DNA from: Tardiphaga robiniae
GTDB taxonomy: Bacteria > Pseudomonadota > Alphaproteobacteria > Rhizobiales > Xanthobacteraceae
Direction of reading: 5' to 3'
Assembly (NCBI RefSeq): GCF_013359755.1
Contig: NZ_JABMCJ010000092.1
Coordinates: 248,001-312,000, forward strand
Length of the DNA: 64,000 nucleotides
Shown here: positions 1 to 64,000 of the stretch, in pieces
Numbering within the stretch: position 1 is the stretch's first letter
Layout: every line of letters starts with the position of its first letter
Program-made: the position numbers and the translations under genes
Notes under the pieces: model-generated
Seen by the model: the letters and a program-made list of their open reading frames with translations, nothing else
The model's database searches: none
Told to the model about the DNA's origin: nothing

Positions 1-1255
1 GCAGTTTAACCGGGACGAGATCGTCATCGCCTTGCGCGAGGCGTGGGCCGGCAAAGCGCACCAGCACACCGCCTGCATCGATCCAGGCATTCAGACGCTC
101 GCGGATTTCCGGCGACAGCGTGCCGACATCGGCCAGCACGATCATCGGAAGTTTCTGGTCCAAAAATTGCGTGATCGCCTGTTGCGGCGCCCCGCGATCG
201 CCGAGGCGGACGTCAGCGAATGGCGCCAGCGCGCGCGTTAGATAGAAGGTCGAGGCTAGCAGCGGCTGCGCGGTATCGTTGGTGGCGCCCGAAACGATGC
301 CGATGGCGCGACGGCGCCAGCGCTTGTCGAGCAGTTGCACGGCGCCGGCGGAGCGTTCGCCGGTGATTTCAAGCCGCGCGATGTCGTTGCGCAGTTCCAC
401 GGGCAGATCGAACGAGGCTTCGGTCTCGCGGTCGTTCGGTGTGAACAGGAACTTGGCTTCGCCAACCGGCGATCCCTTCTGGTCGAGGCCGCGCACCACG
501 CCGCCGTCCGGGCCGCCGCTATTGGCGCGCAGCACCTTCACGGTCATCTTCGCCGCGGCATTTTCCGCTGCGACCAGCGCATGGGCCGGCGTGGCGCCGC
601 CGTCATAGATGGTCAGTGTGCGGTCGCCGATGGTCTTCGCAAGGCCTTGCGTGAAATCCGCGCCACGGCCGGTGTCGACGCCGTCGGAGAGCCAGACGAT
701 TTCGCTGTCGCCGGTGGCCTTCAGGAAGCGCTCCAGCGCCGGCAGCGTATCGACGCGGTCGATGGCATAGGGCTTCGGCGAGAGCTGGCGCAGCGCGACG
801 CGTGCGGTGCCGCCGGGTAGCATTGTGATGTCGCGGTTCGGTTCCGACAGCGGAACAAGGGCCACGCCGCGGCGATTGCTGTCGGCATTGGCAATCAGCT
901 CATCCGCCGCCTTGACGCGAGCGTCCCAGCTCGCCGCGGCGCTCCAGCCATCGTCCAGCAAAATCGTCAGCGGGGCGTTGCTGCCGGCAGCTCCGGTCTG
1001 CGGATTCCAGACCGGGCCGGCGGCAGCAAAGATGATCAGTGCCGCAGCCAGCAGGCGCAGCAGTGTCAGCCACCACGGCGAGCGCGACGGGGTCTCTTCC
1101 TTCGGCGTGATATCGAACAGCAGACGTGTCGGCGGAAACGCGATGCGCTGCGGGCGCGGTGGCATCACGCGCAGCAACCACCATAGCACCGGAAGGCTGA
1201 TCAGGCCGAGCAGCAGCAGCGGTTGGGCGAAGGCGAGCGGAAAGCCACCGATCAT
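1..1255 (-). CDS. DUF4159-type membrane protein with BatA-like N-terminus (partial)
   Basis: The reading frame starts at an ATG that overlaps the stop of the DUF58 gene (ATGA) and stays open to the left edge, so the C-terminus is missing. The first ~90 residues look like the BatA/aerotolerance N-terminal region: a membrane segment near residues 6-26, an Arg/Pro-rich loop (RVMPPRPQRIAFPPTRLLFD), then a second membrane segment near 60-78. A von Willebrand-A-like region follows (TILLDDGWS, then WLSDGVDTG). Rhizobial homologues of this build carry a C-terminal DUF4159 domain, which would lie beyond the edge. It is the third gene of a MoxR / DUF58 / membrane protein operon, a set proposed in other bacteria to be a chaperone or assembly system at the membrane. 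The exact substrate is unknown. Confidence 0.8.
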   Translation of the reverse strand, partial: MIGGFPLAFAQPLLLLGLISLPVLWWLLRVMPPRPQRIAFPPTRLLFDITPKEETPSRSPWWLTLLRLLAAALIIFAAAGPVWNPQTGAAGSNAPLTILLDDGWSAAASWDARVKAADELIANADSNRRGVALVPLSEPNRDITMLPGGTARVALRQLSPKPYAIDRVDTLPALERFLKATGDSEIVWLSDGVDTGRGADFTQGLAKTIGDRTLTIYDGGATPAHALVAAENAAAKMTVKVLRANSGGPDGGVVRGLDQKGSPVGEAKFLFTPNDRETEASFDLPVELRNDIARLEITGERSAGAVQLLDKRWRRRAIGIVSGATNDTAQPLLASTFYLTRALAPFADVRLGDRGAPQQAITQFLDQKLPMIVLADVGTLSPEIRERLNAWIDAGGVLVRFAGPRLAQGDDDLVPVKL

Positions 1256-2196
1256 GCTGAACGTCCTGCCTTGACCATGCTGCCGCCGCCGGCAGATTTG
1301 TTGACCATCATGCCGCCATGCAGGAACAGCAGCAGCTCAGCCGCCGAGCGGCTGGTGGTGTGTGTCGAGAACAGCCAGCCGAGTTTGGCGGTTTCAGCGC
1401 GGATTTCCTCGCGATGCGCGGCGACGCGGGCGACGTAGTCTTCGGCCCAGGTCTGTGCACGGCCGGCGGTGATGACATTGCCGCTTTCCGGCTCGACGAA
1501 TTCGACGCGGCCGGAATAAGGGAAACTCTCCTCGGCGGGATCGACGACCTGCACCAGTGCGCCATGCGCGCCGGATGACGACAGACCGGCCAGCATCTCC
1601 TTGATCTCCGGCATCGGCGACCAGAAGTCGCCGAGCACCACGATCTCGGCCAGTGCTGAGGGCACAAACGAAGGTGGCAGGCTGGCGCGGTTCGTCGTGT
1701 CGTGCAGCATCGCCTGCGCCATCTTGTCGATGACGCTGCGGCTGGACGTCGGATTCATCAGGCCGGGCACGCCGACGCGTTCACCGCCGGCCACCAGCAA
1801 TTCAGCCAGTGCGAAGGTGACGATCAGCGCGCGTTCGAGCTTGCTGTCGCGCGCGCCCTTGGAGGCAAAGGCCATCGACAGCGACCGGTCCGGCCACAGC
1901 CAGACTGTGTGCGCGGCTTCCCATTCCTGCTCGCGGACATACAAATGATCGTCGCGCGCCGAACGGCGCCAGTCGACATTCTGCGACGGTTCGCCGGAGA
2001 CGAAGCGACGATATTGCCAGAAACTTTCGCCATGGCCGGCGCGGCGCCGGCCATGCAGGCCATGGATGACGGTCGCAGCAATGCGCCGGGCCTCCAGCAC
2101 CAGACGTGGCAATGACGCAGCAAGCGAACGGCTTTCACCATCGGCGCGGCGGACTGCGATGATCTCCTGCGTGGCGTGATCCGGCGCTGCGGCCAT
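1252..2196 (-). CDS. DUF58 domain protein
   Basis: This 314-residue protein carries the DUF58 core: GHGESFWQYRRFVSGEP followed by NVDWRRSARDDHLYVREQEWE near residues 55-95. DUF58 proteins resemble von Willebrand factor A domains and are almost always encoded beside a MoxR ATPase. The ATG overlaps the TAA of the moxR gene by one base (TAATG), and its own stop overlaps the next gene, so all three are probably translationally coupled. No signal peptide or membrane segment is obvious, so it is likely a cytoplasmic partner of the MoxR ATPase. The family's molecular role is not settled. Confidence 0.88.
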   Translation of the reverse strand: MAAAPDHATQEIIAVRRADGESRSLAASLPRLVLEARRIAATVIHGLHGRRRAGHGESFWQYRRFVSGEPSQNVDWRRSARDDHLYVREQEWEAAHTVWLWPDRSLSMAFASKGARDSKLERALIVTFALAELLVAGGERVGVPGLMNPTSSRSVIDKMAQAMLHDTTNRASLPPSFVPSALAEIVVLGDFWSPMPEIKEMLAGLSSSGAHGALVQVVDPAEESFPYSGRVEFVEPESGNVITAGRAQTWAEDYVARVAAHREEIRAETAKLGWLFSTHTTSRSAAELLLFLHGGMMVNKSAGGGSMVKAGRSA

Positions 2197-3200
2197 TAAC
2201 CGATCCGCGTCTTGAGCTGACGGATGACGTCGGGGACTGTGCGACCTTCGGCACGCGCCGAGAAGGTCAGCGCCATACGATGCTTCAGGATCGGTTCGGC
2301 GAGATAGAGCACGTCGTCGATCGACGGCGCGAGACGGCCATCGAGCAATGCACGGGCACGCACTGCCAGCATCAGCGACTGTGACGCGCGAGGACCTGGG
2401 CCCCAGGCGATCAGCTTGCTGGCATCGCCTGCGTCCGGTCCCGGACGTGCCGAGCGCACCAATGTAAGAATCGCTTCGACCACGCTGTCGCCGACCGGCA
2501 GACGGCGGATTAGGCGCTGCGCGGTAATCAGCGTTTCAGCGGTCACGGCAGCCTTGGCGATGGTTTCTTCGGCGCCGGTGGTTTCGAACAGGATGCGGCG
2601 TTCAGCATCGCGATCCGGATAATCGACGTCGATCTCCATCAGGAAGCGATCGAGCTGCGCTTCCGGCAGCGGATAGGTGCCTTCCTGCTCCAGCGGATTC
2701 TGCGTGGCCAGCACATGGAACGGCTTCGGCAGATCGTGCCGGGCGCCGGCGACGGTGATGTGCTGTTCCTGCATCGCCTGCAGCAATGCGGATTGCGTGC
2801 GCGGCGAGGCGCGGTTGATTTCGTCGGCCATCAGAAGCTGTGCGAAGACAGGTCCCGAGATGAAGCGGAACGAGCGCTTGCCGGCGACGCTCTCGTCCAG
2901 CACTTCGGCGCCGAGAATGTCTGAAGGCATCAGGTCGGGGGTGAACTGGATGCGCTTGGCATCGAGGCCGAGCGTGACGCCCAGCGTTTCCACCAGCTTG
3001 GTTTTGGCGAGGCCCGGAACACCGATCAGCAGCGCATGGCCGCCGGACAGAATGGTCACCAGCGTGTTTTCGACGACGCGTTCCTGGCCGAAGATGACAG
3101 TGGAGATAGCTTCCTTGGCGGCGCGCATCTGGCCAGCCACCTGTTCCGCGGAGCGGACAATCACGTCTTCGAGTTTCTCGACACTGTCAGCGCCAGCCAT
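2196..3200 (-). CDS. MoxR-family AAA+ ATPase
   Basis: A 334-residue AAA+ ATPase. Walker A is GVPGLAKT at residues 60-67, Walker B LLMADEINRA at about 122-131, sensor 1 ATQNP at about 165-169, and the AQLDRF segment follows near 181. MoxR ATPases act as chaperones that help assemble or activate partner proteins, often ones with VWA-like domains. I place the start at 3200 rather than the upstream in-frame ATG at 3245, because GAAGGAG lies just before it (3207-3213) and the extra 15 residues are not family-like. First gene of the operon with the DUF58 and DUF4159 genes; its promoter should lie between 3201 and the divergent gene. Confidence 0.92.
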   Translation of the reverse strand: MAGADSVEKLEDVIVRSAEQVAGQMRAAKEAISTVIFGQERVVENTLVTILSGGHALLIGVPGLAKTKLVETLGVTLGLDAKRIQFTPDLMPSDILGAEVLDESVAGKRSFRFISGPVFAQLLMADEINRASPRTQSALLQAMQEQHITVAGARHDLPKPFHVLATQNPLEQEGTYPLPEAQLDRFLMEIDVDYPDRDAERRILFETTGAEETIAKAAVTAETLITAQRLIRRLPVGDSVVEAILTLVRSARPGPDAGDASKLIAWGPGPRASQSLMLAVRARALLDGRLAPSIDDVLYLAEPILKHRMALTFSARAEGRTVPDVIRQLKTRIG

Positions 3201-3461
3201 CCATTGCTCCTTCGGGTGAACGGCGCCTGAAACACGCCGCCGCATTTGTCGTCACGCCATCTTAGTATTCCATGGACCTGATGCTAAACTTAAGCGAAGG
3301 CCATGTATTTGTTGAATTAAACTATCCCCACAATATCGGGATGCGGCTATGAACTGCATCACGTTGTGGCGAGTTTGAATGTGACACCGCACGTTTCAAG
3401 ACTTGAGGTTCAAGACTTGCACCAAACGTGCCAAATGGCAGTGGTAAAGTCAGGGCAAACA

Positions 3462-4073
3462 ATGGCGAAGCAAGGGCAGATCGCAAATCAGGGGCTGGAT
3501 GGCCTGACAACTGCGGCGAAGGATGCGGCGGCCAACGGTAAAGCCGGCAAGGGCCTGCCGCCGGTGCATCTGTGGAATCCGCCATTCTGCGGCGATCTCG
3601 ACATGCGAATCGCTGGCGATGGTACGTGGTTCTATTTGGGGACGCCGATCGGCCGGCCCGCATTGGTGCGGTTGTTCTCAACGATCCTGAAGCGTGAGGG
3701 CGGCAAGCACTTTCTCGTGACCCCCGTGGAAAAGGTCGGCATCACCGTGGACGATGCCCCATTTCTCGCCGTCGAGATGCTCAAGGAGCAGGACACGCGC
3801 GGCACGGTGTTGAAGTTTCGCACCAATGTGGACGATTGGGTGGAGTGTGACAGCATACACCGGCTGCGATTCGAGATGGCTGAGGACGGCGGGTTGACGC
3901 CCTATCTGCATGTCCGCAGTGACCTATGGGCCAAGGTGACGCGGGCGGTCTATTACGATCTGGTTGACATGGGCGAGGAGCGGATGGTCGATGGTACTGC
4001 GATGTTCGGCATCGCCTCCGCGGGCGCGTTTTTCGCCATGGCCGATGCGGAGCAGGTGAGGGAAGCTACATAA
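3462..4073 (+). CDS. DUF1285 family protein
   Basis: About 203 residues if started at the ATG at 3462 (MAKQGQIANQG). A longer frame begins with GTG at 3366, but its first 32 residues look non-conserved and no ribosome site precedes it. The body (LWNPPFCGDLDMRIAGDGTW, then GTPIGRPALVRLFSTILKRE) is characteristic of DUF1285, a small alpha/beta family of unknown function common in proteobacteria. The stop codon is directly followed by the GTG of the Nudix gene, so the two are probably co-transcribed and perhaps coupled. The 261 bases upstream, shared with the divergent moxR gene, must hold both promoters; I cannot identify clear boxes there. Confidence 0.82.
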   Translation: MAKQGQIANQGLDGLTTAAKDAAANGKAGKGLPPVHLWNPPFCGDLDMRIAGDGTWFYLGTPIGRPALVRLFSTILKREGGKHFLVTPVEKVGITVDDAPFLAVEMLKEQDTRGTVLKFRTNVDDWVECDSIHRLRFEMAEDGGLTPYLHVRSDLWAKVTRAVYYDLVDMGEERMVDGTAMFGIASAGAFFAMADAEQVREAT

Positions 4074-4760
4074 GTGAGCCGGGCGAATGAGCCGATGCTG
4101 AAGACCGACGCGGATGCCGCGGATATCGGTTCAGTTGAGTTTTTCAAGCGGGCGAAGGCACGCCTGAATTTCGATGTGCCAGAGGGGCTCACCGATGCCA
4201 GCATCATTCCCGTCACCGGCGATGCCGGCAACGACCGCATGATCCAGATTGTGGCGCAGGAGCGGCCGATCCGTCCGGCCGCGGTCCTGATCGGCATCGT
4301 CGAACACGAACAACCAACCGTGCTGCTTACCCAGCGCTCCGCGCATCTCAACGATCATGCCGGACAGATCTCGTTTCCCGGTGGCAAGATCGATCCGACC
4401 GATGTCTCGCCGCTGGACGCCGCGTTGCGCGAGGCCGAGGAGGAAATCGGTCTCGATCGCTCCTTCGTCGAGCCGATCGGCTATCTCGACCTGTATGCGA
4501 CCGGCTTCGGCTTTCGCATCCTGCCGACGCTGGCGCGGGTGAAGCCGGGCTTCAGTCTCACGATCAACGAGAACGAAGTCGAAAGCGCATTCGAGGTGCC
4601 GCTGGCGTTTCTGATGGACCCCGCCAATCATCAGTTGCACAGCAAGGAATTCCGCGGCATGGAGCGGTCCTATTACGCGATGCCGTTCGCCGAACGTTAT
4701 ATTTGGGGCGCTACCGCAGGCATCCTGCGCGTGCTGTATGAACGGATCGTGCTCACATGA
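4074..4760 (+). CDS. Nudix hydrolase, CoA pyrophosphatase-like
   Basis: 228 residues. The UPF0035 signature LLTQRSAHLNDHAGQISFPG (about 84-103) typical of CoA diphosphatases (NudL/PCD1 type) runs straight into a Nudix box, G-x5-E-like through REAEEEIGL at about 119-127. The family splits CoA or oxidised CoA into phosphopantetheine and adenosine bisphosphate using divalent metal. The GTG start abuts the DUF1285 stop; an ATG seven codons further in is an alternative. The 3' end overlaps the DUF6111 start (ATGA). CoA activity is inferred from the signature; the Nudix fold is firm. Confidence 0.9.
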   Translation: MSRANEPMLKTDADAADIGSVEFFKRAKARLNFDVPEGLTDASIIPVTGDAGNDRMIQIVAQERPIRPAAVLIGIVEHEQPTVLLTQRSAHLNDHAGQISFPGGKIDPTDVSPLDAALREAEEEIGLDRSFVEPIGYLDLYATGFGFRILPTLARVKPGFSLTINENEVESAFEVPLAFLMDPANHQLHSKEFRGMERSYYAMPFAERYIWGATAGILRVLYERIVLT

Positions 4761-5020
4761 TCCGTCCGGTTCTGACCGAAGTCGGCATTTTCCTCATCCC
4801 GTTCGCTCTTTATGCCATTTTCCTCATCGCGACCAAGAATGGCGTGACACTGAAATCGTCATGGCCGATGCCGGTGATGATCAGGCTCGCCATCGCTGCC
4901 GCCGTGCTGGTGATTGTCAGCCTCGTGCTGCTGGCGCAGTTTTCCGGCGCGCCGCCGGGATCGACCTATGTCCCGGCGCATATCGAAAACGGCAGGCTCG
5001 TTCCCGGGGTCGAAAAATGA
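4757..5020 (+). CDS. DUF6111 family small membrane protein
   Basis: 87 residues with two clear membrane segments (about 7-24 and 42-62) and a short hydrophilic tail ending HIENGRLVPGVEK. This matches DUF6111, a family I know only from alphaproteobacteria and always beside the CCA tRNA nucleotidyltransferase and the Nudix gene. Start overlaps the Nudix stop (ATGA) and its own stop overlaps the CCA gene start (ATGA), which suggests tight coupling. Function unknown; being a membrane protein between two nucleotide-handling enzymes gives no clear hint. Confidence 0.85.
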   Translation: MIRPVLTEVGIFLIPFALYAIFLIATKNGVTLKSSWPMPVMIRLAIAAAVLVIVSLVLLAQFSGAPPGSTYVPAHIENGRLVPGVEK

Positions 5021-6270
5021 GCGTGCGCAAACTGCACGACGCGCCGTGGCTCACGTCAGGACCGTCCGGGCAGGTGCTGGCGCTGCTCAATGGCAATGGC
5101 GAGGAAGCCCGCGCGGTCGGCGGCGCTGTGCGCAACGCTCTGATGAAATTGCCAGTGGGCGAAATCGATATAGCCACGACGGCCATGCCCGATGAAGTGA
5201 TCCGCCGCGCCAAGGCGGCCCATATCAAGAGCGTCCCGACGGGCATTGAGCACGGTACGGTGACGCTGGTGGTCGATGGCGCACCGTTCGAGGTCACGAC
5301 ATTGCGCGAAGACGTCGAGACCTTTGGCCGCAAGGCCAAGGTGGCGTTCGGGCGCGACTGGAAGCGCGATGCCGAACGACGTGATTTCACGATGAACGGC
5401 CTTTCGGCATCCATCGACGGCGTGGTGCATGATCATGTCGGAGGCCTGTCCGATCTCGATGCCCGGCGGGTGCGCTTCATCGGCGATCCCGACCGGCGCA
5501 TCGCCGAAGACTATCTGCGTATTCTCAGGTTCTTCCGCATTCATGCCGCCTATGGCGCCGGGACGCCGGATCGCGAGGGCTATCTCGCCAGCATTCGTGG
5601 CCGTGATGGACTGGCGGGAATATCGGCCGAACGTATCAGGATGGAGCTGCTGAAGCTGCTGGTGGCCGATGGGGCCTTCACGGCGGTGGATGCGATGGTC
5701 GATGCCGGCCTGATGCTACGGATCGCGGGCGGCGTCACCTACAAGGGACCATTCGCGGCGATGATCGCCATCGAGCAGGTGCTTGGGCAAAAACCCGATG
5801 CGGTTCTGCGGCTTGGCGCGCTCGGCGTGGCCGTCACCGAGGATGCGCGGCGGCTTGCGCAAAAGCTGCGGCTGTCCAATGACGAAACAAAGGCCTTGGA
5901 TTCCATGGGCCATCGCTGGTGGCGGCTGAAGGGCATGGATGAATCCCATGCCCGGCGGCGGCTCTATCGCTTGGGCGAAACCCGTTATCGCAACCGCATG
6001 ATGCTCGCCTGGGCCCGCGCCGGCCGCGATGCCGATGTAGAGGCGTGGAAAACGCTCGTAACCTTGCCGGAACGATGGACACCGCCGGTGTTTCCGCTCA
6101 GGGCCGCCGACTTCATGGCGCGCGGCATCGCCAAGGGCCCGGCGCTCGGCCATGTGCTGGCGCTGGCGGAAGATGCCTGGCTGGCGCTGGACTTTCCGAT
6201 GGAGGTCGATGTGTTGACTGTTATCGCCGACCAAACGATTGCGCGATTCAAGCACGACCATCAGCTCTAA
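5017..6270 (+). CDS. CCA tRNA nucleotidyltransferase
   Basis: 417 residues, class II nucleotidyltransferase/poly(A) polymerase fold. It adds or repairs the 3' CCA of tRNAs. Visible motifs: ARAVGGAVRNALMKLPVGEIDIATTA (G-loop and metal site, about residues 30-55), RDFTMNGLS (about 124), and the RNA/nucleotide motif EDYLRILRFFRIHAAYG (about 166). The usual GGxVRD and DxD appear as GGAVRN and EID, a variation I believe occurs in alphaproteobacteria, so activity is likely kept. I use the ATG at 5017, overlapping the DUF6111 stop; the longer upstream frame reads through that gene in another phase and is not real. Confidence 0.93.
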   Translation: MSVRKLHDAPWLTSGPSGQVLALLNGNGEEARAVGGAVRNALMKLPVGEIDIATTAMPDEVIRRAKAAHIKSVPTGIEHGTVTLVVDGAPFEVTTLREDVETFGRKAKVAFGRDWKRDAERRDFTMNGLSASIDGVVHDHVGGLSDLDARRVRFIGDPDRRIAEDYLRILRFFRIHAAYGAGTPDREGYLASIRGRDGLAGISAERIRMELLKLLVADGAFTAVDAMVDAGLMLRIAGGVTYKGPFAAMIAIEQVLGQKPDAVLRLGALGVAVTEDARRLAQKLRLSNDETKALDSMGHRWWRLKGMDESHARRRLYRLGETRYRNRMMLAWARAGRDADVEAWKTLVTLPERWTPPVFPLRAADFMARGIAKGPALGHVLALAEDAWLALDFPMEVDVLTVIADQTIARFKHDHQL

Positions 6271-6284
6271 GTCTCGACGGTACC

Positions 6285-7148
6285 ATGAAGCACGTCATTC
6301 GCCCCGGTTCTGCCGATATCAGCGATGATGCCGACGTCGTTGTGCCGTGGTGGAGTTTTACCAAGACGCTGATTGCCGCCGCGGCACTGACCATGGTGCG
6401 TGATGGACAGTTGCGTCTGGATGATGCGTTGCCGGGCGAGTCCTTTACGCTCCGCCAGTTGTTGCAGCATCGCGCCGGTCTGGCCGACTACGGTTCTGTT
6501 ACGGCCTACCATGCGGCTGTCGCTGCCGGTGAAGACGCCTGGCCGGTGGATCAGCTGCTGCACTCAGTTTCTGCTCTGCATGCCGGAATTGAGCCGGGCC
6601 ATTTCGCCTATTCGAATGTCGGCTATTTGCTGGTCCGGGAACATCTCGAACGCGTGAGCGGGCTGGGGCTCGATGCCTTGATACGACACCGGTTGCTCGA
6701 ACCCTTCGGTGTGGTCGGGCCGCGCATCGCCAATCAACGCAGCGATCTCGCCGATGTCCGGATGGGCAATGCGCAGTCCTACGATCCGCGCTGGGTCTAT
6801 CACGGGCTGGCGGTCGGGACATTGCGCGATGCCGCAATGCTATTGCACCGCTTGATGACGACGGACTTGCTGCCTGTGGGGCTGCGCGACGAGATGTGCC
6901 ACGGAATCGCAGTGGGTGATCCCGGTACAGGACGTCCGTGGCAACACGCGGCTTACGGCCTTGGCGTTATGGCTGGAACGACAACCAGTAATTTACGCGT
7001 CGTCGGGCATACCGGCGGAGGTCCGGGCAGTGGCATCGCCGTCTATCATTGTCCCGAACATGCGCAAGCAACCGTTGCGGTCTTCGCGACCGACGGTGCT
7101 GCAGGCAATATCGAGGCGGACGCGTTCAAACTCGGTCTGCAAAGATGA
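6285..7148 (+). CDS. Serine hydrolase of the beta-lactamase / class C family
   Basis: 287 residues. The three active-site elements of the beta-lactamase/transpeptidase-like superfamily are present: SFTK (S24-K27), YSN (Y109-N111) and HTGG (about 242-245). No signal peptide is seen, so it is probably cytoplasmic, more like the EstB-type esterases than a true beta-lactamase. The N-terminus is short, with SxxK only 24 residues in, but no better upstream start exists once the CCA gene stop at 6270 is respected. It begins 14 bases after the CCA gene and may share its transcript. Substrate cannot be predicted. Confidence 0.85.
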   Translation: MKHVIRPGSADISDDADVVVPWWSFTKTLIAAAALTMVRDGQLRLDDALPGESFTLRQLLQHRAGLADYGSVTAYHAAVAAGEDAWPVDQLLHSVSALHAGIEPGHFAYSNVGYLLVREHLERVSGLGLDALIRHRLLEPFGVVGPRIANQRSDLADVRMGNAQSYDPRWVYHGLAVGTLRDAAMLLHRLMTTDLLPVGLRDEMCHGIAVGDPGTGRPWQHAAYGLGVMAGTTTSNLRVVGHTGGGPGSGIAVYHCPEHAQATVAVFATDGAAGNIEADAFKLGLQR

Positions 7149-7156
7149 GCAACAAG

Positions 7157-7186
7157 CCGCCGCCGGACATTTGCGCCCGGCGGCGG
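7157..7186. terminator. GC-rich hairpin between convergent genes
   Basis: CCGCCGCCGG (7157-7166) and CCGGCGGCGG (7177-7186) form a perfect 10-bp stem with a 10-base loop in the 47-bp gap between the serine hydrolase and the converging DUF2158 gene. There is no T-run on either side, so it is a hairpin that could protect 3' ends or stop both transcripts, not a textbook intrinsic terminator. Confidence 0.45.
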
Positions 7187-7195
7187 ACGGCCTGA

Positions 7196-7447
7196 TCAGG
7201 CCACTTTGCTCTTGTGCTCTTCTTCTTCGTCGTCGTGTTCTTCAGCTTCGTCCTCTTCGCTCTCGTCTTCGTCGTCATGCGGGATGACGAGGGCGAGTTC
7301 GAGCACGGCACGCGGAAGGGTCTCGCGGAACAGATCGCCTTCCTCGCCCAGCCAGATGCATTCGATGTTGTCGCCGTCAACGTCGGCCACGGTCAGCGGG
7401 CAACCGCCCGACTTCAGCATGACGACATCGCCTGATTTCAATTCCAT
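7196..7447 (-). CDS. DUF2158 (YodC-like) small protein with acidic tail
   Basis: 83 residues. The first ~35 match the DUF2158/YodC domain (KSGDVVMLKSGGCPLTVADV), a small beta-barrel-like module of unknown function. The last ~28 residues are almost wholly Asp, Glu, Lys and His (DDEDESEEDEAEEHDDEEEE), an extreme acidic tail not usual for the short YodC form. The tail might bind metal or basic proteins, but that is inference. An overlapping frame at 7126-7380 is its shadow. Confidence 0.8.
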   Translation of the reverse strand: MELKSGDVVMLKSGGCPLTVADVDGDNIECIWLGEEGDLFRETLPRAVLELALVIPHDDEDESEEDEAEEHDDEEEEHKSKVA

Positions 7448-7529
7448 GGTCGGCTCCCGAAATGTGTTTGACGCGTGCTGAGTCTAGCTGCGCGTCATGA
7501 CAGGCCGAACACGGAGATGTTTCTACCAG

Positions 7530-8252
7530 CTATTTTTGCTGAAGCAGTTTTGCGAGTTCCGCGCTGAGGCCGACGCTCTCCAGCGCAGGCGGCGGGCTGC
7601 TGTCGAGACCTTTCGCTGCTGCGGCGATCACGGCACGCGTGCCGGTTTCGACGGAACACAAGACGGGTACCGGCACGTCAGCTTGGATGCGAGACGCAAG
7701 GCCGGCGAGTGCTGCGCCGCCAAGGATCACGACCTCGGCCCCGTCGTCCGTGGCACATGCGGTGCAGGCGCTGGCGAGTGCGGCCAGTGCTGCATCGGGG
7801 TTTCTCGCGATATCGCCGCCGGTCGGTGCGACGGTGCGCACCTTGGCGAGCTTGTCGGCCAAGCCGATGCTCCCGACGAACTCCCGGAGCATCGGCCCCC
7901 AGAGCGCGCCGCCCGTCACAATGGCGAAACGGCCGCGTCTGGATGCTTCGATGCACGATGCCTCCGCCATGCCGACCACGGGGACATCAGCGATCTCGCG
8001 CAAAGCCAGCAGGCCAGGGTCGCCGAAACAGGCGAGATAGACGGCATCGCAGCGGTCGCGATGCGTCGCATAGGCGTCGAGCGCCGCATGGCCTGCGATG
8101 GCCGCCGAGGCGCGCGTCGAGATGTAACGCGCTCCGAACCGGCCGGTCACCGGCACAAAGGTCGCGACATCGCCGGCTATGACCTCGACATGCCGTTTCA
8201 CCAGCGTGGTGACGCTCTCGGTGGTGTTGGGATTGATCAACAGAATGCGCAC
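7530..8252 (-). CDS. Asp/Glu/hydantoin racemase family protein
   Basis: About 240 residues from the GTG at 8252, where the family N-terminus (RILLINPNTTESVT) begins; the ATG at 8336 would add 28 unrelated residues. Members racemise amino acids or hydantoins using two cysteines. The first is present (YLACFGDPG, C75), but at the second site the usual LGC reads VILGGAALAGL (Gly near 178-179). I recall LGG-type subgroups, so the protein may still be folded and active on something else, but classic two-base racemisation is doubtful. Neighbouring genes do not suggest a hydantoin pathway. Confidence 0.78.
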   Translation of the reverse strand: MRILLINPNTTESVTTLVKRHVEVIAGDVATFVPVTGRFGARYISTRASAAIAGHAALDAYATHRDRCDAVYLACFGDPGLLALREIADVPVVGMAEASCIEASRRGRFAIVTGGALWGPMLREFVGSIGLADKLAKVRTVAPTGGDIARNPDAALAALASACTACATDDGAEVVILGGAALAGLASRIQADVPVPVLCSVETGTRAVIAAAAKGLDSSPPPALESVGLSAELAKLLQQK

Positions 8253-8359
8253 AGGGGGGCTCTCGATGAGTCCGTCCACTATAGGCGTCAGCGCGGGAAA
8301 TGCACGGCGATCATCGAAACGCATGCGGGAGCGCATATGGCGTGCCGCTCGCGGTGGTC

Positions 8360-8734
8360 TTAGCTACCGGCGCCGTAATAGGCTTCGCTGCGGATGATCT
8401 GGTGATCGGCGTCGAAATCCATCATTTCGCAGGCCCGAGTCGGTCCACCGGGCAGCGGCGCGCTCCACCAGACCGTCAGGCGCTGTAACTCGCCGTCCCA
8501 GGCGGTGCTTTCCAGGGTGAGGCGCGGCTCTGTCAGCCCGCCATAGGCCGCATGCCAGTAGGTGCGAATGGCGTCGCGTCCCTTTATGGTGGATGATCCC
8601 GCCAGTTTCGTTGCCAGCGGGCTGCGCATCTCACCTTCGGGAGCAAAATGATTAACGATCGTATCGATCGCAAGCCGATTCCAGTCGGTAGCCCATTGCT
8701 GCGCGAATGCCATCGCGTCCTGCCGCGTCAACAT
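8360..8734 (-). CDS. Nuclear transport factor 2-like (SnoaL-type) protein
   Basis: 124 residues from the ATG at 8734, preceded by GGGAGACAGG; an ATG 13 codons earlier is less likely. The sequence (AFAQQWATDWNRLAIDTIVNHFAPEGEMRSP..., then KGRDAIRTYWHAA) is typical of the cone-shaped NTF2-like fold used by SnoaL cyclases, isomerases and many unknown small enzymes. It is divergent from the MarR gene with only 29 bp between the starts, so the two share regulatory DNA and it may be a MarR target. Confidence 0.75.
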   Translation of the reverse strand: MLTRQDAMAFAQQWATDWNRLAIDTIVNHFAPEGEMRSPLATKLAGSSTIKGRDAIRTYWHAAYGGLTEPRLTLESTAWDGELQRLTVWWSAPLPGGPTRACEMMDFDADHQIIRSEAYYGAGS

Positions 8735-8763
8735 GCATCCTGTCTCCCTGTCGTGAGCCTTCG

Positions 8764-9243
8764 ATGAGCCCATCTTCTGTGAAGCCTAACACCGCCCGCA
8801 ATCAAGTCAATGTTATTGACCTGAAGAAGCTCGATCCACTCGATGATGCACTGGCGCTGATGTATTTCGGATGGCGCGGGATGACGCGTGCGGCTGACGA
8901 GTATCTGGCGACGGTCGGTCTGTCTCGGGTTCACCATCGCATTCTCTATGCCGTGCTGCGCGGCGAGGGCATTACGATGTCGGATCTACTGGCGATCCTG
9001 CAGATTTCGAAACAGGCGCTGCATCGCCCGATGAAGCAATTGCTCGATGAGGGCTATGTGGCCGTCAAGCGCGATCCGACGCGGCATCGTTTCAAGATTC
9101 TTGAACTGACGCCCGCCGGCCGCGCGGTCGAGCGCATCGCATCCGGTCATGAGCGTAAGATCATGGCCCGCGCCTTCAAGAAGGCGGGGGCGGGCAGCCA
9201 GGCCGCATGGTCGGCGGTGATGGCGGAGGCGGCGCGCGACTAG
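8764..9243 (+). CDS. MarR-family transcriptional regulator
   Basis: 159 residues. Winged helix pattern is visible: VHHRILYAVLRGEGITMSDLLAILQISKQALHRPMKQLLDEGYVAVKRDPTRHR (about residues 57-110). Such dimers bind palindromes and release on binding small, often aromatic or acyl-CoA, ligands. No good ribosome site precedes the ATG at 8764. A 15-bp palindrome lies inside the 5' coding region and a near-identical one downstream before the thioesterase gene, which suggests it represses itself and that gene. Divergent to the NTF2-like gene. Confidence 0.88.
   Translation: MSPSSVKPNTARNQVNVIDLKKLDPLDDALALMYFGWRGMTRAADEYLATVGLSRVHHRILYAVLRGEGITMSDLLAILQISKQALHRPMKQLLDEGYVAVKRDPTRHRFKILELTPAGRAVERIASGHERKIMARAFKKAGAGSQAAWSAVMAEAARD
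8804..8822. promoter_or_regulatory. Candidate MarR operator 1
   Basis: AAGTCAATGTTATTGACCT. The core GTCAAT-GTT-ATTGAC (8806-8820) is a perfect 6-3-6 palindrome. It lies 42 bases into the MarR coding frame. Its reverse complement matches operator 2 at 17 of 19 positions. Seen directly in the sequence; the binding protein is inferred from location. Confidence 0.65.
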
Positions 9244-9259
9244 CCAAGTTCAGGTCTTA

Positions 9260-9278
9260 AGGTCAACAATATTGACTT
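9260..9278. promoter_or_regulatory. Candidate MarR operator 2
   Basis: AGGTCAACAATATTGACTT, with GTCAA-N5-TTGAC symmetry, in the 98-bp gap between the MarR and thioesterase genes. The same 19-mer as the reverse complement of operator 1 except at positions 8 and 11. A site here would control the thioesterase promoter. Confidence 0.65.
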
Positions 9279-9341
9279 GAAAGGCAAGCTCTGCCATCCC
9301 GGTCCCATAACAAGGATGTTCACGGGACGGCGGAGGCAAAC

Positions 9342-9791
9342 ATGACAACTGAGATTGGTGACGCGAGCAGCGGCCTGAAGCTTGTGCAGCAGGCCTTCGC
9401 CGCAGGCGGATTTGCGCGCGGCATCGGCCGCACACTCGGCATCAAGGGCGAGTCCGCAGAGCAGGGCAAGGTTGTGCTGGTCGGCTCGCCGAACGAGGAT
9501 CACTACAATCCGCTCGGAACGGTGCATGGCGGTTACGCAGCCACGATGCTGGACGGCGCTATCGCATTGGCAGTGCAGACCTCGCTACCTGCGGGCACTG
9601 GTTACGCGACGTTCGATCTCAAGGTCACCTATATCCGTGCCATGACGGCCGCGTCAGGGCCGATCCGCGCCGAAGGCCGTATCATTCACATGGGGCGCAG
9701 GATGGCTGCTACGGAGGGCACACTAACCGACAAGGATGGCAGGCTTTGCGCGCATGCGACCGCGACCTGCATGATCACAGGGAAAGACTAG
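9342..9791 (+). CDS. PaaI-type hotdog thioesterase
   Basis: 149 residues, one hotdog domain. The active-site helix NPLGTVHGGYAATMLDGAIALAVQ (about 56-79) with HGG and Asp71 is that of PaaI-like acyl-CoA thioesterases, which hydrolyse aromatic or medium-chain acyl-CoAs and rescue trapped CoA. A strong ribosome site (GGAGG) precedes the ATG. Downstream of a MarR gene with twin operators, so the inducing ligand may be its own acyl-CoA substrate, as known for some aromatic-acid MarR regulators. That link is inference. Confidence 0.88.
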   Translation: MTTEIGDASSGLKLVQQAFAAGGFARGIGRTLGIKGESAEQGKVVLVGSPNEDHYNPLGTVHGGYAATMLDGAIALAVQTSLPAGTGYATFDLKVTYIRAMTAASGPIRAEGRIIHMGRRMAATEGTLTDKDGRLCAHATATCMITGKD

Positions 9792-9860
9792 AGCATGATC
9801 CCGAAAACTGGATTCCGCTTTTCGCCGACAAACGAATTCGTTTGTCGAGAGATCATACTC
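9791..9860. repeat. Dispersed palindromic element (REP-like)
   Basis: Outer arms GAGCATGATC (9791-9800) and GATCATACTC (9851-9860) enclose a perfect 22-bp palindrome at 9826-9847 centred on GAATTC. The outer arms with the following CCGAAAA match a repeat I know to be scattered between genes in Bradyrhizobium relatives. It sits between converging genes, and a transcript of it would fold into a long hairpin that could end transcription. Confidence 0.7.
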
Positions 9861-9871
9861 CAATAAAGACT

Positions 9872-10237
9872 CTAACCCTTCGGACCGAAATATACGCAGC
9901 TCTCGTTGCAGCTGTCGCGAAACACGCCGACGCGGACGACCGGAGCCTTGTCGGCGACGCGGTCCCAGATGAAGCGCGAGAGATTTTCCAGCGTCGGAAT
10001 GCCGATCGCTTCGATCTTGTTGAGAAACTTGTGGTCGAGCGTCTTGCGCAGCTCATCGAGGCTGCGGTCGAGCAAGCCGAGATCCATCACCATGCCGGTC
10101 ACGGGATCCGGCACGCCGCGGATGGTGACTTCGGCGCGGAAGGAGTGGCCATGGATTTCCTGGCTCACTTCGCCGAGCGTGGTGTGGGACAGCGCATGCG
10201 CTGCCTCGAAGCGAAACGATTTGGTCAATTCCCACAT
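9872..10237 (-). CDS. queD: 6-carboxytetrahydropterin synthase family (QueD-like)
   Basis: 121 residues, one T-fold domain. Zinc-binding histidines fit H14 (FEAAH) and H29/H31 (IHGH). QueD turns 7,8-dihydroneopterin triphosphate into 6-carboxytetrahydropterin for queuosine. Next to queE, 31 bp away, same strand, so the pathway is supported. Odd: where E. coli QueD has the catalytic Cys of CxxxHGH this protein has Ser25 (SQEIHGH), and where the catalytic Glu (KETC) is expected it has Asp108 (RDSC). The Asp-His pair is kept (D68-H69). Likely a variant QueD; activity would need testing. Confidence 0.85.
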   Translation of the reverse strand: MWELTKSFRFEAAHALSHTTLGEVSQEIHGHSFRAEVTIRGVPDPVTGMVMDLGLLDRSLDELRKTLDHKFLNKIEAIGIPTLENLSRFIWDRVADKAPVVRVGVFRDSCNESCVYFGPKG

Positions 10238-10268
10238 CGGAAGTCGTCGTCCTTAGAAGTCCAGGTCC

Positions 10269-10901
10269 TTAGCGGATCCCAAGTGTCTTGTGTGTCTGCA
10301 CGCTCAGTCGCCATTGCGGATGGCGCAGGCAATAGTCCACCGCGTCAGCGGTATTGCTGATGGCGTCCGGGCCGTCCATCGGCTGCAACGAGAAACGCTC
10401 GAAGGTGAGGCCTTCGAATTTCTCCGGCATCGCCTGTGGTTGCGGATAGACCAGCTTCAATTCGTGTCCGCTGTGCACCACCAGTTCCGCACCGGCCTTC
10501 GGGCTGACGCAGATCCAGTCGATGCCTTCGGGCGGCGCGACCGTGCCGTTGGTCTCGACGCCGATCTCGAAGCCGCGCGCATGCAATGCGTCGATCAGTT
10601 CGGCGTCCACCTGCAGCAGCGGCTCGCCGCCGGTCAGCACCACATAGCGGTTATCGGAAGGGCCCACCCATTGCGCGGCGATGGTGTCGGCGAGCTGGTC
10701 GGCGGTGGGGTAACGACCGCCCAGCGTGCCGTCCATACCGACGAAGTCGGTGTCGCAGAACTGGCAGGTGGCCTCGGCGCGGTCCTGTTCCCGGCCCGTC
10801 CAGAGATTACAGCCGGAAAACCGGCAGAATACAGACGCGCGGCCGGCATGGGCGCCTTCGCCCTGTAGTGTCAGGAAAATCTCTTTGACCGCGTAACTCA
10901 C
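10269..10901 (-). CDS. queE: 7-carboxy-7-deazaguanine synthase QueE (radical SAM)
   Basis: 210 residues. QueE uses a 4Fe-4S cluster and S-adenosylmethionine to contract 6-carboxytetrahydropterin to CDG. It carries the long cluster motif Cx14Cx2C (C31, C46, C49) known from some QueE proteins rather than the common Cx3Cx2C. Other hallmarks are IFLTLQGEGAHAGR at the N-terminus and VVLTGGEPLLQ near residue 87. GTG start. Promoter of the queE-queD pair should lie in 10902-11092; I looked for a preQ1 riboswitch there and saw only a short GCCCGA/TCGGGC hairpin (10927-10944). Confidence 0.93.
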   Translation of the reverse strand: MSYAVKEIFLTLQGEGAHAGRASVFCRFSGCNLWTGREQDRAEATCQFCDTDFVGMDGTLGGRYPTADQLADTIAAQWVGPSDNRYVVLTGGEPLLQVDAELIDALHARGFEIGVETNGTVAPPEGIDWICVSPKAGAELVVHSGHELKLVYPQPQAMPEKFEGLTFERFSLQPMDGPDAISNTADAVDYCLRHPQWRLSVQTHKTLGIR

Positions 10902-11092
10902 TGTCTTAGCTCTCTAAAACCGGCATGCCCGATCCGGCTCGGGCACATCTCGGTTCCATATGGGGTAAGCCGCGGCTCTTAGCACGGCTGGCCGGTGGAT
11001 GTCCCGGCCGATCACCGACATGTCAATTGCGATGTCCGGCGCGGGCCGCCAAAGGTCGATGACATCACGTCAAATTGTCGCACCTGGATACC

Positions 11093-11635
11093 ATGCAGCC
11101 GTCGCTCGTCACATCCGGCAGTTCTGCCGCCGCCACGCGTACGTGCGGGACCTGCACCATGTGCTGCAAGGTCTATCGCATCGACGACCTCGCCAAGCCG
11201 GCCGGCAAGTGGTGCAAGCACTGCGCGATCGCGCAGGGCTGCAAGATCTATGACACCCGGCCGCAGCAATGCCGCGCCTTCGATTGCGTCTGGATCCAGG
11301 ACGACGAGATGCCGGAATCCTGGAAGCCGGAAAACTCCAAAATCGTGTTCTCGGTCTATCCGACCACCGGGTTCATCTATGGGCAGGTCGATCCCGGCTC
11401 GCCTTTCGCCTGGCAGAAGGAGCCGATCCATTCCGGCCTGATCGCCTGGTCGGAGAAGCTGCTGGCAGAACGTCGCCACCTGCTGATCTTCGTTGGTGGC
11501 AATGCCACGCTGATCATGCCCACCGGCCCGGTGCCGATCGGTCCGATGTCGCCGGCGGATGGCTTCATCATCCGCGAAACCTTCACGGCGAAGGGCAAGG
11601 ACTACATCGCCACGCGTGTGCCGAGCGGGCGGTAG
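11093..11635 (+). CDS. YkgJ-like cysteine cluster protein
   Basis: About 180 residues from the ATG at 11093 (a TTG at 11075 is an alternative). Near the N-terminus lies a dense Cys motif, CGTCTMCCKVY, followed by WCKHC, QGCKIYDTRPQQCRAFDC. This spacing resembles the YkgJ/UPF0153 zinc- or iron-chelating cluster family. The rest (FIYGQVDPGSPFAWQKEPIHSG) is conserved-looking but of no known function. Transcribed away from queE. Confidence 0.7.
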   Translation: MQPSLVTSGSSAAATRTCGTCTMCCKVYRIDDLAKPAGKWCKHCAIAQGCKIYDTRPQQCRAFDCVWIQDDEMPESWKPENSKIVFSVYPTTGFIYGQVDPGSPFAWQKEPIHSGLIAWSEKLLAERRHLLIFVGGNATLIMPTGPVPIGPMSPADGFIIRETFTAKGKDYIATRVPSGR

Positions 11636-11659
11636 TCAGCCCATCTCGGGCATCAACCC

Positions 11660-12448
11660 TCAGCGTAACGGCACGTTCAGTCGGTCGCCTATGAGCTGGT
11701 AGAGACGCGAGGCGACTACGGCCACGAGCGTCAACGCAACAACCAGTATTGCGCCGAACCACAGCGTACTCACAACCATACCCACATGGTTTCTCGAGCC
11801 CACCAGCGGTGCGACCGCAAGAGCAAGCAAGCCGATTGGAATAAGCGGCAGGATCGTTGCCATGAGCACGAACCAGATGTGACGGCGTGTGTCGCTTACT
11901 GCATTTTGCCAGGTGGCTCCCGGGGCATCGACAGCCACCGCCGGTAGAAGTGCGAGGCAATACTGGACGGCGACCAAGCCGGTGAGATGGATAATGGTCA
12001 CGACCACCGAGCGACTGGAGCCGGGGAATGATTGACCAGCGCTATAATAAACAGGACCTCTTGGCGTCGTGAGGGCTTCCAGAAGTGATGGCACGCCCAT
12101 GATGAAAACAGCCAAAGCGAGCCAGCCGAAATATGACTGGAAACGCGGTTCGGACGGTGTGAAATCGTATTGCTGGGTCAATTCGCCGAGCACGACAAGT
12201 CGATGGATTGCTAGCAAGAACGGCGTCAGCAGGAAACATAATCCGGTCGTTATCGTTTGTCGGGCAAGCGCTTGTGCGATTGGATCTCGTGTCAGGAACA
12301 ACGGTCCAATCAGCGCCGCCACAGTGCCGATGGATACGATCGCAGTCGCGATCAGTGCAGGAAGCCAAGCCGTTCGTAGGGCATGATACAAATCCCAGTA
12401 GGCCCATACGAGCATGTTGAGAACTGACGGACGGGTGCGAGTCATCAA
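11660..12448 (-). CDS. Integral membrane protein of unknown function
   Basis: 262 residues with about six hydrophobic segments (roughly 27-52, 63-88, 107-124, 145-172, 192-217, 224-250). Base use is somewhat more AT-rich than the neighbours and the sequence has no family mark I recognise. It stands alone, converging on the cysteine-cluster gene. It could be a recent arrival or a fast-evolving lineage gene. Confidence 0.6.
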   Translation of the reverse strand: MMTRTRPSVLNMLVWAYWDLYHALRTAWLPALIATAIVSIGTVAALIGPLFLTRDPIAQALARQTITTGLCFLLTPFLLAIHRLVVLGELTQQYDFTPSEPRFQSYFGWLALAVFIMGVPSLLEALTTPRGPVYYSAGQSFPGSSRSVVVTIIHLTGLVAVQYCLALLPAVAVDAPGATWQNAVSDTRRHIWFVLMATILPLIPIGLLALAVAPLVGSRNHVGMVVSTLWFGAILVVALTLVAVVASRLYQLIGDRLNVPLR

Positions 12449-12566
12449 GGGTCTCCCGATAATGACCGGTATCAGTATCCCGTCCGTCTTAAAGACGTCG
12501 CTGCGCGCGTCGTTAACAAATCATGACGTTTGTCGAAGAACGTGCCTCAGAGTCCTCTGTTTGTAT

Positions 12567-12615
12567 GAACGTGATGCTGTCCGAAAATCGGCGGCCGCTT
12601 CTCGGGGTCGCGCTC
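12567..12615. repeat. Degenerate REP-like palindrome
   Basis: GAACGTGAT at the left and GTCGCGCTC at the right flank CCGAAAATCGGCGGCCGCTT. It resembles, with several mismatches, the GAGCRTGATC-CGAAAA family also seen at 9791-9860. It ends on the trmL stop codon and may serve as its 3' hairpin. Confidence 0.35.
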
Positions 12616-13064
12616 TAGCCGCGCGTCTGCCTGAGCGCTTCACCGAGCGCCATGGCCACCGTCATCGCCAGATTGATCGAGCGCAGATCCTGGCGCATCG
12701 GAATCACCAGCCGTGTATCGGCAGCCGCTGCGACGTCGTCCGGCACCCCGGCGGATTCCCGCCCGAACATCAGGATGTCATTGGTGTCATAGCGATGATC
12801 GAGATAGGGCTCCGCGCCCTTGGTGGTGAACAGCGCGAGGCGATGACCGGCCTTGCGCCGCCAGTCCTCGAAATGCCGCCATGAATCGTGCCGGACGATC
12901 GATACCTGATCGAGATAGTCCATGCCGGCGCGGCGGAAATGGCGGTCGGAGGTCGGAAAGCCCGCCGGTTCGATAATATGAGCTTCGACATCGAGACAGG
13001 CACAGAGCCGCAGGATGGTGCCGGTGTTCTGCGGAATGTCAGGCTGGTAGAGGGCGATGCGCAC
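12615..13064 (-). CDS. trmL: tRNA (cytidine(34)-2'-O)-methyltransferase TrmL
   Basis: 149 residues, the full size of this single-domain SPOUT enzyme, which 2'-O-methylates the wobble base of two leucine tRNAs using SAM. Motifs: PQNTGTILRLCACL near the start, ILMFGRESAGVPDDV (about 97-111) and the knot segment VIPMRQDLRSINLAMTVAMALGEALRQ at the C-terminus. Stands alone on the minus strand, separated from petA by the siderophore genes. Confidence 0.9.
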   Translation of the reverse strand: MRIALYQPDIPQNTGTILRLCACLDVEAHIIEPAGFPTSDRHFRRAGMDYLDQVSIVRHDSWRHFEDWRRKAGHRLALFTTKGAEPYLDHRYDTNDILMFGRESAGVPDDVAAAADTRLVIPMRQDLRSINLAMTVAMALGEALRQTRG

Positions 13065-13102
13065 GGCGGACTTTCTCCGGCCGCATCTTGATCGACGCGA
13101 CC

Positions 13103-13128
13103 CATGTCAGGCGATAGCGCCTGACATG
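13103..13128. terminator. Perfect 11-bp hairpin downstream of the PepSY gene
   Basis: CATGTCAGGCG (13103-13113) pairs exactly with CGCCTGACATG (13118-13128) around an ATAG loop. A second hairpin, GCCGGCGG / CCGCCGGC (13141-13163), overlaps the PepSY stop codon. Together they may end the siderophore transcript before trmL. No T-run follows, so the terminator role is only likely. Confidence 0.45.
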
Positions 13129-13150
13129 CAGTCGGACAAGGCCGGCGGCT

Positions 13151-14440
13151 CTATTCCGCCGGCGCGAGTCGCGTATTCGAACGTGCTTCCGTTGTCTCGC
13201 GTACCTTCACGCGTGCGCGGCGCTTGCGCCACCAGATCACCACGCCGGTCACTGAGAGCGCCGCCACGACCAGGCCCATCGCCGAAATCAGGATGCGGCC
13301 GGGCAGACCCAGGATTCGTCCCGAATGCATCGGGAACTGCATCTGCACAAAGATGTCGGCGGCGGTGCCGACCCAGGGCAGCTTGGCGCCGAGCGGACGG
13401 CCGTCTTCGCTGTCGTAAAAAAGCGACGGCGGGCCGACGCCTGCGGCGCCGTGATCGTCGCCAGGCTCGAAGAAGAACACCTGATACACGCCGTGTGCCG
13501 GGCCGTAGAACAGCGAGCCGATCGGTGTGGTCCAGCCGCGCGCCTTGCCGTCGGCGGTGGCGCGTTCGAGGATCTGGGCCCAGGTCATCTTGGGTTCGAT
13601 CGGATTATCGAGGTGACGATACTCACGCTGCTCGTAAGGCGTCGGCGTGTAGTCCGAGAACTTCTTCATCAGCGGCGAGAACACCTCGAAATAGAGGTTC
13701 AGCGAGAACGCCGTGAAGGCGATGATGAAGAGCAGGGCCCAGGTCCACAGGCTGAAGGCGCGGTGGATGTCGAAATTGATCCGGTAGGCGCTGCCCGAGG
13801 TCTTGATCATCCAGGCCGGCTTCCAGCGCGCCCAGAACCCCTTGCCTAGTTCGCGCGCGACGGCGGGAGCGGCTCCCGCCTTGACGCGTTTGCGCGATGG
13901 CAGTGTCAGATAGAATCCGATGAAGCAATCGATGGTCCAGATGATGGCGATGACGCCGAGGATGCGCATGCCCCAGCGGTCGCTGCCCCAGAATTCCGGG
14001 ATGTGCATCGTGTAGTGCAGCTTGTAGAGAAACGAGACGAAGTTCTCGCGGGTCACGGGCCAGACGGCGCCCCAATAGCGGCGGCCGAGTTCCTCACCGG
14101 TGTTGGGATCGAGGAAGATCTGATTGTAATCGAGCGTGTAACGCTTGCTTGTCGTGGGATCGATCCGCGGCAGAACAAAGAACGAGAGCGACTCATTCTT
14201 TTCCGGCGTCATGTACATGTGGATCACGCGCGCGCGCGGATCGCGCTGCTCGATCAAGCCCGCGAGTTCGATCGACGGTTTGGCGGGGCCTGCGGTGGTG
14301 ACATCCTTCAGCTTGCTGTTGAGAAGATCGTCAAGCTCGTGATCCCACGAGATAACCGCGCCGGTGACGCCCGAGAAGAACAGGAAGGCGGCGGTGAGGA
14401 GTCCAGCCCAGCGATGCAGGCGCCCGAAGATCGATCTCAT
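13151..14440 (-). CDS. PepSY-associated membrane protein (PiuB-like)
   Basis: 429 residues. N-terminal RLHRWAGLLTAAFLFFSGVTG with the LHxWxGL mark of PepSY_TM proteins, four membrane segments (about 10-32, 160-180, 225-247, 370-392), and a large periplasmic part between. Members sit beside siderophore receptors and are thought to reduce ferric siderophores or help iron release at the inner membrane. Lies directly downstream of the TonB receptor on the same strand, across a strong hairpin, which fits a shared role. Confidence 0.88.
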   Translation of the reverse strand: MRSIFGRLHRWAGLLTAAFLFFSGVTGAVISWDHELDDLLNSKLKDVTTAGPAKPSIELAGLIEQRDPRARVIHMYMTPEKNESLSFFVLPRIDPTTSKRYTLDYNQIFLDPNTGEELGRRYWGAVWPVTRENFVSFLYKLHYTMHIPEFWGSDRWGMRILGVIAIIWTIDCFIGFYLTLPSRKRVKAGAAPAVARELGKGFWARWKPAWMIKTSGSAYRINFDIHRAFSLWTWALLFIIAFTAFSLNLYFEVFSPLMKKFSDYTPTPYEQREYRHLDNPIEPKMTWAQILERATADGKARGWTTPIGSLFYGPAHGVYQVFFFEPGDDHGAAGVGPPSLFYDSEDGRPLGAKLPWVGTAADIFVQMQFPMHSGRILGLPGRILISAMGLVVAALSVTGVVIWWRKRRARVKVRETTEARSNTRLAPAE

Positions 14441-14484
14441 GGCGTTCCGCCCGTGTTGTTGTGGTCGCGTTTACTACCAAGTGT

Positions 14485-14516
14485 CGCCACTGCCGGTCGA
14501 GAGACCGGCGGTGGCG
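14485..14516. terminator. Long hairpin between the TonB receptor and PepSY genes
   Basis: CGCCAC-T-GCCGGTC (14485-14498) and GACCGGC-G-GTGGCG (14503-14516) form a 14-bp stem (13 Watson-Crick pairs and one U-G) with a four-base loop. It lies between two genes of the same direction, so it may trim or attenuate transcription so that the receptor is made in excess of the membrane protein. No T-run. Confidence 0.5.
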
Positions 14517-14546
14517 TATTGTCGCGTTTTAGGGTGATTCTAATGT

Positions 14547-16829
14547 TCACCAGCGATAGGTCAGCTTGGCGACGACTTTGCGCGAGTCACCGTAGAAGCA
14601 GCCATAGACGGGGCTGTAGCAGGATGAAACATAGCGGGTGTCCGCAATGTTGGTGACGTTGAGCGCGAGCCGGTAGTTCTTCTGATTATAGGCCAGCAGC
14701 GCGTCGACCACGGTGGCTCCCGGCACCTTGCTTGTGTTGGCATCGTCGGCCCAGCTATCGCCGATATAGCGAATGCCGCCGCCGACCTGGACGCCCTCGA
14801 ACAGGCCGCCTTGCATCGTGTAGTCGCTCCAGATGCCCAAGCGATTCATCGGCACGGTGGTCAGAGCCTTGCCAACATTCACCGGATCCTTGGTGACTTC
14901 GATGTCGATGTAGGAATAGGCGGCGCGGACATTGAAGCCGGCGGCGAGGGTGGCGGTGGCTTCCACTTCGATGCCGCGCGAATTGACCTCGCCGGTTTGA
15001 ATCGCCGTGAATGGCGCAACAGGCAGGAAGCGAACGACATTTTGCCGGGTCAGGTCGAAGGCGGCAAGCGTGATCATCGCATTGATGCCGACCGGCTGAT
15101 ACTTGATGCCGACCTCATGCTGATGCGCTGTTTCCGGCGCCAGCAGACTGCCATTGGCGATGTTCAGCACCGGCAGGAACGACTCCGAGTAGCTGTAATA
15201 GGGCGCCACGCCGCTGTCGAAATTGTAGATCACGCCCGCACGACCGGTGAAGGCCGAGGCGTCGGTGGAGGTCGATGAACCGTCCATGTAGTTGTCGTAG
15301 GTCGTCTTGGCGAAATCCTGCCGGCCGCCGAGCTGGACCGAGAGCCGGCCGAGCTTGATCTGGTCCTGGGCATAGATGCCGACCTGCGATTGCTTCACGC
15401 GATAGTCTTCGTAGAGGGCGCCCTTGGTCCAGGTGTTGGTGTAGACGGGGTTGAAGACGTTGAGGGGATCGGCGCTGTAGCTCGTGTTGACGTCGGTCGA
15501 TGTCGTGTTTCGATAGTCTATGCCGAACAGCGTGGTGTGGCTCAGGATGCCGGTGGTGAAGTGGCCCTCCAGCTGGTTGTCGACGGCGATGGAGTTGATC
15601 GTCGAGGCCGATGATCCGCCGTAGCGGTAGAGCAGCCCGGCGGCTTCGTCGAGGTAACCGCCGGCATTGATGCTGTCGGATTCGTTGTGCATCCACGAGT
15701 AGCGCAGGTTCTGCCGGAAGGTCAGGTTGTCGTTGATGTTATGCGCGAACAGGTAGCCAACCGAAGCGATCTCATTGTCGTATCTGTTGAAGCCGGGTTC
15801 GCCGGTGTTGCGGTTGATAGGGATGATGCGGCCCGCATTCGGATAGATCGTGCCGGATGCCGGCAGGAACTGCAGACCCCAGCCGTTCTTCTCCTTCTGA
15901 TAATTCGCCAGCACTGTGAGTGTGGTGTCTTCGTTCGGCTTGAAGGTGACGGCCGGCGCGATGAAGACGCGGCTGTCCCTGGCGTCATCGACCTGGGTGC
16001 CGCCGTCGCGGACCAGACCGGTCAGGCGATAGAGCACCGTGCCTTCCTTGTTGGCGGGACCGCCAAAATCGAACTCGCCCTGATAGCGGTCGAAACTGCC
16101 GCCTGACACCGAGATTTCGCCGAACTGCCGGGCGGTCGGAAGCTTGCTGACATAGTTGAGAATGCCGCCCGGCCCGCTGCCACCATACATCACCGAGGAC
16201 GGCCCTTTCAGTACCTCGAGACGAGACGCGCCAAAGGGATCGAGGCTGTCGAAATGGATATAGGGCGTGCTGGGTAGCCGCAGGCCGTCGAGATACAGCC
16301 CCTGCTGCGTCATGTCGAAGCCGCGGATCTGGATGCCGCCATTGCGGGTGTCGGAACCGCCATTGACGTCGCCATTGGCGCCCGCGGTGTAGCGCAGCGC
16401 CTGGGTGAGGGTCTGTGCGTCCTGGGTCTTGATCTGGTCGGAGGTGATCACCGAGATCGATTGCGGAGTTTCCATGATCGGGGTGTCGGTCTTGGTGGCG
16501 GAGCCGCTGCGATTGGCGACGAAACCGATCACGGGGCCGCCGGCGCGCTCACCGGCGTTGGGATTGGCTGGTGCCACCGGTGCCGCCTGCGGCGCACGGG
16601 CTGTGCGATTGGTGCGGGCGGCGCGGCTGGTCGATGCGCGCTGGGTCGGCCTGGCCGTCGCCGGACGCGTACGCTGCTGCGGCGCATCCACCGTCACTGG
16701 CGGCAGGGCAGACTGAGCGTCGGCAGTACCTGTCGGAATCGACAAAGCGAGACCGCTGACGGCGCAAAGACATAGAGCCCGAAGCGTGTGCAGCCGAGTT
16801 GCCGATTCGATGAAGTGGGATGTTGTCAT
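14547..16829 (-). CDS. TonB-dependent siderophore receptor
   Basis: 760 residues. Signal peptide ends near ADA-Q (about 38). A low-complexity Arg/Ala/Pro/Thr linker (about 48-95) precedes the plug domain (ETPQSISVITSDQIKTQDAQTLTQALRYTAG, from about 119), and a 22-strand barrel ends in the aromatic residue Trp (LTYRW). The plug and the NIADTRY/CY... barrel end resemble FhuA/FpvA-type ferric siderophore receptors (TIGR01783 type). Outer membrane, energised by TonB-ExbBD, which are not in this window. An Irr-like palindrome 93 bp upstream suggests iron control. Confidence 0.93.
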   Translation of the reverse strand: MTTSHFIESATRLHTLRALCLCAVSGLALSIPTGTADAQSALPPVTVDAPQQRTRPATARPTQRASTSRAARTNRTARAPQAAPVAPANPNAGERAGGPVIGFVANRSGSATKTDTPIMETPQSISVITSDQIKTQDAQTLTQALRYTAGANGDVNGGSDTRNGGIQIRGFDMTQQGLYLDGLRLPSTPYIHFDSLDPFGASRLEVLKGPSSVMYGGSGPGGILNYVSKLPTARQFGEISVSGGSFDRYQGEFDFGGPANKEGTVLYRLTGLVRDGGTQVDDARDSRVFIAPAVTFKPNEDTTLTVLANYQKEKNGWGLQFLPASGTIYPNAGRIIPINRNTGEPGFNRYDNEIASVGYLFAHNINDNLTFRQNLRYSWMHNESDSINAGGYLDEAAGLLYRYGGSSASTINSIAVDNQLEGHFTTGILSHTTLFGIDYRNTTSTDVNTSYSADPLNVFNPVYTNTWTKGALYEDYRVKQSQVGIYAQDQIKLGRLSVQLGGRQDFAKTTYDNYMDGSSTSTDASAFTGRAGVIYNFDSGVAPYYSYSESFLPVLNIANGSLLAPETAHQHEVGIKYQPVGINAMITLAAFDLTRQNVVRFLPVAPFTAIQTGEVNSRGIEVEATATLAAGFNVRAAYSYIDIEVTKDPVNVGKALTTVPMNRLGIWSDYTMQGGLFEGVQVGGGIRYIGDSWADDANTSKVPGATVVDALLAYNQKNYRLALNVTNIADTRYVSSCYSPVYGCFYGDSRKVVAKLTYRW

Positions 16830-17392
16830 GACGCTGCGATGCCCCAGTTAGGCCGGCTCTACCGGTAAAATTTGGATGCTTTCGCTTTAGCGCAGGCGAA
16901 GAATGAGAACAGAATTAGGGATTTAGAACGTCTTCAAACGCGCTACTTGAGCGCGATTTGTTGCTGAAACGACGCAGAATTATTCACGATCATGAATTGT
17001 TGCTGTTTTTGCCTGACCGTCGCGCGAATCGTGGCGCGCGCGAGGTGTCCGGAAAACCGGCGGAGCGCTATCGACTGCGAATCGCGATCCCTTGTCCCGC
17101 CAAAAGCCTGATGGCCGTTTCCGATAGTCACGACGTGCCGAATTATCCGCCGCGCGGAAAGGCGTTGATTCTGTGGTGCATCGCATCTTGCTTCGCCGAT
17201 CGTAGGCTTGCACTGCCGCACCAAGGGTGCCAATAGAACGATTCTGGACTGCGTGTTCTGCCTGTTAGGCAAGGACTAGTAGGCCTCTGCCGCCGTGGGG
17301 AGAATCGCGGGCGTCGGTTTTTTGCTTCAGGTCAACGCAAAGGCGTGACCGGGGGTGTCTAAGCCGGCTGCAGATAAGAAAGGGTTGGGATC
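16830..17392. other. 563-bp gap between divergent TonB receptor and petA genes
   Basis: Divergent promoter region. It holds the Irr-like sequence at 16922-16938 and the weaker one at 17232-17248. Possible ORFs on both strands (16943-17272 minus, 16958-17236 plus) show no family resemblance or ribosome site, so I do not call them. No tRNA or known riboswitch is visible. Confidence 0.5.
16922..16938. promoter_or_regulatory. Candidate iron-response (ICE/Irr-like) box
   Basis: TTTAGAA-CGT-CTTCAAA, 93 bp upstream of the siderophore receptor ATG. Compared with the rhizobial iron control element TTTAGAA-N3-TTCTAAA it has a perfect left half and 4 of 7 in the right half. A weaker copy, AATAGAA-CGA-TTCTGGA, lies at 17232-17248 on the petA side of the same gap. 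Position and context support Irr control; the match is imperfect. Confidence 0.4.
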
Positions 17393-17920
17393 GTGACGAC
17401 AACGTCTTCGGCGGAACACACGCGCCGTGATTTCTTGTTCGTGGCCACTGGGGCAGTGGCTGCAGTGGGCGCCGCAGCCGCCGTCTGGCCGCTGATTTCT
17501 CAAATGAATCCAGATGCTTCGACCATCGCGGCGGGTGCGCCGATCGAGGTCGATCTGGCCCCCATCGCCGAGGGGCAGGACATCAAGGTGTTCTGGCGCG
17601 GCAAGCCGATCTACATCATGAACCGGACCAAGAAGCAGGTCGAAGAGGCGCGCGCCGTTCCGGTGTCGAGCCTGCCCGATCCGCAGACCGATCAGGCCCG
17701 CGTCAAGGAAGGCCACGACCAGTGGTTGGTCGTCATCGGCATCTGCACCCATCTGGGCTGTATCCCGATTGCTCACGAAGGCGCTTACGACGGCTTTTTC
17801 TGCCCCTGCCACGGTTCGGTCTACGACACTTCGGGCCGCATCCGTCAGGGTCCGGCGCCGCTCAACCTGCCGATCCCGCCTTACGCCTTCGTCTCTGACA
17901 CCAAGATCAAGATCGGCTGA
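17393..17920 (+). CDS. petA: Ubiquinol-cytochrome c reductase Rieske iron-sulfur subunit
   Basis: 175 residues. The N-terminal [17 protein letters not shown] is a Tat-type signal anchor. The 2Fe-2S ligands are in CTHLGC and CPCHGS (about 121-126 and 141-146), with the disulfide cysteines in the same boxes. The Rieske protein passes electrons from ubiquinol to cytochrome c1. GTG start with AAGAAAGGG before it. First gene of the bc1 operon, 59 bp ahead of the fused cytochrome b/c1 gene. Confidence 0.97.
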
Positions 17921-17979
17921 GCTGTCGGATCCCATCCGATCTCGCGCCGATAGTGTTTTTCTCTTCTCAGGATCGCATC

Positions 17980-20049
17980 ATGAGCGGACCATCGACCTAC
18001 CAGCCGACCAATCCCGCTTTGCAGTGGATTGAAAAGCGTCTGCCAATTATCGGCCTCGTCCATTCCTCCTTCGTTGCCTATCCGACACCGCGTAACCTGA
18101 ACTACTGGTGGACGTTCGGCGGCATTCTCTCCTTCATGCTCGGCGTACAGATCGTCACCGGTGTGATCCTGGCGATGCACTACACGCCGCATGTGGACAT
18201 GGCCTTCAATTCGGTCGAGAGCATTGTCCGCGATGTGAATTACGGCTGGCTGCTGCGCTACCTGCACTCCAATGGTGCATCGATGTTCTTCATCGCCGTC
18301 TACATCCATATGCTGCGTGGCCTGTATTACGGGTCGTACAAGGCACCGCGCGAAATCCTCTGGATCCTTGGTGTGATCATCTACCTTCTGATGATGGCGA
18401 CCGGTTTCATGGGCTACGTGCTGCCGTGGGGCCAGATGAGCTTCTGGGGCGCGACCGTCATCACCAACCTGTTCTCCGCGATTCCCTATGTGGGCGAGAG
18501 CATCGTGACCCTGCTGTGGGGCGGCTATTCGGTCGGCAATCCGACGCTGAACCGCTTCTTCTCGCTGCATTACCTGCTGCCCTTCGTGATTGCGGGCGTC
18601 GTCGTGCTGCACGTCTGGGCGCTACATGTCGCCGGTCAGAACAATCCGGCCGGCGTCGAGCCGAAGACCGAGAAGGATACCGTGCCGTTCACGCCCTACG
18701 CGACCATCAAGGATGGTTTCGGCATGGTCTGCTTCATGATCTTCTACGCCTGGTTCGTGTTCTACATCCCGAACTATCTCGGCGATCCCGATAACTACAT
18801 TCCGGCCAATCCGGGTGTGACGCCCGCGCACATCGTGCCGGAATGGTACTACCTGCCGTTCTACGCCATCCTGCGTTCGATCCCGAGCAAGCTCGGCGGC
18901 GTCATCGCGATGTTCTCGGCGATCATCGTGCTGGCCTTCCTGCCCTGGCTCGATACCGCCAAGACCAAGTCGTCGAAGTATCGTCCGCTGGCCAAGCAGT
19001 TCTTCTGGATGTTCGTCGTGGTGGCTGTCCTGCTCGGCTGGCTCGGCGGCAAGCCCGCGGAAGGCATCTACATCATCGCCGGCCGCGTGTTGACGTTCTG
19101 CTACTTCGCCTACTTCCTGATCGTGCTGCCGATCCTCAGCCGTATAGAAACGCCGCGCGCAGTGCCGAACTCGATCGCTGACGATGTGCTGGCCAAATAC
19201 GGCAAGAAGGTCGCATCCGCGATCGTCGCGCTGGTTCTCGCCGGTGGTCTGATGGCCGGCGGCACGCAGAGCGCCAAGGCTGCCGACGAGCATGGCGGCC
19301 CGACGCCGCCGTCTCTGAGCTGGTCGTTTGCCGGCCCGTTCGGCAAGTTTGACCGTGGTGCCCTGCAGCGCGGTTACAAAGTCTACAAGGAAGTCTGCTC
19401 GACCTGTCACTCGATGAGCCTGATCCACTTCCGCAACCTCGCGGACGTGGGCGGCCCGGGCTTCTCTGCGGCTCAGGCGCTGGCAGTGGCATCCGAGATC
19501 AAGGTGCAGGACGGTCCGAACGATGCCGGCGACATGTTTGAGCGTCCCGGTCGTCTCGCGGATCCATTTCCCAAGCCGTTCCCGAACGAGAACGCGGCGC
19601 GCGCGGCCAATGGCGGCGCCTATCCGCCGGATCTGTCACTGATGGCCAAGGCCCGCAACTACGACCGCGGCTTCCCGCAATTCGTGTTCGACTTCTTCAC
19701 CCAGTTCCAGGAGAAGGGCCCGAACTATATCGACGCCCTGCTGCAGGGCTATGTCGATCCGGCGCCGAAGGATTTCGCGCTGCCGCCGGGCGCGTATTAC
19801 AACAAGTACTTCCCCGGCCATGCCATCAAGATGCCGAAGCCGATCTCCGACGATCAGGTGACCTATGATGACGGCACCCCGCAGAAGGTCGAGAACTACG
19901 CCAAGGACGTTTCGACCTTCCTGATGTGGACCGCGGAGCCGCATCTCGAGGCCCGCAAGCGTATCGGCTTGCAGGTGATGGTGTTCCTGATCATCTTCGC
20001 GTTCCTGATGTATTTCACGAAGAAGAAGGTCTGGGCGAACGCTCACTGA
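17980..20049 (+). CDS. fbcH: Fused cytochrome b / cytochrome c1 of the bc1 complex
   Basis: 689 residues. Residues 1 to about 405 are cytochrome b with eight membrane segments, paired heme histidines, and the Qo motif [15 protein letters not shown] second signal-like stretch ([24 protein letters not shown], about 415-435) opens the cytochrome c1 part, which has the heme c motif CSTCH, the axial Met region and a C-terminal membrane anchor ending [11 protein letters not shown]. The precursor is known in Bradyrhizobium to be cut into two subunits at the internal signal. I use the ATG at 17980; the GTG at 17953 lacks support. A strong terminator follows. Confidence 0.96.
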
Positions 20050-20068
20050 GCGTCGCAAACATTCTTTC

Positions 20069-20099
20069 AAAAGGGCCCCCGATGGGGCCCTTTTTCGTT
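20069..20099 (+). terminator. Intrinsic terminator of the bc1 operon
   Basis: GGGCCCC (20073-20079), CGAT loop, GGGGCCC (20084-20090), flanked by AAAA upstream and TTTTTCGTTTT downstream. A textbook rho-independent terminator 20 bases after fbcH. Confidence 0.93.
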
Positions 20100-20218
20100 T
20101 TCAGCCTGTGCGCGCCCGGACCATGGATTCTCGAGGAACCGTTGACTAAGCTTCGCGCAAAGGCGGGAGACGCGGGCTCGGTGAGCGTCACGGATATCCA
20201 CGCTCATCGGGGGGATGG

Positions 20219-21148
20219 ATGGCGGGCGCGGCGATCGACGATATTCTGCTGAACATCAGTCCGGGTGGCCAGATGGCGCTCGGCATCGTGCTGGCGCTGA
20301 TCATGTATGGCGTCGCGCTCGATCTTCGCGTCACCGATTTCGTCGATGTGTTCCGACGTCCGGCGGCGCCGCTCGCGGGGCTCGCCGCGCAACTGATCCT
20401 CCTGCCGGCGGTCACATGGGCGATCACCATGGTGTTGAAGCCGCAGCCTTCCATCGCGCTTGGCATGATGGTGGTGGCGGCCTGTCCTGGTGGCAACATC
20501 TCCAACCTCATCACTCATATGGCGCGCGGCAACACGGCGCTGTCGGTGTCGATGACCGGCATCTCCAGCCTGCTTGCGTCCGTCACGACGCCGCTGAACA
20601 TCCTGTTCTGGGCCGGGCTCAATCCGCAAACCGCCGCACTGCTGCGCCAGGTGAGCGTCGATCCCGTCTCGTTCATCGGATCGACCGTGCTGCTGCTCGG
20701 CGTGCCGATGGTTGCCGGTTTGCTCACGGTGCGTCATCTGCCGGTGTTGGCAGACCGTCTGCGCCGGCCGCTGCAGATCCTGTCTTTTGTTTTTCTGATC
20801 GGCTTTATTCTTGCGGCAACGATCACCAACTGGCGCTACATCTCGGTGTTCTCGACATCCGTATTGCCGTTCGTGGTGCTGCATAACGCCATCGCGGTGG
20901 CGCTCGGCTGGGGCGTCGCGAAAATCCTCGGGCTCAGCGACTACGACACCCGCGCGCTGACCATCGAAGTCAGCATGCATAATTCCGGTCTGGGGCTGGC
21001 GCTGATCCTCACGCAATTCGACGGGCTTGGCGGGGCTGCGCTGGTCGCCGCTGGCTGGGGAGTCTGGCACCTCGTCTCCGGCTGGGCGCTGGCGGCCTGG
21101 TGGAAACGGCGCGATCCACATCCGGCACGCATTGAAGGTGCTGCATGA
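20219..21148 (+). CDS. Bile acid:sodium symporter (BASS) family transporter
   Basis: 309 residues, about nine to ten membrane segments. Family marks are the AACPGGNISNLITHMARGNTALSVSMTGISSL segment (about 86-117) and the second crossing region near SMHNSGLGLALIL (about 253-265). BASS members carry organic anions such as steroids, keto acids or pantoate with sodium. GGGGGGATGG precedes the ATG. The 3' end overlaps the next gene (ATGA), so it forms an operon with the epimerase and monooxygenase that probably act on its cargo. Confidence 0.88.
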   Translation: MAGAAIDDILLNISPGGQMALGIVLALIMYGVALDLRVTDFVDVFRRPAAPLAGLAAQLILLPAVTWAITMVLKPQPSIALGMMVVAACPGGNISNLITHMARGNTALSVSMTGISSLLASVTTPLNILFWAGLNPQTAALLRQVSVDPVSFIGSTVLLLGVPMVAGLLTVRHLPVLADRLRRPLQILSFVFLIGFILAATITNWRYISVFSTSVLPFVVLHNAIAVALGWGVAKILGLSDYDTRALTIEVSMHNSGLGLALILTQFDGLGGAALVAAGWGVWHLVSGWALAAWWKRRDPHPARIEGAA

Positions 21149-22110
21149 GCGACGCGATGGCGAATAGTGGGGTGCTGATCACCGGCGCTGCTGGCTTCAT
21201 CGGCGGCGCGCTGTTGCGCGAGCTGGCGCGCGGTGACGGGCCGGTGACAGCGCTCGATCTGCGCGAGGTGCCACCGCAACAGCGTCTCAACGGCATTGCC
21301 TACGAGCATGGCGACATCCGAGATCCCACCTTGAAGGATGTCATCGCCCGCGTGAAGCCGCGCACCGTTGTGCATCTCGCCTCGGTCGTTGCCGTCGGAG
21401 GCGACGACCGGCGTGACTATGAGATCGATGTGCTGGGCACGCGCAATGTGCTGGAAGCCTGTCTCGCGGCAGGTGTGGACCACCTGATCGTGACTTCGAG
21501 CGGCGCGGCCTATGGCTATCACGCCGACAATCCCGTCCCGTTGCGCGAGACCGATCCGCTACGCGGCAACGAGGACTTTCCCTATGCGCGCAACAAGCGC
21601 GAAGTCGAGGAAATGCTGGCGCGATGGCGGCAAGATCATCCGCAACTGCGGCAGACCGTGTTCCGCCCCTGCACGGTGCTTGGGTCAACCACGAACAACC
21701 AGATCACTGCGCTGTTCGAGCGACCTGTTGTCACCGGCCTCAGTGGCACCGCAACGCCGTTCTCGCTGATCGCTGATTCCGATGTGGTGGCGGCACTGGC
21801 GCAGGCGGTGCGCACCGGCAAGGGCGGCATCTATAATCTCGCCGGCGATGGTACGCTCAGCCTGCGCGAGATCGCTCGGCTGAACGGCAAGCCGTTCGTT
21901 CCGATTCCGCCCGCGATGATGAAGGGCGCGCTATGGTTGCTCCATGCGCTCGGGCTGACCAAACTGACACCGCAGAATGTCAAATTCATCCAGTATCGTC
22001 CGGTACTCGACAACACCCGGCTCAAATCCGAATTCGGATATTCGCCCAAGCTTGATGCGCGCGCCGTGTTCGAACGCTATCGCGACGAGCGCCCGGAGCC
22101 GATGTCATGA
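21145..22110 (+). CDS. NAD(P)-dependent epimerase/dehydratase (extended SDR)
   Basis: 321 residues. Rossmann motif TGAAGFIGG (about 13-21), SSGAAYGYH with the catalytic Ser region (about 118-126), and YARNK for the Tyr-Lys pair (about 147-151). The family includes sugar epimerases and 3-beta-hydroxysteroid dehydrogenases. Overlaps both neighbours by four bases. Its setting between a BASS transporter and a flavin monooxygenase suggests an oxidoreductase on a steroid-like or organic-acid compound rather than a sugar nucleotide enzyme. That is inference. Confidence 0.85.
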   Translation: MSDAMANSGVLITGAAGFIGGALLRELARGDGPVTALDLREVPPQQRLNGIAYEHGDIRDPTLKDVIARVKPRTVVHLASVVAVGGDDRRDYEIDVLGTRNVLEACLAAGVDHLIVTSSGAAYGYHADNPVPLRETDPLRGNEDFPYARNKREVEEMLARWRQDHPQLRQTVFRPCTVLGSTTNNQITALFERPVVTGLSGTATPFSLIADSDVVAALAQAVRTGKGGIYNLAGDGTLSLREIARLNGKPFVPIPPAMMKGALWLLHALGLTKLTPQNVKFIQYRPVLDNTRLKSEFGYSPKLDARAVFERYRDERPEPMS

Positions 22111-23384
22111 CCTTCCTTGTCATCGGCGCCGGTCCCGCAGGTCTTGCCGCAATCCAGAGCCTGAAGGCCGCTGGCCATGCTGTGGAAGCCGTCGAGCAGA
22201 ACGCCGATGTCGGCGGGCAGTGGCTGTATGGCGCGGCGCCGAGTGCGGTCTATGCCTCGACGCATCTGATCTCGTCGAAGCGCACCACGGCTTTTGCGGA
22301 TTTCCCGATGCCGGAGGACTGGCCCGCCTATCCGGGCCATCGCCGGGTGCTGGATTATCTGCAGAGCTATGCCCGGCATTTCGATCTCTACCCGCTGATC
22401 CGCTTCAACACCGGCCTGCGCAGCCTGACGCGGCAGGAAAGTGGATGGCACGCTGCTCTCAGCGACGGCACGTCGGCAGACTATGCCGGCGTCATCATCG
22501 CCAATGGCCATCTCAGCGATCCCCTGATCCCCAAAACGTCAGGCACCTTTGATGGCCCACTGATGCACGCCAAGGATTACAAAACCGCGGACATCTTCGC
22601 CGGCCAGCGCGTGCTCGTGGTGGGCATGGGCAATACCGGCTGCGACATTGTCGTCGATGCGGTCCATCGCGCGGATAAAGTGTTGTGGAGCGTGCGCGGC
22701 GGCAATCATTTCGTGCCGAAGTTTCTCGCCGGAAAACCGGCCGACGAAGGCAATCACAAGCCGAAGCGCTTCATCATTCCGAAGAACCTGCGCTCAAGGC
22801 TGCACGAGCCGATCCTGCGCTTCATCGTCGGCGCGCCGGAGCGTTTCGGTCTGCCCAAGCCGCAGCATCGGCTTTATGACCGCACACCGATCGTCAATTC
22901 GCTGGTGCTGCAGCATCTCGGCCAAGGCGATGTCAGCTTGCGCAAGCCGGTCCGCGAATTCAACGGCAAGTCGGTCGTGTTTGCCGATGGCCGCTGCGAC
23001 GAGGTCGATCTGGTGCTGCTCGCGACCGGCTATCGGATCACGTTTCCGTTTCTCGGCGATCTCCGTGCACTCGATTGGCAGGACGCGATCGGTGCGCCCA
23101 GGCTGTTCATGAACATGTTTCCGTCGGAGGATAACGGCCTGTATGTGGCCGGGCTGCTGGAAGGCGCGGGCGTGGGTTGGGAAGGGCGTGCATTGCAGGC
23201 CCGCGTGATTGCAGCCTATCTCGCGGCCAAGGCCGCGCGGCCGGATGCGGCGGCAACGCTGCGGCAGGAGATCACACAGTGGTTCGCGCGGCCGCCTCGG
23301 CGCGACGGCGGCGAACACGGATTGTTTGTCGATTTTCTGACCTACAAGCGAGACCTGCAGCGCGTGCTGGCCCGGTTGAGTTGA
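22107..23384 (+). CDS. Flavin-containing monooxygenase-like FAD/NAD(P) enzyme
   Basis: 425 residues. FAD motif VIGAGPAGLAAIQSLKAAGH at the N-terminus, the FMO-like GTFDGPLMHAKDYK (about 146-159) and the NADP motif VVGMGNTGCDIVVDAV (about 170-185), then LLATGYRITFPFLGDL. FMO and Baeyer-Villiger enzymes share this plan; the segment resembles the FMO fingerprint FxGxxxHxxxY/F loosely, so class A FMO is likelier. Third gene of the operon with the transporter and epimerase (ATGA overlap). Confidence 0.86.
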   Translation: MTFLVIGAGPAGLAAIQSLKAAGHAVEAVEQNADVGGQWLYGAAPSAVYASTHLISSKRTTAFADFPMPEDWPAYPGHRRVLDYLQSYARHFDLYPLIRFNTGLRSLTRQESGWHAALSDGTSADYAGVIIANGHLSDPLIPKTSGTFDGPLMHAKDYKTADIFAGQRVLVVGMGNTGCDIVVDAVHRADKVLWSVRGGNHFVPKFLAGKPADEGNHKPKRFIIPKNLRSRLHEPILRFIVGAPERFGLPKPQHRLYDRTPIVNSLVLQHLGQGDVSLRKPVREFNGKSVVFADGRCDEVDLVLLATGYRITFPFLGDLRALDWQDAIGAPRLFMNMFPSEDNGLYVAGLLEGAGVGWEGRALQARVIAAYLAAKAARPDAAATLRQEITQWFARPPRRDGGEHGLFVDFLTYKRDLQRVLARLS

Positions 23385-23433
23385 CACGTGAGGGGTCTAT
23401 AAGTTGCCCCGAACCATTCCAGCGGAGGACATC

Positions 23434-24108
23434 ATGGGAACATCGATCAGCTTCAAGCGGCCGGACGGCAAGGAAGCCAAGGGCTATCTCGCCAATGCCC
23501 AGGCCGGCAATGCGCCGGGCGTCGTCGTCATCCAGGAATGGTGGGGCCTGCAGGAGCAGATCAAGGGCCTGGCCGATCGTCTCGCGCTGGCCGGCTTCGA
23601 TGCGCTGGCGCCTGATCTCTATAACGGCGTGGTCGTGCCCTATCACGACACGGATGCGGCCGGCAAAGAGATGAACTCGCTCGATTTCATGGACGCCACC
23701 ACGCAGACCGTGCGTGGCGCGGCGCAGTACCTGTCGCGCAACGGTGCCAAAGTCGGTCTCACCGGTTTCTGCCTCGGCGGAGCGGTGACCATCATCGGTT
23801 CGTGCAAGATCCCCGAATTGAAGGCCGCCGTGGCGTTCTATGGCATCCCGCCGGAGCAGGCCGCGAAGCCCGCCGACGTGCAGGTGCCGCTGCAGGGCCA
23901 CTTCGCCAATCGCGATGACTGGTGCACGCCGGAAGTCGTCGACAATTTCGAGAAGGGCCTCAAGGCCGCCGGCAAGTCCGCCGAATTCTTCCGCTATGAT
24001 GCCGACCACGCCTTCGTCAACGAACAGCGCGTCAGCGTACATGACCGCGAAGCCGCCGAACTCGCCTGGGGCCGCGCGACGGCGTTCTTCAAGAAGCACC
24101 TGGGCTGA
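23434..24108 (+). CDS. Dienelactone hydrolase family protein
   Basis: 224 residues, alpha/beta hydrolase. Nucleophile Cys113 in GFCLGGA, an acid at VIQEWWGL (E36), then Asp and His near CTPEVVDN and DADHAFVN. The classic enzyme opens dienelactones in chloroaromatic breakdown, but many copies in rhizobia have unknown esters as substrates. ATG with GCGGAGGAC in front. Follows the monooxygenase gene by 49 bp and may be part of the same operon. Confidence 0.9.
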   Translation: MGTSISFKRPDGKEAKGYLANAQAGNAPGVVVIQEWWGLQEQIKGLADRLALAGFDALAPDLYNGVVVPYHDTDAAGKEMNSLDFMDATTQTVRGAAQYLSRNGAKVGLTGFCLGGAVTIIGSCKIPELKAAVAFYGIPPEQAAKPADVQVPLQGHFANRDDWCTPEVVDNFEKGLKAAGKSAEFFRYDADHAFVNEQRVSVHDREAAELAWGRATAFFKKHLG

Positions 24109-24122
24109 GGTCCTATGATCGG

Positions 24123-24608
24123 ATGCTGATCCGCAGAGCACGACCCGATGAAGCGGCCGAGATATGCGATGTCTTGCGCCGCTCCATCGCCGAGCTCTGC
24201 GGCGCCGATCATCATGACGATCCGGCGATCCTGCAGAGGTGGCTCGACAACAAGACGCCGGCGGTGGTCGGGGGCTGGATTGCCCATCCGGACAATTTCG
24301 TTCTCGTCGCGGTCGAGGAAGAAACAGTGCTCGCCGTCGGCATCGTCAGACACGATGGCGAGATTACGTGCAACTACGTCTCGCCGGATGCCCGGTTCCG
24401 GGGCGTCAGCAAGGCGATGCTGGCACAGCTTGAGGCGACCGCACGGGACCATGGCAACGATGTCTGCAATCTGATCAGCACCGAGACAGCACATCGCCTG
24501 TATCTGTCTGCCGGCTATGAAGACTGCGGAGTGCCGCAGGGAAAATTCGGCACGACGTCATCCTTTCCCATGCTGAAGCGGCTCACCGGTGAATCTCACA
24601 CATCGTGA
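24123..24608 (+). CDS. GNAT-family N-acetyltransferase
   Basis: 161 residues. Starts MLIRRARPDEAAEICDVLRRSI, the typical GNAT N-terminus, with the acetyl-CoA strand-helix at YVSPDARFRGVSKAMLAQLEATAR (about 86-109) and NLISTETAHRLYLSAGYED near the C-terminus. The A-motif Q/R-x-x-G-x-G/A is relaxed (RFRGVSKA). Substrate unknown. It lies 14 bp after the dienelactone hydrolase gene. Confidence 0.82.
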   Translation: MLIRRARPDEAAEICDVLRRSIAELCGADHHDDPAILQRWLDNKTPAVVGGWIAHPDNFVLVAVEEETVLAVGIVRHDGEITCNYVSPDARFRGVSKAMLAQLEATARDHGNDVCNLISTETAHRLYLSAGYEDCGVPQGKFGTTSSFPMLKRLTGESHTS

Positions 24609-24663
24609 CGCATAGCCGCGTGGCAGCTTGATGCGACAGGCCCGACCCTGTAGGTCGAGGCCA

Positions 24664-25143
24664 ATGACATCCGACTACACCATTTCCGATTTGCGCCAGC
24701 AGGCCGACTTCTTCGACATCGTCGCCGATCGGATCTGGCAGGCGTGGTGGAAGCGTCATGGCGTGCCCGAGGCCTATATCGTCGAGCGACTGCGCGAGAA
24801 CATGCAGGGGACCGACCTGCCGATCGCGCTGGTGGCCCATCGTGGGCCAGACTTTCTCGGAACGGCGTCGCTGCTGGTGTCCGATCTCGACGAGCGTCCG
24901 CAATATACGCCCTGGGTCGCGGCGGTCTGGACCGAGCCAGATGCCCGCAAACAGGGCATCGCCCCGGCGCTGATCGAGCGGGCCTGCCTGGAGGCCTTCT
25001 CTCGGGGGCATGCCCGGGTCTATCTCTGCGCTGCCCCGCCCCGTCGGGCCTGGTACGAGAGCATCGGCTGGACCCCGATCGAGGACGGCGTCGGGGCGCT
25101 CAAACTGACGGTATTCGTCCGGGAGCGGCCGGGGGCCGTTTAG
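24664..25143 (+). CDS. GNAT-family N-acetyltransferase
   Basis: 159 residues from the ATG at 24664. A-motif AAVWTEPDARKQGIAPALIERACLEAF (about 84-110) and the C-terminal RAWYESIGWTPIEDG identify a GNAT acetyltransferase. It is unrelated in detail to the previous GNAT, so this is not a simple tandem copy. Its stop is followed directly by the trp leader promoter, so it ends the upstream transcription unit. Confidence 0.82.
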   Translation: MTSDYTISDLRQQADFFDIVADRIWQAWWKRHGVPEAYIVERLRENMQGTDLPIALVAHRGPDFLGTASLLVSDLDERPQYTPWVAAVWTEPDARKQGIAPALIERACLEAFSRGHARVYLCAAPPRRAWYESIGWTPIEDGVGALKLTVFVRERPGAV

Positions 25144-25147
25144 TCCC

Positions 25148-25183
25148 TTGACGTTCCGGGCCGGCCATGGTGATTTGCCGGCC
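25148..25183 (+). promoter_or_regulatory. Candidate trp leader promoter
   Basis: TTGACG (25148-25153) is a good -35 box. A 17-base spacer leads to a weak -10 (TGATTT, 25171-25176). The predicted start point, seven bases on, falls at about the ATG of trpL (25184), so the leader mRNA may begin with its start codon. The -35 is clear, the -10 weak. Confidence 0.5.
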
Positions 25184-25231
25184 ATGAGCACCCCTGTCCG
25201 CAACAGCCGTCGTTGGTGGCGCACCTCCTGA
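25184..25231 (+). CDS. trpL: trp operon leader peptide
   Basis: A 15-residue frame, MSTPVRNSRRWWRTS, with two adjacent Trp codons, 119 bp upstream of trpE(G) and followed by hairpins of a transcription attenuator. When charged tRNA-Trp is scarce a ribosome stalls at the Trp codons and the antiterminator forms. No convincing ribosome site precedes the ATG, and the -35 box spacing suggests a leaderless mRNA, as established for rhizobial trpL in Sinorhizobium meliloti, where the released leader RNA and peptide also act in trans. Too short for ordinary gene finders. Confidence 0.85.
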   Translation: MSTPVRNSRRWWRTS

Positions 25232-25310
25232 AGAGGTGGTCGGTGCGATTTGCTTATTTTCAATCGTCGAAGGCCGCCATCGCAGTGCGACGGCCTTTGC
25301 TTGTTTGTTC
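25222..25310 (+). promoter_or_regulatory. trp transcription attenuator
   Basis: CACCTC (25222-25227) and GAGGTG (25233-25238) make the early pause hairpin around the trpL stop codon. AAGGCCG (25270-25276) and CGGCCTT (25291-25297), with an inner CGC/GCG pair, form the terminator stem, followed by a T-rich run TTGCTTGTTTGTTC. GGTGG-rich sequence near 25236-25245 could pair with part of the terminator to give the antiterminator. Order and spacing fit ribosome-mediated attenuation before trpE(G). Confidence 0.8.
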
Positions 25311-25350
25311 TGTGTGGCGCCCCCTCCGGCATGTTTCCTAAGAGGACACC

Positions 25351-27513
25351 ATGAACAGGACTGTGTTTTCGCTCCCCGCTGACAGCGCCTACAAGACCCG
25401 AGCGGGTCTCACCGTGGCGCGCCATGTCGATTATTTCACCGGCGGCACCGCGCTGGACGATCTGATCGTCCGGCTCGACCAGCGCCGCGGTGTGGTGTTG
25501 TCGTCGGGCACCACGGTGCCCGGCCGCTATGAGAGCTTCGATCTCGGTTTTTCCGATCCGCCGTTGCTGCTGGAAACCACCGGGACGGATTTCACGCTGA
25601 CGGCGCTGAACAAGCGTGGCCAGGTATTGATCGCCTTCCTCGCCGATACGCTGCAGGATCCCTGTATCGCGCTCGACGGGCGGACGATGTCGAAGCTCAA
25701 GGGCCACATCATCCGCGGCGAGGCGCCGGTCGAGGAAGACCAGCGCACCCGCCGCGCCAGCGTGATGTCGTTGGTGCGCGACATGGTCGCGCAATTGTTC
25801 TCCTCAGACGATTCCATGCTCGGGCTCTATGGCGCCTTCGCCTATGACCTCGTGTTCCAGATGGAAGACCTGAAGCAGAAGCGCACGCGCGAGGCCGACC
25901 AGCGCGACATCGTGCTGTATCTGCCCGACACGCTGCTGGCCTATGACCGCGCCACCGGCCGCGGCGTGGTGATGTCCTATGATTTCACCTGGAAGGATCG
26001 CACGACCGAAGGCCTGCCGCGTGATACGCCCGACAGCGGCTACAACAAGGCGCCGCGCCAGGGCTTTGCCGATCACGCCCCCGGCGAATATCAGAAGACG
26101 GTCGAGAACGCCCGCGCCGCTTTCGCGCGCGGCGACCTGTTCGAGGCGGTGCCCGGGCAATTATTTGCTGAACCTTGCGAACGCTCGCCGGCCGAGGTTT
26201 TCCAGCGCCTCTGCGTGATCAATCCGTCGCCTTACGGCGCACTGATGAATCTCGGCGACGGCGAATTTCTCGTCGCTGCCTCGCCCGAGATGTTCGTGCG
26301 CTCCGACGGTCGCCGCGTCGAGACCTGTCCGATCTCCGGCACCATCGCGCGCGGCGTCGATGCCATTGGCGATGCCGAGCAGATCCGGCAGTTGCTGAAT
26401 TCGGAGAAAGACGAGTTCGAACTCAACATGTGCACCGACGTCGATCGTAACGACAAGGCGCGCGTCTGCGTGCCCGGCACGATCAAGGTGCTGGCGCGTC
26501 GGCAGATCGAGACCTACTCAAAACTGTTCCATACTGTCGATCATGTGGAAGGCATGCTGCGGCCGGGCTTTGACGCGCTCGATGCGTTCCTGACCCATGC
26601 CTGGGCGGTGACGGTGACCGGTGCGCCGAAACTCTGGGCGATGCAGTTCGTCGAGGACAATGAGCGCTCGTCGCGACGTTGGTATGCCGGCGCCATCGGC
26701 GCCGTGTCATTCGATGGCGGCATCAATACCGGCATCACCATCCGTACCATTCGCATGAAGGACGGCCTCGCCGAAGTGCGCGTCGGCGCGACGCTGCTGT
26801 TCGATTCGGATCCCGTCGCCGAAGAGAAGGAATGCCAGACCAAGGCTGCAGCCCTGTTCCAGGCGCTGCGCGGCGATCCACCGAAGCGGCTGTCGGCCTT
26901 CGCGCCGGATGCAACCGGTTCGGGCAAGAAGGTCTTGCTGATCGATCATGATGACAGTTTCGTGCATATGCTGGCGGATTACTTCCGTCAGGTCGGCGCC
27001 ACCGTCAGCGTGGTTCGTCATGTCCATGCACAGACCGTCCTGAACCGCGAGAGTTTCGATCTCCTCGTGCTGTCGCCGGGGCCGGGACGTCCCGCCGATT
27101 TCGGCATCGGCAAGACACTCGATACCGCGCTGGACAAGAAACTGCCGGTGTTCGGCGTCTGCCTGGGCGTGCAGGCAATCGGCGAATATTTCGGCGGCGT
27201 GCTGGGCCAGCTCGCGCAGCCGGCGCATGGACGGCCGTCGCGCGTACAGGTGCGGGGCGGAAAGTTGATGAACGGTCTGCCCAATGAAATCGTCATCGGC
27301 CGCTATCACTCGCTGTTTGTCGAGCAGGACAGCATGCCCGATGTGCTCACCGTGACGGCCTCGACCGAGGACGGTGTCGCCATGGCCATCGAACACAAGA
27401 CGCTGCCGGTCGGCGGCGTGCAATTTCATCCGGAATCGCTGATGTCGCTTGGCGGCGAGGTCGGCTTACGTATCGTCGAAAACGCATTTCGGTTGGGGCA
27501 GCGCCCCAACTGA
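25351..27513 (+). CDS. trpE(G): Anthranilate synthase, fused components I and II
   Basis: 720 residues. Residues 1 to about 515 are the chorismate-binding TrpE part ([35 protein letters not shown], then [10 protein letters not shown] and [22 protein letters not shown]). The rest is a TrpG glutamine amidotransferase with nucleophile Cys in [16 protein letters not shown] and the His-Glu of VQFHPESLM. The fused form is usual in Rhizobiales. It makes anthranilate from chorismate and glutamine, the first step to tryptophan. Preceded by TAAGAGGACACC as ribosome site. Regulated by the leader attenuator. Confidence 0.96.
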
Positions 27514-27541
27514 TGTCCATCTGAAGAACCGAAAGACCCTG

Positions 27542-28087
27542 ATGACACCCGAACTCGCGCACGATCTCAAAGCCTCCGTCCGCACCATTGTGGATTATCC
27601 GAAGCCGGGTATCCTGTTTCGCGACATCACCACACTGCTGGGTGATGCGCGCTCGTTCCGCCGCGCGGTGGATGAGCTGGTGCAGCCCTGGGCGGGGCTG
27701 AAGATCGACAAGGTCGCCGGCATGGAAGCGCGCGGCTTCATCATCGGCGGCGCGGTGGCGCATCAGTTGTCGGCCGGTTTCGTGCCGATCCGCAAGAAGG
27801 GCAAGCTGCCGCACACCACCGTGCGCATCGCTTACTCCCTTGAATACGGTATCGACGAGATGGAAGTGCATGCCGATGCCATCAAGCCCGGCGAGCGCGT
27901 CATCCTGGTGGATGATCTGATCGCCACCGGCGGCACGGCTGAAGGTGCGGTCAAACTGATGCGCCAGATCGGTGCCGAGGTGATGGCCGCCTGTTTCATC
28001 ATCGACCTGCCGGATCTCGGCGGCGCGGCCAAGCTGCGGGCGATGAATGTGCCGGTGCGGACGTTGATGACGTTCGACGGGCATTGA
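27542..28087 (+). CDS. apt: Adenine phosphoribosyltransferase
   Basis: 181 residues, full family length. The PRPP-binding motif is [16 protein letters not shown] (about 121-136), and [14 protein letters not shown] near the start and [11 protein letters not shown] (about 61-71) are Apt marks. It salvages adenine to AMP with PRPP. It begins 28 bp after trpE(G), so it may share that transcript although there is no pathway link beyond PRPP use. The in-frame GTG far upstream (27449) overlaps trpE(G) and is not needed. Confidence 0.95.
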
Positions 28088-28094
28088 TTGCCCG

Positions 28095-28763
28095 TCACGA
28101 CCCCTGCAGCAGCAGCCCCAGCTCGATCTCCCGAAAGCTGAAATAATTCTTCCTGATCCACTGATGCAGCTCGGTCGATGAATCCTGCTCCGAGCGCAAA
28201 TAGCCGGTGAAGGAGAAATTCAGCCGGTCGATATAGGTCTTGAGGAACACCGGCAGCGCCGCGATGCGCAGCATGCGGCCCTGCGCCAGCGCCACCGGGA
28301 TTTCGCCGCGCAGCACGTGTTCGTTGTCGATCACATAAAGCGAATTGCGGGTGAACTGCTGCTGCAGCATCTCGTAGCCGCGCAATGAGGCGCGGTCGCT
28401 ATCGCCCATGAAGAACACGATGGGCGCCACGCCGCGGCGTGCGGCTTCCTTGGCGAAACCGATCTCGCCGGTCATTTTGAAGAATTCGTCGAAGGCGAAA
28501 TAGCCGAGGTCGATCACCTTGGCGACGTCGTCATTGATGATGAGCCGGTCCATCAGCGACATCTTGCCAAATGTGTCGCCGATATCGGCGGTCTCGGTCA
28601 GCTTCGGCAGGAAATCCAGCAGCGACGGTTCTTTCAGGCTGACATCGAAGGCGGTGACGTCGCCGCGCTGCAGCTTCAGGAATTCGCACAACAGGCGCGC
28701 GACGAGGGTCTTGCCGACCATCGGTCGCGTCGAGCAGATGATATAAACGGGCGTGCGTCGCAT
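28095..28763 (-). CDS. P-loop NTPase, ParA-like without the signature lysine
   Basis: 222 residues. The N-terminal YIICSTRPMVGKTLVARLLCEFLKL (about 7-31) is a Walker A loop, STRPMVGKT. ParA/MinD proteins have KGGxGKT here; this one has Arg in place of the signature Lys and Pro-Met in place of Gly-Gly. DVTAFDVSLKEPSLLDFL follows like a switch I region. The later parts (FFMGDSDRASLRGYEMLQQQF, then RIAALPVFLKTYIDRLNFSFTGYL) match no family I know. Encoded 48 bp downstream of a true ParA-like gene on the same strand, so they may form a heteromer. Function unknown. Confidence 0.75.
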   Translation of the reverse strand: MRRTPVYIICSTRPMVGKTLVARLLCEFLKLQRGDVTAFDVSLKEPSLLDFLPKLTETADIGDTFGKMSLMDRLIINDDVAKVIDLGYFAFDEFFKMTGEIGFAKEAARRGVAPIVFFMGDSDRASLRGYEMLQQQFTRNSLYVIDNEHVLRGEIPVALAQGRMLRIAALPVFLKTYIDRLNFSFTGYLRSEQDSSTELHQWIRKNYFSFREIELGLLLQGS

Positions 28764-28811
28764 CGGCGCAATATCAGGCGAATCCGACGCCGCTCCAATC
28801 GTTATATGGAC

Positions 28812-29567
28812 TTACTTCTCGCCGGGGCTGCGGGCGCCGGGCTTGTCGTGGACGATGTCGGTCAGCTTGATGCGGTCGAACTCGCTCCAGACATTGGCCA
28901 GCCAGTGCCGGACATAGCCGCGCAGCACGAACGAATAGTTCGCGGTCTCGTCGTGCGGTCCCTTGTTGGCGACGAATTTCAGGAACGGCACGCTGGACAC
29001 TTCGACCTGCTCATAGGCCATTTCGTTCAGCTTCGGGATGGTGATCTCGGTGGCGCCCTTGATGCGGTGGAAATAGGAGTTGTAGGTCGCCTGGTCCCAT
29101 TCGAAGAAGCTGGTGTTGTTAATGAAGTTCTTCACAAGGAAATACTTCGCGCCGTCCATGAAGCCGGCGGTCTCGGCGATCTCGTCCAGGGAGGCGATCG
29201 ACGGGCCGAGTATATGGAAAACGGCAAAGGTGATCTGGCCGGACTTGGCGGCATCGAGGAAGCCGATGTCACGCAGATCGGCCAGCGCCCGGGACAGCAG
29301 GCCTGCGCGGACGTCGATCACGGTCACCGAGGGCGATGCGCTGTTGAGCGTATCGAAGATCTTCATCTGGTCGGACGTGGTCGTCATGTCGACGATTTCG
29401 GTGATGTCCGAATGGAACCGCTTCAGCGTGCCGCGCGGCGCTTCGGTGTCGAAAGCGCGCGTCGGAACGTTGTTGGCGCTGAAATAGTCCAGAACCGTCC
29501 GCGAAACCGTGGTCTTGCCGACCCCACCCTTGTCCGCGCCGACGACAATCACTGCTGGCTTCGCCAT
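28812..29567 (-). CDS. ParA-like ATPase (deviant Walker A)
   Basis: 251 residues. VIVVGADKGGVGKTTVSRTVLDYF gives a deviant Walker A (KGGVGKTT, about 13-20) with the signature Lys. ARAFDTEAPRGTLKRF is the switch region and VTVIDVRAGLLSRAL (about 82-96) the Walker B strand. ParA-like ATPases dimerise on ATP and position DNA or protein cargo. There is no ParB gene or parS site nearby, so it is not a plasmid or chromosome partition pair but more like an orphan positioning ATPase. Upstream gene of the pair; AAAGGAATTCC precedes the ATG. Confidence 0.82.
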   Translation of the reverse strand: MAKPAVIVVGADKGGVGKTTVSRTVLDYFSANNVPTRAFDTEAPRGTLKRFHSDITEIVDMTTTSDQMKIFDTLNSASPSVTVIDVRAGLLSRALADLRDIGFLDAAKSGQITFAVFHILGPSIASLDEIAETAGFMDGAKYFLVKNFINNTSFFEWDQATYNSYFHRIKGATEITIPKLNEMAYEQVEVSSVPFLKFVANKGPHDETANYSFVLRGYVRHWLANVWSEFDRIKLTDIVHDKPGARSPGEK

Positions 29568-29874
29568 GGAATTCCTTTGCCGCTTTCAACTGGAGCATCC
29601 GCGCGATGGAGATTCGCGCGCCGGAGAACACTACCCGATGCCTGCTTTGGGCGCGAACATGGCAGAAACAAGGGGGATTTCAATCGCTGAAAGATATGGC
29701 CCACGGAAATCATTGGGAAATTCTCAATATTTGGCTGCCGGCGTTGTTTCCCGCGTTACGGCTACCCGACCGGGCTTGCAGGTGCCGGGGTCCCCGGCGG
29801 CGCTCACCACACCGTGATTGATGCGACGCACAAAATAGATTGCAGCCTAATCGATAGGGTCCTATCTAATTTCC
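29568..29874. other. 307-bp divergent gap between ParA-like and MarR genes
   Basis: Should carry the promoter of the ParA pair on one side and of the MarR-FUSC operon on the other. It has a GC hairpin GCCGGGG-T-CCCCGGC near 29782-29797 and the perfect palindrome at 29853-29866. The sequence in the middle is more AT-rich than the surroundings, with no gene I can support. Confidence 0.5.
29853..29866. promoter_or_regulatory. Candidate MarR operator of the efflux operon
   Basis: GATAGG-GT-CCTATC, a perfect 6-2-6 palindrome ending nine bases before the MarR start codon. A dimer bound here would block the start region of the operon, which fits autorepression by the MarR protein. Confidence 0.55.
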
Positions 29875-30354
29875 ATGCCCCACTCCCAAGCGCATATCCA
29901 GGCCGAACTGGGCCTGCTGGTTGCGCGACTGGCACGGGTCTGGCGCCGCAAGGCTGACCAGACCCTGTCGGCGCATGGCCTGTCCGAAGCCACGGCCCAT
30001 CCGCTGCTGATCCTGTCGCGGCCCGGACGCGAGAACGTGCGTCAGGGCGTGCTCGCCGACGAAATGGGGCTCGAAGGTCCATCGGTGGTCCGGCTGATCG
30101 ACCTGCTGGCTGCCGAAGGGCTCGTCGAGCGCCGAGAGGACCCGACCGACCGCCGCGCCAAGGTGCTGCATCTGACGCTGCTCGGCGAAGCCAAGGCCGA
30201 AGAGATCAGGCGCGTCATGCGCCGGCTGCGCGGTGACCTGATGAAGGGCATCGCGCCGGATGAACTCGCTATTGCCTTCGATGTGCTCGGACGGATCGAG
30301 CTATCGGCGAATCGCCTGTATGAGGCCGCCGAGGAGGCGGACGCGCTGCCATGA
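29875..30354 (+). CDS. MarR-family regulator of a FUSC efflux operon
   Basis: 159 residues. Winged helix with ATAHPLLILSRPGRENVRQGVLADEMGLEGPSVVRLIDLLAAEGLVERREDPTDRRAKVLHLT (about 40-102) and the DRRA wing. No clear ribosome site precedes it, and a palindrome lies nine bases upstream. Its stop overlaps the FUSC gene ATG (ATGA), so it is first of a four-gene operon and probably represses it until an aromatic or similar toxic compound binds. Confidence 0.9.
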   Translation: MPHSQAHIQAELGLLVARLARVWRRKADQTLSAHGLSEATAHPLLILSRPGRENVRQGVLADEMGLEGPSVVRLIDLLAAEGLVERREDPTDRRAKVLHLTLLGEAKAEEIRRVMRRLRGDLMKGIAPDELAIAFDVLGRIELSANRLYEAAEEADALP

Positions 30355-32417
30355 CCTCCGCTGCTGCCAGACCGCCGTTTCTCGTCCGCCACGCCGACAT
30401 CATCTTCTCCGTGAAAACCTTCATCGCCGGCATGATGGCTTTGCTCATCGGCTTTGCGATGGATCTGCCGCGGCCCTACTGGGCGCTGGCCACGGTCTAT
30501 ATCGCCTCGCAGCCGCTGGCCGGCGCGACGCGTTCGAAAGCGCTGTTTCGCGTCATCGGCACACTGGTTGGGGCTTCGGCCAGCGTGGTACTGGTCCCGA
30601 ACCTCGTCAATTCCCCAGAACTGCTCAGCCTCGCCATCGCGCTGTGGGTCGGTCTCTGTCTCTATGTGTCACTGCTGGACAGGACGCCGCGCGGCTACAT
30701 GTTCATGCTGGCAGGCTATACCTGCGCGCTGATCAGCTTTCCCTCGGTCAACGAACCCGCAGCCATCTTCGATACGGCCGTGGCGCGCAGCGAGGAGATC
30801 ATTGTCGGCATCCTGTGTGCCACACTGGTCTCCACGATCCTGCTGCCGCGCAGCGTCGGCCCCGCGGTTGCAACGCGGGTCGATAGCTGGCTCGCCGGTG
30901 CGCGCAAGCTGACGCAGGACGTGCTAGCCGGCCGCAGCGCCGATCCCGCGACCCGCGACCTGCGCCTCAAGCTCGCCGCCGACGCCGTCGATATCGATAC
31001 GCTCGCCGATCATCTGGCCTATGATCGGCTCGGCGGACGCGAGACCTCACGCTGGATGCGCGCCCTGCGCACGCGCATGCTGACATTCCTGCCGCTACTG
31101 TCATCCATGGGCGATCACATCGACGCGCTGGGCGAAGACGCGCGGACGACCTCACCGCAATTGATGGCGCTGATCGACGACGTCTCCGCCTGGATCGCCG
31201 ACAACGATACCGACCGCGAACCCGCCGAGCGGCTGCGCAGCATGATCGCCGCGCAGCAGCCGAAACTGAGCGCGTCGTCGTCGTGGACCGAGATCATGAT
31301 CGCCAGTCTGCTGATGCGGATGCGCGAGCTTGTCGATATTTCGACGGATTGCCGGGTCCTCAATCAGGCGATTGCCGAGGGCGGCCGTCCGCCGGGCGCG
31401 AAACTCGCCTTTCAGGCTGAAGCCGGTGTGGCCCCGGTGCGGCATGTCGATCACGGCATGGCGCTATGGTCCGCAGCAGGCGTATTCGTGACCATCCTCG
31501 TCTGCTGCGCGTTCTGGATCGCCACCGGCTGGACCGATGGCGCGACAGCACCGACCATGGCGGCTGTCGGCTGCTCGTTCTTCGCCAGCATGGATGATCC
31601 CGCGGTGGGGTTGCGCGGCTTCGCCAAATGGACGCTGGCCGCGATGGTGATCATCGCGCTCTATCTGTTCGCGATCCTGCCGGCCATCACCGATGTCGAG
31701 TTGCTTGTGGCCGTGCTGGCGCCGCCGTTCCTGCTGTTCGGTTACCTGATCGCACGCCCGGCGACGTTCTTCATTGGCATGCTGCTGGCGGCGAATACCG
31801 CGACGCTGATGGCGCTGCAGACGACATACAATGCCGACTTCGCGAGTTTCGCCAATTCCAGCGTGGCTTTCTTCGTCGGCACCGAGCTGTCCGTCATCTC
31901 GATCCAGCTGATCCGCTCGGTGGGCTCCGAATGGAGTGTAAAGCGGCTGATGCGGCGCGGCTGGATCGCCATCGCGCAGGCTGCCGAACAGCGCGGCAAC
32001 CGTGATCGCGCCGCCTTTGCCGGGTTGATGCTGAACCGCATCGGCCTTCTGGCGCCACGGCTGACGGCGCTGAAGGATTCACCGCTGCGTGCTGTCGACA
32101 ACCTGCGCGAATTGCGCGTCGGGCTGAATATCGTCGATCTGCGCCGGGCGCGTCATCATCTGTCGTCGCCGATGCTCAATGCGATGGACACGATGCTGGA
32201 CGAACTGGCCGTGAGCTTCCGCAACTACAAAGGCGGAGCGATGCCAGAGCCGCTGCTGGCGAAGGTTGATCACGCGCTGTCGGAGGCCATCAGCGAGCGC
32301 GGGGCAGGGCGCGCGGATGCACTGATCGGGCTTGTCGGCATTCGCCGCGGTCTGTTTCCGACAGCACCCGCCTATCTGCCCGAATCGGGCCTTCTCGCCG
32401 GGAGTGTGGCGGCATGA
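30351..32417 (+). CDS. FUSC/AaeB-type inner membrane efflux protein
   Basis: 688 residues. Two membrane blocks (about 14-170 and 370-520), each of several helices and each followed by a cytoplasmic part, the layout of the fusaric acid resistance / AaeB family. PRPYWALATVYIASQPLAGATRSKALFRVIGTLVG (about 37-71) is the conserved first-block signature. With a periplasmic HlyD adaptor and DUF1656 protein it would export aromatic carboxylic acids or related toxins. ATGA overlaps at both ends. Confidence 0.92.
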   Translation: MTSAAARPPFLVRHADIIFSVKTFIAGMMALLIGFAMDLPRPYWALATVYIASQPLAGATRSKALFRVIGTLVGASASVVLVPNLVNSPELLSLAIALWVGLCLYVSLLDRTPRGYMFMLAGYTCALISFPSVNEPAAIFDTAVARSEEIIVGILCATLVSTILLPRSVGPAVATRVDSWLAGARKLTQDVLAGRSADPATRDLRLKLAADAVDIDTLADHLAYDRLGGRETSRWMRALRTRMLTFLPLLSSMGDHIDALGEDARTTSPQLMALIDDVSAWIADNDTDREPAERLRSMIAAQQPKLSASSSWTEIMIASLLMRMRELVDISTDCRVLNQAIAEGGRPPGAKLAFQAEAGVAPVRHVDHGMALWSAAGVFVTILVCCAFWIATGWTDGATAPTMAAVGCSFFASMDDPAVGLRGFAKWTLAAMVIIALYLFAILPAITDVELLVAVLAPPFLLFGYLIARPATFFIGMLLAANTATLMALQTTYNADFASFANSSVAFFVGTELSVISIQLIRSVGSEWSVKRLMRRGWIAIAQAAEQRGNRDRAAFAGLMLNRIGLLAPRLTALKDSPLRAVDNLRELRVGLNIVDLRRARHHLSSPMLNAMDTMLDELAVSFRNYKGGAMPEPLLAKVDHALSEAISERGAGRADALIGLVGIRRGLFPTAPAYLPESGLLAGSVAA

Positions 32418-32623
32418 GATATGAAATCGATCTGTTCGGCGTGCTGATGCCGTCGCTGATGCTGTGGCTGATTATCACTTACGCCATCGGCGCACTGCTG
32501 CGCCCGTTGATCGAGCGCTCCGGCCTCTATCGCTATGTCTGGCACCGCGCGCTGTTCGATCTTGCTCTGTATGTCTGCCTGCTCGGTGGCGTGGTCTATT
32601 TATCCTCCGGATTGCTGTCATGA
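32414..32623 (+). CDS. DUF1656 (AaeX-like) small membrane protein
   Basis: 69 residues with two membrane segments (about 12-32 and 45-65) and the family start YEIDLFGVLMPSLMLWLIITYAIGALLRPLIERSGLYRYVWHRALFD. DUF1656/AaeX proteins are always encoded between FUSC and HlyD genes; their exact role is unknown. Overlaps both neighbours by four bases. Confidence 0.92.
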   Translation: MRYEIDLFGVLMPSLMLWLIITYAIGALLRPLIERSGLYRYVWHRALFDLALYVCLLGGVVYLSSGLLS

Positions 32624-33516
32624 AAAATGCTGTGAGTTTTATTCGTCGTTTCGCCGTCACCGCGCTGGCCGTCGTCGCCGCGCTCGCCGTGGGGCGCTAT
32701 CTCTGGGTCTATTACATGGATGCGCCGTGGACCCGCGACGGCCGCGTCCGTGCCGACGTGGTGACCGTGGCGCCGGATGTCTCGGGCTTCGTTACCGAGA
32801 TTCTGGTGAAGGACAATCAGAAGGTGGCCCGTGGCGACGTCATCATGCGGATCGACCGTGCACGTTTCGCGCTGGCACTGCAGCAGGCCGAAGCCGTTGT
32901 GGCCGGTCGCAAGGCCAGCCTTGAACAGGCCGATCTCGATCTGAAGCGTTACAAGGAATTGACAACGGCCGCCGTCTCGCAGCAGAAGCAGGAACAGGTG
33001 CTGGCGACGCAACTGCTGGCCAAGGCGTCGCTGGATCAGGCCATTGCCGATCGGGCCGTGGCGCAGCTCAATCTCGATCGCAGCGAGGTTCACGCGCCCG
33101 TCTCGGGCGTGATCTCCAACATGGACCTGCGCCCCGGTACCTATGTCACTGCCGGCAAGGGCGTGATGGCATTGGTCGATACGTCGAGCCTGCATGTCGA
33201 CGGCTATTTCGAGGAGACCAAGCTGTCGCGGATCCACGTCGGCGATCCCGTCCACATTCACTTGATGGGTGATGCCGCCAAGCTCACCGGCCATGTGGAG
33301 AGCGTTGCCGCCGGCATCGAGGACCGCGACCGCGCAGAGGGTAGCAACCTGCTCGCCAATGTGACCCCGACCTTCAGTTGGGTCCGTCTCGCCCAGCGCG
33401 TGCCGGTGCGCATCGCGCTCGACGCTGTTCCGGCAGGTGCGACGCTGGTCGCGGGCCGCACGGCGACGGTGGAGATTTTGCCGGGCAACGGGACGACGGT
33501 TGCGAAGGTGAACTGA
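32620..33516 (+). CDS. HlyD/EmrA-type periplasmic adaptor
   Basis: 298 residues from the ATG overlapping the DUF1656 stop. One N-terminal anchor (about 9-30), then YMDAPWTRDGRVRADVVTVAPDVSGFVTEILVKDNQKVARGDVIMRID (lipoyl half), a short coiled-coil hairpin (about 85-140), the second half HAPVSGVISNMDLRPGTYV (about 152-170), and a beta-barrel. It bridges the FUSC pump to an outer-membrane channel, which is not encoded here. Last gene of the operon; the AraC gene converges four bases after its stop. Confidence 0.93.
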   Translation: MKNAVSFIRRFAVTALAVVAALAVGRYLWVYYMDAPWTRDGRVRADVVTVAPDVSGFVTEILVKDNQKVARGDVIMRIDRARFALALQQAEAVVAGRKASLEQADLDLKRYKELTTAAVSQQKQEQVLATQLLAKASLDQAIADRAVAQLNLDRSEVHAPVSGVISNMDLRPGTYVTAGKGVMALVDTSSLHVDGYFEETKLSRIHVGDPVHIHLMGDAAKLTGHVESVAAGIEDRDRAEGSNLLANVTPTFSWVRLAQRVPVRIALDAVPAGATLVAGRTATVEILPGNGTTVAKVN

Positions 33517-33520
33517 CGCT

Positions 33521-34606
33521 TCAGGCGTCCGTATCCGGCATCGTATCCAGCAGCATCGTCTCAAATCGCGCACGTATCTCGCGAGGTGTCGCGCCAAAAC
33601 GTTTCTTGAAGGTGCGGTTGAAATACGAGAGGTCGCCGAAGCCGACCTCGAAAGCGATGGTGCTGACGGCGCGATCCCCGCGGTTGCCATCGCGCAGCAT
33701 GTGGAAGGCGCGCTCGAGCCGGCGCTCCAGCAGGTAGTCCGAAAACGTCCGGCCTTCGGCCTCGAACAATTTCTGGAAATAACGCGCGGTGACGCCATGG
33801 GTGGTCGCGAGCCGCTCCAGTGACAGCGTCGGCTGGCTGAGGCTGGCCTCGATATCGGCCTTGAGCGACAGCAGGCTGATAGTCGGCCGATCCTGGCGCC
33901 ATGCGCCACGCCGCGCCGGCGCATCGGCTTCATCGATCATGGTGGCGACGAGGCCGTTCATATAATCGATGGCAAGGCCGGTCAGCGCCGCCGAATTCAT
34001 CGGCAACAATCCGCGCATTACGGCAGCGGCGTAATGGCCGAGCGCGATCAGCCCGCCATTGTCATGGGCGATGTGGCGCAATCCGGTATGGCCATTGCTG
34101 GTGAGTAGCAGGCAGTCGACGCGGCTCACATCATTCATGATGAAGGTGGTGGCGCGGCCGGGATCGAGAATGATCGCCTCGCGCGGCATGCATGTCTGGC
34201 GCTGGCCATCCTGCTGGACGATCACCACGCCATCGGATGGTCGCAGCACCAGGATATCCTGCGACGGGTCGTTGCCAGTCGTGGCGGTATCGTCGTCGGG
34301 CATGGTCCAGAGCGGTGCGGGATCGAAACACGACATCAGTCCGAGATGCGGCTGCATCCGCAGGATCGCCTTTGACTGGAACGGCGCTGCGCGAAACGAT
34401 CCCAGCGAATTACGCTGCACGGTCTTCCACGGCAGGCGGCTCTCAAGCGGCTTGCGCAGGGTGTCATCGATATCGTCCGCAACCAGCCAGAGCGGGACGA
34501 GAGGGCAATCGGGAGCGGCATCGACGCAGGATGGAGACCGCGACTGATGCGCGTTTGCCACAGCATCGAATCCAAACCGCTTCGTTCGCTCCAGTCCGAC
34601 TATCAA
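33521..34606 (-). CDS. AraC-family regulator next to a siderophore receptor
   Basis: Up to 361 residues. The last ~100 carry the double HTH: LSLERLATTHGVTARYFQKLFEAEGRTFSDYLLERRLERAFHML, then AVSTIAFEVGFGDLSYFNRTFKKRFGATPREIR. The first ~220 fit an AraC ligand-binding domain (VLRPSDGVVIVQQDG...). The start given (TTG at 34606) is uncertain and the protein may begin later. Divergent from the TonB receptor, so by analogy with PchR-type regulators it may sense the ferric siderophore and turn on the receptor and permease. The efflux operon ends right beside it and is a less likely target. Confidence 0.82.
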   Translation of the reverse strand: MIVGLERTKRFGFDAVANAHQSRSPSCVDAAPDCPLVPLWLVADDIDDTLRKPLESRLPWKTVQRNSLGSFRAAPFQSKAILRMQPHLGLMSCFDPAPLWTMPDDDTATTGNDPSQDILVLRPSDGVVIVQQDGQRQTCMPREAIILDPGRATTFIMNDVSRVDCLLLTSNGHTGLRHIAHDNGGLIALGHYAAAVMRGLLPMNSAALTGLAIDYMNGLVATMIDEADAPARRGAWRQDRPTISLLSLKADIEASLSQPTLSLERLATTHGVTARYFQKLFEAEGRTFSDYLLERRLERAFHMLRDGNRGDRAVSTIAFEVGFGDLSYFNRTFKKRFGATPREIRARFETMLLDTMPDTDA

Positions 34607-34696
34607 TTCACCAAGTCCAAGTCATGCCATGGGGCTGTGCCGTATCGCTGTGACGATAGACGGAATGCACAGGCGTAAGAAGAGTAAAGCCGCGGC

Positions 34697-34716
34697 TGGA
34701 ATTTACATTGATTCCA
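34697..34716. promoter_or_regulatory. Inverted repeat upstream of the second TonB receptor
   Basis: TGGAAT-N8-ATTCCA, 83 bp before the receptor ATG and 91 bp from the AraC start. On the minus strand the left half extends to TTTGGAAT, close to half of an Irr/ICE box. It could bind Irr or the AraC protein. Position is suggestive only. Confidence 0.4.
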
Positions 34717-34798
34717 AACTGCTGCGGCCTCGGTCGAATTGACCGGCTCGACCTCTCCAGTGCTTCGTCGCCACGAACATACGGAAGATTCCGAGCTC

Positions 34799-37003
34799 AT
34801 GCGTTACAGCCAGTTCCTTCTCATCCCCGCCGTCGGGCTCATGTCGTCGCAGGCCGTTGCGCAGCAGAGCGCGGGCGTCACGCTCGACGAGATCACGGTC
34901 ACCGCCGCGCGTGCCCAGCGCTCGATTTCGGATATTCCGCAGACGGTGCAGGTGGTCGATCAGAAGGAGATCGACGAACAGCTCAAGCAGAGCGGCAGCG
35001 CATCCGCGCTGCTGGCCAAGCTGCTGCCGGGCTTCTCGGTGTCGAACCAGACCATCTCCGGTGCTTCCGAAAGCTATCGCGGCCGCGACCTTCTGGTGCT
35101 GATGGACGGCGTGCCGCTGACGACGCCGCTCCGCGACGTCTCGCGCGTGCTGTCGCTGATCGATCTGAATTCCGTCGAGCGCATCGAACTGGTCGCCGGT
35201 GCATCGAGCCTCTATGGTGCCGGCGCGACGGGCGGTACGGTGAATTTCGTTACCAAGAAAGCGCAGCCGGGCGGTCCGCGCGTCAGCGTCAACACCGCGC
35301 TGCGCACCTTCACCGCCGATCCCGGCGGTTCGCTGGCGCCAGAAATGTCGGCGACGGTCAGTGGCAAGGGCACGAATGGCATCGACTATGTATTCGTCGG
35401 CAGCGGCCGCGGCGCGCAGAAGACCTATGACGGCGCGGGCCGCGAGCTGCCATCGGACGCCATGCTCGGGCAGGGAGGTGGCGATCGCCTCGTCAGCGGT
35501 AATTTCCTGGGCAAGATCGGTTACGATTTCGATGGCGGCAAGCGCATCGAAGCCTCGATCAGCCAGTTCTATCTCGACCAGACGCCGAAATACCTCACCG
35601 ACTATTCCGGCGCCTATGCGAAGCCGGATTTCACCAAGCCCTATACCGGGCAGAGCGTGCTCGAAGATTCGCGCTCGTTCCAATTGCGCTATAGCGATAC
35701 CGACTTCGTGCTCGGCAATCTCAGCGTGGTCGGCTTCTACAATGACATCAAGAAGCGCTTCAACTATTCGGAGTTCTCCTATCCTTATAACTCGCTGGTC
35801 TATTATTCCGGCAACCCGCTGAGCCCGACCAGCCCCGCCAACCAGACCACGCTGTATTCCGAGCGCGGAGGCGTCAATCTGACGATCGATACGCCGCTCG
35901 ACCGCATCTGGAACGGCGCCAAGGTGACCTGGGGCACGGACGTCGTCCATGACAAGACATGGCAGACGCTGACCGATGGCCGCGATGTGTTCACGCCGTT
36001 GACCCAGGTGACGACCGCCGGATTTGCATTGGTACAAGTCCCGATCACCGATCGGCTGACCGCGCGGGGCGGCGTTCGCTACGAGCATTTCGATCTCAGC
36101 GTCGACGACTTCCTGCGTCCGGCCGCCTATGCCGCGATCTCGCCCGTGACGCGCTTCGTTCTGCCGGCGCTCAATGTTATCGGCGGCCAGTACGAATATG
36201 CCTCGCCGACCTACAATCTCGGCGCGACCTTCAAGCTCAACAACAAGATCGACCTGTTCGGCGGCTTCTCGCAGGGTTATGCGCTGCCTGATGTCGGCGC
36301 CTATACGCGCCGCGCCGGCCTGTCATCCACGGCCTTTGCCTGTCCGGTGGCGACGCCGAACTGCCTGCCGCTGGCACGCCAGACCATCTCTTTCACCTCG
36401 ATCGCGCCGGAAGCCCAGATCGTCAACAATTACGAAATCGGCATCCGCGGCGGCGACGGCCCCTACAAGGGCAGCATCACCGGTTTCGTCAGCACCTCCG
36501 AGAAGGGCGTGACCTTCGATCCCGTCACCAACCTGATCTCGCAGCAGAAGGAAATGATCTACGGCGTCGAATATATCGGCGAGATGGCGATCAACCGGAA
36601 TTTCACGCTGGGTACCACGATCGGCTACAAGGAAGGCCGCTACGACACCAACAAGGACGGTGTGCTCGACTCGTGGCTGCCCAACAACCGGATCGGCAGT
36701 CCGGTGCGCGGTCTGATCTTCGGCGACTATCGCTTCGACAACGGCATCAAGCTGCGCGTCGAGGGCGAGGGCTATTCGGGCCGGAACCGCGGCATCAACC
36801 TGACCAATACGGTCTATCCCATTGAAGGCGGCTTTACGATGAATGCCGCGCTGAGCGGGCCGGTCTATGGTGGCGAGGCCTATGCTGCGGTCAACAACCT
36901 GTTCGACGCGGAATTGCAGAACCCGACCGCAACCTCAGTGCGCAACCTGCCGGTCTATTCCTGGGGCCGCACCGTGACGGTCGGCTATCGCAAGACGTTC
37001 TAA
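34799..37003 (+). CDS. TonB-dependent receptor, siderophore type
   Basis: 734 residues from the ATG at 34799. Signal peptide to about residue 22 (QAVA-QQ), TonB box DEITVTAAR (about 29-37), plug domain DIPQTVQVVDQKEIDEQL... through GVPLTTPLRD and VERIELVAGASSLYGAGATGG (about 45-165), then a barrel ending in Phe (GYRKTF). Outer membrane ferric siderophore uptake is likely given the adjoining AraC regulator and RhtX-type permease. It has no N-terminal signalling domain, so it does not use sigma/anti-sigma control. Confidence 0.92.
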   Translation: MRYSQFLLIPAVGLMSSQAVAQQSAGVTLDEITVTAARAQRSISDIPQTVQVVDQKEIDEQLKQSGSASALLAKLLPGFSVSNQTISGASESYRGRDLLVLMDGVPLTTPLRDVSRVLSLIDLNSVERIELVAGASSLYGAGATGGTVNFVTKKAQPGGPRVSVNTALRTFTADPGGSLAPEMSATVSGKGTNGIDYVFVGSGRGAQKTYDGAGRELPSDAMLGQGGGDRLVSGNFLGKIGYDFDGGKRIEASISQFYLDQTPKYLTDYSGAYAKPDFTKPYTGQSVLEDSRSFQLRYSDTDFVLGNLSVVGFYNDIKKRFNYSEFSYPYNSLVYYSGNPLSPTSPANQTTLYSERGGVNLTIDTPLDRIWNGAKVTWGTDVVHDKTWQTLTDGRDVFTPLTQVTTAGFALVQVPITDRLTARGGVRYEHFDLSVDDFLRPAAYAAISPVTRFVLPALNVIGGQYEYASPTYNLGATFKLNNKIDLFGGFSQGYALPDVGAYTRRAGLSSTAFACPVATPNCLPLARQTISFTSIAPEAQIVNNYEIGIRGGDGPYKGSITGFVSTSEKGVTFDPVTNLISQQKEMIYGVEYIGEMAINRNFTLGTTIGYKEGRYDTNKDGVLDSWLPNNRIGSPVRGLIFGDYRFDNGIKLRVEGEGYSGRNRGINLTNTVYPIEGGFTMNAALSGPVYGGEAYAAVNNLFDAELQNPTATSVRNLPVYSWGRTVTVGYRKTF

Positions 37004-37049
37004 GAACAAACCTTCCAAGGCCACTTCCCAGGGAGTTCTAATTGCCATC

Positions 37050-37418
37050 ATGGTGGATCTGGAGATTGATGGGAGCCTGCTGACGCTACGGTTCCTGCCG
37101 CCTTACGCGGAGTCGGACGAGCGCGATTATCTGGCCGCGCTGGCCCGAGTCGGCGAGCATGATGCGCCATTCGAACTTCTGACCGTGTTCGGGGGCGGCG
37201 GGAAACTGTCCGTCGCCGGCGAGCGGGAGCAGGCGCTGTGGTTCAAGGCGACGCGCGGCCATATCTCCGCGCGCTGCCGTGCTGTGGCGATTGTACGCCC
37301 CGGCGCCAACAAGAAGATGGAAGAGACGTTTCGGAAGCTCTGGCCGATGCCGCTGGTGGCGCTCGAGGACGAGATCGCCGCGCGCGCCTTTCTCGCCGAA
37401 CATCGCGGCCTCGCATGA
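37050..37418 (+). CDS. Unknown protein in siderophore locus (SpoIIAA/STAS-like)
   Basis: 122 residues, soluble, no signal peptide. The pattern (VDLEIDGSLLTLRF, FELLTVFGGGGKLSVAGEREQALWFKATRGHIS, then CRAVAIVRPGANKKMEETFRKLWPMPLVALEDEIAARAFL) recalls a SpoIIAA/STAS-like fold, alternating strands and helices ending in an FxxxxxAxxFL helix, but I am not sure of it. It lies 47 bp after the receptor and overlaps the permease start (ATGA), so it is likely part of the uptake system, perhaps in siderophore handling. Start could also be the next codon (GTG). Confidence 0.65.
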   Translation: MVDLEIDGSLLTLRFLPPYAESDERDYLAALARVGEHDAPFELLTVFGGGGKLSVAGEREQALWFKATRGHISARCRAVAIVRPGANKKMEETFRKLWPMPLVALEDEIAARAFLAEHRGLA

Positions 37419-38671
37419 GCACCGCGGAGCTTAACGCATCTGCGCCGGTCGCCGTCATGGGACGCAAGCGTCTGTTCGTCGTGCTTGGCGGGCTGTATCT
37501 GGCACAGGCGATCCCGTCCTATCTGTTCGCGGCGGCCCTGCCGCCGATCATGCGCGAAGCCGGCGTCTCGCGCAGCGAGATCGGATATCTCAGCCTCTGG
37601 TTTCTGCCGTTGCTGCTGAAGTTCTTCTGGGCGCCGGTGGTGGATCGCATCCGCCCGTTCGCGCGTGCACATCGTGCCGGTTGGGTGATCGTGACCCAAA
37701 CCGGGGTCATCATCAGCCTGCTGTGTTTGATCCCGCTCGGCGCGACCAATATCTGGGGCATCATCACGGTGGGCCTGTTCGGTTCACTGCTGATCTCGAC
37801 GCAGGATATCGCCACCGATGGCTATGCTGCGAAATATCTGGCGCCGGAGGACCGTGCCATCGGCAACGCCATCCAGGGCGGCTCGGTCGCGTTCGGTGTC
37901 GTGATCGGCGGCACGCTCGGGCTGGTGCTGTATGCGCAGATCGGTTGGACCGGTATGCTGCTGACCATCGCCGGCTTCTCGCTGATCCCGCTCTTTGCCG
38001 CCTTCGCCATGCGCGAGGACGAAGCCGGGCAGATCGATCCGTTGAAGCCGCGGCCTTCCGTGATGGCCTTCCTGCGCCGCCGCGAGGTGCGCAACATTCT
38101 CTGGATCGCACTGATCTACCGGATGAGCGAGGGCCTCGTGAAGGCGATGGAGGGCAGCTATCTCGTCGATGCCGGCGTGCCGCTCAAACAGATCGGTTAT
38201 CTTTCCGGCGGCGCCGCGACGACGGCGGGCCTCGCGGGTGCCGCTGGCGCAGCATGGCTGTTGCAACGCTGCGGCACCGGCTGGACGCTGGGTCTGCTGG
38301 GCATTCTCCGCACTATCTGCTTCGCGCTGTTTACGGCTCATGCGCTGGGTGTGATCTCGGGCTTCTGGCCGATTTTCGGTGCGGCCGGATTCCAGACCCT
38401 GATCCGCTACATGGAGATCGTTGCGCTCTACAGCCTGTTCATGGCCGCGGCGTCGAAGGAGCAGCCGGGCACCGACTTCACCATTCTCGCCTGCGCCCAG
38501 CTCATCATCTACTTCATCGGCTCGATGCTGTCGGGCCGTATTGCCGATCTGCTCGGCTATGGGACGCTATTCAGCGTCGCCACAGTGTTGTCGCTGATCG
38601 CGGCGATTGCGACGATGCGCATTCTCGCAGCGCAACCGCCCGCTAGTTTGACGCCGGCGCAGCCTGCGTGA
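37415..38671 (+). CDS. RhtX/FptX-type siderophore permease (MFS)
   Basis: 418 residues, about twelve membrane segments. The start RLFVVLGGLYLAQAIPSYLFAAALPPIMREAGVSRSEIGYLS and the DRIRPFARAHRAGW loop match the RhtX/FptX family, single-protein inner membrane importers of rhizobactin 1021 or pyochelin, also related to AmpG-like permeases. Third gene after the TonB receptor. No siderophore synthesis genes are present, so this looks like uptake of siderophores made by others. Its 3' end overlaps the converging binding-protein gene by 29 bp. Confidence 0.88.
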   Translation: MSTAELNASAPVAVMGRKRLFVVLGGLYLAQAIPSYLFAAALPPIMREAGVSRSEIGYLSLWFLPLLLKFFWAPVVDRIRPFARAHRAGWVIVTQTGVIISLLCLIPLGATNIWGIITVGLFGSLLISTQDIATDGYAAKYLAPEDRAIGNAIQGGSVAFGVVIGGTLGLVLYAQIGWTGMLLTIAGFSLIPLFAAFAMREDEAGQIDPLKPRPSVMAFLRRREVRNILWIALIYRMSEGLVKAMEGSYLVDAGVPLKQIGYLSGGAATTAGLAGAAGAAWLLQRCGTGWTLGLLGILRTICFALFTAHALGVISGFWPIFGAAGFQTLIRYMEIVALYSLFMAAASKEQPGTDFTILACAQLIIYFIGSMLSGRIADLLGYGTLFSVATVLSLIAAIATMRILAAQPPASLTPAQPA

Positions 38672-39611
38672 AGCTGCGATCGACGGCCTTGCTGACATCG
38701 ACCTGTTTTGACAGGATTCCGTAGCGCGTGGCGCGGTCGGAGGCTTCCTGGAACTCCTTCACCACGCCATCGTCGATGGCGATCGGCCGTGTGTCCTGCG
38801 CCTTGTAGGCGCGCGCCAGCACGTCTTCCGGCAGCTTGGTCAGCTCGGCGGTGTTTTTAGCATATTCATTGACATGCTCGCGCGACCAGTTGCGGGCCTT
38901 GTTAAGCCGCTGCAACAGGTCGGCGACGGCCTCGCGCTTGGTGGCAATTGCCTGTTCGGAAGCGACGATAAAGGTCAGGGTCGGGGTCAGGCCCGTGCCA
39001 TCGGCAACCACCCGCGCATTGTCTTTCAGCACGGCGTAGGAGATGTAGGGTTCCCATACGGCCCAGCCGTCGATCGAACCGGCGAGAAGTGCAATCTTGG
39101 CATCGACGGGACCGAGCGGCGCGAAAGTTGCGTCGCTGGTCTTGTAACCGGCTTTCTCCAGCGTCGCCTCAATCAGGAACTGGCCCCAGCCGCCGCGTGT
39201 GCCTGCGAGGCGCTTGCCCTTGAGGTCGGCAGCGGTCTTGATCGGTGAATCGTTGCGCACTAGGATCGCCTGTGTGTCCGCATTGGAGCGTGTGCCGCCT
39301 ATCGCCTTGATCGGTGCGCCGTTGGCATAGACCGTGAGGAACGAGAGGTCGCCGGTGTAACCGACATCGAGTGCGCCGGCATTGATGGCTTCGAGAATCG
39401 GCGCTGCCGCAGGGAATTCCGACCACTGGATCTTGTAAGGCAAGTCCTTCGCCAAGCCGGAGATCTCCAGCAGCGAGCGGTTGCCACCCTTCTGGTCGCC
39501 GACGCGCAGCGTGATCTGGTCCGCCGCGAAAGCGGAGGTGGCGAGCGTTGCGCTGAAGGCTGTGGCGATGAGTGTTGAAAGCAAGCGGCGCGAGGTGGAA
39601 GAGGCGGTCAT
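38643..39611 (-). CDS. ABC transporter solute-binding protein (SsuA/nitrate/taurine type)
   Basis: 322 residues from the ATG at 39611 (GAGAAAGTGACC before it). Signal peptide to about residue 29 (SAFA-AD). The body (ITLRVGDQKGGNRSLLEISGLAKDLPYKIQWSEFPAAAPILEAINAGALDVGYTGDLSF) is typical of aliphatic sulfonate and related binding proteins. No permease or ATPase gene is adjacent, so it is an orphan here and must share a transporter encoded elsewhere. A 9-bp perfect inverted repeat lies 51 bp upstream. Confidence 0.88.
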   Translation of the reverse strand: MTASSTSRRLLSTLIATAFSATLATSAFAADQITLRVGDQKGGNRSLLEISGLAKDLPYKIQWSEFPAAAPILEAINAGALDVGYTGDLSFLTVYANGAPIKAIGGTRSNADTQAILVRNDSPIKTAADLKGKRLAGTRGGWGQFLIEATLEKAGYKTSDATFAPLGPVDAKIALLAGSIDGWAVWEPYISYAVLKDNARVVADGTGLTPTLTFIVASEQAIATKREAVADLLQRLNKARNWSREHVNEYAKNTAELTKLPEDVLARAYKAQDTRPIAIDDGVVKEFQEASDRATRYGILSKQVDVSKAVDRSFTQAAPASN

Positions 39612-40003
39612 GGTCACTTTCTCTGATGCAATGGCGAGCATCAAAGCTACGTCCGAGACGGATTCAGTCAATGAAATGGCTGACTGAATATCATCGAGCG
39701 AAAGCAACGAATGTAGCGCTGCTGGAAGTAGCGTGGAAGTTTTGCGCTTTCGGAAAATCTGATGTGTTTTGGCCCACCGTCAACCTGCGTGCGCATTCCC
39801 GCCCAACTCTGCCGCCTTTCCGCCAGAATTCATTTCCGCAGCGCATTTGGTGCGCCGCAGAATAGCCACGAGCGTCAGCCGAAATAGGCTACGAAACATA
39901 ATCCGGACGCCTGTGAAATTCCACGCAATTGCTGCGGCGGAATAATCCGGATGAAGGTCTAGCTGGAAATTTACGCGGCATCCGGGCCGGGGGCATTTCA
40001 AAC
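39612..40003. other. 392-bp gap between divergent binding-protein and glycosyltransferase genes
   Basis: Contains the inverted repeat at 39662-39689 and a direct repeat ATAATCCGGA at 39898-39907 and 39942-39951, the second 53 bp before the glycosyltransferase start. More AT-rich than the flanking genes. Short frames in it have no recognisable product. Confidence 0.5.
39662..39689. promoter_or_regulatory. Inverted repeat upstream of the solute-binding protein
   Basis: ATTCAGTCA (39662-39670) and TGACTGAAT (39681-39689), perfect 9-bp arms with a 10-base spacer, 51 bp before the ATG. Placed to be an operator; it does not look like a terminator because no gene ends here. Confidence 0.5.
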
Positions 40004-41104
40004 GTGGCGTCTGTACTTCAGTTGATTTCATCCCTGACCGTGGGCGGGGCCGAACGGCTGCTGATCAACTTTGCAGTCAGTTGCGAACCGGGTGCGGGCG
40101 TGCCGCAGGTGTTCGTTGTGATCAACGACCGGCTCAATCCCGATCTCGCCGCCGAACTCTCCGCCACCGGTCACCCGATCTATTTTCTGAAACGCGCGCC
40201 GGGCAATCGCAATCCGCGCATCATTCTGACGCTGCTCAATATCATTCGCCGCCATGACATTCGCGTTATTCACGCCCATGACAGCGGGGCGAAACATTTC
40301 GCGATGCTGAGCAAACTGTATAGGCCCATGAGCGTCGGCTACACGATCCACAATACCGGCATCGCAGGTACCTGGGATCGCGTGAAGCTGCGCCTGCACC
40401 GCCGCTTCGTCGACTGGAACATCGCCATCTCCGCCGCCGTCGAACGCGAATGTCAGGCCGTGCATCTGCAGCGGTTGTTCAAGGTGCATAACGGCATTCC
40501 GCTGGGCGCCTTCCGCGCCGTGGCCCGCGAACGTCGCTTCGGCTCGCCGCTGCGGCTGATCAACGTGGCCCGCATCTATCCGAAACAGAAGGGGCAGGAC
40601 ATCCTGATCAAGGCGGTCAGTCTCTGCGCCGCGCGCGGGCTCGACATTCGCTGCGATTTCGTCGGCAGTCCACCGGAGGGCGACGAGTCGACCCTCCTGA
40701 GTTTGAAGGCGCAGGCGATCGCCGAGAACGTCGCCGATCGCGTTCGCTTCCTGTGCGGGCGCACCGATGTGCGCCGTCCGCTGGACGAGGCTGATATTTT
40801 CGTCTTGCCATCGCGTTTCGAAGGTTTCGGACTGGTGCTGCTCGAAGCCATGGCGGTCGGCCTGCCTGTCATCGCCGCGGATGTCGATGGCCCGGCCGAA
40901 CTGCTGGTGGACGGCTCGAACGGTATCAAATTCAAGGTCGGATCCGCTGAGGATCTTGCCGACAAGATCGCGGCGCTTGCGGCGCAGCCCGAGCTCGCCG
41001 CGAAGATCGCAAGGACGGCGAAGGATTTCGTCACCGAATTCGATATCGCCAATATGCGCGACCAGTATTTCGGCATCTACGGGCAGATGATGAAGGTGAG
41101 CTAG
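40004..41104 (+). CDS. Glycosyltransferase family 4 protein
   Basis: About 366 residues from a GTG at 40004; a TTG at 39929 would add 25 residues. VLQLISSLTVGGAERLLINFAVS at the start is the acceptor-side GT4 mark, followed in the C-terminal half by LRLINVARIYPKQKGQDILIKAV and the donor-binding motif FVLPSRFEGFGLVLLEAMAVGLPVIAADVDGPAELL (E-x7-E). It transfers a sugar from a nucleotide sugar to a lipid- or polysaccharide-type acceptor at the cytoplasmic membrane. It stands alone, outside any polysaccharide cluster. Confidence 0.88.
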   Translation: MASVLQLISSLTVGGAERLLINFAVSCEPGAGVPQVFVVINDRLNPDLAAELSATGHPIYFLKRAPGNRNPRIILTLLNIIRRHDIRVIHAHDSGAKHFAMLSKLYRPMSVGYTIHNTGIAGTWDRVKLRLHRRFVDWNIAISAAVERECQAVHLQRLFKVHNGIPLGAFRAVARERRFGSPLRLINVARIYPKQKGQDILIKAVSLCAARGLDIRCDFVGSPPEGDESTLLSLKAQAIAENVADRVRFLCGRTDVRRPLDEADIFVLPSRFEGFGLVLLEAMAVGLPVIAADVDGPAELLVDGSNGIKFKVGSAEDLADKIAALAAQPELAAKIARTAKDFVTEFDIANMRDQYFGIYGQMMKVS

Positions 41105-42027
41105 CTTGATGTCTTGCGTGCGCGCTTGCCGGTGGCAGCGAGTTTGTCAGCGAGGAATTCCAGCAGCACCTCGACGCGGGCGGGGCGGGGACCGCCCGGT
41201 GGCGTGACGAGGTAGACACCGCTCGACGATTGCGACCAGTCCTGCAACACGGCCTCCAGCGCGCCGCTCGCCAATGCATCGCCGACGATGAAATCCGGCA
41301 GGTCGCTGATCCCCAATCCCGCGATCAGCGCAGGCAGCAGCGCCTCGCCATTGTTGACGCGGAGCGGTCCGGCCGGCCGAACGCTGGCCTGTTCGCCGGC
41401 TACATTGGTGAAGTGCCAGACGCCGGGGGTCGAGAGATAGGTGTAGCCAAAGCACTTGTGGTCGGCGAGATGCATGGGATGCGTCGGCCGGCCGTATTTC
41501 GCGAAATAGGACGGCGCCGCCACGATGTGGCGCTTCACCGGGCAGAGCCGCCGCGCGATCAGCGATGAGTCCGGCAGCGTGGCGATGCGGATTGCAGCAT
41601 CGAAACCTTCGCCGATCAGATCGACGGTGGCGTCGCTGAGGCTGAGGTCAATGGAGACTTCCGGATATTTGGCGAGGAACTCCGGCAGCAGATGCGCCAC
41701 CGTATTGGTGCCGTAGGTCATCGGCACGGCCAGCCGTACCAGCCCGCGCGGCGTTGCCGACTGCGCCAGTGCCTCGTTCTCGAGCGCTTCGCCGTCCGCC
41801 AGCAATTGCGCAGCCTTCACCGCCAGCGTCCGGCCGGCATCGGTCAGCGCCAGCCGCCGCGAGGTCCGGTTGAACAGCCTGGCACCGAGGCGGTCCTCCA
41901 GCCGGCTCACCGCCTTGGAGACGGTGGCCTTGGACAGGGTCAGCTCGGTCGCCGCCGCCGCAAAGGACCGCAGTTCGACCACCTTGGCGAAAATCGCCAG
42001 CGCTTCGAAATCGGGAAGTTTGGGCAT
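41101..42027 (-). CDS. LysR-family transcriptional regulator
   Basis: 308 residues. N-terminal HTH FEALAIFAKVVELRSFAAAATELTLSKATVSKAVSRLEDRLGARLFNRTSRRLALTDAG (about 7-65), then the ligand-binding domain. Divergent from the pirin gene across 107 bp that holds two palindromes, so it likely regulates pirin and wrbA and possibly itself. Its stop overlaps the end of the glycosyltransferase gene by four bases (convergent). Confidence 0.92.
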   Translation of the reverse strand: MPKLPDFEALAIFAKVVELRSFAAAATELTLSKATVSKAVSRLEDRLGARLFNRTSRRLALTDAGRTLAVKAAQLLADGEALENEALAQSATPRGLVRLAVPMTYGTNTVAHLLPEFLAKYPEVSIDLSLSDATVDLIGEGFDAAIRIATLPDSSLIARRLCPVKRHIVAAPSYFAKYGRPTHPMHLADHKCFGYTYLSTPGVWHFTNVAGEQASVRPAGPLRVNNGEALLPALIAGLGISDLPDFIVGDALASGALEAVLQDWSQSSSGVYLVTPPGGPRPARVEVLLEFLADKLAATGKRARKTSS

Positions 42028-42081
42028 CTCAAAATCCGAAACGATGAGTTTCCATCATTTCTATTTATGCGCCATCTGCGA

Positions 42082-42115
42082 GGGCATATCCAGATGCCCA
42101 GGATGCAAATGCATC
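42082..42115. promoter_or_regulatory. Two palindromes in the LysR-pirin control region
   Basis: GGGCAT-N6-ATGCCC (42082-42099) and GATGCA-AA-TGCATC (42102-42115), both perfect, between divergent genes. They are likely LysR sites or parts of one extended site overlapping the pirin promoter. The spacing fits two dimers on neighbouring helical turns. Confidence 0.5.
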
Positions 42116-42134
42116 AAACGACGGAGATTTCGTC

Positions 42135-42833
42135 ATGATCGACCTCAGACCTTTCGACAAACTCGGCGGTGCCGACCACGGCTGGCTCAAGGCCAAGCAT
42201 CACTTCTCGTTCGGCAGTCACTACGACCCAGAGAATATGGGCCACGGCAGCCTGCGCGTCTGGAACGACGACGAGATCGCGCCGAACACCGGTTTCCCGG
42301 CTCATCCGCATTCCAACATGGAAATCATCACCTATGTCCGCGAAGGCGCGATCACGCATCAGGACAGTCTGGGCAACACGGGTCGCACCGAGGCCGGCGA
42401 CGTCCAGGTGATGAGTGCGGGCTCAGGCATCCGGCACTCCGAATACAATCTGGAGGCATCGACCACGCGGATCTTCCAGATCTGGATAGAGCCCACCCAA
42501 ACGGGCGGCCAGCCTTGCTGGGGCGCCAAGCCGTTCCCGAAGGCCGATCGCTCCGGCCAGTTCGTCACCATTGCCAGCGGCTTCAAGGACGACGCCGGGG
42601 CACTGCCTATCCGGGCTGACGCCCGGGTGCTGGCAACCACGCTGAAGGCCGGTGAGACCGCGCAATATCCGCTGGGTAGCTCGCGCAACGGCTACCTCGT
42701 GCCGGCGGCCGGCGCGATTGAGATCAACGGCATTCGCGTCAACGCCCGCGACGGTGTCGCCATCCGTGACGAAGCAAACGTCACGATCAAGGCGCTGGAA
42801 GATTCCGAACTCGTGTTGGTGGACGCCGCCTGA
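42135..42833 (+). CDS. Pirin family bicupin protein
   Basis: 232 residues. Metal-site motifs [13 protein letters not shown] (about 56-68) and GSGIRHSE (about 97-104) in the first cupin. YhhW/YhaK-type bacterial pirins can have quercetinase activity and often mark redox stress responses. Paired with WrbA, 56 bp downstream, and divergent from a LysR gene, an arrangement I have seen often in alphaproteobacteria. Confidence 0.93.
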
Positions 42834-42889
42834 CGGCGCCCACCAATCATCAACCCGACCTATTCATCCCAATCCAACGGAGACTGACC

Positions 42890-43489
42890 ATGACCAAAGT
42901 ACTCGTTCTGTATTATTCCGCTTACGGCCATATCGAAGCGATGGCCAATGCCGTCGCCGAAGGTGCCCGCGAAGCCGGCGCCACTGTCGATATCAAGCGC
43001 GTGCCTGAACTGGTGCCTGCCGAGGTCGCCAAGGCGTCCTACTACAAGATGGACCAGGCTGCCCCGATCGCGACCATCGACGATCTCGCCAATTACGACG
43101 CGATCATCGTCGGCACCGGCACCCGCTTCGGCCGCATGTCCTCGCAGATGGCCAACTTCCTCGATCAGGCCGGTGGCCTGTGGATGAAGGGCGCGCTGCA
43201 TGGCAAGGTCGGCGGTGCCTTCACCGCGACCGCGACCCAGCATGGCGGCCAGGAGACCACGCTGTTCTCCATCATCACCAACCTGCTGCATTTCGGCATG
43301 ACCATCGTCGGCCTCAATTACGGCTTCCAGGGCCAGATGAAGCTCGATGAAGTCACCGGCGGTTCGCCTTACGGCGCGACCACCCTGACCGGTGGCGACG
43401 GCAGCCGCCAGCCTTCGGCCAACGAACTGGCCGGTGCCCGTTATCAGGGCAAGGTCATCGCCGAGACGGCCAAGAAACTTCACGGCTAA
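42890..43489 (+). CDS. wrbA: NAD(P)H:quinone oxidoreductase WrbA
   Basis: 199 residues, flavodoxin-like. FMN site [23 protein letters not shown] (about 4-26), [24 protein letters not shown] (about 75-98) and [24 protein letters not shown] (about 112-135) are exact WrbA marks. It reduces quinones by two electrons and avoids semiquinone radicals. CAACGGAGACTGACC precedes the ATG. Likely co-transcribed with pirin. Confidence 0.96.
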
Positions 43490-43527
43490 GCTGCGTGGCT
43501 AACTAAAAAGAGATGGCTGACAAGAGA

Positions 43528-43559
43528 AAGGCGGCGTTCTGATTGCAGAGCGCCGCCTT
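43528..43559 (+). terminator. Hairpin after wrbA
   Basis: AAGGCGGCG (43528-43536) and CGCCGCCTT (43551-43559) make a strong 9-bp stem with further TCT/AGA pairing inside. It lies 39 bp past the wrbA stop. No clean T-run follows on the plus strand, while on the minus strand TTTCTCTTG follows. Likely ends the pirin-wrbA transcript. Confidence 0.55.
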
Positions 43560-43592
43560 ATCTATGCTGGAACAAACGGATTCGATTTCATC

Positions 43593-43724
43593 ATGCTCGA
43601 CGTGTATTTCATCTATCAGCTGGCCCGGCGGCCGCTGCACGCGATAGCCCGGAAATGGCTTTGTCGCGGCATCGCGCATGTGACCAGGGGCGAAGTCGTT
43701 TGCCCCGAATGCCGCCAACACTGA
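43593..43724 (+). CDS. Possible small Cys-containing protein
   Basis: A 43-residue frame, beginning MLDVYFIYQLARRPLHAIAR and ending VVCPECRQH. The C-terminal CPEC looks like half of a zinc ribbon, and Trp-Leu-Cys precedes it. No good ribosome site is seen. An overlapping 82-residue frame on the minus strand (43503-43751) is also possible but less convincing. Low confidence. Confidence 0.3.
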   Translation: MLDVYFIYQLARRPLHAIARKWLCRGIAHVTRGEVVCPECRQH

Positions 43725-43780
43725 AACGTTCCTCGATTGTTGGACTGGCAACGTTGCGTCTGGGGACGTAGACTTCGGCT

Positions 43781-44155
43781 ATGTCCAAGCCAGCCAGCCC
43801 GTCCGCGCCAGCCCTCAGTATCCGCATCGACCTCGATCCCGAGGGACGGATCGGACCGGGCAAGATTCAGCTTCTCGAACATATTCACACCACCGGTTCG
43901 ATTTCGGCTGCTGGCCGCGCCATGGCGATGTCCTACAAGCGCGCTTGGGATCTGGTCGATGAACTCAATCGGATTTGCGGGCAGCCTGCCGTCGAGCGCC
44001 AGACGGGTGGTAAGAATGGGGGCGGAGCTCTCCTCACGCCATTCGGCTTGACGCTCATCAAGCGCTATCGTGGCATCGAAAGCGCTGCGGCCACCGCCGC
44101 GCGCAAGGAGCTGCTGGCGCTGAAGGGCGATATCGGCAAGAAGCGCAGGTTCTAA
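43781..44155 (+). CDS. ModE N-terminal-like winged HTH protein
   Basis: 124 residues. GRIGPGKIQLLEHIHTTGSISAAGRAMAMSYKRAWDLVDELNRICGQPAVERQTGGKNGGGALLTPFG (about 22-90) is the winged HTH of ModE-type molybdate regulators. The molybdate-binding Mop domains are absent, so it is a one-domain ModE-like regulator. Upstream of DUF2478 and a molybdenum-type sulfite-oxidase-like gene, which fits molybdenum-linked control. Confidence 0.85.
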   Translation: MSKPASPSAPALSIRIDLDPEGRIGPGKIQLLEHIHTTGSISAAGRAMAMSYKRAWDLVDELNRICGQPAVERQTGGKNGGGALLTPFGLTLIKRYRGIESAAATAARKELLALKGDIGKKRRF

Positions 44156-44177
44156 CCGGTCAAGCCGGCGGTATCAC

Positions 44178-44201
44178 CGTTGTATTCGGATAAATATATC
44201 G
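44178..44201. promoter_or_regulatory. Possible Mo-box between the ModE-like and DUF2478 genes
   Basis: CGTTGTAT-N8-ATATATCG. The two arms match as an inverted repeat at 6 of 8 bases and recall the CGNTATAT half-sites of ModE boxes. It lies 23 bp after the ModE-like stop and about 100 bp before DUF2478. A guess supported by context. Confidence 0.35.
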
Positions 44202-44304
44202 TGACGGTCACCCTGATCGCGCTTTCGAATGGCTCTATTCTGGAATAGGATTGATCCATCCTTGGTCGCTCGTGGCGCGCCGTGGTCTAAACTGGAACTT
44301 CGCA

Positions 44305-44871
44305 ATGTTCGACGCCCAATGCGATCTGGCTGCGCTTGTCTATGACAAGGATCAGGATCCCGACGCAGTGTTGCACACCTTCGCGGCGGATTTGAGCAAG
44401 CAGGGCGTTCGCGCCGTCGGATTGGTGCAACTCGGGCATCGCGAATTCGACGTGCCGAAGCTGACTGCGGTCATGCTGCACACCGGTGCGCACGTGCGCT
44501 TGTTTCAGGATCTCGGTCCCGGCGCCAAGGGCTGCAAGCTCGATGTCGGACAATTGCTCGATGCCGGCACGCAGGTCGCCGACGCCATCGACGAGGGCGC
44601 CGATCTCGTCATCATCAACCGGTTCGGCAAGCAGGAGCGCGAGGGCAAGGGGCTCGCTTATCTGATCGAGCGCGCGCTCTCTAGCGATATCCCCGTGGTG
44701 ATCGCCGTGCCGTCGCATCGCTTTGCCGAATGGATTGCATTTGCCGATGGCATGAGCGTGAAGCTGCATTGCGATCGCGAGTCGCTCGATGGCTGGTGGG
44801 CAAAAGTCTCTTGCCGCACCGAGGGACTGATACGTCAGGACCATCGCAGCGTTTGCGAAGTGCTGAAATAG
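44305..44871 (+). CDS. DUF2478 family protein
   Basis: 188 residues from the ATG at 44305. Sequence LAALVYDKDQDPDAVLHTFAADLSKQGVRAVGLVQLG and DLVIINRFGKQEREGKGLAYLIERALSSDIPVVIAVP fits DUF2478, P-loop-NTPase-like proteins without a full Walker A that are encoded with molybdenum uptake or molybdoenzyme genes. Its role there is unknown. It is the second gene after the ModE-like regulator. Confidence 0.82.
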   Translation: MFDAQCDLAALVYDKDQDPDAVLHTFAADLSKQGVRAVGLVQLGHREFDVPKLTAVMLHTGAHVRLFQDLGPGAKGCKLDVGQLLDAGTQVADAIDEGADLVIINRFGKQEREGKGLAYLIERALSSDIPVVIAVPSHRFAEWIAFADGMSVKLHCDRESLDGWWAKVSCRTEGLIRQDHRSVCEVLK

Positions 44872-44892
44872 AATTCCATCAACGCGTCTCTA

Positions 44893-45555
44893 TCAATCGT
44901 CCGAATATCGCTGCTCCTGCCACGGATCGCCGCGGTTGTGATAACCGCGGACTTCCCAATAGCCGGGCTTGTCGTCGCCGACGAACTGGATGCGCTGCAG
45001 CCACTTGGCGCTCTTCCAAAAATATAGATGCGGCACGATCACCCGCACCGGGCCGCCATGATCGCGCTCGATCGGGGAGCCCTGCCACGAATGCGCCAGC
45101 AGTGCGTCTTCGGCAGCGAAATCTTCCAGCGACAGGTTGGTGGTGTAGCCGTCATGGGATTCCAGCACCACAAAGCGCGCCTCGGGCTTCGGCTGGCACG
45201 CATCCAGCAGCGCACGGGTCGAAAGACCTTCCCACTGGTTGTCGTAACGCGACCAGGTGGTGACGCAATGGATGTCTGAGATGAAGGTCGATTGCGGCTG
45301 CGCGCTGAACTGGCCGAAATCCCAGAACAGCGGCGTCTCGACGGCGCCGTAGACATCGAGCCGCCAGCGCTCGCGAGGGATGTTTGGCGTGATGCCCAGA
45401 TCCAGTACCGGCCAATCCTGGGTCAGATGCTGGCCGGGCGGGAGCCGCTGGTCGTCCGGGCGCGCAATCTTGCCGGTGAGAAACCGGCCTTCGCGCGCCC
45501 AGCGCTGTTTGGTCTGCGTCAGCTTGGATTCCGGCGGGGTGTGATCCTCGGTCAT
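44893..45555 (-). CDS. Sulfite-oxidase-like molybdopterin enzyme
   Basis: 220 residues, one oxidoreductase molybdopterin domain. FISDIHCVTTWSRYDNQWEG puts the Mo-ligand Cys at 97, and HGGPVRVIVPHLYFWKSAKWLQRI (about 165-188) is the C-terminal part of the fold. There is no Tat signal, so it is a cytoplasmic relative of the MsrP/SorA group. Substrate unknown. Converges on DUF2478; with the ModE-like gene it makes a molybdenum-flavoured group. Confidence 0.88.
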   Translation of the reverse strand: MTEDHTPPESKLTQTKQRWAREGRFLTGKIARPDDQRLPPGQHLTQDWPVLDLGITPNIPRERWRLDVYGAVETPLFWDFGQFSAQPQSTFISDIHCVTTWSRYDNQWEGLSTRALLDACQPKPEARFVVLESHDGYTTNLSLEDFAAEDALLAHSWQGSPIERDHGGPVRVIVPHLYFWKSAKWLQRIQFVGDDKPGYWEVRGYHNRGDPWQEQRYSDD

Positions 45556-45585
45556 GGCTGACGCTCCTTGGCTAGACGTTGACCG

Positions 45586-46908
45586 TCACTCGTGACGGTG
45601 CATCGCCGACTTGTGCTTGGTGTCGCGCATGGTGGCGTAAATCAGCAGCGACAGGAAGATCATGCCCGACAGATAATAGTAGAACCACTGTTCATGACCG
45701 ATCTGCTTGAAGTACAGCGCGATCGCCGGCGCCGTACCGCCGAAGATTGACACCGTCAGCGCATAGGGTACGCCGACGCCGAGGGCGCGGATATTGGTCG
45801 GGAACAGTTCGGCCTTCACCACCGCATTGATCGAGGTATAGCCGGCCACGAAGATCCAGGCGCCGCAGATCAGCAGGAACGCCGTGAATGGCGACTTGGT
45901 GGTCTGCAGCGTGGTGAGGATCGGAACAGTCGCCAGCGTGCCGACAACGCCGAAGAAGATCAGCAGCGGCTTGCGGCCGATGCGGTCGGAGATCGCGCCA
46001 TAGATCGGCTGCAGCAGGCAGGCGAATATCAGCGTGCCGAAGATCACCGTGGTGGTCTGGTCCGCGGTGAGGCCGACCGAGAGCTTCACGAAGGTCTGCA
46101 TGTAGGTGGTGAAGGTATAGAACGCCGCGGTGCCGCCGGCGGTGAGGCCGACAACCAGCAGCAATTCGCGCGGATAGGCCATCAGCGCGCGCAGCGAACC
46201 CATTGGCTTGGCCTGCTTCTTCGCTTCAACGAACTGGTCAGTCTCGTGCATGTCGCGACGCATCACGGCGGTGAAGACCGCAAGACCAGCGCCGATCACG
46301 AACGGAATGCGCCAGCCCCAGTCCTTCAGCTCCTGCTCGGTGAGGAACACCTTCTGCAGCAGCAGGAGCACGATGATCGCGGTCAGCTGGCCGCCGATCA
46401 GCGTGACATACTGGAAGCTCGAATAGAAACCGCGATGCTTAGGATCGGCAACTTCCGAGAGATAGGTGGCGCTGGCGCCGTATTCGCCGCCGAGGCTGAG
46501 GCCTTCGATGATGCGGGCGAGCGCGAGCAGGATCGGTGCCGCGATGCCGATGGTGGCATAGGTCGGCGTGCAGGCGATGATCAGCGAGCCGAAGCACATG
46601 CACAGGACCGAGATCGTCAGCGATATACGACGGCCATAGGTGTCGGCGAGATAGCCGAACAGCCAGCCGCCGAGTGGCCGCATCAGGAAGGTGGCGGCAA
46701 ACAGCACGGCCGCATTGAGCTGCTGAACGACGGGGTCGGAGTTCGGGAAGAAGGCCGGCGCGAAATACAATGCGAAGGCGGTGTAGGCGTAGAAGTCATA
46801 CCATTCGACGAGATTGCCCATCGAGCCGATGAAGATCGCCTTGATGCGTTTCTTGGCGTCGTCGAAATGGAGTTTGCCGTCCGCCGGCGGTGCGAATGAA
46901 TCTGCCAC
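45586..46908 (-). CDS. MHS-family MFS transporter (KgtP-like)
   Basis: 440 residues, twelve membrane segments. GSMGNLVEWYDFYAYTAFALYFAPAFFP at the start, GWLFGYLADTYGRR (loop 2-3) and IIEGLSLGGEYGASATYLSE are marks of the metabolite:H+ symporter group that includes alpha-ketoglutarate permease. It takes up an organic acid with protons. Alone on its strand between the sulfite-oxidase-like gene and the amidase gene. Confidence 0.93.
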   Translation of the reverse strand: MADSFAPPADGKLHFDDAKKRIKAIFIGSMGNLVEWYDFYAYTAFALYFAPAFFPNSDPVVQQLNAAVLFAATFLMRPLGGWLFGYLADTYGRRISLTISVLCMCFGSLIIACTPTYATIGIAAPILLALARIIEGLSLGGEYGASATYLSEVADPKHRGFYSSFQYVTLIGGQLTAIIVLLLLQKVFLTEQELKDWGWRIPFVIGAGLAVFTAVMRRDMHETDQFVEAKKQAKPMGSLRALMAYPRELLLVVGLTAGGTAAFYTFTTYMQTFVKLSVGLTADQTTTVIFGTLIFACLLQPIYGAISDRIGRKPLLIFFGVVGTLATVPILTTLQTTKSPFTAFLLICGAWIFVAGYTSINAVVKAELFPTNIRALGVGVPYALTVSIFGGTAPAIALYFKQIGHEQWFYYYLSGMIFLSLLIYATMRDTKHKSAMHRHE

Positions 46909-47127
46909 GTAGAACCCTCGTATTCCGTGAAGTGAAATGTCCCGTTGCCACGCGCGGCACGAAAAGCCAATGCCGCGGAATGCATTGCTGCTGGCAGGAT
47001 CGTTCTGTCAGGCGATGCCCGCATCCCGGCCGCGGCCGCACATGACTAGCCGCGACATGTGACAATGTGGCTTAGACAAAAGTCTATGAAGGGTAGCGGT
47101 ACTCCGGGCGGCCCTGCCCAAAGGCAT

Positions 47128-47158
47128 CGTCCTGGCCGGCACAAGGCCAGCCAGGACG
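47128..47158 (-). terminator. Hairpin downstream of the amidase gene
   Basis: CGTCCTGGC (47128-47136) and GCCAGGACG (47150-47158) pair perfectly, with inner CGG/CC pairing. It lies 25 bp after the amidase stop on the minus strand. No T-run follows, so a hairpin with likely terminator function. Confidence 0.5.
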
Positions 47159-47182
47159 AGCGAGTATGAGGGCGGAGTTCCG

Positions 47183-48607
47183 TTACTTCGCCGGGCGCGG
47201 ATCGATCGGCGTAGAGTCGCGCAGGCCCAGAATGTCTTCCAGCACGCGTGCGCCGGCGAGCAGCGAAGCTTCGCCGCGCGGCGGGCCGACGACCTGCAAT
47301 CCGACCGGCAGACCCTTTGAGGTGAAGCCGCAAGGCATCGACAGCGCCGGGCAGCAGGTCAGCGTGATCGCATAGACGATGCCGAGCCACTGCACGTAGT
47401 TGTCGAATTTGGTGCCGTTGCATTCGGCGAGATAGCGCTGTTCGATGGGGAATGGCGGCGTGATGGTCGCCGGGCACAGCAGCAGGTCGTAGCTCTGGAA
47501 GAACTCGTAGGCACGCGCCGCCAGCGTGACACGCTGCGCTTCCGCCTTCGCCAGGTCATCGACCGTGAGCTTTAGGCCCTGCTCGATGTTCCAGATCACT
47601 TCCGGCTTCAGCTGATCGCGCTTGTCGCGGAGCAGCTGGAGCTTCGAGATCGCGAAGTCATAGGCGCGCAGCACGTGGAAGCATTCGTGGGCTTCGCGCA
47701 GGTCGGGATGCGCTTCCTCGACGATCACGCCGGCGTCGGCGAATGCCATCGCTGCCTTGCGGGTGATGGCGACCACTTCGGGATCGACGGGGGTGATACC
47801 GAGATCCGGCGAATAGGCGATGCGCTTCGGTTTGGTACCGGCGCGCACGGCCGAGCGGAACGAGGTCGGCAGTTTCGGCAGCGAGATCAGATCGGCAGGA
47901 TGTTCGCCGCTCATGGCATCGAGCATCAGCGCGAGGTCTTCCACGGTGCGGGCCATCGGGCCCTGCACGCTCACCATCCGGGCGAGCGCCACGGCGGGCG
48001 TGGACGCAACGCGGCCGACGCTCGGACGCAGGCCGACGATGCCGCAGAAGCTGGCGGGATTACGCAGCGAGCCGCCCATGTCGGAGCCATGGGCAATCCA
48101 CGCCGTGCCGCTGGCAAGGGCTGCCGCGGCGCCGCCGGACGAGCCGGCGGCCGACTTCGACAGGTCCCACGGATTCAGCGTCGCACCGAACACTTCGTTG
48201 AACGTATTGGCGCCCGCGCCGAATTCAGGCGTGTTGGACTTCGCATAGATCACGCCGCCGTTTTCTTCGAGGCGTTCGACCAGCACGTTGGACTTGGTCG
48301 GCACGACGTCCTTGTAGATCGGCGAGCCCTGTGTGGTGCGCACGCCGGCGACGGCGGTGAGATCCTTGATCGGCACCGGCAGGCCGGCAAGGATGCCGCG
48401 TTCGCCGAGCGGCTTCTTCATCAATTCCTTTGCGTGATCGCGGGCGCGATCGAAACACAGGATCGGCAGCGCGTTGACCTGGCCGTCGACTTCCTTGATG
48501 CGCGCTTCCAGCGCGTCCAGCAGGTCGAGCGGCGTCACCGTCCCGGCATTGAGTTGATCGACCACGGCGCAGGCCGTTGCTTTGATGAGATCTTGCTGAG
48601 AGGCCAC
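47183..48607 (-). CDS. Amidase (amidase signature family)
   Basis: 474 residues from the GTG at 48607, with GGAG six bases upstream. Catalytic parts: Lys in PVPIKDLTAV (about 79), the Ser-rich stretch SAAGSSGGAAAALASG and GSDMGGSLRNPA (about 150-180) with the cis-Ser and nucleophile Ser. Such enzymes cut simple amides, aryl amides or aminoacyl amides. The frame runs open much further upstream against the alpha/beta hydrolase gene; those 300 extra codons are antisense reading, not protein. Divergent to the formamidase-like hydrolase. Confidence 0.93.
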   Translation of the reverse strand: MASQQDLIKATACAVVDQLNAGTVTPLDLLDALEARIKEVDGQVNALPILCFDRARDHAKELMKKPLGERGILAGLPVPIKDLTAVAGVRTTQGSPIYKDVVPTKSNVLVERLEENGGVIYAKSNTPEFGAGANTFNEVFGATLNPWDLSKSAAGSSGGAAAALASGTAWIAHGSDMGGSLRNPASFCGIVGLRPSVGRVASTPAVALARMVSVQGPMARTVEDLALMLDAMSGEHPADLISLPKLPTSFRSAVRAGTKPKRIAYSPDLGITPVDPEVVAITRKAAMAFADAGVIVEEAHPDLREAHECFHVLRAYDFAISKLQLLRDKRDQLKPEVIWNIEQGLKLTVDDLAKAEAQRVTLAARAYEFFQSYDLLLCPATITPPFPIEQRYLAECNGTKFDNYVQWLGIVYAITLTCCPALSMPCGFTSKGLPVGLQVVGPPRGEASLLAGARVLEDILGLRDSTPIDPRPAK

Positions 48608-48754
48608 GCACGTCTCCAATTTCGGATGCAGAGCAATTCGTATGCTTGGGATGTCGATCCCGACGTAGCCGTGTAGACCATTTTCTGGATAAATGGGACT
48701 CGCAGGCCAAATCTCCTTAACCCAAGTCGCCTCACACAATGCAGGGATGCAACC

Positions 48755-49600
48755 ATGAGTAAGCCTTTCGGCGATTCCAACTGGCGCGCGATGACGCGCG
48801 AGCAGCTCGATGCCGGCCTGAACAACTCGACCGCCGTTGCAGGCAGCGCCGACATCGCCGCCGGATGGGGCCAGCGCTCCGACGCGATGAAGGCGAAGTA
48901 TCCCGCACATCTCGACGTCGCCTATGGCCCGCGCGAGCGCAATAGGTTCGATTTCATCAAGGCGGCCGATGGCGGGCCGACACTGCTGTTGATTCACGGC
49001 GGTTACTGGCAGATGCGCTCGAAGGACTTCTTCACCTGCTTCGCTGCAGGTCCCATCGCCCACGGCATCAACGTCGCTGCGATCGGCTATACGCTGGCGC
49101 CAGACGCGACGCTGGACGAGATCGTGGCCGAGATGCATGCCGGCGTCGATGCGCTGGTGGAGAAGCTGCCTTCGCTCGGCGGCGATCCGAACCGCATCGT
49201 GGTGTCCGGCTGGTCGGCCGGCGGTCATCTCACCTCGACCACGCTGTCGCATCCGAAGGTGAAGGGCGGCGTCGCCATTTCCGGCATCTACGATCTCGAA
49301 CCGATCCGCGCGTCCTATCTGAACGAGAAACTCAAGCTCGACGAGGCGATGTCGAAGCGACAGTCGCCGCTGCTGCAGGATGGCGGCCCGAACAAGCCGC
49401 TGGCGCTGGTGGTCGGCGGCGGCGAGTTGCCGATCCTGCGCCAGCAGACCGCGGACCTCGCCGTGCATCGGGCAAAGCACGGTCTGCCGGTGAGCTATGA
49501 GGAGATCCCGGGCGCGGATCACTTCTCGATCATGAAAGAACTGGAATCGCCGACGGGGCGGATCACGACGCTGATCAAGGAATTGGTCGCGCGGATTTAA
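48755..49600 (+). CDS. Alpha/beta hydrolase, kynurenine formamidase-like
   Basis: 281 residues. HGGYW (81-85) is the oxyanion motif seen in arylformamidases, with nucleophile Ser154 in GWSAGG and His near GADHFS at about 262. Homologues hydrolyse N-formylkynurenine or other aryl formamides and esters. Divergent from an amidase gene, 147 bp apart, so the two may handle related amides. Substrate not proven. Confidence 0.85.
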   Translation: MSKPFGDSNWRAMTREQLDAGLNNSTAVAGSADIAAGWGQRSDAMKAKYPAHLDVAYGPRERNRFDFIKAADGGPTLLLIHGGYWQMRSKDFFTCFAAGPIAHGINVAAIGYTLAPDATLDEIVAEMHAGVDALVEKLPSLGGDPNRIVVSGWSAGGHLTSTTLSHPKVKGGVAISGIYDLEPIRASYLNEKLKLDEAMSKRQSPLLQDGGPNKPLALVVGGGELPILRQQTADLAVHRAKHGLPVSYEEIPGADHFSIMKELESPTGRITTLIKELVARI

Positions 49601-49669
49601 AATCAGACCAGCAACTTGAATATGCGAGACGTCTCCCGGCGCCGCTCGTCAGCGCCGGGATTGTGTTGT

Positions 49670-50425
49670 CTACAGCCCCTGTCCGCCCGATACCTCGATC
49701 CGCTGTGTGTTCACCCAGCGATTATCCTCCGACAGCAGGCTCGCGATCATCGGCCCGATATCGTCGGGCAGGCCGACGCGGCCAAGGGCGGTCATGCCGG
49801 CGATCGTCTTGTTGATGTCTGGATTGTCACGCACGGCACCGCCGCCGAAATCGGTTTCGATTGCGCCGGGCGCGACCGTGTTCACGGTGATCCGGCGGCT
49901 GCCCAGTTCCTTCGCCATATACATGGTCATCACCTCGACGGCGCCCTTCATCGCGGCATAAGCAGCATAGCCGGGGAGGCACATGCGGGTCAGCCCGGAC
50001 GACAGGTTCACGATGCGGCCGCCGTCCGCGATCAGTGGCAGCAGTGTCTGCGTCAGGAAGAACACGCCTTTGAAATGCACATTCACCAGCCCATCGAACT
50101 GCGCCTCGGTGGTATCGGCGATCAGTGCATAATCCCCGTGTCCGGCATTGTTCACGAGATGGTCGAACGTCTCGCGCGACCAGGTTTCGCGCAGTGCTGT
50201 TCGCAGACGACCAGCAAAGTCGGCGAAGCCGGCAATCTTGCCGGTGTCGAGTTGCAGCGCCACCGCCTTGCGGCCCATGCGCTGGATTTCGGAGACGACA
50301 GCCTGTGCGTCTTCGCTGCGGCTTTGATAGGTGAGGACGACATCGCCGCCGTGACGGGCAATGTTGAGAGCGGTATTGCGGCCGAGACCGCGGCTGGCGC
50401 CGGTAACGAGGGTAATCTTGGTCAT
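49670..50425 (-). CDS. Short-chain dehydrogenase/reductase
   Basis: 251 residues from the ATG at 50425, with CAGGAGCTGACC in front. Cofactor motif TGASRGLG (about 8-15), NNAGHGDYAL, SSGL and the catalytic pair YAAMK (Y about 150). Classical NADP-type SDR judging by the Arg after the glycine motif. The divergent AraC gene, 133 bp away, is probably its regulator. Substrate unknown. Confidence 0.92.
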   Translation of the reverse strand: MTKITLVTGASRGLGRNTALNIARHGGDVVLTYQSRSEDAQAVVSEIQRMGRKAVALQLDTGKIAGFADFAGRLRTALRETWSRETFDHLVNNAGHGDYALIADTTEAQFDGLVNVHFKGVFFLTQTLLPLIADGGRIVNLSSGLTRMCLPGYAAYAAMKGAVEVMTMYMAKELGSRRITVNTVAPGAIETDFGGGAVRDNPDINKTIAGMTALGRVGLPDDIGPMIASLLSEDNRWVNTQRIEVSGGQGL

Positions 50426-50558
50426 GGTCAGCTCCTGTGGTGTGACCATCCCGATATCGCCCCGGCGAACCGGGCTTGGTTGCCCGAAGCTCGACGTTCC
50501 TTGCCTAATCCTCCAAAATCATGTGCTGGCGCATTTACGATGATGTAGGCTGGGCGTC

Positions 50559-51449
50559 ATGACCACGCTTCTCAATGCCGTTCGCCGTTACACAGAGACC
50601 CATGCTGATAGTGCCGGCATCGCGACCACGCCGATCCTCGGCCTTGCTGCCGTGCGCGCAACCACACCCAGCGACATTATCCACGCGATCTTCCAGCCGC
50701 TGATCTGCCTCGTCGTGCAGGGCACCAAGCATGTCACCATGGGCACGGAGAGTTTTGTCTTCGCCGCCGGGGATTCGCTGATCATCACGGCCGATGTTCC
50801 GATCGTCAGTCAAATCACACGGGCGAGCATTGCCGCGCCCTATCTCTCGCTGGTGTTCGAACTTGATCTGGCCGTGATCGCCGAACTGGTTGTCGAGATG
50901 AAAGCGGAGCCAAGCGCCGATCTCGCGCGTGTCCGGGTCGAGCCCACCGATGCCGAAGTTGCGGACGCGGCGTTGCGGCTGATGCGCTTGCTCGATCGTC
51001 CGGCGTCATTGCCGGTGCTGCGCGCGCAGCTGGTGCGGGAGATGCATTACTGGCTGCTGGCTGGTCGCCACGGGCCGGCGATCCGACGGCTTGGCTGGCC
51101 GGATAGTCACGCACAACGTGTCGCGCGCGCGGTCGCGGTGTTGCGCGCCGAGTTCGCGCGGCCGGTGCTGGTTGAGCGTCTTGCAGATGTTGCGGGCATG
51201 AGCCCGTCGTCATTCCACCAGCATTTTCGCACGGTGACCTCACTCACGCCGCTGCAGTTCCAGAAGCAGTTGTGCCTGATCGAGGCGCGGCGGCTGATGT
51301 TGTGGGAAGGCGCGGCCGCGAGCAGCGCGGCCTTCGCCGTCGGTTATGAGAGCGTGCCGCAATTCACCCGCGAATATGGCCGCATGTTCGGCGCGCCGCC
51401 GGTACGCGACATCGAGGCTGCGCGTGACAAGGCACGCTCCGTGGCGTGA
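50559..51449 (+). CDS. AraC-family regulator
   Basis: 296 residues. The N-terminal part (IIHAIFQPLICLVVQGTKHVTMGTESFVFAAGDSLIITADVPIVSQI) is the AraC_N type that binds small ligands, and the C-terminal double HTH begins at about 190 (LVERLADVAGMSPSSFHQHFRTVTSLTPLQFQKQLCLIEARRLM). Divergent from the SDR gene, an arrangement common in proteobacteria in which the regulator senses the substrate of the reductase. Confidence 0.92.
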   Translation: MTTLLNAVRRYTETHADSAGIATTPILGLAAVRATTPSDIIHAIFQPLICLVVQGTKHVTMGTESFVFAAGDSLIITADVPIVSQITRASIAAPYLSLVFELDLAVIAELVVEMKAEPSADLARVRVEPTDAEVADAALRLMRLLDRPASLPVLRAQLVREMHYWLLAGRHGPAIRRLGWPDSHAQRVARAVAVLRAEFARPVLVERLADVAGMSPSSFHQHFRTVTSLTPLQFQKQLCLIEARRLMLWEGAAASSAAFAVGYESVPQFTREYGRMFGAPPVRDIEAARDKARSVA

Positions 51450-51492
51450 TCGCCAGCGCATTGCCGGCCATGGCGCCGGAATGCCGCGCGGC

Positions 51493-51924
51493 TCATTCGA
51501 TTGCGGCGACGCGAATGGGACGTGTTCCGACCGGAGCGCCGGTCTCGCGGTCGATGGTAACGGGATCGATCTCCGTTCCGGCCTCTGCGTCGAAGAACCG
51601 GGTGACGTCGCCCCCGCCGCGATGCTTGCGTCCCCACGCGCCGATCGCAAATAGCACCGGCAGAAAGTCGCGGCCGGCTTCCGTCAGCACATATTCGTCC
51701 CGTGGCGGACGCTCGGAATAGCGACGTTTCTCCAGCAGCCCTTCGTCGGTCAGGGCTGAAAGACGCCCCGTTAGCATCGTTGGCGCGATACCGAGGCCTT
51801 TGCGGAAATCATCGAAGCGGGTCAGCCCCGCATGGGCGTCGCGCATGATCAGCATGCTCCATGCGTCCCCCACTACCGCAAGGCTTCGGGCAATCAGGCA
51901 TGGCTGGTCCGAAAGATTCTTCAT
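51493..51924 (-). CDS. HxlR-family transcriptional regulator
   Basis: 143 residues. CLIARSLAVVGDAWSMLIMRDAHAGLTRFDDFRKGLGIAPTMLTGRLSALTDEGLLEKRRYSERPPRDEYVLTEAG (about 9-83) is the HxlR winged helix, with a Cys at residue 9 near the place where YodB-type members have a redox-sensing Cys. Binds DNA as a dimer. Divergent from a hydrolase and a quinone-reductase-like gene, with a perfect 7-7-7 inverted repeat between. Confidence 0.92.
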   Translation of the reverse strand: MKNLSDQPCLIARSLAVVGDAWSMLIMRDAHAGLTRFDDFRKGLGIAPTMLTGRLSALTDEGLLEKRRYSERPPRDEYVLTEAGRDFLPVLFAIGAWGRKHRGGGDVTRFFDAEAGTEIDPVTIDRETGAPVGTRPIRVAAIE

Positions 51925-51947
51925 GTCGGTATCTTTTTAGTAGTGAC

Positions 51948-51968
51948 TTACTATTAATTCGATAGTAA
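51948..51968. promoter_or_regulatory. Candidate HxlR operator
   Basis: TTACTAT-TAATTCG-ATAGTAA, a perfect 7-bp inverted repeat, 24 bp upstream of the hxlR-like start. A further half-like TAGTA (51938-51942) pairs with TTACTA (51949-51953), so three half-sites alternate in direction over 31 bp. It stands in an AT-rich patch within GC-rich DNA. Confidence 0.65.
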
Positions 51969-52080
51969 CACCGCCTCCAAGGATGTTCCACGATAAAATG
52001 AAGGCAGAAGCGATGAGTACAGGAGAGCGCAGCCGTGTCGGGTTGGTGACAGCACAGGTGCTGCGGCAATGGAGCAAACA

Positions 52081-52956
52081 ATGACGAGTGCTCCTGGCAA
52101 CGTTGGATCTGGCGTGCGCTACGTTGAGGCGCCCAATCTCTCCATCAACGTCGGAGGAACTGCCTTTGCCTATCGAGATCTAGGCCCCCGGGGCGGCGTG
52201 CCGCTCGTTCTCCTCAATCATTGGGGAGCGGTGCTGGACAATTTCGACCCGCGGATCGTTGACGGCCTCGCCTGCAAACACCGCGTGATCGCGACCAACT
52301 ATCGCGGCATCGGCGCGTCGGGCGGAACAGCACCTGTGACTATCGACGAAATGGCGCGCGACGCGATTGCCCTGATCCGGGCGCTGGGTTTCGAGAAGGT
52401 CGATCTGCTCGGCTTTTCCCTCGGCGGATTTGTGGCGCAGGATGTTGCGCTCAAGGCTCCCGGTCTTGTGCGAAAGCTCATCCTGACTGGCACCGGTCCT
52501 GCGGGCGGCAAAGGTATCGATAAGGTCGGAGCGGTGTCCTGGCCGCTCATGATCAAGGGTCTGCTGACGCTACGCGACCCGAAATTGTATCTGTTTTTCA
52601 CATCTACGGCCAATGGTCGCCAGGCCGCGAAGGCCTTTCTGAAGCGGTTGAAGGAACGCAAGGCGGACAGGGACAAGGGCCCGACTCCTGGCGCCTTCCT
52701 GCGGCAACTCAAGGCAATCAAAGCCTGGGGCCGACAGGCGCCTCAGGATCTCGGCCGTATCAAGATCCCCGTCCTGATCGCGAATGGCGACAACGATATC
52801 ATGGTCCCGACTGTGAACAGCACCGACTTGGCCGAACGCATCCCCGGAGCGCAACTGGTGATCTACGAAGACGCCGGGCATGGCGGGATATTCCAGTACC
52901 ACGCTGATTTCGTGCCGAAGGCTCTTTCCTTCCTGAGCGATTGGCGCCGCTGCTAA
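52081..52956 (+). CDS. Alpha/beta hydrolase
   Basis: 291 residues from the ATG at 52081, with GGAG six bases before it. HWGAVLDNFDPRI oxyanion area, nucleophile Ser113 in GFSLGGF, acid near DNDIMVP, and His in DAGHGG. It resembles haloperoxidase/esterase-type hydrolases. It sits 20 bp ahead of the quinone-reductase-like gene and probably shares HxlR control. An ATG four codons earlier is an alternative start. Confidence 0.9.
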   Translation: MTSAPGNVGSGVRYVEAPNLSINVGGTAFAYRDLGPRGGVPLVLLNHWGAVLDNFDPRIVDGLACKHRVIATNYRGIGASGGTAPVTIDEMARDAIALIRALGFEKVDLLGFSLGGFVAQDVALKAPGLVRKLILTGTGPAGGKGIDKVGAVSWPLMIKGLLTLRDPKLYLFFTSTANGRQAAKAFLKRLKERKADRDKGPTPGAFLRQLKAIKAWGRQAPQDLGRIKIPVLIANGDNDIMVPTVNSTDLAERIPGAQLVIYEDAGHGGIFQYHADFVPKALSFLSDWRRC

Positions 52957-52976
52957 CTTGAGATTGGAGAAAGCCC

Positions 52977-53978
52977 ATGAAGGCATTCGTCGTTGATAAG
53001 TACAAAAAGAAGGGCGCTCTGCGCCTGGCCAACGTGCCCGAACCGGAAGTGCAGGACACTGATGTTCTGGTCCGGGTTCACGCCACAGCTGTGAACCTGC
53101 TGGATTCCAAGCTCCGGGATGGAGAGTTCAAGCTTATTCTTCCCTATCGTCCGCCTTTTATCCTGGGTCACGACGTCGCCGGAACGGTTGTCAGGACAGG
53201 ATCCAGGGCCAGCCGGTTCAAGGTGGGCGACGAAGTCTATGCGCGGCCGCGCGATCATCGGGTCGGTACGTTCGCCGAACTCATCGCCATCAATGAAGCT
53301 GACGTGGCGCTGAAGCCGAAAAATCTCAGCATGACGGAAGCGGCATCCATCCCGCTGGTGGGGCTGACGGCGTGGCAGGCGCTGGTCGAAGTGGGCAAGG
53401 TGAAGCCCGGCCAGAAGGTCTTCATTCAGGCCGGCTCCGGTGGTGTCGGGACTTTTGCAATCCAGCTCGCCAAGCATCTCGGCGCTACAGTTGCGACGAC
53501 AACCAGTGTAAAGAATGCCGAACTGGTCAAAAGTCTCGGGGCGGATGTGGTCATCGACTACAAGACGCAGGACTTCGAGAAGGTCCTGTCGGGCTACGAT
53601 CTTGTGCTGAATAGTCAGGATCCAAAGACGCTCGATAAATCTCTGGGTGTGCTCAAGCCGGGCGACCAGCTCATTTCCATTTCCGGTCCGCCCGATCCGG
53701 CTTTCGCCAAGGAAGCCGGTCTGAACCTGTTCCTGAAACTGATCATGCGTCTGCTGAGCCGTGGCGTGAGGAAAAAAGCCGAGCGCCTCGGCCTACGCTA
53801 TTCATTCCTGTTCATGCGCGCGCAGGGGCAGCAGTTGAGCGAGATTACGTCCCTGATCGAAGCCGGCGTGATCCGGCCGGTCGTCGATAAGGTGTTCCCG
53901 TTCGAGAACACCGGGGATGCGCTGGCCTATGTCGAGACCGGCCGCGCGAAGGGCAAGGTGGTCATCGCGGTGCAGTGA
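52977..53978 (+). CDS. NADP-dependent quinone oxidoreductase-like MDR protein
   Basis: 333 residues. Medium-chain dehydrogenase fold without zinc ligands: HDVAGTVVRTGSRASRFKVGDEVYARPRD (about 63-91), LTAWQALVEVGKVKPGQKVFIQAGSGGVGTFAIQLAKHLGA (about 127-167, nucleotide motif AGSGGVG). This is the QOR/zeta-crystallin type that reduces quinones or alkenals. Follows the hydrolase gene and lies across from the HxlR gene, a combination known elsewhere as an electrophile or quinone stress response. Confidence 0.92.
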   Translation: MKAFVVDKYKKKGALRLANVPEPEVQDTDVLVRVHATAVNLLDSKLRDGEFKLILPYRPPFILGHDVAGTVVRTGSRASRFKVGDEVYARPRDHRVGTFAELIAINEADVALKPKNLSMTEAASIPLVGLTAWQALVEVGKVKPGQKVFIQAGSGGVGTFAIQLAKHLGATVATTTSVKNAELVKSLGADVVIDYKTQDFEKVLSGYDLVLNSQDPKTLDKSLGVLKPGDQLISISGPPDPAFAKEAGLNLFLKLIMRLLSRGVRKKAERLGLRYSFLFMRAQGQQLSEITSLIEAGVIRPVVDKVFPFENTGDALAYVETGRAKGKVVIAVQ

Positions 53979-53987
53979 GGTCTGGCC

Positions 53988-54998
53988 TTAGTGCGTCCGT
54001 GCCAGACAGAACGCCACGACCTGCTCCAGTGCAGTCTTCATCGGCGACGACGGAAACAGCGCCAGTGCATCGACCGCCATGGCGCCGTAATGCTGGGCGC
54101 GGTTGATCGTGTCTTCCAGTGCGCGGTGCTTGGTCATCAGGCCGATCGCGTGATCGAGGTCGCCTTCGCCGATCTCGCCGCGCTCCAGCGCCTTGATCCA
54201 GAATTCGCGCTCGGCGTCGTTGCCGCGGCGGAAGGCGAGCACCACGGGCAGGGTGATCTTGCCCTCGCGGAAATCGTCGCCAACATTCTTGCCGAGCTTG
54301 GCGGCCTTGCCGCCGTAGTCGAGCACGTCGTCGATCAGCTGGAAGGCGATGCCGAGATTCATGCCGACCGAACGGCACGCGGTCTGCTCGGCCTTCGGGC
54401 GGTTCGCGATCACCGGGCCAACTTCGCAGGCGGCGGCAAACAGTTCGGCCGTCTTGCCGCGGATGACCGCGAGATATTCGTCTTCGGTGGTGGCGGTGTT
54501 CTTGGCGGCGGCGAGCTGCATCACTTCGCCCTCCGCAATGGTGGCGGCAGCCGAGGATAGAATATCGAGCGCGCGCAGTGAGCCGACTTCGACCATCATG
54601 CGGAAGGCCTGGCCGAGCAGGAAGTCGCCGACGAGAACGCTGGCCTCGTTGCCCCACAGCATGCGCGCGGACAGCTTGCCACGGCGCAGTTCGCTCTGGT
54701 CGACCACGTCGTCATGCAGCAGCGTCGCGGTGTGCATGAATTCGACGGACGCCGCGAGCTTGATATGGCCGTCGCCGGTGTAGCCGGTGAGGTTGGCCAT
54801 CGCGAGCGTCAGCATCGGGCGCAGCCGCTTGCCGCCCGACGAGATCAGGTGGTTGGCGACCTCGGGGATCATGGTGACTTCCGAGCCGGTCCGCGACAGG
54901 ATGGTCGCATTGACGCGCTCCATGTCAGGGGCGACAAGGCTGACCAACTGGTCGATCGACGCTGTCGCGTGACTCTCGAAGGGAACAATCACCGCCAC
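53988..54998 (-). CDS. ispB: Polyprenyl (octaprenyl/decaprenyl) diphosphate synthase
   Basis: 336 residues. First Asp-rich motif LLHDDVVDQSELRRG (about 93-107) and second LIDDVLDYGG (about 220-229), SSGGKRLRPML near residue 52 and VGDFLLGQAF near 128. It builds the long isoprenoid tail of ubiquinone from IPP and farnesyl diphosphate. Alpha-proteobacteria mostly use Q-10, so decaprenyl is likely here. Divergent from DUF2007 with about 236 bp between, with no clear boxes seen. Confidence 0.94.
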   Translation of the reverse strand: MAVIVPFESHATASIDQLVSLVAPDMERVNATILSRTGSEVTMIPEVANHLISSGGKRLRPMLTLAMANLTGYTGDGHIKLAASVEFMHTATLLHDDVVDQSELRRGKLSARMLWGNEASVLVGDFLLGQAFRMMVEVGSLRALDILSSAAATIAEGEVMQLAAAKNTATTEDEYLAVIRGKTAELFAAACEVGPVIANRPKAEQTACRSVGMNLGIAFQLIDDVLDYGGKAAKLGKNVGDDFREGKITLPVVLAFRRGNDAEREFWIKALERGEIGEGDLDHAIGLMTKHRALEDTINRAQHYGAMAVDALALFPSSPMKTALEQVVAFCLARTH

Positions 54999-55234
54999 GC
55001 TGGGCTCTCCGAATTACAAGGGCGCTTCGTCGGGCCATGAAGAAGGCAGGCACTGGCAGCGCTTATATTCAAATAGGGCGAATTCACGTTGAAAACAGGT
55101 GTCCCCATCTGCTGAATTGCCGTCGACCGATATCGGGCCGCACAATAGAAACTGCGCAGCGGCGCGGCAAGGGCATCGGAACCTTGACTTCCCCATAGAT
55201 ACACACCCGGTTACTGGCAGGGAGCGACCTCCAA

Positions 55235-55462
55235 TTGCGCGAAATCATGCGGACGAACGATGTGGTGCTGGTCTCGGCGGTGGGCGCGCTGCTCGACGGC
55301 GCGAATATCCACCATCTGGTGCTGGACCAGAATATGAGCGTGATCGAGGGATCGCTGGGCATCATTCCGCGCCGGATCCTGGTGCATGAAGACGATGACC
55401 TGCAGGCGCGCCGCGTGCTGACGGATGCCGGACTGGCCCACGAGTTGCGGCCGCAGGATTGA
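55235..55462 (+). CDS. DUF2007 family small protein
   Basis: 75 residues from a TTG at 55235 (family members begin MRELxRTND; an internal ATG at 55247 would lose this). The sequence DVVLVSAVGALLDGANIHHLVLDQNMSVIEGSLGIIPRRILV is a DUF2007, a small ferredoxin-like fold proposed to bind signals. GGGAG lies upstream. Its stop precedes the methyltransferase gene by only four bases, an arrangement conserved in Rhizobiales. Confidence 0.85.
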   Translation: MREIMRTNDVVLVSAVGALLDGANIHHLVLDQNMSVIEGSLGIIPRRILVHEDDDLQARRVLTDAGLAHELRPQD

Positions 55463-55466
55463 TGTG

Positions 55467-56243
55467 ATGGCTGACGCGATCGTGACCACGGAGGACGGCT
55501 TCCTGGGTGGCCAATTGCGGCTGCGGCAGCCGAAATCCGGTCATCGCGCCGGCCATGACGCGATCCTGCTGGCTGCTGCAACCTCGGCGCAAGCCGGACA
55601 CAAGGTCGTCGATTTTGGATCAGGCGTGGGGACGGCCGGTCTGGCGCTGGCGCGGCGTGTCCCCGGCCTGTCCCCGACGCTGGTCGAGATCGACCCGCAA
55701 CTCGCTGAACTGGCGAGGGAAAACGCGACGGCGAACGGTATCGCAGTGGATGTCGTGACGCTCGATATCGCTGCGAGCGCCGATGTTTTCGCTGCCGCAG
55801 GTCTGCCGCAAGACAGCGCCGACGCGGTACTGATGAATCCGCCCTTCAACGATCCCGCGCGCCATCGCGCCTCGCCGAACAAATCGCGCGAGATCGCCCA
55901 TGTCGCGACTGAAGACACGTTGCAGACATGGATTCACGCGGCGCGGCGGCTGCTCAAATCCGGCGGCGTGCTAACGCTGATCTGGCGGGCGGACGGATTG
56001 GCCGATGTGTTGACTGCGCTGGACCGCGGCTTCGGCAGCGTCGCGATCATGCCGGTACATGGTGACACGACAGCGCCTGCGATCAGGGTGTTGGTGCGTG
56101 CTGTGAAGGGTGGCCGCGCGCCTGCGGCAATTGAGCCCGGCATATCGCTGCGGGATGCGGATGGCGCGCCTGATCTCCATATCCAGCGCGTGCTGGCCGG
56201 GCAGGCGGTTCTGCCATGGTCGTCGCTTCGGGCATCGCTCTAG
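55467..56243 (+). CDS. N6-adenine methyltransferase of the TrmN6/YfiC family
   Basis: 258 residues from the ATG at 55467. SAM motif VVDFGSGVGTAGLALARR (about 47-64), VEIDPQL and the catalytic NPPF (MNPPFNDPARHRASPNKSREIAH, about 120-142). TrmN6 methylates A37 of tRNA1-Val in E. coli, and the rhizobial group is usually given only as methyltransferase. Coupled with DUF2007. Confidence 0.85.
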   Translation: MADAIVTTEDGFLGGQLRLRQPKSGHRAGHDAILLAAATSAQAGHKVVDFGSGVGTAGLALARRVPGLSPTLVEIDPQLAELARENATANGIAVDVVTLDIAASADVFAAAGLPQDSADAVLMNPPFNDPARHRASPNKSREIAHVATEDTLQTWIHAARRLLKSGGVLTLIWRADGLADVLTALDRGFGSVAIMPVHGDTTAPAIRVLVRAVKGGRAPAAIEPGISLRDADGAPDLHIQRVLAGQAVLPWSSLRASL

Positions 56244-56267
56244 GCGATGCCGCAGTCGGCCTGGTGT

Positions 56268-56366
56268 TTATTGAGGAGCTGTTTCGGAACGTTTCTGCGG
56301 CGTCGACGTGAAGTGGATCGCCGTGAGCAGCGTACCGATGATCAGCATGAGCAGATAGATTTTCAT
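56268..56366 (-). CDS. Possible 32-residue membrane peptide
   Basis: A 32-codon frame beginning MKIYLLMLIIGTLLTAIHFT, with one membrane-length hydrophobic segment and a polar tail ending SETAPQ. A good ribosome site (GGGAGAAGAC) lies right before the ATG. It sits between the methyltransferase and S49 peptidase genes on the opposite strand. Its composition and the ribosome site make it more likely real than random, but no family is known. Confidence 0.5.
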   Translation of the reverse strand: MKIYLLMLIIGTLLTAIHFTSTPQKRSETAPQ

Positions 56367-56477
56367 GTCTTCTCCCGCTGCGGCGTAAAGGCCTGTTATG
56401 GTTTTCAAACGCTGAAAGCGTCTCTCGGTTCAATGACAGCAGCGTGATAAAAGTTGGTTAATGTCGAGGAAATTTGA

Positions 56478-57362
56478 ATGAGCGAATCCAATTTAAAAGC
56501 GACGATCACAAGGCTGCTGCCTGCGCGTTTCCGTCGCGCAACTGCAGTCGTGCCGGTGGTGCGTCTGTCCGGCACAATCGGCGCCGTCACGCCGCTGCGT
56601 CCAGGATTGTCGCTCGCGGGCGTGGCAAGGCTGCTGGACAAGGCATTTGCGACGAAGAATGCCAAGGCTGTCGCGCTGGTGATCAATTCGCCGGGCGGCT
56701 CGCCAGTGCAGTCGCGGCAGATCTATCTGCGCATCCGCCAGCTCGCGGCGGAGAAGAAACTACCGGTGTTCGTGTTCGTCGAGGACGTCGCGGCATCCGG
56801 CGGTTACATGATCGCCTGTGCGGGCGATGAAATTTTTGTCGATCCGTCGTCGATCGTCGGCTCGATCGGCGTGGTCGGTGGCACCTTCGGTTTTCAGGAG
56901 CTGATCAAGAAGATCGGCGTCGAGCGCCGCCTCTATACCGCGGGTGAGCACAAGGCGATGCTCGATCCGTTCCTGCCGGAAGATCCCAATGATGTGGCGC
57001 GGCTGAAATCGCTTCAGCGCGAAATCCACGCGATCTTCATCAATCTCGTGAAGGACAGCCGCGGTGCCCGGCTGAAGGGCGCCGAGGATGTGCTGTTCTC
57101 CGGAGAATACTGGGCCGGTGAAAAATCCATCGCGCTCGGCCTCAGCGATGCCATTGGCGATCTGCGCTCGGTGCTGCGTGCCCGCTATGGCGACAAGGTG
57201 CAGATGCCGGTGATCGCGCAGCCATCCGGCATGTTGTCGGGTCTGCTCGGCCGCAAATCGGGAGCGGGCTCGCAGCTTTCGATGGACGGCCTGTCGGGAC
57301 TGCCGGATCAACTGATCTCGGCGCTGGAGACTCGCGCGCTGTGGTCCAAATACGGCTTTTAG
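56478..57362 (+). CDS. S49 family serine peptidase (SppA/SohB-like)
   Basis: 294 residues. Ser107 in EDVAASGGYMIA and Lys159 in AGEHKAMLDPF give the Ser-Lys dyad, with INSPGGSPVQSRQIYLRIRQL (about 70-90) and SSIVGSIGVVGG (about 124-135) between. Signal peptide peptidases usually have an N-terminal membrane anchor. This one has none visible, so it may be a cytosolic or peripheral form that degrades leftover signal peptides or short peptides. Length fits the short SohB/SppA form. Confidence 0.93.
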   Translation: MSESNLKATITRLLPARFRRATAVVPVVRLSGTIGAVTPLRPGLSLAGVARLLDKAFATKNAKAVALVINSPGGSPVQSRQIYLRIRQLAAEKKLPVFVFVEDVAASGGYMIACAGDEIFVDPSSIVGSIGVVGGTFGFQELIKKIGVERRLYTAGEHKAMLDPFLPEDPNDVARLKSLQREIHAIFINLVKDSRGARLKGAEDVLFSGEYWAGEKSIALGLSDAIGDLRSVLRARYGDKVQMPVIAQPSGMLSGLLGRKSGAGSQLSMDGLSGLPDQLISALETRALWSKYGF

Positions 57363-57449
57363 CAGGACGGTATTGCGCGGCATTTGGTGTCGCAAAAGCC
57401 AATTGCGGGAAACCGGCACTTGCGCGAGACTATCGGCAGGGGGCTTGAG

Positions 57450-57662
57450 ATGAACGACAGGAATCGACACATGCCGCCGCTGGTCGCACTTGCAGGCGCG
57501 CTTGGGAGCGCAGCCGTTGTCCGCTGGGCCTATCGAACCGCCAAGCGGATCAATCATGAACTGGAAGAAGCCCGCCAGGCGCGGGTCGCCGAACGCAGCG
57601 GGACCACGGAAGTCCCAACCCTGCGCCGCGATCCCGTCACGGGCGCCTATCGGCCGGGCTAG
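57450..57662 (+). CDS. Small conserved-looking protein with one membrane segment
   Basis: 70 residues from the ATG at 57450 (CAGGGGGCTTGAG before it). Hydrophobic LVALAGALGSAAVVRWAYR (about 11-29), then a charged helix AKRINHELEEARQARVAERS and an ending LRRDPVTGAYRPG. The tail DPxTGxYRP recurs in small proteins of this group, but no function is known. Lies 87 bp after the S49 gene, same direction. Confidence 0.6.
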   Translation: MNDRNRHMPPLVALAGALGSAAVVRWAYRTAKRINHELEEARQARVAERSGTTEVPTLRRDPVTGAYRPG

Positions 57663-58069
57663 CCGCCGTAAATTGGGCCCCAAAACATTTGCGCCGGCCT
57701 GAGGACGGGGCACGTCCTCGAGACCGGCGACAAAGTTGGGCTTTCAGGCTTGGAGGTCCCTCGGCCCTGGAGATTTGGACAACTTAAGACTTGGAGGTCT
57801 TCGGCCCGCGCGACTTGGATCGTTCGAGCCTTTCGCTGGGGTAAGTCCCGATGACCGGGTTCGTTCCCACCGATGCGATTCAGGATAGTGCGCCGGACTT
57901 AACGACTAACCCTGCTGATCAGGCGATGTGCCGGCGCGGTTACCCGTCGGTTACCGCCAAATCGGGCCGCATTGCCTTGATTCCGCAAGGCCGCGCCGAT
58001 ACGGTCCGCGCGCTTTGATCCGCCTTGATCCCCTTGGCGAATCCCCGGAAAAACGGCCCAGAAACCACC
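57663..58069. other. 407-bp gap upstream of glyQ with a direct repeat
   Basis: CTTGGAGGTCCCTCGGCCC (57749-57767) and CTTGGAGGTCTTCGGCCC (57790-57807) are near copies 41 bp apart. GGTTCGTTCCC near 57858-57870 looks like a T-loop but no tRNA can be folded around it. Nothing matches RNase P RNA, tmRNA or a known T-box or riboswitch. It is the 5' region of glyQS and may hold a leader RNA. Confidence 0.5.
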
Positions 58070-59002
58070 ATGGACTCCCTGCCTCCGCACATGCGCCCGG
58101 AACGTTCGTTCCAGGGCTTCATTCTCGCTCTGCAGCGGTTTTGGGCCGAGCAGGGCTGCGTGATCCTGCAGCCCTACGACATGGAAATGGGCGCCGGCAC
58201 CTTCCATCCCGCGACGACCTTGCGCGCGCTGGGGCCGAAGCCCTGGAAGGCCGCCTATGTGCAGCCGTCGCGCCGGCCGAAGGATGGCCGTTACGGTGAG
58301 AACCCGAACCGGCTGCAGCATTATTATCAGTTCCAGGTGATCATGAAGCCGTCGCCGGCGAACCTGCAGGATCTGTATCTCCAGTCCCTCAAGGCCATCG
58401 GTATCGACACCGCCTTGCATGACGTGCGCTTCGTCGAGGACGACTGGGAGAGCCCGACTTTGGGCGCCTGGGGTCTCGGCTGGGAATGCTGGTGCGACGG
58501 CATGGAAGTCAGCCAGTTCACGTACTTCCAGCAGGTCGCGGGCGTCGAATGCGCGCCGGTGGCGGGCGAACTCACTTACGGTCTCGAACGTCTCGCAATG
58601 TACGTGCAGGGCGTCGACCGCGTGTATGACCTCAACTTCAATGGCCGCGACGGCGCCGACAAGGTGACCTATGGCGACGTCTTCCTGCAGGCTGAGCAGG
58701 AATATTCGCGGCACAATTTCGAACATGCCGATACCGCGATGCTGTTCGAGCAGTTCAAGATGGCCGAGGCCGCCTGCCGCAAATATCTCGACGCCGGCTG
58801 GAAGAGCGACAAGCGCGACGAACATCTGATGGCGCTGCCGGCCTATGACCAGTGCATCAAGGCCAGCCATGTCTTCAATCTGCTCGATGCGCGCGGCGTG
58901 ATCTCGGTCACCGAGCGCCAGAGCTACATCATGCGCGTCCGCGAACTCGCCAAGGCCTGCGGCGAAGCGTGGGTGCATACCGAAGCCGGAAGTGCTGCCT
59001 GA
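58070..59002 (+). CDS. glyQ: Glycyl-tRNA synthetase alpha subunit
   Basis: 310 residues, full length. Start ATG at 58070. Conserved [43 protein letters not shown] and [32 protein letters not shown] (class II core motifs) are exact GlyQ marks. With GlyS it forms the alpha2beta2 enzyme that charges tRNA-Gly. Stop overlaps the glyS ATG (TGATG), coupling the two. Confidence 0.97.
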
Positions 59003-61092
59003 TGCCTGATTTGCTCCTCGAATTGTTCTCCGAAGAAATCCCCGCTCGCATGCAGGCCAAGGCGGCGGAAGACCTGCGCCGCATGGTCACTGACCGACTG
59101 GTTGCCGAAGGTCTCGTTTATGAAGGCGCCAAGGCCTTCGCCACGCCGCGTCGTCTGACGCTCACGGTGCATGGCATTCCCGCGCGCCAATCCGACCTCA
59201 AGCAGGAGCGCAAGGGACCGCGCGTCGGCGGCGCCGAAGCCGCGATCCAGGGCTTCCTGAAAGCCACCGGTCTCGCTTCGCTGGATGAGGCCAAGATCCA
59301 GCGCGACCCGAAGGGCGATTTCTACATCGCGCTCACCGAGAAGCCGGGCAAGCCGACGGTCGACGTGCTGGCCGAGATCCTGCCCATCATCATCCGCACC
59401 TTTCCGTGGCCGAAGCAGATGCGCTGGGGCGCAGCTTCCGCGAAATCCAGCGCGCTGACCTGGGTGCGCCCGCTGCATTCCATCGTCGCCACCTTCGGCA
59501 TCGAGACCGAAGAACCGGAAGTGGTGCAGTTCGACCTCAGTGGCGTCAGCGTCGGCCAGACCACCTACGGCCATCGCTTCCTCGCGCCCGATGCCATCCA
59601 GGTGCGCCGCTTCGACGACTATGTGGCGAAACTGCAGGCCGCGAAAGTCGTGCTCGATCCCGAGCGCCGCAAGGAAATCATCCTGGCTGACGCGCGGCAG
59701 CTCACTTTCGCGCAGGGCTATGAACTGGTCGAAGACCCCGCGCTGCTCGACGAAGTGGCGGGGCTGGTCGAATGGCCGGTGGTGCTGATGGGCTCGTTCG
59801 ACAAGGAATTCCTGTCGATCCCGGACGAAGTGATCCGCGCCACCATTCGCGCCAACCAGAAATGCTTTGTGGTCCGCGATCCCAAGACGCAGAAGCTGAC
59901 CAACAAGTTCGTCATAACAGCCAATATCGAAGCGAGCGATGGCGGCACCGCGATCATCGCCGGCAACGAACGCGTCATCCGCGCGCGTCTGTCGGATGCG
60001 AAGTTCTTCTACGAGACGGATCTCAAGACCAGGCTCGAATCGCGGCTGCCGAAATTCGAGCAGATCGTGTTTCACGAAAAGCTCGGCACCCAGGCCGCGC
60101 GTATCGCCCGTATCGAAAAGCTGGCTGGCGAGATCGCGCCGCTGGTCGGCGCCGATGTCACGAAGACCAAGCGTGCGGCGCAGCTCGCGAAGACGGATCT
60201 GCTCACCGAAGTGGTCGGCGAGTTTCCAGAGTTGCAGGGCCTGATGGGCAAGTATTACGCGCTGGCGCAAGGCGAAGACGCCGCTGTCGCTGCCGCTTCC
60301 GAGGATCACTACAAGCCGCAGGGACCGACCGATCGCGTGCCGAGTGATCTTGTCAGTGTCGCCGTGGCGCTGGCCGACAAACTCGATACGCTGGTGGGTT
60401 TCTGGGCGATCGACGAAAAGCCGACGGGATCGAAGGACCCGTTCGCATTGCGTCGTGCGGCGCTCGGTGTGATCCGTCTGATCATCGAAAACAATCTGCG
60501 CCTCAAGCTGAAGTCTGTCGCGTCGTCTCATGCGTCGACGATGACCGGCTATGACGAGAGCAAACCGGCCGATCTCCTCGCCTTCTTCGCAGACCGCCTC
60601 AAAGGCCAGCTCCGTGACCAAGGCGCCCGTCACGATCTCGTCGATGCGGTGTTTGCGCTCGGCGGCCAGGACGACCTGTTGATGGTGGTCCGCCGCGTCG
60701 AAGCGCTCGGCAAATTCCTCGACAGCGATGACGGCAAGAACCTGCTGGCCGGCACCAAGCGCGCCAACAACATTCTCGCCATCGAGGAGAAGAAGGACAA
60801 GCGCAAGTTCGACGGCGCGCCGGATGCTGCGTTGTTCAAGCTCGATGAAGAAAAGGCATTGGCCAGGGCGATTGCCGAGGTCGGTCCGGAAGCGAGCGTG
60901 GCTGTCGCCAAGGAAGACTTTGCCGGCGCGATGACCGCCATGGCCAAGCTGCGGCCGGCGGTGGATGCGTTCTTCGACAAGGTGAAGGTCAATGACGACG
61001 ACGCGGCGGTCCGCGAAAATCGTCTGAAGCTGCTGAACGAGATCCGCGCGGCGACGCGTGCGGTGGCGGATTTCTCGAAGATCCAGGACTAA
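59002..61092 (+). CDS. glyS: Glycyl-tRNA synthetase beta subunit
   Basis: 696 residues from the ATG overlapping the glyQ stop; the longer frame from 58852 is antiphase to glyQ. Begins [22 protein letters not shown], has [19 protein letters not shown] (about 137) and the central HD-like region, with a C-terminal anticodon-binding domain ([25 protein letters not shown]). Beta subunit binds tRNA and anticodon. A dispersed repeat follows its stop. Confidence 0.96.
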
Positions 61093-61114
61093 GGCTTACA
61101 TACGGGCCTCTCCC

Positions 61115-61190
61115 CATGTCATGGCCGGGCTTGACCCGGCCATCCATGTCTTTCTCTGTCGCCTAGGCGTGGATACCGGCACGAGGCCGG
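61115..61190. repeat. Dispersed palindromic repeat after glyS
   Basis: ATGGCCGGGC-TTGA-CCCGGCCAT (about 61121-61143, stem GGCCGGG/CCCGGCC) followed by CCATGTCTTTCTCTGTCGCC and a second GC arm GCGTGGATACCGGCACGAGGCCGGGC. I know this two-hairpin sequence as a very common intergenic element of Bradyrhizobium and Rhodopseudomonas. It probably also serves as the 3' hairpin of glyQS. Confidence 0.75.
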
Positions 61191-61268
61191 GCGGAGATTG
61201 AACCGAGGGCGCGGCAGTCGTCGGCTGACGCGATATTTCCAGCAATCTCCCGAAACATTTACCTTACA

Positions 61269-61283
61269 TTAACCATCCCTTGA
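61269..61283 (+). promoter_or_regulatory. CtrA-like binding site
   Basis: TTAA-CCATCCC-TTGA, 7 of 8 bases of the CtrA box TTAA-N7-TTAA, including the TTAACCAT half, 72-86 bp upstream of the duplicated-domain protein. Just downstream lie two tandem 11-mers, CGGTTCCGTAA and CGGTTCCTTAA (61291-61312). Fits cell-cycle or motility control, but short AT motifs can occur by chance. Confidence 0.45.
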
Positions 61284-61354
61284 AATGGTCCGGTTCCGTA
61301 ACGGTTCCTTAACCGTCGCTTCCCAGCGCGGGCAGGACTGCCCAAGGATCGCCC

Positions 61355-62455
61355 ATGACTTCGGTCAATACCGGCCTCAATCCCTATGCCAATTACGGCT
61401 CCGCCTATGCGCGGGCCGCCGCCACTGCGCAGCCATCGCTGGCCAATGCGCTCAACAGTAATGAAAGCGCCTCGTCGTCCTCGTCCGATGCGGCGACCAA
61501 TCTGACGCTATCGGAGGCGGCGCGGGCGAAGCTTGCGAGCTCCGGCTCCGACAAGGATATCGCGACCGTCATTACGGATCTGCGGGCGAAGCTGGCGGCC
61601 CAATATGTGGCCGCAAAGGCGACGGGTCCGCTGGACAAGGACGGCAAGCTGACCATCGATCTCTCGACGCTGGATCGCCGTTCGCTCTACGCCATGGCCA
61701 CCAACAATGGCGGCACCTTCACCGCCGACGAGCAGAAGGTCGCCCAAGCCGAACTGGGCAATCGTTTCAACGCGGCGCTGGCGCCTGCTGCAGGCACGGC
61801 CAAGCTCACCGGCGATTTCAGCGGCATCTACAAGGCGGCGCTGGACTATCTCGATGCCGCGGGCAGCGAAGAGAAAGCCTCGGCGGCCTGGTCCGCGCAG
61901 CGCGAGGCCGTGCTGAAGGGCATTCAGGCGACCGAGCAGACACCGACCAAGGCGCCATCAGGCATCGCCAACGATCCGGTCGCAGCCTATCTCGCGCAGC
62001 CCGATACAACGACGCCCGTGCAGGACATCGCCACCGTTGCGAAGAGCGTGCGTGCGGCGCTGGATGCGCAGGCCAAGGCGGCGAAAGAGGCGGGCAAGGG
62101 CGAACTCGTTTATGACAGCCGCCGCAAGACCGGCCAGCTCGCGGATTTCTCCGCCGTCGACAATCGTTCGCTCTCGGCGATCTCGCTCAATCAGGATGGT
62201 CTGTTCTCGAAGGAAGAGAGCTTTGCGGCCAAGCAGGTGCTCGATTCACGTAATCGCACCAGCATTCTCGAGGCGTTGCAGGCAAGCCAGAAGAGCGGCG
62301 ATCCCAGCCAGTTCAGCCTCGGCATTCTCAACACCTATTCGGCGATGAGCGATGAGGAGCGGACCGCCTCCAACTGGACGCCGAGTTTCCGCGACAATGC
62401 AGTGGCGAGCTACAAGTCGACCAACCACATTCTGTCGCTGCTGAAGAGCGGATAA
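61355..62455 (+). CDS. Unknown protein made of two similar ~125-residue units
   Basis: 366 residues. Residues ~67-190 and ~224-355 are repeats: DLRAKLAAQYVAAKA...LDRRSLYAMATNNGGTFTADEQKVAQAEL against VRAALDAQAKAAKEA...VDNRSLSAISLNQDGLFSKEESFAAKQVL, each followed by a similar helix ending (AWSAQREAV and SFRDNAV). The NNGGTFTADE and NQDGLFSKEE loops look EF-hand-like. The first 60 residues are Ser/Ala-rich, with no signal peptide. No known function. A CtrA-like box lies upstream. Confidence 0.7.
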   Translation: MTSVNTGLNPYANYGSAYARAAATAQPSLANALNSNESASSSSSDAATNLTLSEAARAKLASSGSDKDIATVITDLRAKLAAQYVAAKATGPLDKDGKLTIDLSTLDRRSLYAMATNNGGTFTADEQKVAQAELGNRFNAALAPAAGTAKLTGDFSGIYKAALDYLDAAGSEEKASAAWSAQREAVLKGIQATEQTPTKAPSGIANDPVAAYLAQPDTTTPVQDIATVAKSVRAALDAQAKAAKEAGKGELVYDSRRKTGQLADFSAVDNRSLSAISLNQDGLFSKEESFAAKQVLDSRNRTSILEALQASQKSGDPSQFSLGILNTYSAMSDEERTASNWTPSFRDNAVASYKSTNHILSLLKSG

Positions 62456-62490
62456 GCGTCGATACAGGAAGGTGCTGAAATACTCCGTCC

Positions 62491-62604
62491 TCATCCTGAG
62501 GAGCGGCATCTTCGCCGCGTCTCGAAGGACGGCTGCAAACGCCGGCGCTCCCCATTCATGGTTCGAGACGCGCGAAGTCGCGCTCCTCACCATGAGGCGG
62601 TGCT
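62491..62604. repeat. Dispersed repeat with CGTCCTCATCCTGAGGAGC
   Basis: CGTCCTCATCCTGAGGAGC at 62491-62509, a CTCGAAGGACGGCTGC segment, then CATGGTTCGAGACGCGC and CTCCTCACCATGAGG to about 62599. This is a well-known intergenic repeat of Bradyrhizobium, Rhodopseudomonas and Afipia, with pairs CCTCAT/ATGAGG and TCGAGAC/GTCTCGA able to fold. Probably a non-autonomous element of unknown origin. Confidence 0.75.
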
Positions 62605-62626
62605 TGTGGCGTCATGCGCAAAGAAA

Positions 62627-62668
62627 AAGCCCCGCCCGGTGGGGGATGACCGGGGCGGGGCTTCTTCG
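62627..62668 (-). terminator. Strong intrinsic terminator of the DUF1236 gene
   Basis: AAGCCCCGCCCGGT (62627-62640) pairs with ACCGGGGCGGGGCTT (62649-62663) with one bulge. On the minus strand the stem is followed by TTTTTCTTTG, so it is an excellent terminator for the gene ending at 62719. On the plus strand only CTTCTTC follows. Confidence 0.88.
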
Positions 62669-62718
62669 CCCGGTCGCCATTCGCGGCGCCCGAACGAATC
62701 TTTTTTCAACGTGACGTG

Positions 62719-63084
62719 TTAGTCGACGACCTGCACGATGCGGCGTGAGCGCGGCTCCACCAGCACTGTCTGACCATTCACCACGGTGTAGCGATACGGC
62801 GTTGTCGCCACCGTCTGCGGCACGTCGTAATAGGTCACGCCGGCTTCAGGCAGCGTGGTGCCGACGACGATGCGATCGGGCACGGTGAAGGTCGGCACGC
62901 GTTCGCGCACCACATATTCACGGAATGCCGGACGCTCCTGCACAGTGATGCCATCCGGATCGTTGTTGTCGACGATGACGCGATCACCGCCCGATACACC
63001 GACGGTGACGCCCTGAGCCTGCACGGCCAGCGGAGTGCTGAGCGCGCCGACAAGGGCCGCTGCTGCAATAAGTTTGTTTCGCAT
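62719..63084 (-). CDS. DUF1236 secreted protein
   Basis: 121 residues from the ATG at 63084, with AAGGAGACGATC before it. Signal peptide to about 25 (VQA-QG). The C-terminal half (VGTTLPEAGVTYYDVPQTVATTPYRYTVVNGQTVLVEPRSRRIVQVVD) is the DUF1236 domain, common in many copies in rhizobia and of unknown function, in the periplasm or outside the cell. The longer upstream frame has no family support. Confidence 0.9.
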   Translation of the reverse strand: MRNKLIAAAALVGALSTPLAVQAQGVTVGVSGGDRVIVDNNDPDGITVQERPAFREYVVRERVPTFTVPDRIVVGTTLPEAGVTYYDVPQTVATTPYRYTVVNGQTVLVEPRSRRIVQVVD

Positions 63085-63331
63085 GATCGTCTCCTTCATG
63101 AACGATGTCCGGCTTGCCGCGCCGGTCTGTGCCATCCAGCCTGGTTTGATTTATTCACCGTCCGCCAATGCATGCCGCCAGCGATCGTTCCGGAATTTTC
63201 CACGCGCAATTGCTGGTTTTTGATGCACTGCATGCAGGTATGACGGAACCCATTGATGGGCAGGGCGTCTTTATGCTGCTAAATCCCCGCGGCGCATCGC
63301 ACCCGAATCGATTCCCTCACGGAGACACTTC

Positions 63332-63490
63332 ATGGTCATCACGGCAGCTCACATCCAGCCGATTGTCGCGCTTATCGCTGGCGTTCTGATTTTGATCATG
63401 CCGCGGTTTCTCAATCTGGTGGTGGCGATCTATCTGATCTTCGTCGGACTGGCCGGACTCGGCGTCTTCAGGATGTTGAAGATCGGCTAA
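63332..63490 (+). CDS. DUF3096 small membrane protein
   Basis: 52 residues: ITAAHIQPIVALIAGVLILI then MPRFLNLVVAIYLIFVGLAG, two membrane helices with a short loop, as in DUF3096. GGAG lies eight bases before the ATG. The family is widespread in proteobacteria and of unknown function. It is too short for a 60-codon cutoff and easily missed. Confidence 0.85.
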   Translation: MVITAAHIQPIVALIAGVLILIMPRFLNLVVAIYLIFVGLAGLGVFRMLKIG

Positions 63491-63608
63491 ATTTCGACAC
63501 GGCCGTTACCTACAGCGGTACCTCCGGGCTGCTTGCGCCACGTCCCTGAAACGTGGTGTAACGCGGCACATTTCCCTGTCGTTTCCTCTCGCGGATTGAT
63601 TGAGAACC

Positions 63609-64000
63609 ATGGCCAAAACCGCCTCGAAGTCCAAGAAAGCCCCTGCGAAGTCAAAGTTGTCCAAGGCTGCGCCCAAAGTAGCGTCGGTGGCCCGCAAGGC
63701 GCTTAAGAAGTCAGCTGCAAAACCTGCAGCTAAATCCGCGGCGAAGGCCAAAACGGCTGTGAAAGCAAAGGTTGCTCCGAAGCCTGTTGCAAAGGCTCCC
63801 GCATCGAAGAAGGCGGTTGTGGCCAAATCTTCTACAGCCAAGACTTCGGCGACCAAGGCCGTCAAGAAGGCCGCCGGCAAGCCGGTGACGGACGTCATCA
63901 AGGCTGGCAAGTGGGTTTACAATTTCGGTGGCGGCAAGGCCGAGGGCAAGGCTGGCCTGCGCGACCTGCTCGGCGGCAAGGGCGCGAACCTCGCCGAAAT
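63609..64000 (+). CDS. ppdK: Pyruvate, phosphate dikinase with Lys/Ala-rich N-terminal tail (partial)
   Basis: The right edge cuts the gene after ~130 codons. Residues from about 98 (AGKWVYNFGGGKAEGKAG, then LRDLLGGKGANLAE) are the normal PPDK start, whose nucleotide-binding domain would follow. Ahead of it, in one open frame from the ATG at 63609, lie ~97 residues of Lys, Ala, Ser, Val and Pro repeats (KSKKAPAKSKLSKAAPK, KKSAAKPAAKSAAKAKTAVK) like a histone H1 or AlgP tail. PPDK interconverts pyruvate and phosphoenolpyruvate with ATP and phosphate. The tail may bind nucleic acid or be a translational artefact if a later start is used. Confidence 0.82.
   Translation, partial: MAKTASKSKKAPAKSKLSKAAPKVASVARKALKKSAAKPAAKSAAKAKTAVKAKVAPKPVAKAPASKKAVVAKSSTAKTSATKAVKKAAGKPVTDVIKAGKWVYNFGGGKAEGKAGLRDLLGGKGANLAE

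Follow-up and report, generated by a model that had tools for sequence, protein, structure and literature searches.

A probably leaderless trpL attenuator upstream of the fused trpE(G) gene in a Tardiphaga-type genome

The leader of the fused anthranilate synthase gene trpE(G) in the window (the whole 64,000-nucleotide stretch of DNA that was analysed) is, with high confidence, a ribosome-mediated transcription attenuator, in which trpL is probably leaderless and whose released RNA would correspond, in the Tardiphaga type, to rnTrpL. The gene lies inside contig C5 of a Tardiphaga-type genome of 6.3 Mb, and its product is 99% identical to that of Bradyrhizobium sp. NFR13 (L002) and 97% identical to that of Tardiphaga sp. 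P9-11; trpDC is found in an operon apart from trpE(G), on contig C86. A search for relatives of trpE(G) gave 258, of which 80 were kept. One of these (L008) came without upstream DNA, and the other 79 loci together with the window provided the 80 leaders compared throughout this work. The pairing alignment consisted of 78 distinct leaders, and codon counts were taken from the 76 of the 80 leaders with 15 codons, 48 of which are distinct. The frames and their start signals are as follows.

25148..25176, + strand: putative promoter, with -35 TTGACG (25148-25153), a 17-nt spacer and a weak extended -10, TG-G-TGATTT (25171-25176), proposed from the conservation of TTGAC.
25184..25231, + strand: trpL, probably leaderless, encoding MSTPVRNSRRWWRTS, with its two Trp codons side by side at 25214-25219; read from the sequence, with an ATG frame containing WW in 80/80 leaders.
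25340..25346, + strand: Shine-Dalgarno-like AAGAGGA of trpE(G), read from the sequence.
25351..27513, + strand: trpE(G), fused anthranilate synthase of 720 aa, an open reading frame with 83-99% identity to the 80 relatives kept.

Direct reading gave trpL as a 15-codon frame from the ATG at 25184 to the stop codon TGA at 25229-25231, bearing out the initial annotation, which had placed a 15-codon trpL with two adjacent Trp codons 5' of trpE(G). Exactly two Trp codons, side by side, were present in trpL of 80/80 leaders; their number, presented at first as a peculiarity of this copy, is the norm in its relatives. The encoded peptides end in WWRTS in 73/80 leaders and in WWPT in 7/80. ATG frames of 10-20 codons containing WW occurred 17 times in 464 kb of the same genome, both strands counted, and only one of the 17, the window trpL itself, has TTGAC at 35-38 nt upstream. 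The trpL locus is beyond chance.

The -35 box TTGACG begins 36 nt 5' of the trpL ATG, which lies 8 nt past the end of the -10, and TTGAC was found 35-38 nt 5' of this ATG in 80/80 leaders. A Shine-Dalgarno (SD)-like 4-mer within 18 nt 5' of the start precedes trpE in 80/80 leaders and trpL in 0/80. Among these 80, a trpL with two Trp codons and no SD-like signal is the normal arrangement. As judged from these sequence features, the most likely transcription start is the A of the trpL ATG, which would yield a leaderless frame. The initial annotation had used the position of TTGACG to place the start at the ATG; the spacing stood, and the start itself would follow from it. The alternative, that trpL is not leaderless and that transcription starts farther upstream, with translation from an in-frame TTG (25175 or 25148) or from the ATG itself behind a 5' leader, appears highly improbable. 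Such in-frame TTG codons are indeed present upstream in the window, the -10 region matches poorly and a simple sigma-70 promoter scan did not pick up the trpL promoter; however, the in-frame upstream starts differ among relatives while the ATG is constant, and the TTGAC spacing, the lack of SD-like words before trpL and the leaderless trpL of Sinorhizobium meliloti (PMC10117765) all argue against it. In S. meliloti, the 5' end of rnTrpL is the trpL ATG, and trpL is translated (PMC7298713, PMC10117765). In Bradyrhizobium japonicum, 192 gene transcription starts were mapped exactly onto start codons, and leaderless frames are thus common in the group (PMC4842269); trpL is not mentioned in the main text of that paper. 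A 10-nt direct repeat, GCCGGCCATG, at 25160-25169 and 25178-25187 was dropped as a candidate, as it is not intact in L002.

Downstream of the Trp codons, three pairings were delineated, with z-scores for local folds against dinucleotide shuffles.

25222..25238, + strand: pause (1:2) hairpin, whose loop holds the trpL stop codon; 98.3% of cells paired in 78 leaders, z -2.23.
25235..25278, + strand: antiterminator (2:3), pairing 25235-25241 with 25272-25278 and 25245-25250 with 25262-25267; 98.9% of cells paired, z -2.18.
25270..25305, + strand: terminator (3:4) hairpin with a T-rich stretch to 25309; 87.6% of cells paired in 78 leaders, z -2.44.

The anatomy of this attenuator and its conservation were directly observed. 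The pause stem joins CACCTC (25222-25227) to GAGGTG (25233-25238), and the terminator stem joins AAGGCCG (25270-25276) to CGGCCTT (25291-25297), with an inner UCGC/GCGA helix at 25280-25283/25287-25290. Both the pause hairpin at the stop codon and the terminator stem with its T-run had been proposed in the initial annotation and were recovered here, together with the antiterminator, which had been left unnamed. Antiterminator and terminator have the segment 25272-25276 in common and are mutually exclusive. When the partner was slid, pairing of the antiterminator fell to 24-65% of cells in the 78 distinct leaders, and slid versions of the terminator paired in up to 71.0% of cells. By part, terminator pairing reached 98.8% for the basal stem, where five pairs were tested and one is gapped in 64 leaders; the inner helix was paired in 76.1% of cells. 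Terminator covariation in the 78 distinct leaders was not above shuffles. One pair changed on both sides was seen in each of the antiterminator and the pause hairpin and none in the terminator; compensatory changes are few because the leader sequences are close. The fold expected of the leader held in part, in that the local hairpins beat their shuffles by a modest margin (z -2.18 to -2.44, or about -2.2 to -2.4), whereas the fold of the whole leader was unremarkable (z -1.51). A simple terminator scan did not report the trpL terminator, and in many Bradyrhizobium leaders the tail 3' of the hairpin is T-poor. Conservation among the aligned sequences is the stronger evidence for an attenuator, compared with fold energies.

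These elements suggest a mechanism in which, given enough charged tRNA-Trp, the ribosome would get to the stop codon within the pause hairpin, segments 3 and 4 would then pair as the terminator, releasing an RNA of about 115-125 nt. With scarce charged tRNA-Trp, the ribosome would be stalled at the two Trp codons, allowing segments 2 and 3 to pair and trpE(G) to be transcribed. The released RNA may correspond to rnTrpL, and the peptide it encodes would be the Tardiphaga-type version of Bja-peTrpL, the leader peptide of B. japonicum. What we infer in this scheme is the position of the start, the existence of a terminated RNA and the Trp response.

Following the terminator, a further short element was recognised.

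25303..25319, + strand: GTTTGTTCTGTGTGGCG, a highly conserved element between the terminator and the trpE start signals; exact in 69/80 leaders, with at most two substitutions in 78/80.

Its consensus form is GTTTGTYCTGTGTGGCG, the 69 exact leaders carrying C at the Y position, and two leaders (L061 and L075) have more than three substitutions. In 73 leaders the element follows the hairpin after 6-9 nt and in five after 21-24 nt; because this spacing varies, the element is more than the tail of the terminator. Measured to trpE, the leaders fall into two classes, 65 with 29-32 nt and 13 with 41 nt, the latter class carrying an insertion beside the SD. About 12-16 extra nt were noted between the terminator hairpin and the element in L003, L006, L007, L037 and L080. 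In its own genome the 17-nt sequence has one exact copy, none at one mismatch and four at two mismatches (reversed control: three). It was found in 10/80 genomes of the family, one copy each, located just 5' of trpE(G) in three of them (G000, G035 and G112). A simple pattern search for parts of the element in 21 distant loci, with minus-strand loci left unturned, gave none but one partial match (L111). RNAalifold pairs the GGCG of the element with the CGCC of segment 3, and covariation is no test of these pairs because they hardly vary. Tentatively, the 17-nt GTTTGTYCTGTGTGGCG might regulate trpE(G) as an element of its own that is specific to the clade, either as an RNA strand pairing with terminator segment 3 (CGCC/GGCG) in read-through transcripts or as a protein binding site, a proposal that we consider rather unlikely. 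If it holds, trpE(G) would come under a further level of control, following attenuation.

Looking beyond the closest relatives, a trpE match was found in 121/121 genomes in a sample of the order. Thirty trpE loci were fetched, 23 of which (L103-L125, L103 being the window) carry a near-full-length fused trpE(G). Upstream of this gene, 21/23 of these loci have a short frame that opens with ATG and holds 2-4 Trp codons in a row (counts given without a chance background), with two adjacent Trp in five frames (three of them from the clade of the window), three in 15 and four in one. An SD-like word is absent before 19/21 of these frames, so that trp leaders lacking an SD are common across the sampled loci with a fused trpE(G). 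Six of the remaining seven loci are without an adjacent-Trp frame, and the one in L132 looks like chance.

The trpL peptide itself showed mixed signs of selection. Over the 48 distinct trpL sequences, pN/pS values, which are rough owing to codon bias, were 1.03 for codons 2-10 (0.49 for codons 2-4 and 2.0 for codons 5-8) and 0.27 for codons 11-15, a stretch coinciding with the pause hairpin. Arg9 was kept in 76/76 15-residue peptides with three synonymous codons, and its invariance may reflect some constraint on the peptide. A sequence-specific function of the trpL peptide is neither strongly supported nor refuted.

It has been reported that overproduction of Bja-peTrpL in B. japonicum lowers the mRNA of a smeR homolog and raises tetracycline resistance (PMC7298713), and, according to a review, the regulation of trpDC by rnTrpL extends to Agrobacterium and Bradyrhizobium (PMC7143759). 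These reports, together with a window peptide only five of 15 residues off Bja-peTrpL, the invariant Arg9 and the low pN/pS of codons 2-4, would be in keeping with an attenuator that is also a working trans regulator, its released RNA and peptide acting on the mRNAs of trpDC and of efflux regulators, as has been reported for S. meliloti and Bradyrhizobium. We give this reading an even chance. Against it stand the pooled pN/pS of codons 2-10 and the observation that Bja-peTrpL gave no increase of resistance in S. meliloti (PMC7298713), and therefore the targets are not freely shared.

The pairing tests bear on the same question. rplU-rpmA, named in the initial annotation, was included as a further candidate target. 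The leader (25184-25310) was compared with candidate mRNAs in regions of 950 nt, from -150 to +800 nt around the start. With accessibility weighting, a weak predictor in GC-rich genomes, trpD ranked 159, trpC 117 and rplU-rpmA 195 of 214 regions, so that no whole region was above background and the complementarity to trpDC and rplU-rpmA raised in the initial annotation gained no support from the prediction; this again speaks against trans action. Among 356 start windows, trpD ranked 24, rpmA 73, trpC 212 and rplU 355. The rank of trpD favours trans action at first sight, but the site was rejected as a candidate, being inside a dispersed palindromic repeat. A 15-nt match between the 3' arm of the terminator and a site 73-57 nt before trpD was likewise rejected, since it falls inside the palindromic repeat, for which the genome has 20 occurrences at E <= 0.001, counting this one and some incomplete copies. 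Inspected by eye in relatives, this match is intact in L002, has two changes in L003 and is missing from the others. This copy of the repeat, before trpD on the other contig, lies at L082 1170-1240, and the 15 nt that match the terminator arm of the leader are in its loop.

Whole-length duplex energies, computed without accessibility, ranked trpD 36/356, compared with 159/214 in the accessibility-weighted run, and windows beginning 0-200 nt past the trpD ATG came close to the top 1% of 693 coding windows; these energies were set aside because self-structure is ignored. The best of 36 trpDC windows (-9.8 kcal/mol) lies at about the 2nd percentile of 400 coding windows, which 36 tries alone would be expected to give, and was rejected as a candidate. 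When 28 related genomes were analysed with their own leaders (L024 and L075 left out), no single trpD site was common to all. A site at trpD +109 to +135 pairing with leader nt 5-33 was among the four best in 12/28 relatives, including the Tardiphaga MAG L004 (a count without background), and was outside the four best of the window genome. As a separate observation, about 37 kb before the window (G000 C5:207329-210653) an RND pump domain match is followed 170 nt on, on the same strand, by a TetR domain match (C5:210513), a smeABR-like arrangement.

Target regions at or below background and the pooled pN/pS of 1.03 would fit a leader that acts only in cis, with the short RNA and the peptide as by-products in this species, to which we assign somewhat less than an even chance. 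The functional trans data in the sister genus (PMC7298713) and the constraint on Arg9 and codons 2-4 stand against such a restriction, as does the conserved peptide end WW-R/P-T, though this same stretch forms the pause hairpin. Trans action of the Tardiphaga-type leader would be plausible by kinship, by extension from Bradyrhizobium, and target prediction gave it no support.

Comparison with known systems places this leader close to its published relatives. The best Rfam match, to RF00513 (Trp_leader), was a weak one over 25208-25264, pause hairpin included, with a score of 21.3 bits, below the gathering cut-off of 41, and no Rfam match at gathering level was obtained anywhere in the window. 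Among the literature matches listed, no report of the Tardiphaga trpL copy was found, which is weak evidence of absence, most subscription papers being outside the coverage. With rnTrpL (RcsR1) of S. meliloti the window has in common an attenuator RNA 5' of a fused trpE(G) and an SD-less trpL, and probably also the placing of trpL at the 5' end and a short terminated RNA, both of which are predictions for the window. The S. meliloti peTrpL, however, has three Trp codons and 14 aa (PMC7298713), compared with two Trp codons and 15 aa for the window trpL, and effects in trans on trpDC, sinI and smeR are reported in S. meliloti (PMC7298713, PMC7143759), whereas predicted pairing of the window leader with trpD and trpC is at background. 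The closest counterpart is Bja-peTrpL, MSTAVAPARLWWRTS (PMC7298713, 2020), which like the window peptide comprises 15 aa, starts with MST and ends with WWRTS; the two differ at residues 4, 6, 7, 8 and 10. Because only these 5/15 residues differ, the window peptide is no new kind. The kinship with the rnTrpL/peTrpL element suggested at the outset is supported by this shared length and end, and the idea of a distinct peptide with other targets is not, the similar Bja-peTrpL being published as acting in trans (PMC7298713). The Tardiphaga-type leader is now placed with the published Bradyrhizobium element and is best filed as a member of the Bradyrhizobium/Sinorhizobium trpL attenuator type, already known from its relatives.
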